From: Bacillota bacterium
GTDB taxonomy: Bacteria > Bacillota > UBA994
DNA: 38,715 bases
Direction: 5' to 3'
Assembly (NCBI GenBank): GCA_009773495.1
Contig: WSXW01000016.1
Span: forward strand, 1 to 38,715
Part shown: piece by piece, positions 1 through 38,715 of the stretch
Numbering within the stretch: the stretch's first letter is position 1
How the letters are laid out: every line of letters starts with the position of its first letter
Program-made: the position numbers and the translations under genes
The notes under the pieces: generated by a model
Databases searched by the model: none
What the model was told of the DNA's origin: nothing
The model's input: the letters and a program-made list of their open reading frames with translations, nothing else

Positions 1-104
1 TTCGGCTACTCATTGACATCCTCACACACATCCCCTCGGTTATATTTCTATATGAGTGAGCCGATTACCCTTCGGTAAGATTATAGGTGAGTGATTGCGC
101 TCGC

Positions 105-133
105 TTGCGGGCTTAAATGGGCAATGATACAAT
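105..133 (+). promoter_or_regulatory. Candidate secA promoter (extended -10)
   Basis: TTGCGG (105-110) is followed after 17 bases by TACAAT (128-133). A TG at 125-126 lies one base before the -10, which makes it an extended -10 site. The -35 matches the sigma-A consensus only in its TTG. This leaves a leader of about 60 bases before secA. The rest of 1-198 holds a small hairpin at 66-79 (TTACC/GGTAA) and no gene that I can support; the gene usually upstream of secA lies outside the window. Confidence 0.5.
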
Positions 134-198
134 TAATAGAACGTTTGCAGCAGTGCTTTCATCGTGAAGGCCTGTTTTTTTAGGAGGAATAGTGCTAA

Positions 199-2853
199 AT
201 GTTAGGATTTTTAAAGAGTATCTTTGACACCAATACGCGCGAGCTCAAGCGCATGCAAAAAGTTGTAGAACAGATAAATCAGCTGGGAACCCCATACGTA
301 TCTTTATCCGATGAGGAGTTGCGCGCTAAGACGGCGGAGTTTAAAGAGCGCTACTCCCAAGGTGAGACCTTAGACGATATTTTACCCGAGGCCTTCGCCG
401 CCGTGCGCGAGGCTACTAAGCGCATGATAGGTCAGCCGCATTTTGATGTGCAGTTACTCGGCGGCATGGTTTTACACCAAGGCCGCATTGCCGAGATGAA
501 GACCGGCGAGGGCAAAACTCAGGTAGCAGTTTTGGCAGCCTATCTCAATGCTCTTACCGGTAAAGGCGTGCATGTTGTCACTGTCAATGATTATTTGGCG
601 CGCTTTCATAGCGAATGGATGGGGCAGATTTACCGCTTTTTAGGCCTTTCAGTAGGCCTAATCGTCCATGGCAAGGATTTTTCTGACCGCAAGCGAGCTT
701 ATGCCGCGGACATCACCTATGGCACAAATAATGAGTTTGGCTTTGATTACCTGCGCGACAATATGGTGCTAGACCGCAGCCAAATGGTGCAGCGCAAGCT
801 CCATTACGCTATCGTGGATGAAGTGGATAGCATCCTTATCGACGAAGCAAGGACCCCGCTTATCATCTCAGGTCAAGCCGAGGACTCCACAGACTTGTAC
901 TATAGATTTGCCAAGCTGGTGGTAGGCTTTTGCGAAGGCGATGATTACAACGTAGACGAAAAGCTCAAGACGGTAACACCTACAGAGGCGGCTGTGCACA
1001 AAACAGAGCGTGCTTTGGGGGTCGAAAACTTATTCGATAACACTAATATGACTTTGCAGCATCATTTAAATCAGGCGATTAGGGCTAAAGCCCTGATGAA
1101 GCTCGACCGGGACTACGTCGTTAAAGACGGAGAAATTATTATCGTCGATGAATTTACAGGCCGTATGATGTATGGCAGGCGTTACAGTGCCGGGCTGCAT
1201 CAGGCTATAGAAGCCAAAGAAGGGGTCAAAATAGAGAAAGAAAGCCAAACCCTGGCTAGTATCACCTTCCAGAACTACTTCCGTATGTATGAAAAGCTTA
1301 GCGGCATGACTGGTACGGCAGTGACAGAGGAAGAGGAATTTAGGCATATATATAAAATGGACGTAGTTGTTCTGCCGACGCATCGCCCGATGATTCGTAA
1401 GGACATGGCTGATGTGGTCTACAAGGCCGAGCGCGCTAAATTTGCAGCGGTCGTTGAAGATATCATCAAGCGCTATGAGACCGGGCAACCTGTTCTCGTG
1501 GGTACCATCTCTATTGAGAAATCTGAGCACTTGAGTGGATTATTGAAAAAGAAAGGCATACCTCACCAGGTGCTAAACGCCAAGCACCATGAACGTGAAG
1601 CGGACATTGTGGCTCAAGCGGGTCGTTTTAAGGCTGTGACCATCGCCACCAACATGGCCGGTCGCGGCACAGATATTTTGCTGGGGGGCAACGCGGACTT
1701 CTTGACCCGCCATGCCATGCTAGATCATGGCCTGAGGCCCGAGGACTGGGCCGAGCTTCCTTTGCGTACAGATGACGAAGCAATTGCATTAAGGGCCCAA
1801 TACGCAGCAGAGCTTAAACGGTGCAAAGCCGAGACAATAAAAGAGCATGAACAGGTTGTAGCTGTAGGCGGACTTCATATCATCGGTACCGAACGTCACG
1901 AGGCACGCCGCATAGATAACCAGTTGCGGGGCCGTGCCGGGCGTCAAGGGGATCCTGGTTCTACCCAGTTTTTCTTGTCCCTGGAGGATGATCTCATGCG
2001 CCTATTTGGCGGTGAGATGATGTACAGCTTAATGGATAAGTTGGGGGTAGAAGAGGATATGCCAATCGAGCATGGTCTGCTTAGCTCAGCTATTGAGCGA
2101 GCCCAGAAGCGAGTGGAAAACCGCAATTTCGATACACGTAAGCACGTATTAGAGTACGACGACGTCTCCAACCAGCAACGTGAGATTATTTACCGCCAAC
2201 GCCGTGAGGCTTTGGCTGGCGAGTTGACGGGTGTCGTTGAGAACATGCTAGAAGAAATCATTTCGCATACAGTTGACGCCTATATTCCAGCCAAGACGTA
2301 TCCGGAGGAGTGGGACGTCGCTGGGCTTAAGCAGGCTGCCGAAGAGTTCTTCCCGCTACCTGAGCTAGACGCCGAAACCTGGCGCGAATTCACACCTCAA
2401 GGACTTAAAGAAGAGTTAGTTCGCTTAGCAGAGCAGGCGCTAGATAAGCGGGCGCAGGAAGTTGGTCCCGAGATTATGCAGGACCTTAAACGCGTTGTTC
2501 TACTGCGCATGGTTGATTCCAAATGGATGGCACACTTAGATAACATGGATGAGCTGCGCCAAGGGATTGGGCTGCGGGCAGTTGGGCAGCGAGACCCCTT
2601 GATTGAATATAAGATGGACGCATTTGAAATGTTCCAGCAGATGATTGCTGAAATCAGACAAGATGTAGTCAGGTATATGTTTACCGTCCAAGTCGTGGCG
2701 GAGCCGCGAGTAGCCCCGACTGCTAGGGTCAAACAAACTACGGCGCCACAGCCTGCAGGACAACCTTCGTCTACTAAAGAAACTGGACGAAATGATCCTT
2801 GCCCTTGTGGTAGTGGTAAGAAATTCAAGAAGTGCTGTGGGCGAGATGCATAA
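199..2853 (+). CDS. secA: Preprotein translocase ATPase SecA
   Basis: SecA is the ATP-driven motor that pushes unfolded preproteins through the SecYEG channel at the cytoplasmic membrane. The 884-residue protein has the DEAD-type motor with Walker A GEGKT at residues 103-107 and the DEVD box at 207-210. Motor motifs such as GRGTDI and the [11 protein letters not shown] stretch follow. The C-terminal SEC-C zinc motif CPCGSG...CC binds SecB or ribosomes in relatives. Length is normal for a Gram-positive SecA1. The ATG start is fixed by AGGAGG at 182-187. The prfB start follows 12 bases after the stop, as in the common secA-prfB pair. Nothing is missing, so this is the housekeeping copy and not an accessory SecA2. 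Confidence 0.98.
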
Positions 2854-2865
2854 GGAGGGAAACGA

Positions 2866-3982
2866 GTGCTAGATATTAGCGAATTGCGTACACGTGCCCA
2901 AAAGCTTCAAAAATGGGCTGAAGAGTTGAGGGATTCCCTTTGACTTAGAGGCTAAGTCAAAGCGTATAGCCACATTAACGGAGGCCGTCTCAGCTGAAGA
3001 CTTGTGGGCGGACACCACTGCGGCCCAGAAGATTTTTGGCGAGCTTAACCGTGTGCGCGCTGAAGTGGAGCGTTGGCAATCGTTAGAAAGAGAGTCAGTG
3101 GATGTACAAGAGCTAATTGAGCTCGCGGTCGAATTGGCGGACGATGAGGCTTTGTCAAATGTGCCGAAAAGACTAGGGTGCTTAGAGAAAGCCTTAGCAC
3201 AAGTGGAGCTGGAGCTTCTTCTTTCCGGGCCTTATGACAGTCGTAACGCTATAGTGGAGCTCCACCCCGGGGCGGGTGGTGTGGACTCACAGGATTGGGC
3301 TGCCATGCTCATGCGCATGTATTCGCGGTGGGCAGAGAACAGCAATTACCAGGTAGAGATCTTGGACTACTTGCCGGGAGACGAGGCTGGACTTAAGAGT
3401 GTAGCGCTTCTTATCAAAGGAGAGCTAGCCTACGGGTATTTGCAGGCTGAAAGGGGAGTGCACCGTCTGGTGCGGTTGTCTCCTTTTGATGCTTCAGGCA
3501 GGCGACATACCTCTTTTGCCTCAGTTTCAGTCGTACCCGAAATTGATGAAGATACACTCGTAGAGGTTGACCCAGATGACTTGAGAATCGACACCTACCG
3601 CAGCAGCGGAGCTGGTGGCCAGAATGTTAATAAGACGGACTCAGCCGTGCGTATTACACATCTGCCCACAGGTACAGTCACGCAATGTCAGAACGAGCGA
3701 TCCCAGCTTAGCAACAAGAATACGGCCATGCGCATGTTGCGCAGTAAACTGCTGGTGCTTAAGCTGCAGGAGCAACAGAAGGAGCTTGATCGCATTCGCG
3801 GCAGTGTGATGGAAATCGCCTGGGGGAACCAGATTCGCAGTTACGTTTTTCACCCTTACAATATGGTCAAGGATCATCGCACAGGGCAGGAGACCGGCAA
3901 TGTTCAAGCTGTAATGGATGGGGACTTAGACCCATTTATGGATGCCTTCCTGCACTGGCAGGCCGAACGCAAAAAAGGATAA
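2866..3982 (+). CDS. prfB: Peptide chain release factor 2, +1 programmed frameshift
   Basis: RF2 recognises UAA and UGA stop codons and triggers peptide release on the ribosome. The reading frame is join(2866-2940, 2942-3982). Twenty-five codons from a GTG start run into an in-frame TGA at 2941-2943, and a +1 shift then continues into the long frame, giving 371 residues. The codon-recognition tripeptide SPF falls at residues 205-207 and the catalytic GGQ at 250-252, the same positions as in E. coli RF2, which confirms the joined product. The RBS GGAGGG lies at 2854-2859, just after the secA stop. Low RF2 should favour frameshifting at the TGA, giving autoregulation. Read without the shift, the gene would look N-terminally truncated, starting near 3002. 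Confidence 0.96.
2929..2944 (+). promoter_or_regulatory. prfB +1 frameshift site
   Basis: The SD-like AGGG (2929-2932) lies a few bases before the slippery CTT TGA C (2938-2944). The TGA is codon 26, as in E. coli. The CTT TGA C core is exactly conserved. The internal SD-like element is shorter than AGGGGG and is placed five bases upstream of the slippery codon. Confidence 0.93.
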
Positions 3983-4067
3983 AGCTAACAGGTGGAGCGT
4001 AGCAAAGCATAAAAAAAGGTTTTTTCTTCCGCTATCGCGAATATGTATATTAGCGGGAGGAATGCCA

Positions 4068-4391
4068 GTGAAAGCTATGCCGATTTTTTGCGGAGTTGCT
4101 TTTTGCCTCGGGGCACCCCTCGCAATTTCTAGTCTTTACTCAGGTACCATCTCGGTAGCTACTGCCTATGTAATTGTTTGGTCGGCAGTATTCTTCGGAG
4201 GTGCTTGGGGCGGGCGAGCCGTCGAAGTGGACCAGTTTATTCCCGCTTTAATTACGGGCTTATGGGCGGGAGGGCTTACCATACTCTTTTCCCCTGCTCA
4301 GGAAGACCTTTGGGGTGCGTTATCGACGTTAGCCGTGTTTGGTTTTGTGGCGGTACTAGGGGCTCGTGTGCTTAACCGGGAGAGGAGGTAA
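4068..4391 (+). CDS. Small four-helix membrane protein of unknown function
   Basis: The product is about 107 residues and almost entirely hydrophobic. I see four likely membrane segments with glycine-rich turns, including a GGAWGGRAVE stretch between the second and third. It ends in a basic LNRERR tail. Size and layout resemble the YrzE/DUF3792-type small membrane proteins of Bacillota, but I do not recognise a diagnostic motif. The GTG at 4068 is preferred because GGGAGG (4055-4060) sits seven bases upstream; the in-frame ATG at 4062 is only one base from that RBS. The gene follows prfB by 85 bases and its end nearly abuts the RBS of the DUF2993 gene, so the two are probably co-transcribed. 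Confidence 0.6.
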   Translation: MKAMPIFCGVAFCLGAPLAISSLYSGTISVATAYVIVWSAVFFGGAWGGRAVEVDQFIPALITGLWAGGLTILFSPAQEDLWGALSTLAVFGFVAVLGARVLNRERR

Positions 4392-4396
4392 ACCGT

Positions 4397-5086
4397 ATGA
4401 AAAAGGTATGGGTGGTGCTATTAGTTATTATCGGGTTGGTAGTGGTAGCTGAGATTTCAGCGCCTTACCTAATTGCACGGGGATTAGAAGTGGGGCTCAA
4501 TAAGACCTTGGGAGTAGATGTCCAACTGCGGCTTAAGTCTTACCCCTCTTTAAGAATGCTGCTGGGGCAGTTTGATCACATTTCTGTAGTGGCCAAAAAT
4601 GTAAATCTGGGCGGACTATCCGTAAGTGAATACACTCTAATCGCCCAAGAAGTTGACGTAAATGTGCGTTCGCTTTTGGGAAGGCGGGAGTTGACGTTTA
4701 ATAATCAAGGGAACATGGAAGTACAGGTTGTAGTGGCGGAGGGGGAGCTAAGTACCTACTTGTGGGAGAATATCCCCGAGTTAAAGGGGTGGAGGGTGCA
4801 AGTTAACCAGGGCAGTGTTACTGTGGTGGGACAAGCCCCTATTCTCAACGCTATGGTGGATATGCGTCTGCAAGGCAAGTTTGTGCCTCAAGGGGCGGAT
4901 AAATTAGCCTTTATTCCCGAGCTACTGGAGTTACAGAACATCACCCTACCCCAAGGAGTTGTTGATGCGGTATTGCAGGGGGCGGAATTTTACATTGACC
5001 TCGCTGCTGCACCTATGCCGTTAGAACTACTAGATGTTAAAATGGAACCGGGACAACTAGTATTGCGGGCAAAAGTGCTGCAATAG
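4397..5086 (+). CDS. DUF2993 (LmeA-like) lipid-binding envelope protein
   Basis: The 229-residue protein has one N-terminal hydrophobic helix (about residues 4-22) serving as signal anchor, followed by an extracytoplasmic domain of alternating beta strands. The early pattern of a basic-amphipathic helix, then LKSYPSLRMLLGQFD and strand repeats such as VDVNVRSLLGRREL, matches the DUF2993 family. Some members of that family (mycobacterial LmeA) bind phospholipid at the membrane. Here the exact role is unknown. AGGAGG at 4383-4388 sets the ATG start. It sits six bases after the preceding small membrane protein and before the wall-polymer genes, so a role in envelope lipid or polymer handling is plausible by context only. 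Confidence 0.75.
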   Translation: MKKVWVVLLVIIGLVVVAEISAPYLIARGLEVGLNKTLGVDVQLRLKSYPSLRMLLGQFDHISVVAKNVNLGGLSVSEYTLIAQEVDVNVRSLLGRRELTFNNQGNMEVQVVVAEGELSTYLWENIPELKGWRVQVNQGSVTVVGQAPILNAMVDMRLQGKFVPQGADKLAFIPELLELQNITLPQGVVDAVLQGAEFYIDLAAAPMPLELLDVKMEPGQLVLRAKVLQ

Positions 5087-5091
5087 GTATT

Positions 5092-5117
5092 AAGCCTCCC
5101 CTCGTGGGGAGGCTTTA
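5092..5117 (+). terminator. Hairpin in the DUF2993-DUF5693 gap
   Basis: AAGCCTCCCC (5092-5101), loop TCGT, and GGGGAGGCTT (5106-5115) form a perfect 10-bp stem followed only by TTTAAA. The U tract is short, so this may be a weak terminator or attenuator that lowers expression of the downstream wall-polymer genes, and not a full operon end. Confidence 0.6.
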
Positions 5118-5145
5118 AAGATTCAGACTGGGATGGTGTTTGAAC

Positions 5146-7029
5146 ATGCCACGCAAGGCTTATGCTATTATTATGCTTCTTGTTGTACTCGCGTCGGGAA
5201 CTATACTTTGGCAAAGACATTTTGTTGAAAGCCGCAATAGACAGGTGGCTCTATTTATGGACGGTACAGATCTATTGTACCGTTCTAGGATGCTTAACCT
5301 CGATCTCCATGTGTATCTTGCGGAACTTAAGCAGGCAGGGCTTTATGGCGTTGCTAGCCATGTAACCCCATTGCTTGATCTTGAGGCTTTGGGTGATGTG
5401 CTGATGAAACCCGCCGGTAACGAAGCCTCCCAGTACGCCCGTTCGCTCGGGCTCCCCGCCCCTCTCCCCTCCCAGTCCATACTGGAAATTAAGGCGGAGA
5501 ACTTGCGTGACTCACTAACTTCATTAGTAATTTCTCTGACTTCCGGACAGGTTACAGTATATGGTGAGTTTGTCTATACAGAGTTGCCGTACCAACGCTT
5601 GCGGCGCACCAGCCTAGGTTTTTCACCTGAGCTAATTGCCGCCATCGATGCCAGCGGCTTAGCCTTTTTACCAGTCTTTTCTCCGTATACGGGTAGTTCA
5701 GTGCGAGAGTTTACTGCGTACCTAAAAACGCGCGAATTTGCAGGTGTAATGTTTACGGGCAACCGCTTGGCAGAAGACTTAGGTGCCGTACAAGAACTTG
5801 CTGCGGTTGTTGCCGAGCGTCAGCTAACTATCTACTGGCTGCAGCGCTCTGACACTCTGCGTGGGTACGTTCCCTTAGAGGGCATAGAGCAGGTACTTAA
5901 TCCGCAGAGCCGAATTGTACGGAGTTATCGCATATCTAGGGCCGAAACAGATAACCCTCAGGTGAACCCAGAAAATATGGTGTCACGTTGGCTAGGGTCA
6001 ATCAAGGAGTACAATACGCGAGCAATCTACATGCGCCCGTTTTACCGTGAAAATGATATTAGCTTAAATGCTGAATATGTGGCGTTAATGGCAGACTCAG
6101 CCTTAAGGGCAGGATATACCTTAGGACCGGCCGAGCCATTTGCCCGTTATTACCCTTTCTGGGGTCTGTCAGTGCTGGTAGGTATCGGTATTGGGTTGTT
6201 AGCTCTAACCGTTGCCTTGCGATATGGTCTTTGGCGCCGGTTAGCCTGTGCCGGGTTCTTGGCAGTAGTACTGTCTCAAATCGCGCTATTCTCTCCATTA
6301 AGCGTGTGGTTGCGTTTGGCACTAGGTTTGTTCGGAGCGATTATAGCAAGCTTTGCTGGCATTTCTTTAGCGGCGGAAGGCAAGAATCCCTGGCTTTCTT
6401 TTGTAGGTATACAGACGGCCACAATCAGCTTTGCTTTGCTAACAGCATCTTATCTCAGTGACTACGCTTTCATTACGGAGTTCGAATTCTTTAGAGGCGT
6501 GAAGCTGCAGTATACATTACCATTGTTTATACTCGCTGCATTAGTGTGGCTACCGCGTTGGCGTACCTTGCCCCGCGAATTGTTTCAGGAGACTAAAAGA
6601 GTTGGCTTGTGGGTAACTCTGGTCTTAGGTGCCTTATCTGCGGCCGCGCTATTCTTTTATATCCGTAGGTCGGGACATGTCCATTCCGTAAGTCAGCTGG
6701 AACTCGGTTTGCGTTTCTGGCTCGATGAAGTACTGGTAGCCAGGCCGCGCTTTAAGGAACTAGTGGCTCACCCCCTGCTGTTGTTAGTGCTCTTCTATCG
6801 GCCGCGCCTATCTAAGCTGACCTATGAGATGGGACTGGTTGCAGCTGCAATTGGTCAAGTATCAATCGTAAATACATTTATGCATTTACGTACGCCTCTC
6901 GCATTATCCCTACTGCGTGTATTTCATGGTCTGTGGATTGGGACTATTATGGGTCTGCTAGGGATAGCAGTTGTAGAAATTGTGTTGCGTCTATCGCTAA
7001 AAATACGCGGAGGGAAAGCCAGCAGATGA
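5146..7029 (+). CDS. DUF5693 family polytopic membrane protein
   Basis: This 627-residue protein has an N-terminal membrane anchor (about residues 5-22) and then an extracytoplasmic region of about 310 residues with alternating strands and helices (barrel-like, including FSPELIAAIDASGLAFLP and VMFTGNRLAEDLG). A C-terminal half with about eight membrane helices follows. This matches the DUF5693 family of Bacillota, which I associate with csaB-type wall-polymer loci. The catalytic activity is unknown. I chose ATG 5146 because GGGATGG lies about nine bases upstream; TTG 5140 is possible but too close. The stop overlaps the next ATG (ATGA), so it is translationally coupled to the glycosyltransferase. 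Its position suggests a part in polymer export, modification or transfer, which is inference. Confidence 0.8.
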   Translation: MPRKAYAIIMLLVVLASGTILWQRHFVESRNRQVALFMDGTDLLYRSRMLNLDLHVYLAELKQAGLYGVASHVTPLLDLEALGDVLMKPAGNEASQYARSLGLPAPLPSQSILEIKAENLRDSLTSLVISLTSGQVTVYGEFVYTELPYQRLRRTSLGFSPELIAAIDASGLAFLPVFSPYTGSSVREFTAYLKTREFAGVMFTGNRLAEDLGAVQELAAVVAERQLTIYWLQRSDTLRGYVPLEGIEQVLNPQSRIVRSYRISRAETDNPQVNPENMVSRWLGSIKEYNTRAIYMRPFYRENDISLNAEYVALMADSALRAGYTLGPAEPFARYYPFWGLSVLVGIGIGLLALTVALRYGLWRRLACAGFLAVVLSQIALFSPLSVWLRLALGLFGAIIASFAGISLAAEGKNPWLSFVGIQTATISFALLTASYLSDYAFITEFEFFRGVKLQYTLPLFILAALVWLPRWRTLPRELFQETKRVGLWVTLVLGALSAAALFFYIRRSGHVHSVSQLELGLRFWLDEVLVARPRFKELVAHPLLLLVLFYRPRLSKLTYEMGLVAAAIGQVSIVNTFMHLRTPLALSLLRVFHGLWIGTIMGLLGIAVVEIVLRLSLKIRGGKASR

Positions 7030-8132
7030 AAATTGTACATGTAAATGGTGGTGGTGAAACTGGTGGCGGCAAGAGCCACCTGCTGGCCTTGCTCCCTCAG
7101 CTGCGCAGGCTAGGTGCTGATGCCAGTCTCCTGTGTTTTTCGGCTGGCTTGTTATCTCAAGAGGCGCAGGAGCAGGGCATTCCTACCCATACGCTACATG
7201 TGAGCAGTATGTTGTCGCCTCGCCTTATGGTAGGGCTGTATCAGTATTTCAAAACGCTAGGACCAGATATCGTCCACACTCACGGCGGCAGGGCCAACCT
7301 TTACGGGCGTTTGGCGGCCAAGCTAGCTGGGGTGCCATTGGTGATTACAACCGTCCATAGTCATACTGACCTAGATTACACCTCGCCCTGGCAGAACATG
7401 TGGTTTTCTACCGTTGACCGTGCCACCTGGGGCCTGGCGGACGGCCTAATTGCAGTTTCCTGTGAACTTCAGCGAGCTTTATTGCGTCGCGGATTGAAGC
7501 AAACTAAGGTACGGGTTGTGTACAATGGAATAGAGGATGTTCGTCCCAAATCTCTGGCACTGCACGAAGAGTTTAGTTTGCCCGCCGATAGCGACGTGCT
7601 TTGTGCAGTGGGGAGATTGGTTCCCGTTAAGCGTTTTGATCTCTTACTCACAGCCATGCGTAAGGTAGTAGAGACTAACCCTAACGCAATTCTATTGATA
7701 GTTGGAGATGGCCCCTTGGAGCAACAACTGCGTGAAACCTCAGTGCAAATAGGTCTAGGTGCGCACGTTAAGTTTGTTGGCTATCGCCGTGATGCTAAGT
7801 CCATCATGGAATCGTCTGTAGCCTTTGTCATGTCATCTGAAATGGAAGGGTTACCAATTGTACTCCTAGAGGCTCTAGCAGGTGAGGTGCCCATTGTGGC
7901 TACATCTGTAGGTGGCATACCAGAAGTAATAACTACAGAAGAGAATGGCCTGCTAGTTGCACCCCTTAACTCGGGAGCGTTGGCAGAAGCTATCGTGCGA
8001 GTGCTGGCTCGGCCTCTCGAAGCACAGGAGAGAGCAGTCAACGGTAGGAAGTGGTTTGAGGAGTATGCTACAGCAGAGGCAATGGCGAGAAAGACACTGT
8101 CAGTTTACATAGAGTGGGGGGACCGCCAATGA
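7026..8132 (+). CDS. Glycosyltransferase family 4
   Basis: The 368-residue protein has the two-Rossmann GT-B layout of retaining GT4 enzymes. The N-terminal domain opens with a glycine-rich loop (GGGETGGGKSH) and contains HTHGGRANLYGRLAA. The C-terminal nucleotide-sugar domain has VGRLVPVKRFDLLL, a VGDGPLE strand-loop, and the EX7E-type site around SSEMEGLPIVLLEALAGEVPIVAT. It is likely to transfer a sugar from a nucleotide donor to a lipid-linked acceptor on the cytoplasmic face. Donor and acceptor cannot be told from sequence. ATG 7026 overlaps the DUF5693 stop by four bases, and GGAGGG (7010-7015) is the RBS. The stop overlaps the next gene in the same way. Confidence 0.93.
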   Translation: MKIVHVNGGGETGGGKSHLLALLPQLRRLGADASLLCFSAGLLSQEAQEQGIPTHTLHVSSMLSPRLMVGLYQYFKTLGPDIVHTHGGRANLYGRLAAKLAGVPLVITTVHSHTDLDYTSPWQNMWFSTVDRATWGLADGLIAVSCELQRALLRRGLKQTKVRVVYNGIEDVRPKSLALHEEFSLPADSDVLCAVGRLVPVKRFDLLLTAMRKVVETNPNAILLIVGDGPLEQQLRETSVQIGLGAHVKFVGYRRDAKSIMESSVAFVMSSEMEGLPIVLLEALAGEVPIVATSVGGIPEVITTEENGLLVAPLNSGALAEAIVRVLARPLEAQERAVNGRKWFEEYATAEAMARKTLSVYIEWGDRQ

Positions 8133-9061
8133 AAATTTTAGTGACGGGTGGCGCAGGTTTTATAGGTTCACATGTCGTTGAGAGTTTGGTTAAATGTGGT
8201 CACGAAGTGAGCGTAGTGGACAACCTTATTACAGGTAGGGTCAGCCATGTACCTCTAGGTGTCCGTTTGTACCAAGTAGATGTTGCGTCGCCGGAGCTTT
8301 TGTCAGCAGTTGTAGCAGAAAGGCCGGATGCTATTGTGCATTTAGCGGCGCAAATTAGCGTCAGTGCCTCTACCCGCGACCCAGAGGAAGATGCTCGGGT
8401 AAACATTGGGGGAGCACTTAATGTGCTACGAGCTGCACACGCTAGTGGCTGTGGCCGGATCGTCTATAGCTCAAGCGCAGCAGTATATGGCAATCCCTCC
8501 TCCCTGCCGCTACAAGAGGGTGCTTCCATGCGGCCACTTTCGCCTTATGGAGTTTCTAAGCGTGCTGCCGAGGACTATTTTTTAGCTGATGCAGCAGCCA
8601 CGGATCTTACTATTGGTGTCTTGCGCTACGGCAACGCTTATGGGCCACGCCAAGCCGTGAGCGCAGAGTGTGGCGTGACAACTATATTTGTGCAAAAGAT
8701 TCTCGAGGGGCAGAGCCCTACAATTTTCGGCGATGGCAGCGCTACTAGAGATTACGTTTATGTTGGCGATGTTGCCGAAGCTACGGTGACAGCGCTGTAT
8801 AATGATAAGAATTTGATCGTTAATATTTCAAGCGGGCAGGAAACCTCTGTGCAAGCACTATGGGACCAGTTGATTGCTCTTGCGGGCAAGAATATAAAGC
8901 CTTGTTACGGGGCAGAGCGACTAGGGGATATTACCCGCAGCTGCCTCGACCCGAGCCTAGCCTGGCGGGAGCTGAGTTGGCGTTCCACAACATCGCTGCA
9001 GGAGGGCCTGAAAAAGACTCTGGAGTATTATACTGCACTAGGGCGTACAGAGGGGTGTTAA
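8129..9061 (+). CDS. NAD-dependent sugar-nucleotide epimerase/dehydratase (GalE-like SDR)
   Basis: This extended short-chain dehydrogenase of 310 residues begins with the NAD-binding GGAGFIGSHV and carries SSSAAVYG and the catalytic YGVSK (Y-x3-K). A GNAYGPRQ stretch and the GDGSATRDYVYVGD motif, typical of UDP-glucose 4-epimerase-like enzymes, follow. It probably supplies an epimerised nucleotide sugar such as UDP-galactose or UDP-GalNAc to the flanking glycosyltransferases; the exact substrate is not visible. ATG 8129 overlaps the previous stop (ATGA), with a G-rich RBS at about 8115-8121. It is part of the same coupled operon. Confidence 0.92.
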   Translation: MKILVTGGAGFIGSHVVESLVKCGHEVSVVDNLITGRVSHVPLGVRLYQVDVASPELLSAVVAERPDAIVHLAAQISVSASTRDPEEDARVNIGGALNVLRAAHASGCGRIVYSSSAAVYGNPSSLPLQEGASMRPLSPYGVSKRAAEDYFLADAAATDLTIGVLRYGNAYGPRQAVSAECGVTTIFVQKILEGQSPTIFGDGSATRDYVYVGDVAEATVTALYNDKNLIVNISSGQETSVQALWDQLIALAGKNIKPCYGAERLGDITRSCLDPSLAWRELSWRSTTSLQEGLKKTLEYYTALGRTEGC

Positions 9062-10170
9062 CCGGGCAGACGATTGTTCTGCTGAGCGCCGTGCCTTGGT
9101 CAGGTCTGTATGCTAGACCACAACACCTTGCTACCCGTTTTGCCAGTCTAGGTGCACGAGTGATATTCGTAGAACCAGCGGGGAGTTTTCTTTCACCACT
9201 CAAACAGCGCGGCATACCCAAGTTCAGTAGCATGCGAAGAGAGGAACCAAATATAGCCGTATTGACTCCCCCTTTGCTATTGCCGGCGGGGTATGGATGG
9301 TCCCCTATTAACCGTCTCAACCAAGCCTTGCTGTGGCGGTCAATCTGTAGCGCGGCGCACAAGCTGGGATGGGAAGCAGATATGGTGTGGACTCATTTAC
9401 CCGGTACAGCAGATTTGCCTACCGACCTGCCGCTAGTGTATGACTGTGTAGATGATCATGCTGCCTTTAGCCAGATATCCTACTTGTGGAGTTGCGAAGT
9501 CGTAAAACGCCTAGAGCACAAGTTACTACAGCGTGCTTGGCGTGTTTTTGCCTCTTCAGAGCTGTTATTATCTAAGTGCCGTCAGGTAAGAAAAGATGCT
9601 GCTTTAGTGGGCAATGGAGCCGACATGGATCATTTCGCGGCGGCGACTCAGGGATATTCGAACATCATCGATGTGAGCCACCCCATTGTAGGTTTTTACG
9701 GTGGCATAGGGACATGGATCGATCTCGAACTCGTTGCAGATGCGGCAGTGAGCAGACCAGATCTCAACTTTGTCATGATAGGTCCGGTGGATAGCGCAGT
9801 TAAATTGCCGGCGAGAGCGGCCAATCTACACTTTTTAGGTTTTGTTCCTTACCAAGCTTTACCCCAGTATTTAGCTGACTTTGATGTGGCCTTAGTACCG
9901 TTTAAAAATAGTGAAGTCACACAAAGTGTAAACCCTCTCAAACTATACGAGTATTTTGCTGCCGGCAAGCCGGTTATCGTTGCCGACATTCCCGAGCTGG
10001 CACGGTGGCAACCGTTAGTATATGTGGCTAACACCGCGGCAGGGCTGTTGAATGAAATAGACAAGGCTCTTAAAGAGTCTGAGATTCTTACAATAGCTCG
10101 GCAAAAGGTAGCGCAAGAGAACTCCTGGGATGCCAAGGTAGCAGATATCTTAAGATTATTAGGTGAGTAA
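9055..10170 (+). CDS. Glycosyltransferase (GT-B fold, GT1/GT4-like)
   Basis: The protein of about 371 residues has a GT-B layout. The N-terminal part has a WSGLYARPQHLATRFA stretch, which resembles the RPQ-type start of teichuronic/exopolysaccharide transferases. The C-terminal part has VGFYGGIGTWIDLEL, FLGFVPYQALPQYLADFDVALVPF, and LKLYEYFAAGKPVIV near the donor site. The start is uncertain: GTG 9055 gives a seven-base overlap with the epimerase stop and the right domain edge, but no well-spaced RBS is visible. The frame stays open upstream to ATG 8860, which would overlap the epimerase by about 200 bases and is unlikely. The role in building a wall polymer is inferred from its place between epimerase and csaB. 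Confidence 0.85.
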   Translation: MLTGQTIVLLSAVPWSGLYARPQHLATRFASLGARVIFVEPAGSFLSPLKQRGIPKFSSMRREEPNIAVLTPPLLLPAGYGWSPINRLNQALLWRSICSAAHKLGWEADMVWTHLPGTADLPTDLPLVYDCVDDHAAFSQISYLWSCEVVKRLEHKLLQRAWRVFASSELLLSKCRQVRKDAALVGNGADMDHFAAATQGYSNIIDVSHPIVGFYGGIGTWIDLELVADAAVSRPDLNFVMIGPVDSAVKLPARAANLHFLGFVPYQALPQYLADFDVALVPFKNSEVTQSVNPLKLYEYFAAGKPVIVADIPELARWQPLVYVANTAAGLLNEIDKALKESEILTIARQKVAQENSWDAKVADILRLLGE

Positions 10171-10172
10171 GC

Positions 10173-11246
10173 ATGCCAAACGTCTTTGTAATGGGTTTTA
10201 TCGGGTGTGGTAATCTAGGCGATGAGGCCATCTTGGCCGGTACTTTGCAGAGCCTAAGAGAATGTGGAGTAGCTAGGCCAGTAGTATTCTCCTGGAGCCC
10301 TCAGCAAACTGCCCAAGCGCATAGTACCCAGTCACTGCCCGTCTTGGCGGGTATGAGAGGGCTGAGGGACTTTGCTACACATCTTCACAGGGGGGACTTG
10401 TTCATAATGGGGGGAGGCAGCCTTCTCCAGGATGGTCACCGGAGGATAGTTCCGTTCTGGCTGTCCCGCGCTTTAGTAGCAAAATTGCGGGGTTGCACTG
10501 TTGTTTACCATGCCCAAGGCGTCGGACCGTTGCACACTAGTCTGGCTCGCGCACTTATGCGTATCATAGTCCCTTGGACTGCTGACGCTTTTACTGTGCG
10601 TGATACGCTGTCTCGAGAGTTGCTGCTAGCCATTCCAAATGTTCACCTGGTTGCTGATCCAGCTCTGCTTCTGGCAGCGCTAGAGGTAGAAAAGTGTCCT
10701 GGGCGTGTGGTGGTAGCCCTGCGCAACACGAAGCACGACGCGGAATTAGCTAGGCTGGTTGACTGTTTAAAGCTGTTTTCTGCAGCAGCGGAAGTACAAT
10801 ATGTTTTTCTACCTATGCACATCCCGGATGATGTGGAAGTGTGCACGCAGGTAGCAGCCTTAACTGGAGGCACTGTGTATGAGGGGCCGTTTGAAGTCCA
10901 ATATGTTCGCAAGCTATTGGCATCCGCTGAGTTAGTTGTTGCTATGCGCCTGCATGCTGCTATACTGGCAACCGGGGTCGCTACGCCGAGCGTGGGCCTC
11001 AGCTATGACCCCAAGGTCCTTTCGTTCTATGCGGAGTTAGGTTTGCCGGAATATGTACTGCCTTGGCATGGTGAGTTTGATGCCAATCTGTGTAGTGTGC
11101 TACTCACGAAAGCCTACCGTAGCCGCCTTGAGCTGGCCGAACAAACGAAGAAACAGGCTAGTTTGCTGCGCGACAGAGCTCAGAATAGCATTCCAATTGC
11201 AGTGGCAAAGTGGAGGAGCAGAGGCGATGAAAATAGTCAGGGTTAG
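10173..11246 (+). CDS. csaB: Polysaccharide pyruvyl transferase CsaB
   Basis: CsaB adds ketal-linked pyruvate from phosphoenolpyruvate to secondary cell-wall polysaccharide, the modification that SLH domains of S-layer and other surface proteins bind. The 357-residue product opens with GFIGCGNLGDEAIL and has MGGGSLLQD, VVYHAQGVGPL, ADPALLL and the MRLHAAILATG stretch, all typical of the family. GGTGAG at 10162-10167 is the RBS and the ATG follows the previous stop by two bases. No SLH-domain protein is present in this window. The end overlaps the next gene by 20 bases. Confidence 0.92.
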   Translation: MPNVFVMGFIGCGNLGDEAILAGTLQSLRECGVARPVVFSWSPQQTAQAHSTQSLPVLAGMRGLRDFATHLHRGDLFIMGGGSLLQDGHRRIVPFWLSRALVAKLRGCTVVYHAQGVGPLHTSLARALMRIIVPWTADAFTVRDTLSRELLLAIPNVHLVADPALLLAALEVEKCPGRVVVALRNTKHDAELARLVDCLKLFSAAAEVQYVFLPMHIPDDVEVCTQVAALTGGTVYEGPFEVQYVRKLLASAELVVAMRLHAAILATGVATPSVGLSYDPKVLSFYAELGLPEYVLPWHGEFDANLCSVLLTKAYRSRLELAEQTKKQASLLRDRAQNSIPIAVAKWRSRGDENSQG

Positions 11247-11967
11247 TATATTGTCTTATCCCGTTGCTAAGCTGACGCTGCCACAAACTGTGGCAGCGGT
11301 TCTGGAGCTTATTAGCGCCCGCAGAGGGCACATCATCACTGCCAATGCGGAGATATTATACGCAGCCAAGTCTGATGCCGCACTCGACAGCGTAATTAGG
11401 GCGGCTGATTTGGTAACGGCAGATGGCATGGGGGTTGTCTGGGCTTCGCGCATTCTAGGTGATCCTCTGCCAGAACGTGTAAGCGGTTATGACCTCTTGC
11501 ACGCAATTGCCCAACAAGCCTCGCAAACGGATCTAGGTTTATTTCTCCTAGGGGCCGCCCCCGGGGTGGCCGAAGCAGCAGCAGCCAAGCTACAAAGGCT
11601 GTATTCTGATCTTATTATTGCAGGCACATATCATGGCTTCTTCAAAGAGGAAGAGTCAGTTGAAGTAATGGAAAGAGTCAAGTCGAGTAACGCAGACTTC
11701 TTATTCGTCGCAATGGGCCTGGGGGGCGAGGCGTGGATTTACCGACATAAACAGGAGCTTAACTGCCCAGCGATGCAAGTGGGAGGTAGTTTCGATATTC
11801 TTGCTGGTATAGCGACCCGGGCGCCGAGATGGATGCAGAAGTCGGGCCTAGAATGGGCCCATCGCTTGTATAGGGAGCCTAAGAGATATAGGCGAATGCT
11901 TAGCCTACCCAAGTTTGTGATAGCAGTAATTGCAGAGCGTTTTCGTGAAAAGGGAGTGAAGAAATGA
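11227..11967 (+). CDS. WecG/TagA/CpsF family glycosyltransferase
   Basis: The 246-residue protein has the family hallmarks: NAEILYAAKSDAALD, the ADGMGVVWASRILG active-site region, a LLGAAPGVAEAAA segment, and FVAMGLGGEAWIYRH with VGGSFDILAG. In teichoic-acid pathways TagA transfers N-acetylmannosamine from UDP-ManNAc to GlcNAc-PP-undecaprenol, committing the lipid to wall-polymer synthesis; that exact sugar is assumed and not shown here. ATG 11227 was chosen over upstream in-frame options because GGAGG (about 11213) is well placed and the family N-terminus begins at MKIVRVSIL. It overlaps csaB by 20 bases and the transketolase start by four, so coupling is likely. Confidence 0.92.
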   Translation: MKIVRVSILSYPVAKLTLPQTVAAVLELISARRGHIITANAEILYAAKSDAALDSVIRAADLVTADGMGVVWASRILGDPLPERVSGYDLLHAIAQQASQTDLGLFLLGAAPGVAEAAAAKLQRLYSDLIIAGTYHGFFKEEESVEVMERVKSSNADFLFVAMGLGGEAWIYRHKQELNCPAMQVGGSFDILAGIATRAPRWMQKSGLEWAHRLYREPKRYRRMLSLPKFVIAVIAERFREKGVKK

Positions 11968-12782
11968 ATACCGTTTTACTACGTAACAAGGCGCAGGAGA
12001 TGCGTCGACTCATCATGGAAGGAATAGCGGAAGCTGGGTCAGGTCATCCGGGAGGGTCACTCTCTCTGGTGGAGATTATGTCCTACCTTTATTTCTATCA
12101 GGCCCAATTACATGAGACAGACCCCCTGTGGCCGGAACGCGACCGCATAATACTTAGCAAGGGCCACGCTGCACCGGCTCTTTACGCTGCTTTGGCAGCG
12201 AAGGGCTACATGCCACATGAGGAAATGTTGACGCTGCGCAAGCTTGGCTCACGCCTTCAGGGGCACCCAGATATGCGCAAGCTCCCCGGCGTAGAGATGT
12301 CCACAGGATCACTTGGCCAGGGGCTCTCCGTGGCTAATGGGCTGGCACTTGGTTTGAGGCTACAGAATAAGGCTAATAAAGTTTATGTCGTACTTGGTGA
12401 CGGTGAGCTTCAAGAAGGCCAAGTGTGGGAGGCAGCAATGACAGCCGCACACCATAGGCTGACAAACCTTATGGCAGTGGTCGACTATAATGGACTTCAG
12501 ATCGACGGGTTTACGGGCGAGGTCAAGCGCCTAGAACCATTAGCCGAGAAATGGCAAGCATTTGGCTGGCAAACAGTTACCGTAGACGGGCACTCCTTTG
12601 CGGATTTGTACAGGGGGTTTAACGTAGAGCGCGATGACCGCCCACTCGTGGTTATTGCCAAAACCATTAAGGGTAAAGGTGTTCAGTATATGGAGAACGT
12701 AGCTGATTGGCATGGCAAAGCGCCTTCCAAGGCCCAAGCCCAGGAGTATATTGAGGGGATAGGAGGAGATGTACGTGGTTAA
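11964..12782 (+). CDS. Transketolase, N-terminal subunit
   Basis: This 272-residue protein is the thiamine-diphosphate binding half of a split transketolase. Visible motifs are SGHPGGSLS, ILSKGHAAPALYAAL, STGSLGQGLSVANG and the GDGELQEGQVWEA motif that binds Mg and ThDP phosphate. It pairs with the next gene. Transketolases move two-carbon units between sugar phosphates in the non-oxidative pentose phosphate pathway. Two-gene forms are common in Clostridia and archaea. ATG 11964 overlaps the previous stop (ATGA) and the gene overlaps the C subunit by eight bases. Its place at the end of a wall-polymer operon could mean pentose or heptose supply for the polymer. Confidence 0.94.
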   Translation: MNTVLLRNKAQEMRRLIMEGIAEAGSGHPGGSLSLVEIMSYLYFYQAQLHETDPLWPERDRIILSKGHAAPALYAALAAKGYMPHEEMLTLRKLGSRLQGHPDMRKLPGVEMSTGSLGQGLSVANGLALGLRLQNKANKVYVVLGDGELQEGQVWEAAMTAAHHRLTNLMAVVDYNGLQIDGFTGEVKRLEPLAEKWQAFGWQTVTVDGHSFADLYRGFNVERDDRPLVVIAKTIKGKGVQYMENVADWHGKAPSKAQAQEYIEGIGGDVRG

Positions 12783-13716
12783 TAAGCCTGAAGCAACCCG
12801 TGATGCGTACGGCAGAGCCTTGCTAGCCTTAGGTCAACTGCGTTCAGAGGTTGTGGTGTTAGATGCAGACCTGTCTAAGTCAACCAAGACGGCCGGCTTT
12901 GCCGCCAAATATCCCGAGCGTTTCTTTAACGTGGGGATTGCCGAGGCAGATCTCATTGGAACAGCCTGTGGCTTGACGTTGTCCGGGCTCAAACCTTTTG
13001 CCAGTACGTTTGCCATTTTCGCTACGGGTAGAGCATACGATCAAATTCGCAATAGTGTTGCCTATCCGAGGCTGCCTGTGGTCATAGCTGCTACTCATGC
13101 CGGATTGACAGTTGGGCCAGACGGTGGCTCTCACCAGTCTTTAGAGGATATTGCGCTAATGAGGGTGTTGCCTAATATGCAAGTGTGGGTCCCTGCTGAT
13201 GGAGAAGAAGCTTATCAAATGGTAATTGAGGCCGCGACGGAGACAGGTCCTGTATACATTAGGTTAGGGCGGCAGGTTGTGCCGCACGTTACTCCCGCAG
13301 ATTACAAGTTTGAAAAAGGGCGGGCACAGGTATTTGGTCCTAGCGGCGACGTCACAATTATCGCCTGTGGTGTCATGGTAGCGGAAGCCCTTAGGGCCGC
13401 AGAGGAGCTACGGCAAGCGGGCCTTTCGGTGCAGGTGGTCAATATGAGCAGTATCAAACCACTTGATACTGAGGTCTTAGAGGCCGCGGCTAGCCACAGT
13501 CGTTTGATTGTTACAGTCGAAGAACACTTTGTGGCGGGAGGGCTAGGTAGCGCCTGTGTTGAATACCTATCTACCCTCCGCTCGAGGCCGCAGGTAGGCA
13601 TGCTCGGAGTAGAAGATCGGTTCGGTCAATCAGGGCATCCGGATGAACTGTTAGACCTTTACGGTCTCAGAGCTAGCAACATTGTCGCAGCGGTAAAACG
13701 GAGTTTAGATAGTTAA
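12775..13716 (+). CDS. Transketolase, C-terminal subunit
   Basis: This 313-residue protein carries the pyrimidine-binding and C-terminal domains of transketolase. It has the catalytic-region FFNVGIAEADLIGTACGL, the FASTFAIFATGRAYDQIRN stretch, HAGLTVGPDGGSHQ, and the TVEEHFVAGGLGSA motif of the transketolase C domain. It would form a heterotetramer with the preceding subunit. GTG 12775 is the preferred start because AGGAGG (12761-12766) is eight bases upstream; ATG 12769 has only two bases of spacing. It is the last gene of the dense operon. Confidence 0.93.
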   Translation: MVNKPEATRDAYGRALLALGQLRSEVVVLDADLSKSTKTAGFAAKYPERFFNVGIAEADLIGTACGLTLSGLKPFASTFAIFATGRAYDQIRNSVAYPRLPVVIAATHAGLTVGPDGGSHQSLEDIALMRVLPNMQVWVPADGEEAYQMVIEAATETGPVYIRLGRQVVPHVTPADYKFEKGRAQVFGPSGDVTIIACGVMVAEALRAAEELRQAGLSVQVVNMSSIKPLDTEVLEAAASHSRLIVTVEEHFVAGGLGSACVEYLSTLRSRPQVGMLGVEDRFGQSGHPDELLDLYGLRASNIVAAVKRSLDS

Positions 13717-13737
13717 CGCGCAACATGACCCGATGTC

Positions 13738-13778
13738 AACGAGGGGGATTAAGAAACGTCTCTTACCCAACCCTCGTT
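13738..13778 (+). repeat. Two-tier hairpin after the transketolase genes
   Basis: AACGAGGG (13738-13745) pairs with CCCTCGTT (13771-13778), and inside it TAAGA (13750-13754) pairs with TCTTA (13761-13765) around AACGTC. There is no U tract afterwards. It may mark the end of the wall-polymer operon or act as an mRNA end barrier, but it is not a clear intrinsic terminator. Confidence 0.55.
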
Positions 13779-13809
13779 CATATTGTCGGGAAATTTAGGG
13801 AGGCATATT

Positions 13810-14709
13810 ATGCTAGAATTTAGATATTTAGAGCTAGAGGACAGAGCATGGCTCCAGCCTCTACTCATGAAGACCAGTACTATGGGAAGCGAAAATGCTT
13901 TTGGCACATTGATGATTTGGGGGGGCGACTATCGCGTAAATGTGTGTCAGCGTCAGGGAGAGGTTTTTTTGAGCTTCGGGGGGCAACCTCATACCTATTA
14001 CTTCCCAATCGCCTACCATGACCTTAGGGATACTCTTTCGGTTATGATTGCGGATGCAGATAATAAAGGTTTTGACTTTAGAATGTGGGGCATGACCGCA
14101 GAACAAATCGCGCTCATGGATCAGGCCCTGCCAGACACCTTTGTCTTTTCCATTGATAGGTCTGGCTCTGATTACATATACAGTACACAAGAGTTAGCAA
14201 GCCTCAAGGGTCGAAAATTTGAGAAAAAACGCCATCATCTAGCGAAATTTAAAAAAACTTATCGCTACACTTACGAAGGCGTCACGCTTCACAATATGGC
14301 TGATTGTGTTGCTATTGCAGACCTGTGGCGGAGTGATAACGCCGCACAGTTGGGTGATAGTGTTGATAAAGAATACTGCGCCCTAAGACGCGCTTCTGAT
14401 AATTTCGAACAGTTAGGCTTGCTAGGAGGTCTCATTAGGGTGGGGGGTAAGCCTGTTGCCTTTACATTCGGTGAAGAAATCAACCCCGATGTCTTCTTAA
14501 TACATTTTGAAAAAGCGCTAGACGGATATGATGGACTATATGCTGCCATTAACCAAGAATTTGCGGCACACAATTTGACGAAATATCAGTATGTAAATAG
14601 GGAGGAAGATATGGGAGTAGAGGGGTTGCGCAAATCTAAATTGTCTTACCATCCGGTTTTGTTGTTAGAGAAGTATAGTGCAGTAGTAAGGGAAGACATA
14701 ATGCAGTGA
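13810..14709 (+). CDS. DUF2156 / phosphatidylglycerol lysyltransferase-like protein
   Basis: The 299-residue protein matches the stand-alone DUF2156 type, the soluble acyltransferase half of MprF-like enzymes with a duplicated GNAT-like fold. Visible cues are the start MLEFRYLELEDRAWLQPLL, the KGRKFEKKRHHLAKFKKTY stretch followed by LHNMADCVAIADLW, and the late FEKALDGYDGLYAAINQEFA. It lacks membrane helices, so lipid lysinylation is not established. It may transfer an aminoacyl group to another acceptor. ATG 13810 has GGGAGG six bases upstream. Its stop overlaps the GTG of the acetyltransferase gene by four bases, so the two products are made together. Confidence 0.82.
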   Translation: MLEFRYLELEDRAWLQPLLMKTSTMGSENAFGTLMIWGGDYRVNVCQRQGEVFLSFGGQPHTYYFPIAYHDLRDTLSVMIADADNKGFDFRMWGMTAEQIALMDQALPDTFVFSIDRSGSDYIYSTQELASLKGRKFEKKRHHLAKFKKTYRYTYEGVTLHNMADCVAIADLWRSDNAAQLGDSVDKEYCALRRASDNFEQLGLLGGLIRVGGKPVAFTFGEEINPDVFLIHFEKALDGYDGLYAAINQEFAAHNLTKYQYVNREEDMGVEGLRKSKLSYHPVLLLEKYSAVVREDIMQ

Positions 14710-15599
14710 GCCGAGAGAGAGTTGTCTTTGCCGAGCAGAGAATGCGCGAGGCACTTCTTGCCATATGGCAAGTCTGTTTTGAAGAGCAGCCTGCACCGGT
14801 GCGCTATTTCTTTGAGACCTATTTCGAGCCGCATAACTGTTTGGTGTATGAGGTGAATGACGAGGCTGTAGCCATGGTTCACCTGCTGCCTGCACAAATT
14901 GTACACAACAACTCGCTTATACAGGCGCACTATATCTACGCGGCTGCTACTTTGCCCGAACACCGCTCTAAAGGCTATATGAGCACCTTGCTTAACCATG
15001 CAGCGGAGGTAGGTGCAAAGCGTGGCGATGAATATTCCTTCCTCTTGCCATCGCAAAGCGACTTGTATCGATACTATGGCCGACTGGGCTATGTACCATA
15101 TTTCCAGACCAGATTTGTGACCCTCTCTAACGGCGAGCTTCGTGCTCTAGCAGCTGGAGGGCGCAAGAGCGACCTTGTACTCAACTGCCAACAAGTAAAA
15201 TCATTGCGTAACAGCCACATAGTCGCCTGCGACGGATCAGTCCTATGGGGTGAAAAGGCCATTTCCTATGCCGTTGGCATTAGCAAGCTCTATGGAGGTC
15301 AACTTATCTGCTCCCAAGCGGGTGAACAATTTGGCTACGCGCTGTGCAGCGCTACTCATAAGGAGAATTGTACGGTCGTTGAGATAGTGGCTGACGAAGA
15401 CGCTAGCGCAGATCTGCTGGCAACAATTTTGCTCCAAGTTCCAGCGCAGACCTATAGGTTTCGGCTGCCCGGGTTCAGCAGCCTCTTTGCGCAGCAAGGA
15501 GAAGTCTCGACTCAGGGCATGATCAAGCCGCTACTGCATAACGACGGTCTCAGCACTACAAAATCCGGCCTGCCCTACCTAGGGTTAACCTTAGATTAA
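14706..15599 (+). CDS. GNAT family N-acetyltransferase (Eis-like N-terminal domain)
   Basis: The 297-residue protein has an N-terminal GNAT domain. The acetyl-CoA pyrophosphate loop lies in ATLPEHRSKGYMSTLL, and the next strand contains YSFLLPSQSDLYRYYGRLGY, which resembles the Eis/DUF4081-type arrangement. The C-terminal 130 residues are less recognisable and may be a sterol-carrier-like or second GNAT fold. The start GTG (14706) overlaps the stop of the DUF2156 gene; the RBS is weak (AAGGGAAG, about 12 bases upstream), consistent with coupling. The substrate is unknown. Pairing with DUF2156 suggests both act on the same amino or aminoacyl acceptor. Confidence 0.85.
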   Translation: MSRERVVFAEQRMREALLAIWQVCFEEQPAPVRYFFETYFEPHNCLVYEVNDEAVAMVHLLPAQIVHNNSLIQAHYIYAAATLPEHRSKGYMSTLLNHAAEVGAKRGDEYSFLLPSQSDLYRYYGRLGYVPYFQTRFVTLSNGELRALAAGGRKSDLVLNCQQVKSLRNSHIVACDGSVLWGEKAISYAVGISKLYGGQLICSQAGEQFGYALCSATHKENCTVVEIVADEDASADLLATILLQVPAQTYRFRLPGFSSLFAQQGEVSTQGMIKPLLHNDGLSTTKSGLPYLGLTLD

Positions 15600-15633
15600 C
15601 CTACATCGTGGGTGGCCATGGCGTTCTTTTGTA

Positions 15634-15702
15634 GGGGGCTGCCCAAGGCACCATAGATAGCACCCTTTGGGGACAGCCCCCTGGACTAGCGTGCGCTAGT
15701 CC
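15634..15702. terminator. Two hairpins between convergent GNAT and RNase J genes
   Basis: GGGGGCTG (15634-15641) pairs with CAGCCCCC (15674-15681), with an imperfect inner stem CCCAAGG/CCTTTGGGG. Next to it GGACTAGC (15683-15690), loop GTGC and GCTAGTCC (15695-15702) form a perfect 8-bp hairpin that overlaps the RNase J stop codon. Neither has a good U tract on either strand. They most likely stop or protect the ends of both convergent transcripts. Confidence 0.55.
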
Positions 15703-17354
15703 TTATTTAGTTCGAGTATTACTGGAAGAATCACTGGTCTACGCCTTGTCTTTTCATAGAGAAAATTCGCTAGGGACTCACGCATCGCGCTGCGCAGGCT
15801 ACTCCATTCGGTGGATTCTTGAATAGCCTTGGTCAGTGTCGCAGTCACCTGTTGAGTGGCCTCTTTAAGCAGACTCTCAGATTCGCGCACATATACGAAG
15901 CCGCGCGAAATTAGATCAGGTCCGGCCAAAATCTTTCTGTTAGCTCTGTCAATGGTCACTGCGGCTACCAAGACACCATCTGCAGCTAATTGCTGTCGAT
16001 CCCTCAACACTACGTTGCCGACATCGCCGACTCCAATGCCATCTACTAGCACAGAACCAGATGTGACTTTAGATGTAACGCGTGCTGAGTCGGCAGTGAA
16101 CTCGACAACGTCACCATTTTTCACGCAAAGAATCGCATTCTCTTCATATCCCATTTGTTCAGCGAGCTGCGCAAAGGCAGTCTGGTGTCTAAACTCCCCA
16201 TGGAAAGGAATCATAAAGCGAGGTTTAACCATGTTAATCATAAGCTTCAGTTCTTCTCGACTAGCATGGCCAGAGACATGAACGTCAGCTATCCCCTGAT
16301 AGATAACATTTGCGCCGGCCTTGGAAAGGCCATCAATGACCTTGCTTACAAGTTTTTCATTGCCCGGCACGGGAGTAGACGAAAAAATTACGGTGTCGCC
16401 AGGGACGATACTGATGCGGGGATGAGAACCACTGGCCATACGGGTCAGGCCGGAAAGCGGTTCGCCTTGGCTACCAGTAGTAATAATAACCACCTTATCA
16501 GCAGAAAGCCTATTGATTTCCTCGATCTCTACATAGGCGGTCTCGGGGTAGGTGAGGTAGCCGAGTTCAGTGGAGATCTTGACATTGTTGACCATGCTGC
16601 GCCCAACTACTGCTACCTTGCGCTTAAAACGTAAGGCTGTGTCGAAAACCTGTTGAATTCGGTGGATGTTGCTAGCGAAGGAGGCGAGTATAATGCGCCC
16701 CGTAGTACGAGCAAAAATTTCGTCAAAGGTTTTGCCAACCTCTCGCTCCGATTTTGTGTAACCGAGGCGATGGGCGTTAGTGGAGTCGGACAGAAAGGCC
16801 AGAACTCCATTGTTGCCGAGTTGTGTCAGAGCGTAGTAATCTGTTACACGACCATCTACGGGTGTCTGATCAATCTTAAAGTCGCCGGAATGATAGATAG
16901 TGCCGATAGGGCTCTTTATGGCGAACCCTACGCAATCGGGAATACTGTGGTTCACGTGAATCGCTTTGATAATAAAACCGCCGATATTCGTTTCGTCGCC
17001 GGCCCGAATTTCTTTCAAATTAGCCGCGATGTTAAATTCATCGAGTTTAACTTTGAGTAGCCCTAAGGTCAACCTTGTGCCATAGACAGGTACGTTAAGT
17101 TGTCTAAGGACGTAAGGCAAAGCACCGATGTGATCTTCGTGTCCATGAGTCAGGAAAATTGCCTTGACTTTTTTTTGATTTTCGACCAAGTAAGTAATGT
17201 TGGGAATTACATAGTCGATGCCGTACATCTCATCTTCCGGAAATTTGAGTCCGGCATCGACTACTATGATGTCATCCTTGTACTGGAAAACATACATGTT
17301 CTTGCCAATTTCCCCCATGCCTCCTAAGGGGATAAGCGTTAGTTTGTCAGTCAT
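15696..17354 (-). CDS. rnj: Ribonuclease J
   Basis: RNase J is a metallo-beta-lactamase/beta-CASP enzyme with 5'-3' exonuclease and endonuclease activity, central to mRNA decay and 16S rRNA maturation in Gram-positives. The 552-residue protein has the metal-binding HGHEDH at residues 70-75, SGDFKIDQTP, the DSTNAHR strand, and the late HVSGHAS and PFHGEFRH motifs. Length is normal. I cannot say whether it corresponds to J1 or J2. It is the only minus-strand core gene and faces away from ftsE; the 128-base divergent region is AT-rich but I see no clear promoter for it. The RBS on the minus strand is AAAGGTTG, about ten bases before the ATG. Confidence 0.95.
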   Translation of the reverse strand: MTDKLTLIPLGGMGEIGKNMYVFQYKDDIIVVDAGLKFPEDEMYGIDYVIPNITYLVENQKKVKAIFLTHGHEDHIGALPYVLRQLNVPVYGTRLTLGLLKVKLDEFNIAANLKEIRAGDETNIGGFIIKAIHVNHSIPDCVGFAIKSPIGTIYHSGDFKIDQTPVDGRVTDYYALTQLGNNGVLAFLSDSTNAHRLGYTKSEREVGKTFDEIFARTTGRIILASFASNIHRIQQVFDTALRFKRKVAVVGRSMVNNVKISTELGYLTYPETAYVEIEEINRLSADKVVIITTGSQGEPLSGLTRMASGSHPRISIVPGDTVIFSSTPVPGNEKLVSKVIDGLSKAGANVIYQGIADVHVSGHASREELKLMINMVKPRFMIPFHGEFRHQTAFAQLAEQMGYEENAILCVKNGDVVEFTADSARVTSKVTSGSVLVDGIGVGDVGNVVLRDRQQLAADGVLVAAVTIDRANRKILAGPDLISRGFVYVRESESLLKEATQQVTATLTKAIQESTEWSSLRSAMRESLANFLYEKTRRRPVILPVILELNKD

Positions 17355-17426
17355 TTATCACTCAACCTTTCTACAGTTGTTATAATATCAAATTCAATAA
17401 ATTAGTAGGGCGAAAAAACAGGACAT

Positions 17427-17455
17427 TTGCAGAGTTTTGTCGAAACACTTAAAGT
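17427..17455 (+). promoter_or_regulatory. Weak candidate ftsE promoter
   Basis: TTGCAG (17427-17432), 17-base spacer and TAAAGT (17450-17455), about 27 bases before the ftsE start. Each box matches the sigma-A consensus at four of six positions, so confidence is low. Confidence 0.35.
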
Positions 17456-17482
17456 GCAAATCCTGAGAAAGGACTCAGAACG

Positions 17483-18163
17483 ATGTTAGAACTCCGCAAT
17501 GTCACCAAGATGTACCCTAGTGGGCCTGTTGCTCTAAAAGAAGTAAGTATCACTGTGACCGAGGGCGAATTCGTATTTGTCGTAGGCCCAAGTGGTGCGG
17601 GTAAAACAACCTTGACGAAGCTATTGATGTGTGAAGAACGCCCCACTTCTGGTTCTATTATTATTAACAACTTCGACGTAAACAAATTGCGGCCTAAAGA
17701 AGTACCCTTGCTGCGCAGGTCCATGGGTGTAGTCTTTCAGGACTTCCGCTTAATGCCTACTTGGACTGTGGAAGAGAATGTAGCTTTTGCGATGGTTGTT
17801 GTTGAGGTCGCACCTCGACATATTCGCCGGCGGGTGGCCGAGGTGCTAAGCCTAGTCGGGTTGACAAACAAGCGTAATCAGCTACCAGGTCAATTGTCGG
17901 GTGGAGAACAACAAAGGGTGGCTTTGGCCAGAGCTATCGTCAATCAGCCAAGTTTAGTGTTGGCTGATGAGCCTACCGGTAACCTAGACCCCGAGACTTC
18001 TTGGGGTATTGTTAAACTCCTGCTAGATATTAATGCTACAGGCACGACTATGCTTATGGTAACTCATGCCAACCAAATTGTCGACTCCCTGCGTAAGAGG
18101 GTTATAGCACTTGATGCAGGGCGCGTTGCTCGTGATGAAGAGGGCGGTGTGTACCATGGTTAA
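17483..18163 (+). CDS. ftsE: Cell division ATP-binding protein FtsE
   Basis: FtsE is the ATPase of the FtsEX complex, which couples the division or elongation machinery to extracellular peptidoglycan hydrolases. The 226-residue protein has Walker A GPSGAGKT at residues 35-42, the signature LSGGEQQRVALARA, and Walker B LADEPTGNLD, and ends with a short acidic tail. The start MLELRNVTKMYPSG is typical. AAAGGA precedes the ATG. It overlaps ftsX by eight bases and the effector hydrolase gene follows. Confidence 0.96.
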   Translation: MLELRNVTKMYPSGPVALKEVSITVTEGEFVFVVGPSGAGKTTLTKLLMCEERPTSGSIIINNFDVNKLRPKEVPLLRRSMGVVFQDFRLMPTWTVEENVAFAMVVVEVAPRHIRRRVAEVLSLVGLTNKRNQLPGQLSGGEQQRVALARAIVNQPSLVLADEPTGNLDPETSWGIVKLLLDINATGTTMLMVTHANQIVDSLRKRVIALDAGRVARDEEGGVYHG

Positions 18164-19043
18164 GCTACGGACTTGGGGGTACTTCGCCGATTCAGCAGGT
18201 AAGAGTATGTTGCGAAATAGTTGGATGACCCTAGCTTCAATCGGCACAGTGGCTGTTTCCCTGTTAGTCCTAGGTGTTTTTCTGCTCGTCGCAGTTAATG
18301 TTAACACAATTGCGGCCCAGGTGGAATCGCAAGTAGAGTTGACAGCATATTTAGGCAAGCTTAGTGTGACTGAGCGACAGGCTCTGGAAACCGAGATTAA
18401 GGCCTTGCCGGGCGTAACAGGCATAACCTTTGTTTCGAAGGATCAGGCCTGGGAACGCCTACTTGGATGGTATGGTAACGATCGGGCGTTTTTAGCAGGG
18501 TGGGAAGAAGAAAATCCGTTGCGGGAATCATTTGAAATTCGCACTGATTCATCCCATCGAGTCGCTGAAGTCGCTAATGAACTTACTGGTCTGAGCGGAG
18601 TTGAGGAGGTTCTCTACGGTCGTGAAATCGTGGACAAGCTCTTGGCTATTACCCGCATGATACGTCTGGTGGGGATAGTTCTAATGTGCGGCCTAGCCTT
18701 AGCCGCCATGTTTATCATAGCTAATACTATCCGCATAACAGTGTTCGCCCGCAGGCGAGAGATAGGTATCATGCGCTTTGTAGGTGCGACAGATTGGTTT
18801 ATTCGCTGGCCCTTCGTTATGGAAGGACTAGCATTAGGGGTAGTGGGGGCCCTCGTTTCCGCATCGGTTTTGGCCTGGGGCTACTACTTGGCAGTAAGGT
18901 CCCTAGTTAGAGTGATGCCTTTCTGGCCGTTAGTGTCTCCGTGGCCCTTGCTGCAACATTTAGCACTGTTGTTATTGGCACTAGGCGCAGTTATTGGTAT
19001 CGGAGGAAGTACCGTATCTCTAAGGCGCTATTTAGATGTGTAG
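18156..19043 (+). CDS. ftsX: Cell division protein FtsX
   Basis: FtsX is the four-helix membrane partner of FtsE; its large extracellular loop binds and activates a murein hydrolase. The 295-residue protein starts in FtsX style (KLRTWGYFADSAGKSMLRNSWM), has a first membrane helix at about residues 25-50, an extracellular domain (about 50-170), and three C-terminal helices with the ARRREIGIMRFVGATDWFIR coupling motif. ATG 18156 is preferred over ATG 18111, as the family begins at MVKLRTWG and GAGGG lies upstream. The overlap with ftsE implies coupling. Confidence 0.95.
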   Translation: MVKLRTWGYFADSAGKSMLRNSWMTLASIGTVAVSLLVLGVFLLVAVNVNTIAAQVESQVELTAYLGKLSVTERQALETEIKALPGVTGITFVSKDQAWERLLGWYGNDRAFLAGWEEENPLRESFEIRTDSSHRVAEVANELTGLSGVEEVLYGREIVDKLLAITRMIRLVGIVLMCGLALAAMFIIANTIRITVFARRREIGIMRFVGATDWFIRWPFVMEGLALGVVGALVSASVLAWGYYLAVRSLVRVMPFWPLVSPWPLLQHLALLLLALGAVIGIGGSTVSLRRYLDV

Positions 19044-19052
19044 GAGGTGTAC

Positions 19053-20195
19053 ATGATGAAGTTACGCAGGCTGTTGGCACTATTCCTACTCTTGGTGGTG
19101 GTATTGCCTGCGCTAGTAGCTCATGCTAACACAATCAGCGATAAACAGAAGGAACTTGACGCTATAAAACAGCAGATGAAGGCGGCTGAGCAAAAAGCTG
19201 CTCAGGTGAACCAGCAACAAAAGAGTGTAATAACTGAACTGAATAAGCTGGAGAAAGATATTGACAGAACATCTAGTGATCTGCGCACCATAGAGACAAG
19301 GCTGCGTAATACAGAGAACGAGTTACAAATGCTTAATCGAGAACTAGCAGACACTGAGGCTAGGTTAGAGGAACGCAATAATCAGCTAGGGCATCGCTTG
19401 CGTGCACTATACGAGAGAGGTCCAATCAGTTACCTAGAAGTAATGTTTAATGCAACTACCTTTGCGGATTTTGTTAACAGGTTCTTGCTGCTAAAAACCG
19501 TTGTCAACCAGGATGTAATCATCTATCATTCGGTACAGGAAGAGAAGGCCTTAGTGGCAGAGAGCAAAGCGTCAGCCGAGGCAAAACAGCAAGAAATTAC
19601 TAGTCTACGCAAACAAACTGCCATTCAGAAATCCAACTTGGAGAAACGCTCGGCCAGCAGAACGCAGGTACTGACTCAGCTAAACCAGGACAAGGCGCAA
19701 GCTCAAAAGGCTTATAATGAACTCAATGCCCTAGCACAGGAAGTCGATAAAATTATTAAAGACCTCCAGGCAAAGAATTCTACCGGTCAAGGCACAGGAA
19801 CCTTTACTTGGCCGACGCCCGGTTTCACGAAGATCACCTCCGCCTTTGGTTGGAGAACGCACCCCATCTTCAGGACGCAGGAATTCCACAGCGGAATTGA
19901 CATTGGTGGCTCAGGTATCGTTAATAGGAATATCGTCGCCGCAGATAGTGGCACTATTATTCTAGCAGACTTCCTGGGAGGCTATGGCAAGACTGTTATA
20001 ATCGATCATGGCAAAGGCATGTCCACTCTCTATGCCCATAGTAATACTTTGCTTGTTAAGGAAGGTGACAAGGTTGTTAAGGGTCAAGCTGTTGCGAGGG
20101 TCGGGAGTACTGGTAATAGTACGGGGCCCCACTTGCATTTTGAAGTCCGAAAGAATGGCGACCGCGTAAGCCCAATTACCTATGTCAAACCTTAA
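19053..20195 (+). CDS. Coiled-coil M23 murein hydrolase, FtsEX effector (EnvC/PcsB-like position)
   Basis: The protein of about 380 residues has a signal peptide (hydrophobic residues 8-25, likely cut after VAHA). A long coiled coil of heptad-rich Q/K/E sequence (about 30-240) contains a YERGPISYLEVMFNATTFADF break typical of the EnvC/PcsB type. The C-terminal LytM/M23 domain has the zinc ligands H and D in FHSGIDIG and the H-x-H in GPHLHFEV. The zinc site looks complete, so it may cut peptide cross-links itself, unlike catalytically dead activators such as EnvC. AGGAGG (19042-19047) allows ATG 19053 or 19056. Immediate linkage to ftsEX makes it the likely partner of FtsX. Confidence 0.92.
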   Translation: MMKLRRLLALFLLLVVVLPALVAHANTISDKQKELDAIKQQMKAAEQKAAQVNQQQKSVITELNKLEKDIDRTSSDLRTIETRLRNTENELQMLNRELADTEARLEERNNQLGHRLRALYERGPISYLEVMFNATTFADFVNRFLLLKTVVNQDVIIYHSVQEEKALVAESKASAEAKQQEITSLRKQTAIQKSNLEKRSASRTQVLTQLNQDKAQAQKAYNELNALAQEVDKIIKDLQAKNSTGQGTGTFTWPTPGFTKITSAFGWRTHPIFRTQEFHSGIDIGGSGIVNRNIVAADSGTIILADFLGGYGKTVIIDHGKGMSTLYAHSNTLLVKEGDKVVKGQAVARVGSTGNSTGPHLHFEVRKNGDRVSPITYVKP

Positions 20196-20201
20196 AGGAT
20201 T

Positions 20202-20226
20202 AGTCGCCTAACTTAGGCGACTTTTC
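20202..20226 (+). terminator. Terminator after the ftsEX-hydrolase operon
   Basis: AGTCGCCT (20202-20209), loop AACTT and AGGCGACT (20215-20222) form a perfect stem followed by TTTTCTGTT. Confidence 0.8.
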
Positions 20227-20228
20227 TG

Positions 20229-20256
20229 TTGTGGTAATGTATCAAGAGGATATAAT
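20229..20256 (+). promoter_or_regulatory. Promoter of the MinJ-like gene
   Basis: TTGTGG (20229-20234), 16-base spacer and a consensus TATAAT (20251-20256). It lies just after the terminator of the preceding operon and 27 bases before the next ATG, so minJ-like and uvrB form a new unit. Confidence 0.75.
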
Positions 20257-20283
20257 AGGCTAGACAGGGAGGGGGTCGATACT

Positions 20284-21495
20284 ATGCTGCCTATTCGCGC
20301 TCTAGGATCTTCTTATATTAAAGCAATCCCGGGTTTTCTCATCTATCCCCTATTCTATATTGTCTTGCTATTGATCATTATTCAATATGCACGTGCGGCT
20401 GGCGTGGAAAAACGTCTGTGGGGTCGCCCGCGGCACGCTATTCTTAAACAGGTACTGATTTCACTTTTTTTTGGCGTGCTGGGGGGGTTTGTAGGTAGCC
20501 TGTTACTTCTGGGCGTAGGTGTGGCCTTGTCGGGGAGTTGGATGCTCTATGTATGGGTGGTGGCGTTAGCCCTAGCATTTGTCTCAGCAAGGCTGATGTG
20601 CTTTGCCTATGCTGGCGGCATCGTGGCCCTGAGCTCGCTTCTTCTAGGCTGGCCTAAGCTTGATATCTCATCCTTGCTGGCTTTAGTGGCCCTCTTACAT
20701 GCCGTGGAAAGCCTATTGATGTTCATGAGTGGTCATTTAGGAGCAATTCCAGTCAACGTCAAGAACTCTCATGGAGATATCGTGGGAGGGTTTAGCCTAC
20801 AAAAGTTCTGGCCAGTACCCTTGCTAGCCCTAGCTATAATCCCCCAGTTGTTACCAGACGGCATCGGCTCCATACCTATGCCTGATTGGTGGCCGCTGAT
20901 TAGTCCGCATACTTTAACGGAAAACTTTAGCTTCTGGATGATACCGGTGGTTGCGGGGCTTGGCTATGGGGAGCTGGCTATTTCTACAAATCCAAAGAAA
21001 AGAGCCCGAGAATCAGCAGCTAAACTAGCCGGGTACAGTCTAGTGCTATTCTTCTTGGCTTACTTGTCTACTAAATCTATCTTCTTTCTCTACCTCGGCG
21101 CCCTCTTTGCGCCTATCGGGCATGAACTATTAGTGTGGACTACTAGTCGCAAGGAAATGGCGGGGAGGCCGCTCTATGGGGGTAGTTCGGTGGGCCTCCA
21201 GTTGCTGGATATTATGCCACAGTCCCCAGCGGCCCGCTCCGGACTGGCACAAGGGGACATTATTCTCTCTGCTGATGGTTGGCCTATTTTAACAGCGGGG
21301 CAACTAGAGGCTGTGCTGTTACAGAGCCAAGGTCAAATTTGTCTGGTTACCAACCGCGGCCTTAGATACTTGTCGGCGCCTTTGACGCTTAGAGACAGTG
21401 GGGTCGTTCCTGTTCCCGACGAGGATACTAACATATATCTCGAAACAAGGTTCCATAGTCCTTTTGATTTTATAGCTAAGCTAATTGGCAGGTGA
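20284..21495 (+). CDS. MinJ/YvjD-like PDZ membrane protein
   Basis: This 403-residue protein has about eight membrane helices in the first 300 residues and a C-terminal PDZ domain (about 310-375) with LDIMPQSPAARSGLAQGDII, which holds the carboxylate-binding region. B. subtilis MinJ has the same layout and sits in the same neighbourhood (ftsEX, ctpB, minJ, uvrBA). There it links DivIVA to MinCD and division-site control. I infer a similar topological or division role. The S41 peptidase CtpB, usual between hydrolase and MinJ, is absent. A membrane-embedded protease is unlikely because no HExxH or catalytic motif is visible. ATG 20284 has GGGAGGGGG about nine bases upstream. Confidence 0.75.
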   Translation: MLPIRALGSSYIKAIPGFLIYPLFYIVLLLIIIQYARAAGVEKRLWGRPRHAILKQVLISLFFGVLGGFVGSLLLLGVGVALSGSWMLYVWVVALALAFVSARLMCFAYAGGIVALSSLLLGWPKLDISSLLALVALLHAVESLLMFMSGHLGAIPVNVKNSHGDIVGGFSLQKFWPVPLLALAIIPQLLPDGIGSIPMPDWWPLISPHTLTENFSFWMIPVVAGLGYGELAISTNPKKRARESAAKLAGYSLVLFFLAYLSTKSIFFLYLGALFAPIGHELLVWTTSRKEMAGRPLYGGSSVGLQLLDIMPQSPAARSGLAQGDIILSADGWPILTAGQLEAVLLQSQGQICLVTNRGLRYLSAPLTLRDSGVVPVPDEDTNIYLETRFHSPFDFIAKLIGR

Positions 21496-21501
21496 TTATA
21501 G

Positions 21502-23475
21502 TTGTTTAAGCTGCGCTCTGAATTTCAACCTACGGGAGATCAGCCGGAGGCCATTGCACGCCTTAGTCAGGGCGTAACGCAAGGAATGCCACATCAAACC
21601 TTGCTGGGGGTTACTGGGTCAGGCAAAACCTTTACGATTGCTAATGTAGTTGCACAGACTAATCGCCCGACGTTAGTGCTAGCCCATAATAAGACTCTAG
21701 CCGCACAACTAGTTGGTGAGTTCAGGGAATTCTTTCCTGAAAATTCAGTGGAGTATTTTGTAAGCTATTATGATTACTATCAGCCCGAAGCCTATATACC
21801 CCGAACGGATACGTACATTGAGAAGGATGCCCAGATTAATGAAGAGATAGACAAGCTTCGCCATTCTGCCACCAGTGCTCTCTTGGAGCGCCGGGATGTA
21901 ATTATTGTAGCGAGTGTATCGTGCATTTATGGTTTGGGCAATCCAACCGAGTACGCAGAGAATGCGTTGAGCCTACGTGTAGGTATGCGGCGTGAAAGGG
22001 ATAAGGTGTTAAGGAGACTGGTCGAGATGCAGTACGCGCGGAATGACATAAGTTTTGAGCGCGGTACGTTTCGCGTGCGCGGCGATAGCCTTGAAATCAT
22101 CCCTGCGTCAGAATCAGACCGAGCGCTGCGGGTGGAGTTCTTTGGGGATGAGATTGAGCGTATCACGGAACTCGACACCCTCACAGGTGAAGTGCTGGGT
22201 AGGCGTAGCCACGTAGCCATCTTCCCAGCGTCCCATTTTGTTACAGGTGCAGAAAAGATGCAGGTAGCCGTAGCGCGAATTGAGCAAGAGCTCGAACAGG
22301 AGCTAGCTAAGCTCAGAGCCCGGGACAAGCTCCTCGAAGCGCAGCGGCTTGAGCAACGCTGTCGCTATGACTTAGAAATGATGCGTGAAGTAGGTTTTTG
22401 TTCAGGCATTGAGAATTACTCGCGTCATCTCGAAGGTAGAGAGGCAGGCACGCCTCCTTATACGCTATTAGATTATTTTCCTCCGGATTTCTTGTTAGTC
22501 ATCGACGAATCCCATGTGACCATACCCCAAGTACGCGGGATGTACGCGGGAGATAAGTCACGGAAAGAAACGTTGGTTGAGCATGGTTTCCGCTTGCCAT
22601 CCGCTATGGATAATCGCCCACTCATGTTTACGGAATTTACTACGCGCGTTAGTCAGATGATCTATGTTTCAGCTACACCCGCCCCATATGAGATTGGCTT
22701 GAGTGAGCAAGTAGTGGAACAAATCATTCGTCCAACGGGCCTGATAGATCCTGAGGTTATAATTCGCCCCACCTTGGGGCAGATTGACGACCTCTACGGC
22801 GAAATACGCAAGAGGGTAGAGGCCGATCAGAGGGTCTTGGTGACAACTCTCACCAAGCGCATGTCGGAAGATCTTACTGACTACTACAAGGAGATGGGCC
22901 TAAAAGTTCGCTATCTTCACTCGGATATAGAGACACTGGAACGTATGGCTATAATACGAGATTTACGTCTAGGTGAATTCGACATTCTAGTGGGCATAAA
23001 CCTATTGAGAGAAGGGCTGGATCTACCAGAAGTGTCCTTAGTCGCCATACTTGACGCAGACAAAGAAGGGTTCTTGCGTTCTACTACGTCTTTGATTCAA
23101 ACCATTGGTAGGGCCGCACGTAATGAACATGGGCAGGTTATTATGTATGCCGATCGCATAACTAACTCCATGCAGACGGCCTTACATGAAACCAATCGAC
23201 GGCGTGAAAAGCAGGTCACATACAATGAAAAGCATAATATCACACCGCGTACGGTCAAAAAAAGAGTGCATGCTATTATTGAAGCCACCTTAGGTACGGG
23301 TGCTGATAAAGGCAAGCGTTTGACGTCGGAGACGTACAAGTCATTGAGTCAGCAAGAACGCTTAGACGTCATAGCAAGTATCGAGAAAGAAATGAAGCAG
23401 GCGGCCAAGGACTTACTCTTTGAGCACGCAGCGGAGCTGCGGGATCTCGTTATTGAGCTAAAAGCGAGGAAATAG
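21502..23475 (+). CDS. uvrB: Excinuclease ABC subunit B
   Basis: UvrB takes over from UvrA at damaged DNA, opens the duplex with its beta hairpin and recruits UvrC. The 657-residue protein has Walker A GVTGSGKT at residues 36-43, the [11 protein letters not shown] hairpin, DESHVTIPQ, the SATPAPYE motif, and the [16 protein letters not shown] and QTIGRAARN helicase motifs. The C-terminal UVR helix pair that binds UvrC is present. The start is TTG 21502 with AGGTGA (21490-21495), six bases upstream. It follows the MinJ-like gene by six bases. No LexA-like box was found just upstream. Confidence 0.97.
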
Positions 23476-23644
23476 TCTTTTTACGACGAATCTGATTACC
23501 CACAAGCGCCGGTAAATCGCCAGCTCACTCTGTCAAATAAACGGACTTGCCACGCCTTGAGGAGGCTAGCAAAGCATACTTGAGTGTGGGCTAGCCAGTC
23601 TGGGTTGGGGGAGTTTCATGCTTAGATATGGTCAAAAGGGCATG

Positions 23645-23673
23645 TTTACAGCGTGAGTATGTAGTGGTACACT
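23645..23673 (+). promoter_or_regulatory. Strong promoter of the zinc-ribbon orphan
   Basis: TTTACA (23645-23650), 17-base spacer and TACACT (23668-23673), with an extended -10 TG at 23665-23666. The stretch 23476-23644 upstream has no gene. It holds only a GGCTAGC/GCTAGCC inverted repeat (23564-23570 and 23590-23596) with a 19-base loop. Confidence 0.7.
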
Positions 23674-23713
23674 CAAAAATAGTATTACTTAGTTAAAAAG
23701 GAGCTTGCTATTA

Positions 23714-23944
23714 ATGTGTGTTTGCAGTGAAATATTGCAGTCTCCTGCAGCCGAGAAGGAACTGCGCTTTGTGCGACCAGATAGACCCCGGGTTGTGTTA
23801 GGCAACGGTAAGCGGATACTGTTCGATGTAATCTTTATTACTGAGAGCAGCTTAGGTCGTGAGGTAACCCTGCGCTGCGACAGTTGCGGCGGTAAATGGC
23901 TGGCTAAGATTAACGGCAGATACAACTTAGAAGTAGTTAATTAA
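23714..23944 (+). CDS. 76-residue orphan with a CxxC zinc-ribbon-like end
   Basis: I do not recognise this gene. The product is 76 residues, with two cysteines at the start (MCVCSEIL) and a CDSCGGKW knuckle near the C-terminus, so a metal site formed by both ends is possible. The middle is beta-rich (RILFDVIFITESSLGREVTLRC). No signal peptide or membrane helix is evident. ATG 23714 was chosen because AAGGAG (23698-23703) is ten bases upstream. It has its own strong promoter and a very strong terminator, so it is an independent unit between uvrB and uvrA. A nucleic-acid-binding role would fit its neighbours but is only a guess. Confidence 0.6.
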   Translation: MCVCSEILQSPAAEKELRFVRPDRPRVVLGNGKRILFDVIFITESSLGREVTLRCDSCGGKWLAKINGRYNLEVVN

Positions 23945-23979
23945 AAACATCAAGCCGCCCGCGGGCGGCTTGATGTTTT
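23944..23979. terminator. Strong, near-symmetric terminator after the orphan
   Basis: AAAACATCAAGCCGCCC (23944-23960) pairs perfectly with GGGCGGCTTGATGTTTT (23963-23979). The 17-bp stem is GC-rich at its tip and flanked by A and U tracts, so it can work on both strands. The 3' end of the orphan gene abuts the stem. Confidence 0.9.
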
Positions 23980-24026
23980 ATCGAAGAGCGCTTAGATGCA
24001 ACTAACTACAATAACTTTACCCAATA

Positions 24027-24050
24027 TGGTAGAATACGAATGTGTGTTTG
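24027..24050 (+). promoter_or_regulatory. uvrA extended -10 with candidate LexA/DinR box
   Basis: An extended -10, TG-G-TAGAAT (24027-24035), is followed at once by CGAATGTGTGTTTG (24037-24050). The Gram-positive SOS box consensus is CGAACRNRYGTTYC/G. This sequence agrees except for T in place of C at the fifth base (the final G matches the CGAAC...GTTCG form). An operator at the likely transcription start would repress uvrA until DNA damage. No convincing -35 is visible. Confidence 0.55.
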
Positions 24051-24105
24051 TGCGGGGCATAAAACGTGAAACATGAAAAATCCTCTCGATAGGAGTTGAC
24101 CTCGG

Positions 24106-26922
24106 TTGCAAAAGTATATTTCTGTGCGTGGCGCTCGCCAGCACAACTTAAAAAATATCGATGTAGATATTCCCCGTGATAAACTAGTGGTGCTAACAGG
24201 GCTGAGTGGATCGGGTAAGTCGTCCCTCGCCTTTGATACCATTTACGCTGAAGGACAGCGCAGGTATGTCGAGTCTTTGTCTGCATATGCGAGGCAATTC
24301 CTCGGACAGATGGACAAGCCCGACGTCGATTATATCGAAGGGTTATCACCCGCGATCTCCATTGATCAAAAGACTACCAGTCGTAACCCTCGTTCCACAG
24401 TAGGAACTGTGACAGAGGTTTACGATTATTTGCGCTTGCTGTACGCACGCGTCGGGCAGCCCTCGTGCCCAAATTGTATGATCCCCATTGCTCAGCAGAC
24501 TGTGGAACAGATCGTTGACCAAGTACTGCAGTGGCCTGAGGGAACGAGGTTGATGATTCTTTCTCCTGTCGTGCGGGGCAAAAAAGGAGAGCACGTCAAG
24601 GTTCTCGATGAGTTAAGGCGGGCTGGATACGTGCGCGCTCGCATCGATGGTGAACACAAGGAGTTATCGGAGACCATAGACCTAGAGAAGAACAAAAACC
24701 ATACTATTGAAGTTGTGGTCGACCGCATTATCTTGCGCGGTGACGTGAGCTCGAGGTTAGCGGACTCTTTGGAAACCGCCACTTCACTTTCAGGCGGCAT
24801 AGTTATTATCAGCAAGGTCGAGGGCGAGGATATCCTCTTTAGCCTTAGTCTGGGGTGTACTGAGTGCGGCTTTAGCTTTGGTGAAATTTCGCCGCGCCTG
24901 TTCTCCTTTAACTCTCCATATGGTGCTTGTCCGACTTGTGGCGGGCTGGGCTCGAATCTGGATGTAGATCCTTCGCTGGTTATACCAGATATGCGCAAAC
25001 CACTTAGCGATGGAGCGGTATTGCCTTGGGCTAGTAGCAGTAGCAATTACTATCCGCAGCTCTATCAAGCTCTGCAAGAGAATTTTGGCATAGACGTAGA
25101 TAAACCCTTAGATGAGCTAAGTGAATCACAACTAGAGACCTTGCTCTACGGAAACACAGAACAGAAGATCACACTCATCTACGATAACGGCAACGGCCGG
25201 AGTCACACTTACCAAACTCTCTTTAAGGGTGTTATACCTATTATCGAACGTAATTATAAAGAGACTACTTCTGACTATATTCGTGAAGAATTGGAAAATT
25301 ACATGAGCTCCCGTGCTTGTCTCGATTGCGGCGGGGCACGACTCAAGCCCGAAGCCCTAGCTGTGAGGCTGGGAGGGCTTCATATTTCGCAGGTAACGCA
25401 GCTCACGGTAAGAGAATGTCAGGATTTTTTCGTCACGCTAGAGTTATCGGAGAAACATCAGGTAATAGCTAAGCAGGTACTCAAGGAAATAACCGAACGT
25501 TTAGGGTTCCTAGTCAATGTGGGCCTAGATTATCTCTCCCTAGCGCGCAAAGCCGGTACATTATCAGGTGGCGAGGCTCAGCGCATTCGCTTGGCTACGC
25601 AGATAGGCTCAAGTCTAATGGGGGTTGTATATATTCTCGATGAGCCCAGCATTGGGCTGCATCAAAGGGATAATGAACGACTAATCCACACGCTGATGCG
25701 GCTGAGAGATCTAGGCAACACGGTGATTGTGGTAGAGCATGACGAAGATACCATGCGTCACGCCGACCATATTATTGATATCGGACCTGGTGCTGGCGTG
25801 CACGGAGGTCACATAATTGCTGAGGGCACCATGCAGCAAATCTGCGAAAACCAAGCGTCCATCACCGGGCAGTATCTCAGCGGGAGAATGCAAATTGAAA
25901 TTCCAGAGTGTAGACGTCCACCAAATGGTAAGTGGCTAGAAATAATAGGTGCTACAGAGAATAACCTCAGAGACATCACCGTGCGCTTCCCATTAGGAGT
26001 GTTTACTTGTGTTACGGGTGTCTCCGGTTCAGGTAAGAGTACCCTGGTAAACGAGATTTTGCACAAGCGATTGGCGCACGAATTAACAGGAGCACGGGCC
26101 AAGCCTGGCGCTCATAAGGCACTACTGGGCTTAGGATATATCGATAAAGTTATAGATATAGATCAGTCTCCCATCGGACGCACGCCCCGGTCTAATGCAG
26201 CCACGTATACGGGTACGTTTGAACTTATTCGCCAGCTCTTTGCCCAAACTCAAGAGGCCAAAATGCGCGGCTATAAACCAGGCCGTTTTAGCTTCAATAC
26301 TAAAGGGGGTCGGTGTGAGGCATGCAAAGGTGATGGCATTATTCGCATTGAGATGCACTTCCTGCCCGATGTCTATGTTCCTTGCGATGTGTGCAAAGGC
26401 AAGCGGTATAATAGAGAAACCCAAGAGGTGCGCTTTAAGGGTAAAAGTATATCTGACGTCCTAGACTTGACTGCCGAGCAGGCCCTCGAATTCTTTGCCA
26501 ATATACCGCGCATAGAACGCAAATTGCAGACCCTAGTTGATGTTGGTCTAAGTTATATACGTTTAGGGCAGCCCGCAACTACGCTTTCGGGAGGCGAAGC
26601 ACAGCGCGTCAAGCTAGCGACAGAATTGTCCCGCCGCAGCACGGGGAAGACGCTGTACATCCTCGATGAGCCCACAACGGGGTTGCATATTGCGGATATT
26701 CATCGCTTAATGGGAGTGCTCTCACGCCTTGTTGACGCTGGCGATAGTGTACTCGTTATTGAACACAATCTGGATGTAATTAAGACCGCCGACCACATAA
26801 TTGATTTGGGGCCTGAAGGTGGAGCTCAAGGTGGGCTGGTCATAGCGCAGGGTACGCCCGAAGAGGTTGTTAAAGTAGAGCAAAGCTATACCGGACGTTT
26901 TCTAGCTCGAGTGCTTAAGTAG
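24106..26922 (+). CDS. uvrA: Excinuclease ABC subunit A
   Basis: UvrA is the damage-sensing dimeric ABC ATPase of nucleotide excision repair. The 938-residue product has two ABC modules. Walker A of the first is GLSGSGKS (residues 32-39); the second lies in [10 protein letters not shown]. Both LSGGEAQR signatures are present. Zinc modules are seen as CTECGF...CPTCGG and CEACKGDG...CDVCKGKR. Length is typical. The start is TTG 24106, ten bases after AGGAG; no in-frame ATG fits better. It is followed by uvrC with a 56-base gap and a strong RBS, so uvrAC probably form one unit. Confidence 0.97.
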
Positions 26923-26978
26923 GAATGCGCGGATACCGTGGCCCTCCTCGTCGTACCTTTCCACATAGGAGGTGAAGT

Positions 26979-28805
26979 ATGAGGTTTAATGATAAGTTAA
27001 AACTTGTACCCGAGCTGCCTGGAGTATACCAGATGATTAACGATAAGGATGCCGTCATATATGTCGGCAAGGCCCGCAGCTTGCGTAATCGCTTGCGCTC
27101 ATACTTCCAGGCTGGTGCAGGTCATAATGCCAAGGTGCGCGCCATGGTTGAAAAGGTGGCAGACTTTGAGTATATAATTACTGACACAGAGCGTGAAGCG
27201 CTCGTGCTCGAAAGCAATCTTATTAAAGAGCTTAGACCGCATTATAATATAAGAATTAAGGACGATAAACATTATCCCTATCTGCGCCTATCAGTCCACG
27301 AAGTCTACCCCCGTCTGAGCATAGTGCGGAGGGTAGAGAAGGACAAGGCTCGGTATTTCGGGCCCTACCCTAACGCAGGCGCTGTAAGAGACTTGCTCAA
27401 GCTTTTGAAGCGGGTCTTCCCATTGCATGCATGCAGTCGAGAATTTTCCAATGGTAAGTCCGTTGGTCGCCCATGCCTAAACTACCACCTCAAACAGTGC
27501 CTAGGGCCTTGCACGGGTGAAGTTACAGAAGTGGACTACCGCACAGTTGTAAGGTCAGTAGAATTACTGCTAGAGGGTAAGCATGATGCTCTGCTTAAGA
27601 GCCTCCGTGAGCAAATGGAGGTCGCTTCCGACGCACTCGATTTTGAGAGGGCGGCGGTAGTTAGGGATCAAGTCCGGGCAGTTGAGAACGTGGTAGAAAG
27701 GCAGAAGTTTGATGCAGCTAAGCATCTAGAACGAGATGTAGTGGGGATGGCGCGGAGCCTTGAAGAAGCTTGTGTCGTCATCTTCCACATGCGCGAAGGC
27801 AAAGTTGTGGGGCGTGAGACGGTATTCCTCACTGGTACCGCTGAACAAAACAGGGATGAAGTCTTTTCGGCCTTCTTGGTTCAGTTTTATACCTACGCTC
27901 CTTACTTGCCTAAGGAAATCCTCCTTGATGAAGAGCCAGCAGAGCGGGAAGAAATAGAGCATATACTGTCTGCCAAGCTGGGGTCTCGGGTATCTGTACA
28001 GGTACCCCAAAGAGGTGCCAAGAAGGCGATTACTGATCTAGCGTCTCGCAATGCTCTACAGGTGCTCGAAGAAAGGTACGCCCGCATATCCGGCAAGCAG
28101 GAATTGGCCAAGAGAGGTCTTACAGAGTTAGCTTTTTATTTAGGTTTGGCAACACCTCCGCAGCGTATAGAATGTTACGATATTTCAAACATCCAGGGGA
28201 CTCTCGCGGTGGGGTCCATGGTCGTATTCGTAGACGGCTTGCCCGCTAAAGAGGAGTACAGGAGATTTCGTATAAAATGGGTTGAGGGTGCCAATGACTT
28301 TGCGATGTTACACGAGGTTCTGACCCGCAGGCTAGCAGCGTACAAAGAGAGTAATCCTAAATTTTTATCCCTACCGGATCTCCTGATCATTGACGGTGGG
28401 AAAGGCCAACTCAGCGCTGCGTCTTCTGCCTTAGCTCAAGAGGAGATGGTGCACCTCGCCGTGGTATCGCTAGCTAAGGCGGACGAGTTAATTTTCGTGC
28501 CGGGGAGAGTTGCTCCTGTAGACTTGCCGCGTGATTCCCAGGCTCGCTATCTCGTACAGCGCATTCGGGATGAAGCACATCGTTTCGCCATTACCTACCA
28601 TCGCCAGCTCCGTAAAAAGGCCCAAGTAGCATCACTCTTGGAGGATTGCCCCGGCATCGGACCAGCTCGTAGGCAAGCGTTGCTGAAGGCCTTTGGCAGC
28701 ATGACCGCGCTTAAGCAGGCTACCTTAGATGAGGTCAAAGCGATTAAGGGTATGAATGAGGCTTTGGCTCGGCGTTTGCATGACTATTTGCGGGGAAAGG
28801 CCTAA
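26979..28805 (+). CDS. uvrC: Excinuclease ABC subunit C
   Basis: UvrC makes the two incisions flanking the lesion in the UvrB-DNA complex. The 608-residue protein has the N-terminal GIY-YIG nuclease (GVYQ...IYVGKARSLRNRL, residues 14-40) for the 3' cut. A UVR domain with LDFERAAVVRDQ follows, then the RNase H-like C-terminal nuclease (ECYDISNIQG, LLIDGGKGQL) for the 5' cut and a helix-hairpin-helix pair (CPGIGPARRQALL). AGGAGGTG (26967-26974) precedes the ATG. It completes the uvr set of this region. Confidence 0.97.
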   Translation: MRFNDKLKLVPELPGVYQMINDKDAVIYVGKARSLRNRLRSYFQAGAGHNAKVRAMVEKVADFEYIITDTEREALVLESNLIKELRPHYNIRIKDDKHYPYLRLSVHEVYPRLSIVRRVEKDKARYFGPYPNAGAVRDLLKLLKRVFPLHACSREFSNGKSVGRPCLNYHLKQCLGPCTGEVTEVDYRTVVRSVELLLEGKHDALLKSLREQMEVASDALDFERAAVVRDQVRAVENVVERQKFDAAKHLERDVVGMARSLEEACVVIFHMREGKVVGRETVFLTGTAEQNRDEVFSAFLVQFYTYAPYLPKEILLDEEPAEREEIEHILSAKLGSRVSVQVPQRGAKKAITDLASRNALQVLEERYARISGKQELAKRGLTELAFYLGLATPPQRIECYDISNIQGTLAVGSMVVFVDGLPAKEEYRRFRIKWVEGANDFAMLHEVLTRRLAAYKESNPKFLSLPDLLIIDGGKGQLSAASSALAQEEMVHLAVVSLAKADELIFVPGRVAPVDLPRDSQARYLVQRIRDEAHRFAITYHRQLRKKAQVASLLEDCPGIGPARRQALLKAFGSMTALKQATLDEVKAIKGMNEALARRLHDYLRGKA

Positions 28806-28889
28806 AGCTACAAATTGTGTCTTGGTTCGACACTGCTTAGCAGGAACGTGACCACTTCCCGTCGAAAACTGATAGTAGAATAAACAGCT

Positions 28890-28922
28890 GACCATTTTGT
28901 ATGCAGCAGAATGGTCTTTTTT
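28890..28922 (+). terminator. Strong terminator in the dnaD leader
   Basis: GACCATTTTG (28890-28899) pairs with CAGAATGGTC (28907-28916), one G-U pair, and is followed by six T residues. It ends only 22 bases before the dnaD start codon. Upstream (28833-28843) lies a small CTGC-TTA-GCAG hairpin whose CTGCT could instead pair with AGCAG (28905-28909) in the terminator loop and 3' arm. Confidence 0.88.
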
Positions 28923-28944
28923 CACCCAATTTGGAGGGATAGAG

Positions 28945-29673
28945 TTGTCTAAAAACCGCATCCAGCTCACAGAACATTGTCAACGCCGCGGGTTTAGTAT
29001 TATTTTTGACGAACTGTGGACTGCTTACTTACCCCATATTGGTGGTCATGGGGTCTTGTTGTACTGCTATCTAAAATTTATGTCAGGGCGCGAAATTCCC
29101 AATCCCTGTTCAAAAGAATGGGGTCAGGAGGTGTGTCAAGTGTTAGGGATGTCCATTGTAGAAAGCCACGGTGCTTGGGCGCACCTGCAGGAGATGGGCC
29201 TCATTATGCTGCTCGATGGAGCGTACGTCCTATGTGATACAGAAATGATTTTCCCATCGTCTGTGCCTACCCGCGATGTAAGTAGGGCTGATGACAGCTC
29301 CCTGTATGCCCAAGTAGAATTGCAGTTTGGGCGGGTATTGGGATCGAGTGAAATTGCCCGCCTTGAGGAGTTGGCTGAGGCCTATTCCACCGAGCTGATA
29401 GTTCTGGCAGTGCAGGCATCAGTGCAAGAACAGGCACTTAGCATGCCTTATGTGACAAAGGTATTGGCTGATTGGAAAAGACGTAAGCTTACGACACCTG
29501 CAGATATCACTGCGTATTTAGAAGAGCGTAAACAGACTATATTATCGAATCAGATTGTTAAGGGGCGGCGTAATGCTAGAATTCCACAGGTAAAGACCGG
29601 TGACCTGAGGGGTTATGATGATCCGGACCTTATCCTCAAGAGGATGAAGCAGGCCGCCAGAGGTGAGGACTAA
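28945..29673 (+). CDS. DnaD-domain replication initiation protein
   Basis: The 242-residue protein has an N-terminal winged-helix-like region (about 1-110) and a C-terminal DnaD/DnaB_2 domain with ELAEAYSTELIVLAVQASVQ followed by YVTKVLADWKRRKLTT, the family's conserved helices. In B. subtilis DnaD and DnaB bridge DnaA or PriA to the helicase loader. Here one DnaD-type protein sits directly before a DnaI/DnaC-type loader, an arrangement common in Clostridia. TTG 28945 has GGAGGG six bases upstream. The next gene starts within its stop (TAATG). The strong terminator just upstream suggests regulated read-through. Confidence 0.88.
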   Translation: MSKNRIQLTEHCQRRGFSIIFDELWTAYLPHIGGHGVLLYCYLKFMSGREIPNPCSKEWGQEVCQVLGMSIVESHGAWAHLQEMGLIMLLDGAYVLCDTEMIFPSSVPTRDVSRADDSSLYAQVELQFGRVLGSSEIARLEELAEAYSTELIVLAVQASVQEQALSMPYVTKVLADWKRRKLTTPADITAYLEERKQTILSNQIVKGRRNARIPQVKTGDLRGYDDPDLILKRMKQAARGED

Positions 29674-30602
29674 TGCGCCCCCACCGTGAGGGTTTAGATG
29701 CTATCTGGGAGGCTACGGAGCGGAGAGGCAAAGTATTAGCTCAGCATCCCGAATTAGAGCAATTAGAGCGATTGGTAGCCGAGGCCCTGTTGCATTGTGT
29801 GCAGGGAAAGCTGTCTTGGAGCGAGGTGGACGAAGCTCGCGCCGCTCGTGACTTGTTCCTTGCTCAGAACAAAATCCCCTTCGGTTACGCTGAACCTCGC
29901 TATCGATGTTCTCTATGTCAGGACGAGGGATATATTAACGGTAAGAAGTGTTCCTGTAAGAAACAGGAGCACTTGAACCGTTTGTTTTCCGGTTCGGGGT
30001 TACCGCAACTCCTCAAGTCAGAAACCTTTGATTGCTACGACCTTAAGTGGTATTCCCCCATACGTAAGACACCTATCGGGATTACTGAACGAGAGGCCGC
30101 GGACGAAGCTCGCAAAGCGTGTATGCAGTTTGTAGCTTCCTCTGCCGAAGGGCGTAAGCCTAGAGGTCTCTATATCTATGGTAAGGCAGGCTTAGGAAAA
30201 ACTCTGTTGCTCAGTGCCATGTGTAATGCATTAGTGCAGAATGGTATACCAACCCTTTACATGGTGTTCTCTGATCTCATTGCTGACATTAAGAAGAGTT
30301 TTGATCAACAAGATAGTGCTTGGTCCGAATCGGCACTAATGGCGGCAGCGAAGAAAGCCAGTGTGCTGATGCTAGATGATCTGGGCGCAGAGCAGATAAC
30401 TGAGTTCGTCATCAATCGTCTATTCGATATCGTTAATTACCGGCGCAATAACGAATTACCTTTATTGGTCTCCTCTAACCTCAGCATTCCTGAGATTGGC
30501 GCTTGGTATGGAGAGCGGGTATCCTCAAGGCTATGGGAAATTTGCAGCCCCATCCCTATGTTTGGGCAGGACATAAGAATACAAAAGACAAGGCAGCCTT
30601 AG
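29673..30602 (+). CDS. Replicative helicase loader, DnaI/DnaC-type AAA+ ATPase
   Basis: The 309-residue protein has an N-terminal helicase-binding part with a zinc-ribbon-like set of cysteines at 79, 82, 93 and 95 (CSLC...CSC). A C-terminal AAA+ domain follows, with Walker A GKAGLGKT (residues 170-177), Walker B VLMLDDLGAE, and sensor 1 LLVSSN. The later RVSSRLWEIC holds the arginine finger region. It would load the DnaB-type replicative helicase at oriC or restart sites. The ATG overlaps the dnaD stop by one base. The stop codon lies inside the following terminator stem. Confidence 0.93.
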   Translation: MRPHREGLDAIWEATERRGKVLAQHPELEQLERLVAEALLHCVQGKLSWSEVDEARAARDLFLAQNKIPFGYAEPRYRCSLCQDEGYINGKKCSCKKQEHLNRLFSGSGLPQLLKSETFDCYDLKWYSPIRKTPIGITEREAADEARKACMQFVASSAEGRKPRGLYIYGKAGLGKTLLLSAMCNALVQNGIPTLYMVFSDLIADIKKSFDQQDSAWSESALMAAAKKASVLMLDDLGAEQITEFVINRLFDIVNYRRNNELPLLVSSNLSIPEIGAWYGERVSSRLWEICSPIPMFGQDIRIQKTRQP

Positions 30603-30620
30603 TAAGGCTGCCTTAATATT
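30590..30620 (+). terminator. Terminator overlapping the loader stop codon
   Basis: AAGGCAGCCT (30590-30599), loop TAGTA and AGGCTGCCTT (30605-30614) form a perfect 10-bp stem, followed by AATATTTT. The stop TAG is in the loop. Confidence 0.8.
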
Positions 30621-30642
30621 TTAAATATACCTGTTAATTATT

Positions 30643-30671
30643 TTGACATGAGTCGTATAGTTAGTTATACT
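30643..30671 (+). promoter_or_regulatory. Strong promoter of the DUF2089 unit with overlapping inverted repeat
   Basis: TTGACA (30643-30648) is a perfect -35; TATACT (30666-30671) follows after 17 bases. An inverted repeat GTATA-GTTAGT-TATAC (30655-30670) overlaps spacer and -10, a natural operator position for a helix-turn-helix protein. The DUF2089 protein itself is the obvious candidate binder. Confidence 0.78.
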
Positions 30672-30732
30672 TACTGTAGAATGGCTCACAAATACAAGGC
30701 TTAATGTTAGATTTACGAGGGAGGTTTCTACT

Positions 30733-31116
30733 ATGCGTAAGCAGTCCCCAGGCCTATGTCCTATTTGCAGCGAGAAGCTACACGTCACAAAACTAACCTG
30801 CCATCGCTGCGAGACTACTTTAGAGGGCAATTTTGAGCCCTGTCGTTTTTGCGCGCTGACTACTGAACAGAAGGCCTTCTTAGAGGTTTTTGTTAAAAGC
30901 CGTGGTAACATTAAAGAAGTAGAGCGCGAGCTTGGTATCTCTTACCCAACCGTGCGCAGCCGCCTAGATAACGTGTTGGAGGCTATGGGGTACAGGGTGG
31001 ATGAGGCCGCTGGCCGCGAAGATTTAGCATCTAAACGGCGTGAGATTTTAGATGCGTTGGCGAAGGGCGAGATTACGTCAGATGACGCGGTTAAGTTGTT
31101 GCGGTCCTTGTCGTAA
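30733..31116 (+). CDS. DUF2089 zinc-ribbon/HTH protein with a LiaX/YvlB-N-like tail
   Basis: The 127-residue protein has an N-terminal zinc ribbon (CPICSEKLHVTKLTCHRC), a further CRFC pair, then a helix-turn-helix region (EVERELGISYPTVRSRLDNVLEAMG, described in two parts here) typical of DUF2089. The tail REILDALAKGEITSDDAVKLL resembles the short helical domain at the N-terminus of YvlB/LiaX proteins, and also the start of the gene at 31558 (QILKMVQEGKVTAEEAAKLL). It is likely a DNA-binding regulator of the envelope module. A good RBS (GGGAGG) lies before ATG 30733. The stop is followed after three bases by the next ATG. Confidence 0.85.
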   Translation: MRKQSPGLCPICSEKLHVTKLTCHRCETTLEGNFEPCRFCALTTEQKAFLEVFVKSRGNIKEVERELGISYPTVRSRLDNVLEAMGYRVDEAAGREDLASKRREILDALAKGEITSDDAVKLLRSLS

Positions 31117-31119
31117 CAA

Positions 31120-31413
31120 ATGTTTAAGCTACCCAATTTCTATTTGCTGTGCGTTGTGCAATTGTCGGAATGGAAATACAGACTAATTCTTCCAGTGCCC
31201 CTCTTTTTGGTAGACGAGTTGTTAGCAATAGTCCCAATGCTTACATGGATCGCCCGGCTGACTCCATCTAGTGCTGTGCTGGAGAAGGTGGATGCAGATA
31301 AAATTTGTCGCATGGTTTTTGTGGTGTGGCGCAAAATCCGCGTAGCGGGGTCATTTACGATGGTGGAGGTTAATGACAACGACGGGACTAAGGTCAAAAT
31401 ACAATTGCTTTAA
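31120..31413 (+). CDS. 97-residue orphan resembling the C-terminal half of the YvlB-like protein
   Basis: I do not recognise it as a named family. It has two hydrophobic stretches: one at residues 7-13, and a longer LILPVPLFLVDELLAIVPML region at about 22-41. It ends in VEVNDNDGTKVKIQLL. The layout, a LP.P.FLVD strand-helix, then an ID/VD helix and a terminal VEV-D-D-KV-I strand pair, parallels the last 75 residues of the protein at 31558 (VNVNLPMTIVEV... and IVEVDDGDSKVEIIIE). It lacks the N-terminal helical domain, which instead appears at the end of the preceding DUF2089 protein. No RBS is visible, so it is probably translated by coupling. A terminator follows at once. Confidence 0.6.
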   Translation: MFKLPNFYLLCVVQLSEWKYRLILPVPLFLVDELLAIVPMLTWIARLTPSSAVLEKVDADKICRMVFVVWRKIRVAGSFTMVEVNDNDGTKVKIQLL

Positions 31414-31441
31414 GTTAAGCCTGCAATAGCTTAACTTTTTT
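31413..31441 (+). terminator. Terminator after the DUF2089 unit
   Basis: AGTTAAGC (31413-31420), loop CTGCAATA and GCTTAACT (31429-31436) followed by a run of T. Confidence 0.83.
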
Positions 31442-31472
31442 AATTTAAACATGAAAAATATTAATTTATATC

Positions 31473-31501
31473 TTGACCACCCTGTAACGTGGGCATATAA
31501 T
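31473..31501 (+). promoter_or_regulatory. Promoter of the YvlB-PspC-YvlD-like unit
   Basis: TTGACC (31473-31478), 17-base spacer and consensus TATAAT (31496-31501). A CCAC-N8-GTGG inverted repeat lies in the spacer and could be an operator. Confidence 0.82.
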
Positions 31502-31557
31502 GGTCTCAAGCAAGGGGTTAAACAGCACCCTTAATAATAAGAAAGGGGAAATTAATA

Positions 31558-31917
31558 ATGGAGTCAGAACGGATGCAAATTCTCAAAATGGTGCAGGAAG
31601 GTAAGGTCACTGCGGAGGAAGCGGCGAAACTTCTACAGGCAGTTGACGCCAAGCCCGCAAATACTACCAGCACTAGTAGTATTGGGGCACGGTGGTTGCG
31701 TGTTCGAGTGCAGGAGGCAGGGCGCCAGGTAGTCAATGTAAATTTACCGATGACAATAGTCGAAGTTGCTTTGAGCATGGGAGTCAAATTTATACCGCAG
31801 GAGCATCTAAAGGACATCGACCTCAACGCCCTGCTTGACGCTGTAAAGCAGGGTCTCACAGGCAAGATCGTTGAGGTAGATGACGGCGACAGTAAGGTCG
31901 AAATCATTATAGAATAG
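31558..31917 (+). CDS. YvlB/LiaX N-terminal-like (SHOCT-like) protein
   Basis: The 119-residue protein begins with the short helical repeat ERMQILKMVQEGKVTAEEAA, the YvlB/LiaX N-terminal type. A Ser/Thr-rich linker follows, then a C-terminal domain RVRVQEAGRQVVNVNLPM...GKIVEVDDGDSKVEI of the kind that follows it in many Bacillota proteins. LiaX in enterococci senses antimicrobial peptides and restrains the LiaFSR response; B. subtilis YvlB belongs to yvlABCD. This copy lacks the long DUF4097 beta-helix part of those proteins. AAAGGGGA is the RBS. PspC and YvlD homologs follow, giving a yvlBCD-like order. Confidence 0.82.
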   Translation: MESERMQILKMVQEGKVTAEEAAKLLQAVDAKPANTTSTSSIGARWLRVRVQEAGRQVVNVNLPMTIVEVALSMGVKFIPQEHLKDIDLNALLDAVKQGLTGKIVEVDDGDSKVEIIIE

Positions 31918-31955
31918 TGGTATGATGGGGGTAGGTTTGAGAAGGGGGAGGCAAC

Positions 31956-32141
31956 ATGGAAAAACGTCTCTATAGATCAAAAAAACAGCGGATGCTAGGC
32001 GGTGTGGCGGGTGGCATAGCAGAATACCTTAATACGGATCCTACCGTGATCCGTCTACTAATTGTGGCGTTTGCCTTCATGGGTGGCGCAGGTATCCCAG
32101 CCTACATTATTGCTTGGTTAATCATGCCGGAGGAAGCATAA
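31956..32141 (+). CDS. PspC-domain small membrane protein (YvlC-like)
   Basis: The 61-residue protein is essentially one PspC domain. A basic start (KRLYRSKKQRMLGGVAGGIA) leads to the conserved AEYLNTDPTVIRLLIV segment and a C-terminal membrane helix ending IIAWLIMPEEA. PspC proteins act in phage-shock or Lia-type envelope-stress control at the membrane. AGGGGGAGG precedes ATG 31956. The YvlD-like gene follows after three bases. Confidence 0.92.
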   Translation: MEKRLYRSKKQRMLGGVAGGIAEYLNTDPTVIRLLIVAFAFMGGAGIPAYIIAWLIMPEEA

Positions 32142-32144
32142 GCT

Positions 32145-32501
32145 ATGCGACGCAGTTTTGCATGGCGAGTAGTGCTCAACGCTGTAGGACTTTACGTAGT
32201 AGCTGAATATTTAGTGGAGGGGATCACTGTACAGGGAGTCCCTGCATTGCTGATAGCCGCACTAGTATTGGGCATTGTAAATTCCATATTGCGGCCGATT
32301 ATTGTAGTTCTTTCGCTCCCCATCAACATCCTGACGTTGGGGCTGTTAACTTTTGTGATTAACGGGCTGATGCTGCGCCTAACAGCGAGTCTAGTCCCCG
32401 GTTTTTCGGTAGACTCCTTCTGGACCGCAGTGTGGGGGGCTATCCTACTCAGCGTCATTAGTTACATCCTAAATTCCCTAATCAAAGACCTCGACTACTA
32501 G
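32145..32501 (+). CDS. YvlD-like 'phage holin family' membrane protein
   Basis: The 118-residue protein has four hydrophobic segments and the family motifs ALVLGIVNSILRPIIVVLSLP and NILTLGLLTFVINGLML. This is the Phage_holin_4_2/YvlD group; despite the name, members are chromosomal envelope proteins found next to PspC genes. Function is unknown. It closes the yvlBCD-like unit and a strong terminator follows 77 bases later. Confidence 0.9.
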   Translation: MRRSFAWRVVLNAVGLYVVAEYLVEGITVQGVPALLIAALVLGIVNSILRPIIVVLSLPINILTLGLLTFVINGLMLRLTASLVPGFSVDSFWTAVWGAILLSVISYILNSLIKDLDY

Positions 32502-32578
32502 ACGGGAGCTAAGTAACGTTTGCCACGGAAGATTTGAAGGCTTATGAAGGTATGGAATACCGTTTCCATTCTAGTGGG

Positions 32579-32605
32579 AACTGACTCAGTTGAGTCAGTT
32601 TTTTT
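32579..32605 (+). terminator. Strong terminator after the yvlD-like gene
   Basis: AACTGACTC (32579-32587), loop AGTT and GAGTCAGTT (32592-32600) form a perfect stem running into seven T residues. Confidence 0.92.
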
Positions 32606-32623
32606 GCGCTTAGGAATGTTGCA

Positions 32624-32652
32624 TTGCCATATAGTACGATAAGCTGTATACT
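32624..32652 (+). promoter_or_regulatory. Promoter of the AbrB-ABC exporter operon
   Basis: TTGCCA (32624-32629), 17-base spacer and TATACT (32647-32652). Between the -10 and the start codon, AATCA (32664-32668) and TGATT (32677-32681) form an inverted repeat with eight bases between, a possible autoregulatory operator. Confidence 0.7.
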
Positions 32653-32723
32653 AATTTCATGTAAATCACACATGTATGATTAGATTGCAGAGACTAAGTT
32701 GCACCTGAGGGGAGGTGGTTGCA

Positions 32724-32987
32724 TTGTCTAGATTAGGGAAAAACACTTTTGTTGGTTCAGCCAGTGTGGGCGAACGGGGGCAGATTGTCATTCCAGCCGA
32801 AGCCCGTAAAAGTCTCGGTATCGAATTCGGTGACAAGGTCCTAGTCTTCGGCCATGGCAAGGGGTTGTTGTTGCTAAAGGCGGAGACAGTGACCGAGTTG
32901 CTTTCAGAGACCCTGAGTCAAGCTAGTTCGTTGGAACGACTTTTGAAGACGGTCCAAGAGCAAGAGGTAGATGAGAGCAAGTCATAA
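32724..32987 (+). CDS. AbrB/SpoVT-type transcriptional regulator
   Basis: The protein of about 87 residues contains a swapped-hairpin AbrB domain: GSASVGERGQIVIPAEARKS followed by LGIEFGDKVLVFG and a short helical tail. The RGQIVIP core is diagnostic. It most likely dimerises and represses its own operon; a MazE-type antitoxin is less likely as no toxin gene is adjacent. TTG 32724 is preferred because the G-rich RBS GGGGAGG (32709-32715) is about eight bases upstream; GTG 32715 overlaps that RBS. The ABC exporter starts 12 bases after its stop. Confidence 0.85.
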   Translation: MSRLGKNTFVGSASVGERGQIVIPAEARKSLGIEFGDKVLVFGHGKGLLLLKAETVTELLSETLSQASSLERLLKTVQEQEVDESKS

Positions 32988-32999
32988 GGAGGAAGCAGA

Positions 33000-34784
33000 A
33001 TGCGTGCAGTGCTTAGATTACTGGGGCTAGTCAAGAAATATCTGAACCGCGTGGTATTAGCCATAGCCATGATGATTTTTGGCACTCTCTTGGTGGCTGT
33101 GCAACCCAAGCTAATTCAGTATGCGGTAGATCAGGTTTACGAAGGCGGAAGATGGCACCTCCTAGTATGGGTAGCACTAGGCATCTTTCTGGCGACCGTA
33201 TTGCGCTCTATTTTAAACTATTTAGAACGCATCCTTATGGAATGGGTGGCGCAGCGCGTAATTTATGATTTAAGGAATTCTATATATCATCACTTGCAGT
33301 CTCTATCGTTCAGCTTTTACGACAAGTCTCAGACAGGTCAGCTTATGTCACGCGCGACCGCAGATGTGGAGACCTTGCGGCGATTTATGAGCTTTGGTAT
33401 CCTGCGTCTCGTGAGCACCGTGCTCACAATGCTAGTAGTACTGGTGCTGCTGCTGCAAATGCACTGGCGTCTGACCGTTGTAGCCATGTCCACGATGCCT
33501 CTCTTGATATTAGTGGTATGGCAGTTTGCAGTTAAGGTTCGTCCGCGCTATCGTGGCATACAACAGCAGATGGCACAGATAACCACTGTACTGCAGGAGG
33601 CCATCTCTGGAGTGCGAGTAGTTCGTGCCTTTGCCCAGGAAGAGCGGGAGATAGAGCGTTTTCGGCAGCAAAACTGGAAATACCTTGAGCTCAACATCAC
33701 TACTTTGCGGCTGTGGGCCTTCTATTTCCCGCTCATGGCCTTTCTCGGCGGGCTAGGCAGCACTGTGGTGTTATGGTATGGCGGCCAGCTGGTCATTAAT
33801 GGGCAATTAACCATGGGGCAGATGCTGGCCTTTCAGACTTTGCTCATGCAGTTGCTTCAGCCCATACGCATGATCGGCTGGCTAGTCAATATGGCTACGC
33901 AAGCCTCCGCCGCCGGACAGAGAGTATTTGAAATTCTAGATACGAAGTCGGATGTTACCGAGCAGCCTGAGGCTAGGGAACTAACCAATGTTACCGGCCG
34001 TGTTCGTTTTGAGAAGGTGTCCTTTAGTTACGATGGTGGGAACCTGGTACTGGATAACCTCAACATAGATGCACAGCCTGGAGAGACAATCGCACTCTTG
34101 GGCGCTACTGGTTCCGGCAAAAGCTCCATCATTAACCTCATCCCTCGTTTTTACGATGTGACACATGGGAGAGTTACTATCGACGGAACAGATGTGCGCG
34201 ATGTAACGCTACAGAGCCTGCGTGCCAATATCGGTATCGTTTTACAGGAGACATTCCTGTTCTCTGCCACTATTCGCGACAATATTGCCTATGGTAAACC
34301 CGGTGCAACAGACCCAGAAGTCATAACTGCTGCCAAAGCCGCTCGTATCCACGACTTTATTATGACCCTGCCGGAAGGGTACCAGGCTCTAGTAGGCGAG
34401 AGAGGCGTAGGCCTGTCCGGCGGGCAAAAACAACGAGTGGCTATTGCACGTGCGCTTCTCATGGACCCTAAGGTGCTAATTTTGGATGAAGCCACGTCTA
34501 GCGTAGACACAGAGACTGAATATTTTATCCAACAGGCTTTTAACGAATTGATGAAGAACCGCACTACCTTTGTCATTGCCCAGCGTCTCTCCACAGTTAA
34601 GAATGCACAGCAGATCATAGTGCTAGACAATGGGAATATCGGTGAGCAAGGTACACATCAAGAGTTACTGCACGCCGGTGGTGTCTATAGAGAAATTTAC
34701 GAGATGCAGTTTAAACAGCAAGAAGAGGCCTTACAGCATATGCGAGAGCCAGAGAATTTTACGGTCGAAAGGAGCGTGAACTAG
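33000..34784 (+). CDS. Heterodimeric ABC exporter, subunit 1 (BmrC/YheI-like)
   Basis: The 594-residue protein joins a six-helix exporter membrane domain (about 1-310) to a nucleotide-binding domain. Walker A GATGSGKS is at residues 368-375, signature LSGGQ at 472-476, and Walker B LILDE with E497. The switch histidine is replaced by glutamine (VIAQRLST, Q528). It pairs with the next gene, which starts at the base after its stop. B. subtilis BmrCD and similar exporters move drugs or lipids outward; the substrate here is unknown. AGGAGG sets ATG 33000. Confidence 0.93.
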   Translation: MRAVLRLLGLVKKYLNRVVLAIAMMIFGTLLVAVQPKLIQYAVDQVYEGGRWHLLVWVALGIFLATVLRSILNYLERILMEWVAQRVIYDLRNSIYHHLQSLSFSFYDKSQTGQLMSRATADVETLRRFMSFGILRLVSTVLTMLVVLVLLLQMHWRLTVVAMSTMPLLILVVWQFAVKVRPRYRGIQQQMAQITTVLQEAISGVRVVRAFAQEEREIERFRQQNWKYLELNITTLRLWAFYFPLMAFLGGLGSTVVLWYGGQLVINGQLTMGQMLAFQTLLMQLLQPIRMIGWLVNMATQASAAGQRVFEILDTKSDVTEQPEARELTNVTGRVRFEKVSFSYDGGNLVLDNLNIDAQPGETIALLGATGSGKSSIINLIPRFYDVTHGRVTIDGTDVRDVTLQSLRANIGIVLQETFLFSATIRDNIAYGKPGATDPEVITAAKAARIHDFIMTLPEGYQALVGERGVGLSGGQKQRVAIARALLMDPKVLILDEATSSVDTETEYFIQQAFNELMKNRTTFVIAQRLSTVKNAQQIIVLDNGNIGEQGTHQELLHAGGVYREIYEMQFKQQEEALQHMREPENFTVERSVN

Positions 34785-36614
34785 ATGCGTGGTGGCGGTG
34801 GTGGCCATGACCCCATGGGTGGGTTCGACTCCGAAGCAGTCAATATCAAGGTGGAGACGAAGATACTCCAGAGAATTGTCCCTTACATTCGGCCTTACAT
34901 TCCCCATCTCCTAGCGGGGCTGGTATTCATGCTTCTAGTAACCGTGACTGGCTTGATTACACCCTATCTCGAAGCCCAGGCTATCGACACCTATATCTTA
35001 AACAAGGGCGATCTAACTGCCGAAGCCAGATCAGCAGGTATCGCTCGCATCGCCCTGCTATACTTGGCCCTCTACGTCGGCAACTGGGTATTCTCATATT
35101 GGCAAACTTATTTTATCTCGTGGGCAGGACAGAACGTTATTTATGCGCTGCGCCAAAAGATGTTCGAACACTTACAAAAGTTATCGTTTAGCTTCTACGA
35201 CGGCATCGAGGTGGGGCGCATTATGAGCCGCGTCACCAATGACGTTAACGCTCTAAATGAACTTGTTTCCTCTGGGATTCTCAACGTAATTAACGACGCC
35301 TTTATGCTAGGCGGTACCGTGTTTATCATGATGCGTATGAACTGGCAGCTAGCCTTGGTGACATTTACTACTTTCCCCTTTCTGCTTTTGATTGCAACGC
35401 GGTTTAGAGGCCGGATGCAAAAGGCCTACCATGAAGTTAGGCGCAAAGCCGCAACGGTTAATGCTAACCTCCAAGAGAGTATCTCCGGGGTACGAGTAAC
35501 CCAGTCCTTCGTGCGCGAGGACAAGAACGCCCAACGGTTTGACGAGACCAATCAAGACAATATGCAGGCCAACATGCAAGCCGCGCAACTCAACTCGGCT
35601 TTTGGGCCCCTTGTAGAGATCGTGGCTACCATCGGCGTATGTATCGTAGTGTGGTATGGCGGACTATTAATTAAGGCCGACATTTTAACCATTGGAGTGG
35701 TGTTTGCATTCCTGCGCTATGTGTCAAGGTTCTTCATGCCTATTCGCGACCTCAGCCAGGTTTACAACGTGTGGCAGGCTGCAACCGTCTCCATCGATCG
35801 GATCTTTGAGCTGCTCGACACTGAACCTAACGTGAAAGACTCGCCTGAGGCCATAGAGCTCCCACAAGTAAGTGGTCGTGTGCAGTTTGAGAACGTAACC
35901 TTTGGTTACAAGCCCGATCAGCCTATACTCCACAACGTCAATATCACGGTAGGACCCGGCCAGACAGTGGCCTTGGTCGGCCCAACTGGTGCCGGGAAAA
36001 GTTCGATCATCAACCTATTATCCCGCTTTTATGACCCCCAACAGGGGAAGGTCACCATCGACGGAACAGATGTGCGCGACGTTACCCAGCGTTCTCTGCA
36101 TCAGCAGCTCGGCATAGTGTTGCAGGATACCTTCATCTTCGCGGGGACCGTCAAAGACAATATTCGTTACGGCAACCCTGATGCAACTGACGAAGAAGTT
36201 GAAGCCTCCGCCAAAGCGGTTAATGCCCACGACTTTATAATGCGTCTACCCGATGGTTATGGTACAGAAGTGCACGAACGGGGGGCACGCCTGTCAATTG
36301 GGCAGCGGCAGCTAATCTCCTTTGCACGAGCTCTGCTCGCTAACCCCCGCATCTTAATCCTAGACGAGGCCACATCAAGCGTAGATGCCTATACCGAGGT
36401 CCTGATTCAGAAGGCCCTAGAGACCTTGCTTAAAGGTCGTACCTCGTTCGTCATTGCCCATAGGCTATCTACCATCCGCAACGCTGATCGCATCATCACT
36501 ATCGATAACGGCCGCGTGGTGGAGCAGGGAACCCACGAGGAGCTATTGCAGAGTCCAAACGGCGTGTACCGCACGCTTTACGACATGCAGTTCAAACACC
36601 AGGTTCTGGTGTAG
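34785..36614 (+). CDS. Heterodimeric ABC exporter, subunit 2 (BmrD/YheH-like)
   Basis: The 609-residue protein has a short Gly/His-rich start, six membrane helices (about 40-345), and a nucleotide-binding domain with Walker A GPTGAGKS (399-406), a variant signature LSIGQ (503-507), Walker B LILDE with E528, and a normal switch histidine H559. In the dimer its LSIGQ faces the site holding Q528 of subunit 1, so one composite ATP site is altered and the other is canonical, as in asymmetric exporters of the TM287/288 class. ATG follows directly after the stop of subunit 1. It is the last gene of the abrB operon. Confidence 0.93.
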   Translation: MRGGGGGHDPMGGFDSEAVNIKVETKILQRIVPYIRPYIPHLLAGLVFMLLVTVTGLITPYLEAQAIDTYILNKGDLTAEARSAGIARIALLYLALYVGNWVFSYWQTYFISWAGQNVIYALRQKMFEHLQKLSFSFYDGIEVGRIMSRVTNDVNALNELVSSGILNVINDAFMLGGTVFIMMRMNWQLALVTFTTFPFLLLIATRFRGRMQKAYHEVRRKAATVNANLQESISGVRVTQSFVREDKNAQRFDETNQDNMQANMQAAQLNSAFGPLVEIVATIGVCIVVWYGGLLIKADILTIGVVFAFLRYVSRFFMPIRDLSQVYNVWQAATVSIDRIFELLDTEPNVKDSPEAIELPQVSGRVQFENVTFGYKPDQPILHNVNITVGPGQTVALVGPTGAGKSSIINLLSRFYDPQQGKVTIDGTDVRDVTQRSLHQQLGIVLQDTFIFAGTVKDNIRYGNPDATDEEVEASAKAVNAHDFIMRLPDGYGTEVHERGARLSIGQRQLISFARALLANPRILILDEATSSVDAYTEVLIQKALETLLKGRTSFVIAHRLSTIRNADRIITIDNGRVVEQGTHEELLQSPNGVYRTLYDMQFKHQVLV

Positions 36615-36864
36615 GGAGTAGTAGGGGACGGAGAGGACGGTAACACTCCCTATCATCATTTGTGCGCAAATGACTTGCGGGCAGCGGAAACCACTGGCCT
36701 AGGACACTGAAACCACTGACCGAAGATGGGAACGCATACCTGATTGTCAAACGGTGTATTTGTTTTTCTTGTAACTTTCGCTCCAACTCGAGGGCCTGTT
36801 TAGCTGTTATGACATCAGCGGTCATCTCTGCGCTCATCTTTATGTCCTGTTGGCTTACGTGCAT
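36592..36864 (-). CDS. Possible 90-residue orphan, convergent to the exporter
   Basis: Only weakly supported. On the minus strand a 90-codon frame begins at ATG 36864 with AGGTGA three bases upstream, close for an RBS. The first 40 residues (MTADVITAKQALELERKLQE, then charged helix) look helical and protein-like. The second half is proline- and arginine-rich and looks like non-coding read-through, overlapping the exporter gene by 23 bases. It may be a small gene, a remnant or chance. No known domain is visible. The rest of 36615-36952 contains no other gene, only the terminator at 36889. Confidence 0.28.
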   Translation of the reverse strand: MHVSQQDIKMSAEMTADVITAKQALELERKLQEKQIHRLTIRYAFPSSVSGFSVLGQWFPLPASHLRTNDDRECYRPLRPLLLPTPEPGV

Positions 36865-36888
36865 CAGTCACCTACCTAGGCTCACGTA

Positions 36889-36929
36889 AAAAATGCGGGT
36901 GGGGAGAAAAACTCCCTAACTGCATTTTT
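36889..36929. terminator. Terminator after the minus-strand propeller gene
   Basis: AAAAATGC (36889-36896) pairs with GCATTTTT (36922-36929), and inside it GGGAG (36902-36906) pairs with CTCCC (36912-36916) around AAAAA. On the minus strand it gives a stem ending in a run of T, just after the stop at 36953. It can also work on the plus strand for the exporter operon. Confidence 0.75.
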
Positions 36930-36952
36930 GTAATGAGTTGAGGATATTGCAG

Positions 36953-38013
36953 TTACTTTGCCATTAATGACCAACTCCTTTTCAAATGAGTATGGCCATT
37001 TACACAAAGTCTTAGACATTCTCCTCGATTAGGCTGATCGTCCGTGAACCAATGCCCAACCTGTTTCAATCTGTACACCCTTGAGACGTTGTTCTCAACT
37101 ACTTCGAGCCCGTCTCTAGCCCAGCTATACGATGATGCATTATCAATAGTCTGTGTAGCCTGGTTTGCTACATCAATCACGACAATGCTCTTCTCGTCTC
37201 TTCTCGCAACTACGTACTTGCCATCCGGGCTAGGTGTCGGTTCTTCAATCTCATATCCCGGTGCTGGCAGACTCATGAAGACACTGCTTTCTCCCTGAAG
37301 GTCGACTGCCTTGAGGGTGAAGCCAGGTTCCTTAGCGACCTCATGGTACAAGAGCTTGTCTCCAAACCACCCAAGCAAGACTACGTATTGGCTGGGGTAA
37401 TCAACTAGGACCTTGAATTCTCCTGCGATAAGTTATAGACACCGACACCAGAAGCACCAATTAGGTTCTCTACTGCAAAACACAACGGTACCTCAAGAGC
37501 CACAAGAGTTTCATTTTTATTGGCATAGACCCTACCGCCAGCCAGACCTTTCGGCAGCAACTCTCTTACTTCTCCTTCAGGATTTAGCTCGACCAGCCGA
37601 AAATCCCATGTAGAGATTAAGACCCTACCGGAAGGTGTTGGGTCAAGCCAAATCGCAGGTGTGATCAGTTGTTTCCCCTCTTGTGTGGTCACTCTCCATA
37701 GGTTGCTGCCAAGTAAATACGACGCTTCCACTCCTTTCTTTGCGGCAATGATAATTTCGCTGATTCCTTTTGATGGAGTTGCGTCTCCTGCATCCCATTT
37801 GTAGTTATCGTCAGATTTAATGCCTGTTTCGACGTGAGTCAATTCATCCGTAGGTGGAAGAAGGGCTGTAGTCTTCTGTGGAGGGAGAACCGAGACTTTT
37901 GCTGCAGAGTCAAGCAGAGGGCCGGAAGCGCTCCTTAAAACGACAACTCTGGCTCCGCCACCAATAATTAGCGCCATGAGTATGAGGCTGATTAAAACCT
38001 TAAAACCTTTCAT
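36953..38013 (-). pseudogene. Membrane-anchored beta-propeller-like (TolB/WD40-type) protein, frameshifted
   Basis: Two minus-strand frames read as one broken gene. The upstream part (38013 to 37405) starts with ATG, eight bases after GGGGAGG, and has an N-terminal signal anchor ([16 protein letters not shown]) and propeller-like repeats (PTPSGRVLISTWDFRLVELN). It ends after YNLSQENSRS. The downstream part resumes near 37425 in another frame (EFKVLVDYPSQYVVLLGWFG) and contains the blade PTPSPDGKYVVARRDE, ending at 36953. The break lies at about 37412-37430, where a single base loss near GAATTC would restore one frame. It is either a genuine pseudogene or a sequencing or assembly error. The product probably was an extracytoplasmic sensor or binding protein paired with the M23 protein whose stop it overlaps. 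Confidence 0.7.
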
Positions 38014-38542
38014 CTCTAGCACCTCCCCATTCTAGACGGCCATTCTCGTAAGGACAGACGAATAAGACTGTACCATCGACGTACTTATATGATACCTCAA
38101 GATGTAGATGTTTTCCATCGGAATTACCTGTATTGCCCATCAGGGCAATCTGTTGACCCCTCTGTACCGTACCTCCAATCTGTACGATAGGAGACTGATA
38201 AGAGAGGTGCAGATACCTGGTTTGCATTATGGTCTCTCCTGTTGGCACTGGGGCTTCTATCCCAACCCAAGTACCTGCAAGGGGTACCGGGGGCGTGTCA
38301 TTCTTTTTCTTATATTCCAGAACTACGTTAAACACAGTCCCTGCGTGACAAGAGTAGACATAATCGTATGGGTGATCATCTCCCGCATAGATCCATCCAT
38401 AATCCGTTCCAGAATGATTATCGTATGCGTGTGGTCGTCCAGGACCAGAGCTGTGTGTGCAGCCTACGAAACAGCGAATGGCACCACTGTTACGATTGAT
38501 GTCACGAACGGCCTGTACCCTGGAATGTTGTTGGCACTCATC
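38000..38542 (-). pseudogene. M23 metalloendopeptidase domain without a usable start
   Basis: The minus-strand frame is open from 38542 to 38000. It contains the M23 zinc site: HSGTDYG (first H and D), then [10 protein letters not shown] and [12 protein letters not shown] (H-x-H). The catalytic residues are intact, so the domain would be a secreted wall endopeptidase. No ATG, GTG or TTG lies between the upstream stop (38543-38545) and the HSGTDYG motif; the next in-frame GTG, at 38335, would drop the first zinc ligands. The N-terminus, including any signal peptide, is therefore lost or lies in another frame. Its end overlaps the start of the propeller gene by 14 bases, so the two were probably one operon. 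Confidence 0.7.
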
Positions 38543-38570
38543 TTACCTGTCGGTAAGAGGGTGCTTTTTT
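38534..38570 (+). terminator. Plus-strand terminator at the M23 break point
   Basis: GCACTC (38534-38539) and TCTTACC (38541-38547) pair with GGTAAGA (38552-38558) and GGGTGC (38559-38564), a 13-bp stem with one bulged A and a TGTC loop. Six T residues follow. It points along the plus strand although no convincing plus-strand gene leads into it, and it lies exactly where the M23 frame loses its beginning. Confidence 0.75.
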
Positions 38571-38602
38571 CTTGCCTATAATGGCGGCGATGAAAGATAA
38601 TG

Positions 38603-38635
38603 AATGACATGTGCAGAGTGTAGGCACATGCCATT
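38603..38635. repeat. Inverted repeat upstream of the M23 remnant
   Basis: AATG(A)CATGTGC (38603-38614) pairs with GCACATG(C)CATT (38624-38635), 11 pairs with one A-C mismatch and a nine-base loop. It could be an operator or an element end. Confidence 0.5.
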
Positions 38636-38656
38636 TATGTAAAAGGGAAAAAGTGA

Positions 38657-38699
38657 AGAGAGCGAACCCACATTGGCCTGGCAGCCGTGTTCGCTCTCT
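38657..38699 (-). terminator. Hairpin at the right edge
   Basis: AGAGAGCGAAC (38657-38667) pairs perfectly with GTTCGCTCTCT (38689-38699). On the minus strand it is followed by TCACTTTTTCCC, so it may end a minus-strand gene that lies beyond the window. Confidence 0.5.
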
Positions 38700-38715
38700 C
38701 CGGTGGTTAAACAAC

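Follow-up and report, generated by a model that had tools for sequence, protein, structure and literature searches.

A DUF2089 regulator and a previously undescribed domain pair in a putative envelope-response module of Bacillota

Introduction

Why does a predicted DNA-binding regulator share one part of a small protein encoded nearby, and the orphan gene between them the other part? The question arises in a Bacillota genome, in a stretch of 38,715 nucleotides (contig WSXW01000016.1; hereafter the window). Three open reading frames called in the initial annotation, here D, O and Y, were confirmed at the coordinates in Table 1. That annotation read D and O as the halves of a split, rearranged copy of Y, taken to be a YvlB/LiaX-like protein, and suggested that the halves might dock with each other or with the intact protein and link envelope state to DNA binding. 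The shared parts are real, but we find a different origin and predict a different set of partners.

Table 1. Coordinates of genes, domains and candidate control sites around D, O and Y (positions in the window).
Feature	Position	Strand	Basis
D: DUF2089 regulator, zinc ribbon, HTH and SHOCT-like tail	30733..31116	+	Pfam matches
D, SHOCT-like tail	31033..31110	+	Pfam and profile comparison
O: 97-aa stand-alone paralogue of the Y C-domain	31120..31413	+	profiles, tree, AlphaFold model
Y: SHOCT-like domain and new C-domain, 119 aa	31558..31917	+	Pfam, AlphaFold model
Y, SHOCT-like domain	31567..31656	+	Pfam match
Y, C-domain, homologous to O	31687..31914	+	profile comparison, AlphaFold model
PspC-domain protein, YvlC/LiaY type	31956..32141	+	Pfam, E 1.8e-27
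Phage_holin_4_2 membrane protein, YvlD/LiaZ type (YvlD)	32145..32501	+	Pfam, E 1.7e-33
Promoter-like site of D-O, TTGACA-17-TATACT	30643..30671	+	consensus match only
Terminator-like hairpin immediately 3' of O	31412..31437	+	consensus match only
Promoter-like site of Y-PspC-YvlD, TTGACC-17-TATAAT	31473..31501	+	consensus match only
Operator-like site 5' of D, TTAATATTTTAAATATACCTGTTAATTATTTTGA	30613..30646	+	15/16 positions of TTAA-N5-TTAA-N8-TTRA-N5-TTRA
Operator-like site 5' of Y, TTAACTTTTTTAATTTAAACATGAAAAATATTAA	31431..31464	+	15/16 positions

Results and Discussion

Gene content and relation to known systems

D has the features of the DUF2089 family, a zinc ribbon (PF22747, 49.2 bits, cut-off 27.6) and an HTH domain (PF09862, 88 bits, cut-off 33.4). 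Based on the hairpin behind O and the promoter-like sites before D and Y, D-O and Y-PspC-YvlD appear to be separate units that share their control. An AbrB/MazE-type protein (window 32715-32987) is encoded in the interval that separates YvlD from an ABC transporter gene (33000-34784).

The PspC and Phage_holin_4_2 genes lie directly downstream of Y, as is typical of yvlBCD of Bacillus subtilis and liaXYZ of Enterococcus faecalis, which have the same layout of a SHOCT-like protein, a PspC protein and a holin-like membrane protein (PMC11601895, PMC9239133). LiaX and YvlB end in a Toastrack/DUF4097 domain, whereas Y ends in a new C-domain, and the place of LiaFSR is taken by an adjacent DUF2089 regulator that has operator-like sites of its own (PMC11601895, PMC9239133). 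Pfam finds no Toastrack/DUF4097 domain in Y, and the DUF4097-with-SHOCT genes of this genome are on another contig (C20), so Y is not its LiaX/YvlB. The label YvlB/LiaX-like thus suits the start of Y, which is SHOCT-like (45.4 bits), but the domain that defines those proteins is missing and is carried by other genes.

Another likeness is the four-gene DUF2089-Toastrack context, in which a DUF2089 zinc ribbon, HTH and SHOCT-like tail likewise occur beside SHOCT-Toastrack genes; variants are found near PspC, with a proposed role in turning a membrane signal into transcription (PMC11237479). The window operon differs in having no Toastrack gene, and the passages of that paper retrieved by term search make no mention of a Y C-domain, an O family, HTH_3 proteins joined to the C-domain, or an operator.

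The helical half is a SHOCT-like domain

The part shared by Y and D is an already-named domain, since PF22746 (SHOCT-like_DUF2089-C) matches both residues 4-33 of Y (E 5e-12) and, more weakly, residues 101-126 of D (E 2e-4; the 21.3 bits fall short of the curated cut-off, 27). Pairwise BLASTP between D and Y is too weak to decide, but comparison of family profiles matches D tails to Y N-termini with 97% probability, which bears out the helical similarity noted initially. A SHOCT-like end of DUF2089 and a SHOCT-like start of a Bacillus Toastrack protein are already described in passages of PMC11237479. Half of Y on D is therefore no peculiarity of this locus: going by the same passages the SHOCT tail is published DUF2089 architecture, and it is present with or without O.

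The tail on D tracks the gene content downstream. We compared 127 D genes that have enough flanking sequence: 98 combine a SHOCT tail with a downstream neighbor that bears SHOCT, 12 have the tail only, one the neighbor only and 16 neither (Fisher p 6e-12), an association of subfamilies and not 127 independent events, since the SHOCT-less D proteins fall into few subfamilies. These counts are from a joint model; a model from Y alone missed many D tails. The lone gene with a neighbor and no tail (L271) has an unreadable codon, and at least one tail-only case (L159) is a neighbor missed by the threshold.

Other DUF2089 architectures were also seen. Seven loci (L173, L178, L284, L285, L286, L288 and L290) encode DUF2089 proteins with another conserved helical tail, ALIKRLAINEKIDFDTAKILI, instead of the usual one, and have no SHOCT neighbors; this tail is possibly a diverged SHOCT-like domain. 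An NMT1-like domain (periplasmic binding protein type) is fused to the DUF2089 HTH in L166:682-1842. In L167, L168, L169 and L172 a long C-terminal part of about 160-265 residues replaces SHOCT, and the two that were scanned (L167 and L172) have no Pfam coverage there. What look like long fusions of DUF2089 in GC-rich genomes (L162-L165) are over-long open frames and were discarded.

O and the Y C-domain belong to an undescribed family

PF22746 covers the helical half of Y and the tail of D, whereas O and the Y C-domain are not covered by any model. Pairwise BLASTP of O against Y gives E 0.06 across 14 residues, too weak to decide, so the two short strings on which the initial annotation based the similarity are weak alone. 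From related loci we gathered 27 O and 57 Y sequences. The O profile aligns colinearly with the Y C-domain profile, nearly end to end (71 columns; probability 67%, P 5e-5, score 29.4), rising to 79% and a score of 31.9 when intermediates are added. A diluted O profile scores 22.4 against the Y C-domain, above the best of 150 column-permuted decoys (15.0) and above the reversed control (17.1). When 50 untrimmed O open reading frames make up the profile, it reaches 14% probability, a low value that is probably due to dilution by wrong starts and frame-shadow ORFs.

Two intermediate sequences match both single-family profiles, L156:1678-1950 (Y C-domain 4.8e-9, O 4.9e-3) and L139:1709-1984 (Y C-domain 1.1e-4, O 1.5e-5). 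In a search with the O profile, 28 Y proteins rank below the O-type sequences at E<1, with zero reversed decoys. AlphaFold models of O (mean pLDDT 89, good) and Y (mean pLDDT 82, fair) have the same order of strands and helices: E8-14, E21-27, H28-46, H49-56, H59-75, E79-85 and E91-96 in O, and E46-53, E56-64, H65-75, H89-97, E102-108 and E112-118 in the Y C-domain. Profiles, intermediates and modeled order together establish homology between O and the C-terminal half of Y, and the proposed common strand part is upheld.

The family appears to be previously unnamed and undescribed. No Pfam or NCBIfam model matches O, and across family members no Pfam model covers O or the Y C-domain. A PDB fold search with O and Y returned nothing at E<=0.001 (best 0.42 and 0.24), a PDB sequence search gave partial matches only, mostly to designed proteins, and a PHROGs search with D, O and Y found nothing below E 0.03 for any of them.

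O is an old paralogue that accompanies Y

In a tree of 86 C-domains, O and five intermediates are separated from Y, Y2 (a second Y-like protein, see below) and two intermediates with branch support of 96/85; the tree has 80 columns only, with inner forks uncertain and some long branches meeting. The rows nearest to the O of the window are O proteins of other genomes, not the local Y. We conclude that O belongs to an old paralogue family, and a gene split through local rearrangement is ruled out by the tree, so the idea of a split copy of Y is abandoned.

The gene order is D-O-Y in the class of the window and D-Y-O elsewhere, where a SHOCT-Toastrack gene is often located between D and Y. Other families (L142-L151) have tandem Y-Y2 genes, in which Y is immediately followed by Y2, again a SHOCT and C-domain protein, in the position that O has elsewhere. 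One genome with the full operon has a second, partial O-Y pair (L140:1265-1890, G004:C27), perhaps a decaying duplicate.

Across 399 genomes of the phylum, DUF2089 is found in 158, O in 48 and full-length Y in at least 108, the last a hand count from the match table, among the matches listed. All 48 O genomes also carry D (P 3e-22) and, among the matches listed, full-length Y (P 4e-32), and D genomes have O in 48/104 with Y among the matches listed vs 0/54 without (p 1e-11); these values overstate independence because related genomes share ancestry. By coordinate comparison O adjoins Y, in either order, in 47 of the 48 genomes; the exception is G335, where O is on another contig and unlinked to Y. 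The expected co-occurrence of DUF2089 with O is thus borne out, and a functional tie among D, O and Y is supported by the constant company of O.

The C-domain is also fused to another DNA-binding domain

Fourteen loci from two families (L182-L188, L190, L192, L202-L205 and L217) encode proteins without SHOCT in which the Y C-domain comes after a DNA-binding domain of the HTH_3 (Cro/CI) type; the HTH_3 identity is from Pfam in L174 and L176 and from similarity to those two in the others, and the L217 protein was matched from residue 66 only. The next gene encodes an O-type protein of 79-92 residues in 11 of the 14 loci, eight of them at E<=1e-3, while those of L183, L186 and L187 are weaker by profile and have the same motifs. 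A CWACC-N3-GGTWG palindrome precedes the HTH gene in eight of the 14, vs six matches in 955 kb of other loci. The fusions show the C-domain joined to another kind of DNA-binding domain, and O still in its company where SHOCT and D are absent.

This bears on the supposed docking of D with O as halves of one protein. The two genes are 3 bp apart in the class of the window and their products have domains in common with Y, which speaks for such docking. Outside that class, however, O is found behind Y rather than D, many genomes whose D has a SHOCT tail have no O, and O pairs with C-domain proteins that have neither SHOCT nor D. With the local origin also rejected, we consider this reading highly improbable.

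A candidate operator of DUF2089 proteins

The D upstream regions of many lineages contain a site of the form TTAA-N5-TTAA-N8-TTRA-N5-TTRA. We scanned 240 bp upstream of D, allowing gaps of 7 to 9. Within 167 non-redundant regions, all 16 positions are matched in 44 and at least 15 in 75, compared with 0.0 and 0.5 in dinucleotide shuffles. The spacing is specific, with 71 regions reaching 15 positions at N5/N8 and at most seven at any other combination tried. DUF2089 genes of about 28 families are preceded by such a site, and several of the matches outside D upstream regions are Y promoters.

In the window, at least 14 positions are reached only upstream of D and Y. The final TTGA of the site before D is part of the -35 box; the -35 box TTGA (31473) of the Y promoter-like site keeps the same period as the operator-like site preceding it, and in the class of the window the Y promoter has a dyad roughly 8 bp upstream of its -35 box. 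The genome has four distinct places with at most one mismatch, before D (30613), before Y (31431), C45:8662 and C59:20002. The latter two look like chance, the one on C59 being a hairpin-like palindrome, and were not retained as genuine operator sites.

Scans at the fixed spacing gave no site for those SHOCT-less D regions that were measured, nor for the HTH_3-C-domain loci. On contig C20 of this genome, the SHOCT-Toastrack genes have none at two or fewer mismatches.

A conserved factor other than D could bind these sites, with D acting elsewhere. The motif is AT-rich and palindromic like those of many factors, and about half of the D genes, many in GC-rich genomes, lack a clear site. Yet the site is specific to DUF2089 upstream regions, where it is about 190 times denser than in the rest of the same loci, three loci with Y and without D have no site of 15 or more positions, and two of the only four places in this genome are at this locus. 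We therefore regard binding by another factor as quite unlikely.

A proposed self-regulated module

Our preferred reading, with a probability of roughly 0.6, is that D, O, Y, PspC and YvlD are one self-regulated envelope-response module, in which we infer the binding of D and the contacts between SHOCT-like and C-domains. D would bind the operator-like site as a multimer, the two dyads being 21 bp apart and reaching to the -35 box or stopping shortly ahead of it, and would control both its own unit (D-O) and Y-PspC-YvlD. D and Y may meet near the membrane through their SHOCT-like domains, and O may pair with the C-domain of Y, setting whether Y holds or frees D. An envelope disturbance would then change the complex and, with it, the transcription of the genes for two membrane proteins, PspC and YvlD. 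The envelope role is suggested by analogy, because of the PspC and holin-like neighbors and the work on LiaXYZ (PMC11601895) and YvlB (PMC9239133).

The genomic evidence points to two pairings, the SHOCT of D with the SHOCT of Y/LiaX, and O with the C-domain. The genes could instead be co-regulated without contact between their products. D would then simply autoregulate an envelope operon, while the SHOCT-like and C-domains would each self-associate, for example as homo-oligomers. Operator and operon evidence alone would suffice for such a linkage, and the C-domain paralogues Y, Y2 and O could each homodimerise. This scheme does not predict that SHOCT tails on D track SHOCT-bearing neighbors, or that O tracks C-domain proteins in two unrelated contexts, and we think it unlikely, if less so than binding by another factor.

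Beyond the module itself, we tentatively propose, at somewhat less than even odds, a kinase-free chain in which an operator-bound DUF2089 receiver contacts Y/LiaX through SHOCT-SHOCT pairing and is gated by a beta-beta-alpha-alpha-beta-beta pair, the Y C-domain and O. In other Bacillota the same pair on a Cro/CI-type HTH would make up an independent one-component variant, controlled from a CAACC-N3-GGTTG operator of its own.

Significance

The candidate operator, the HTH_3-C-domain fusion and the coupling between SHOCT tail and neighbor are new results. For the widespread DUF2089 regulators we found no reported DNA target. With a conserved site of fixed spacing in about 28 families, their regulon can be predicted and put to the test, and this obscure family gains a predicted target and predicted partners. 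The 97-aa orphan O, outside Pfam and NCBIfam models, is now placed in a family. The occurrence of the C-domain pair with DNA-binding proteins in two unrelated arrangements suggests that bacteria may have a form of envelope-to-DNA signaling that is free of histidine kinases.
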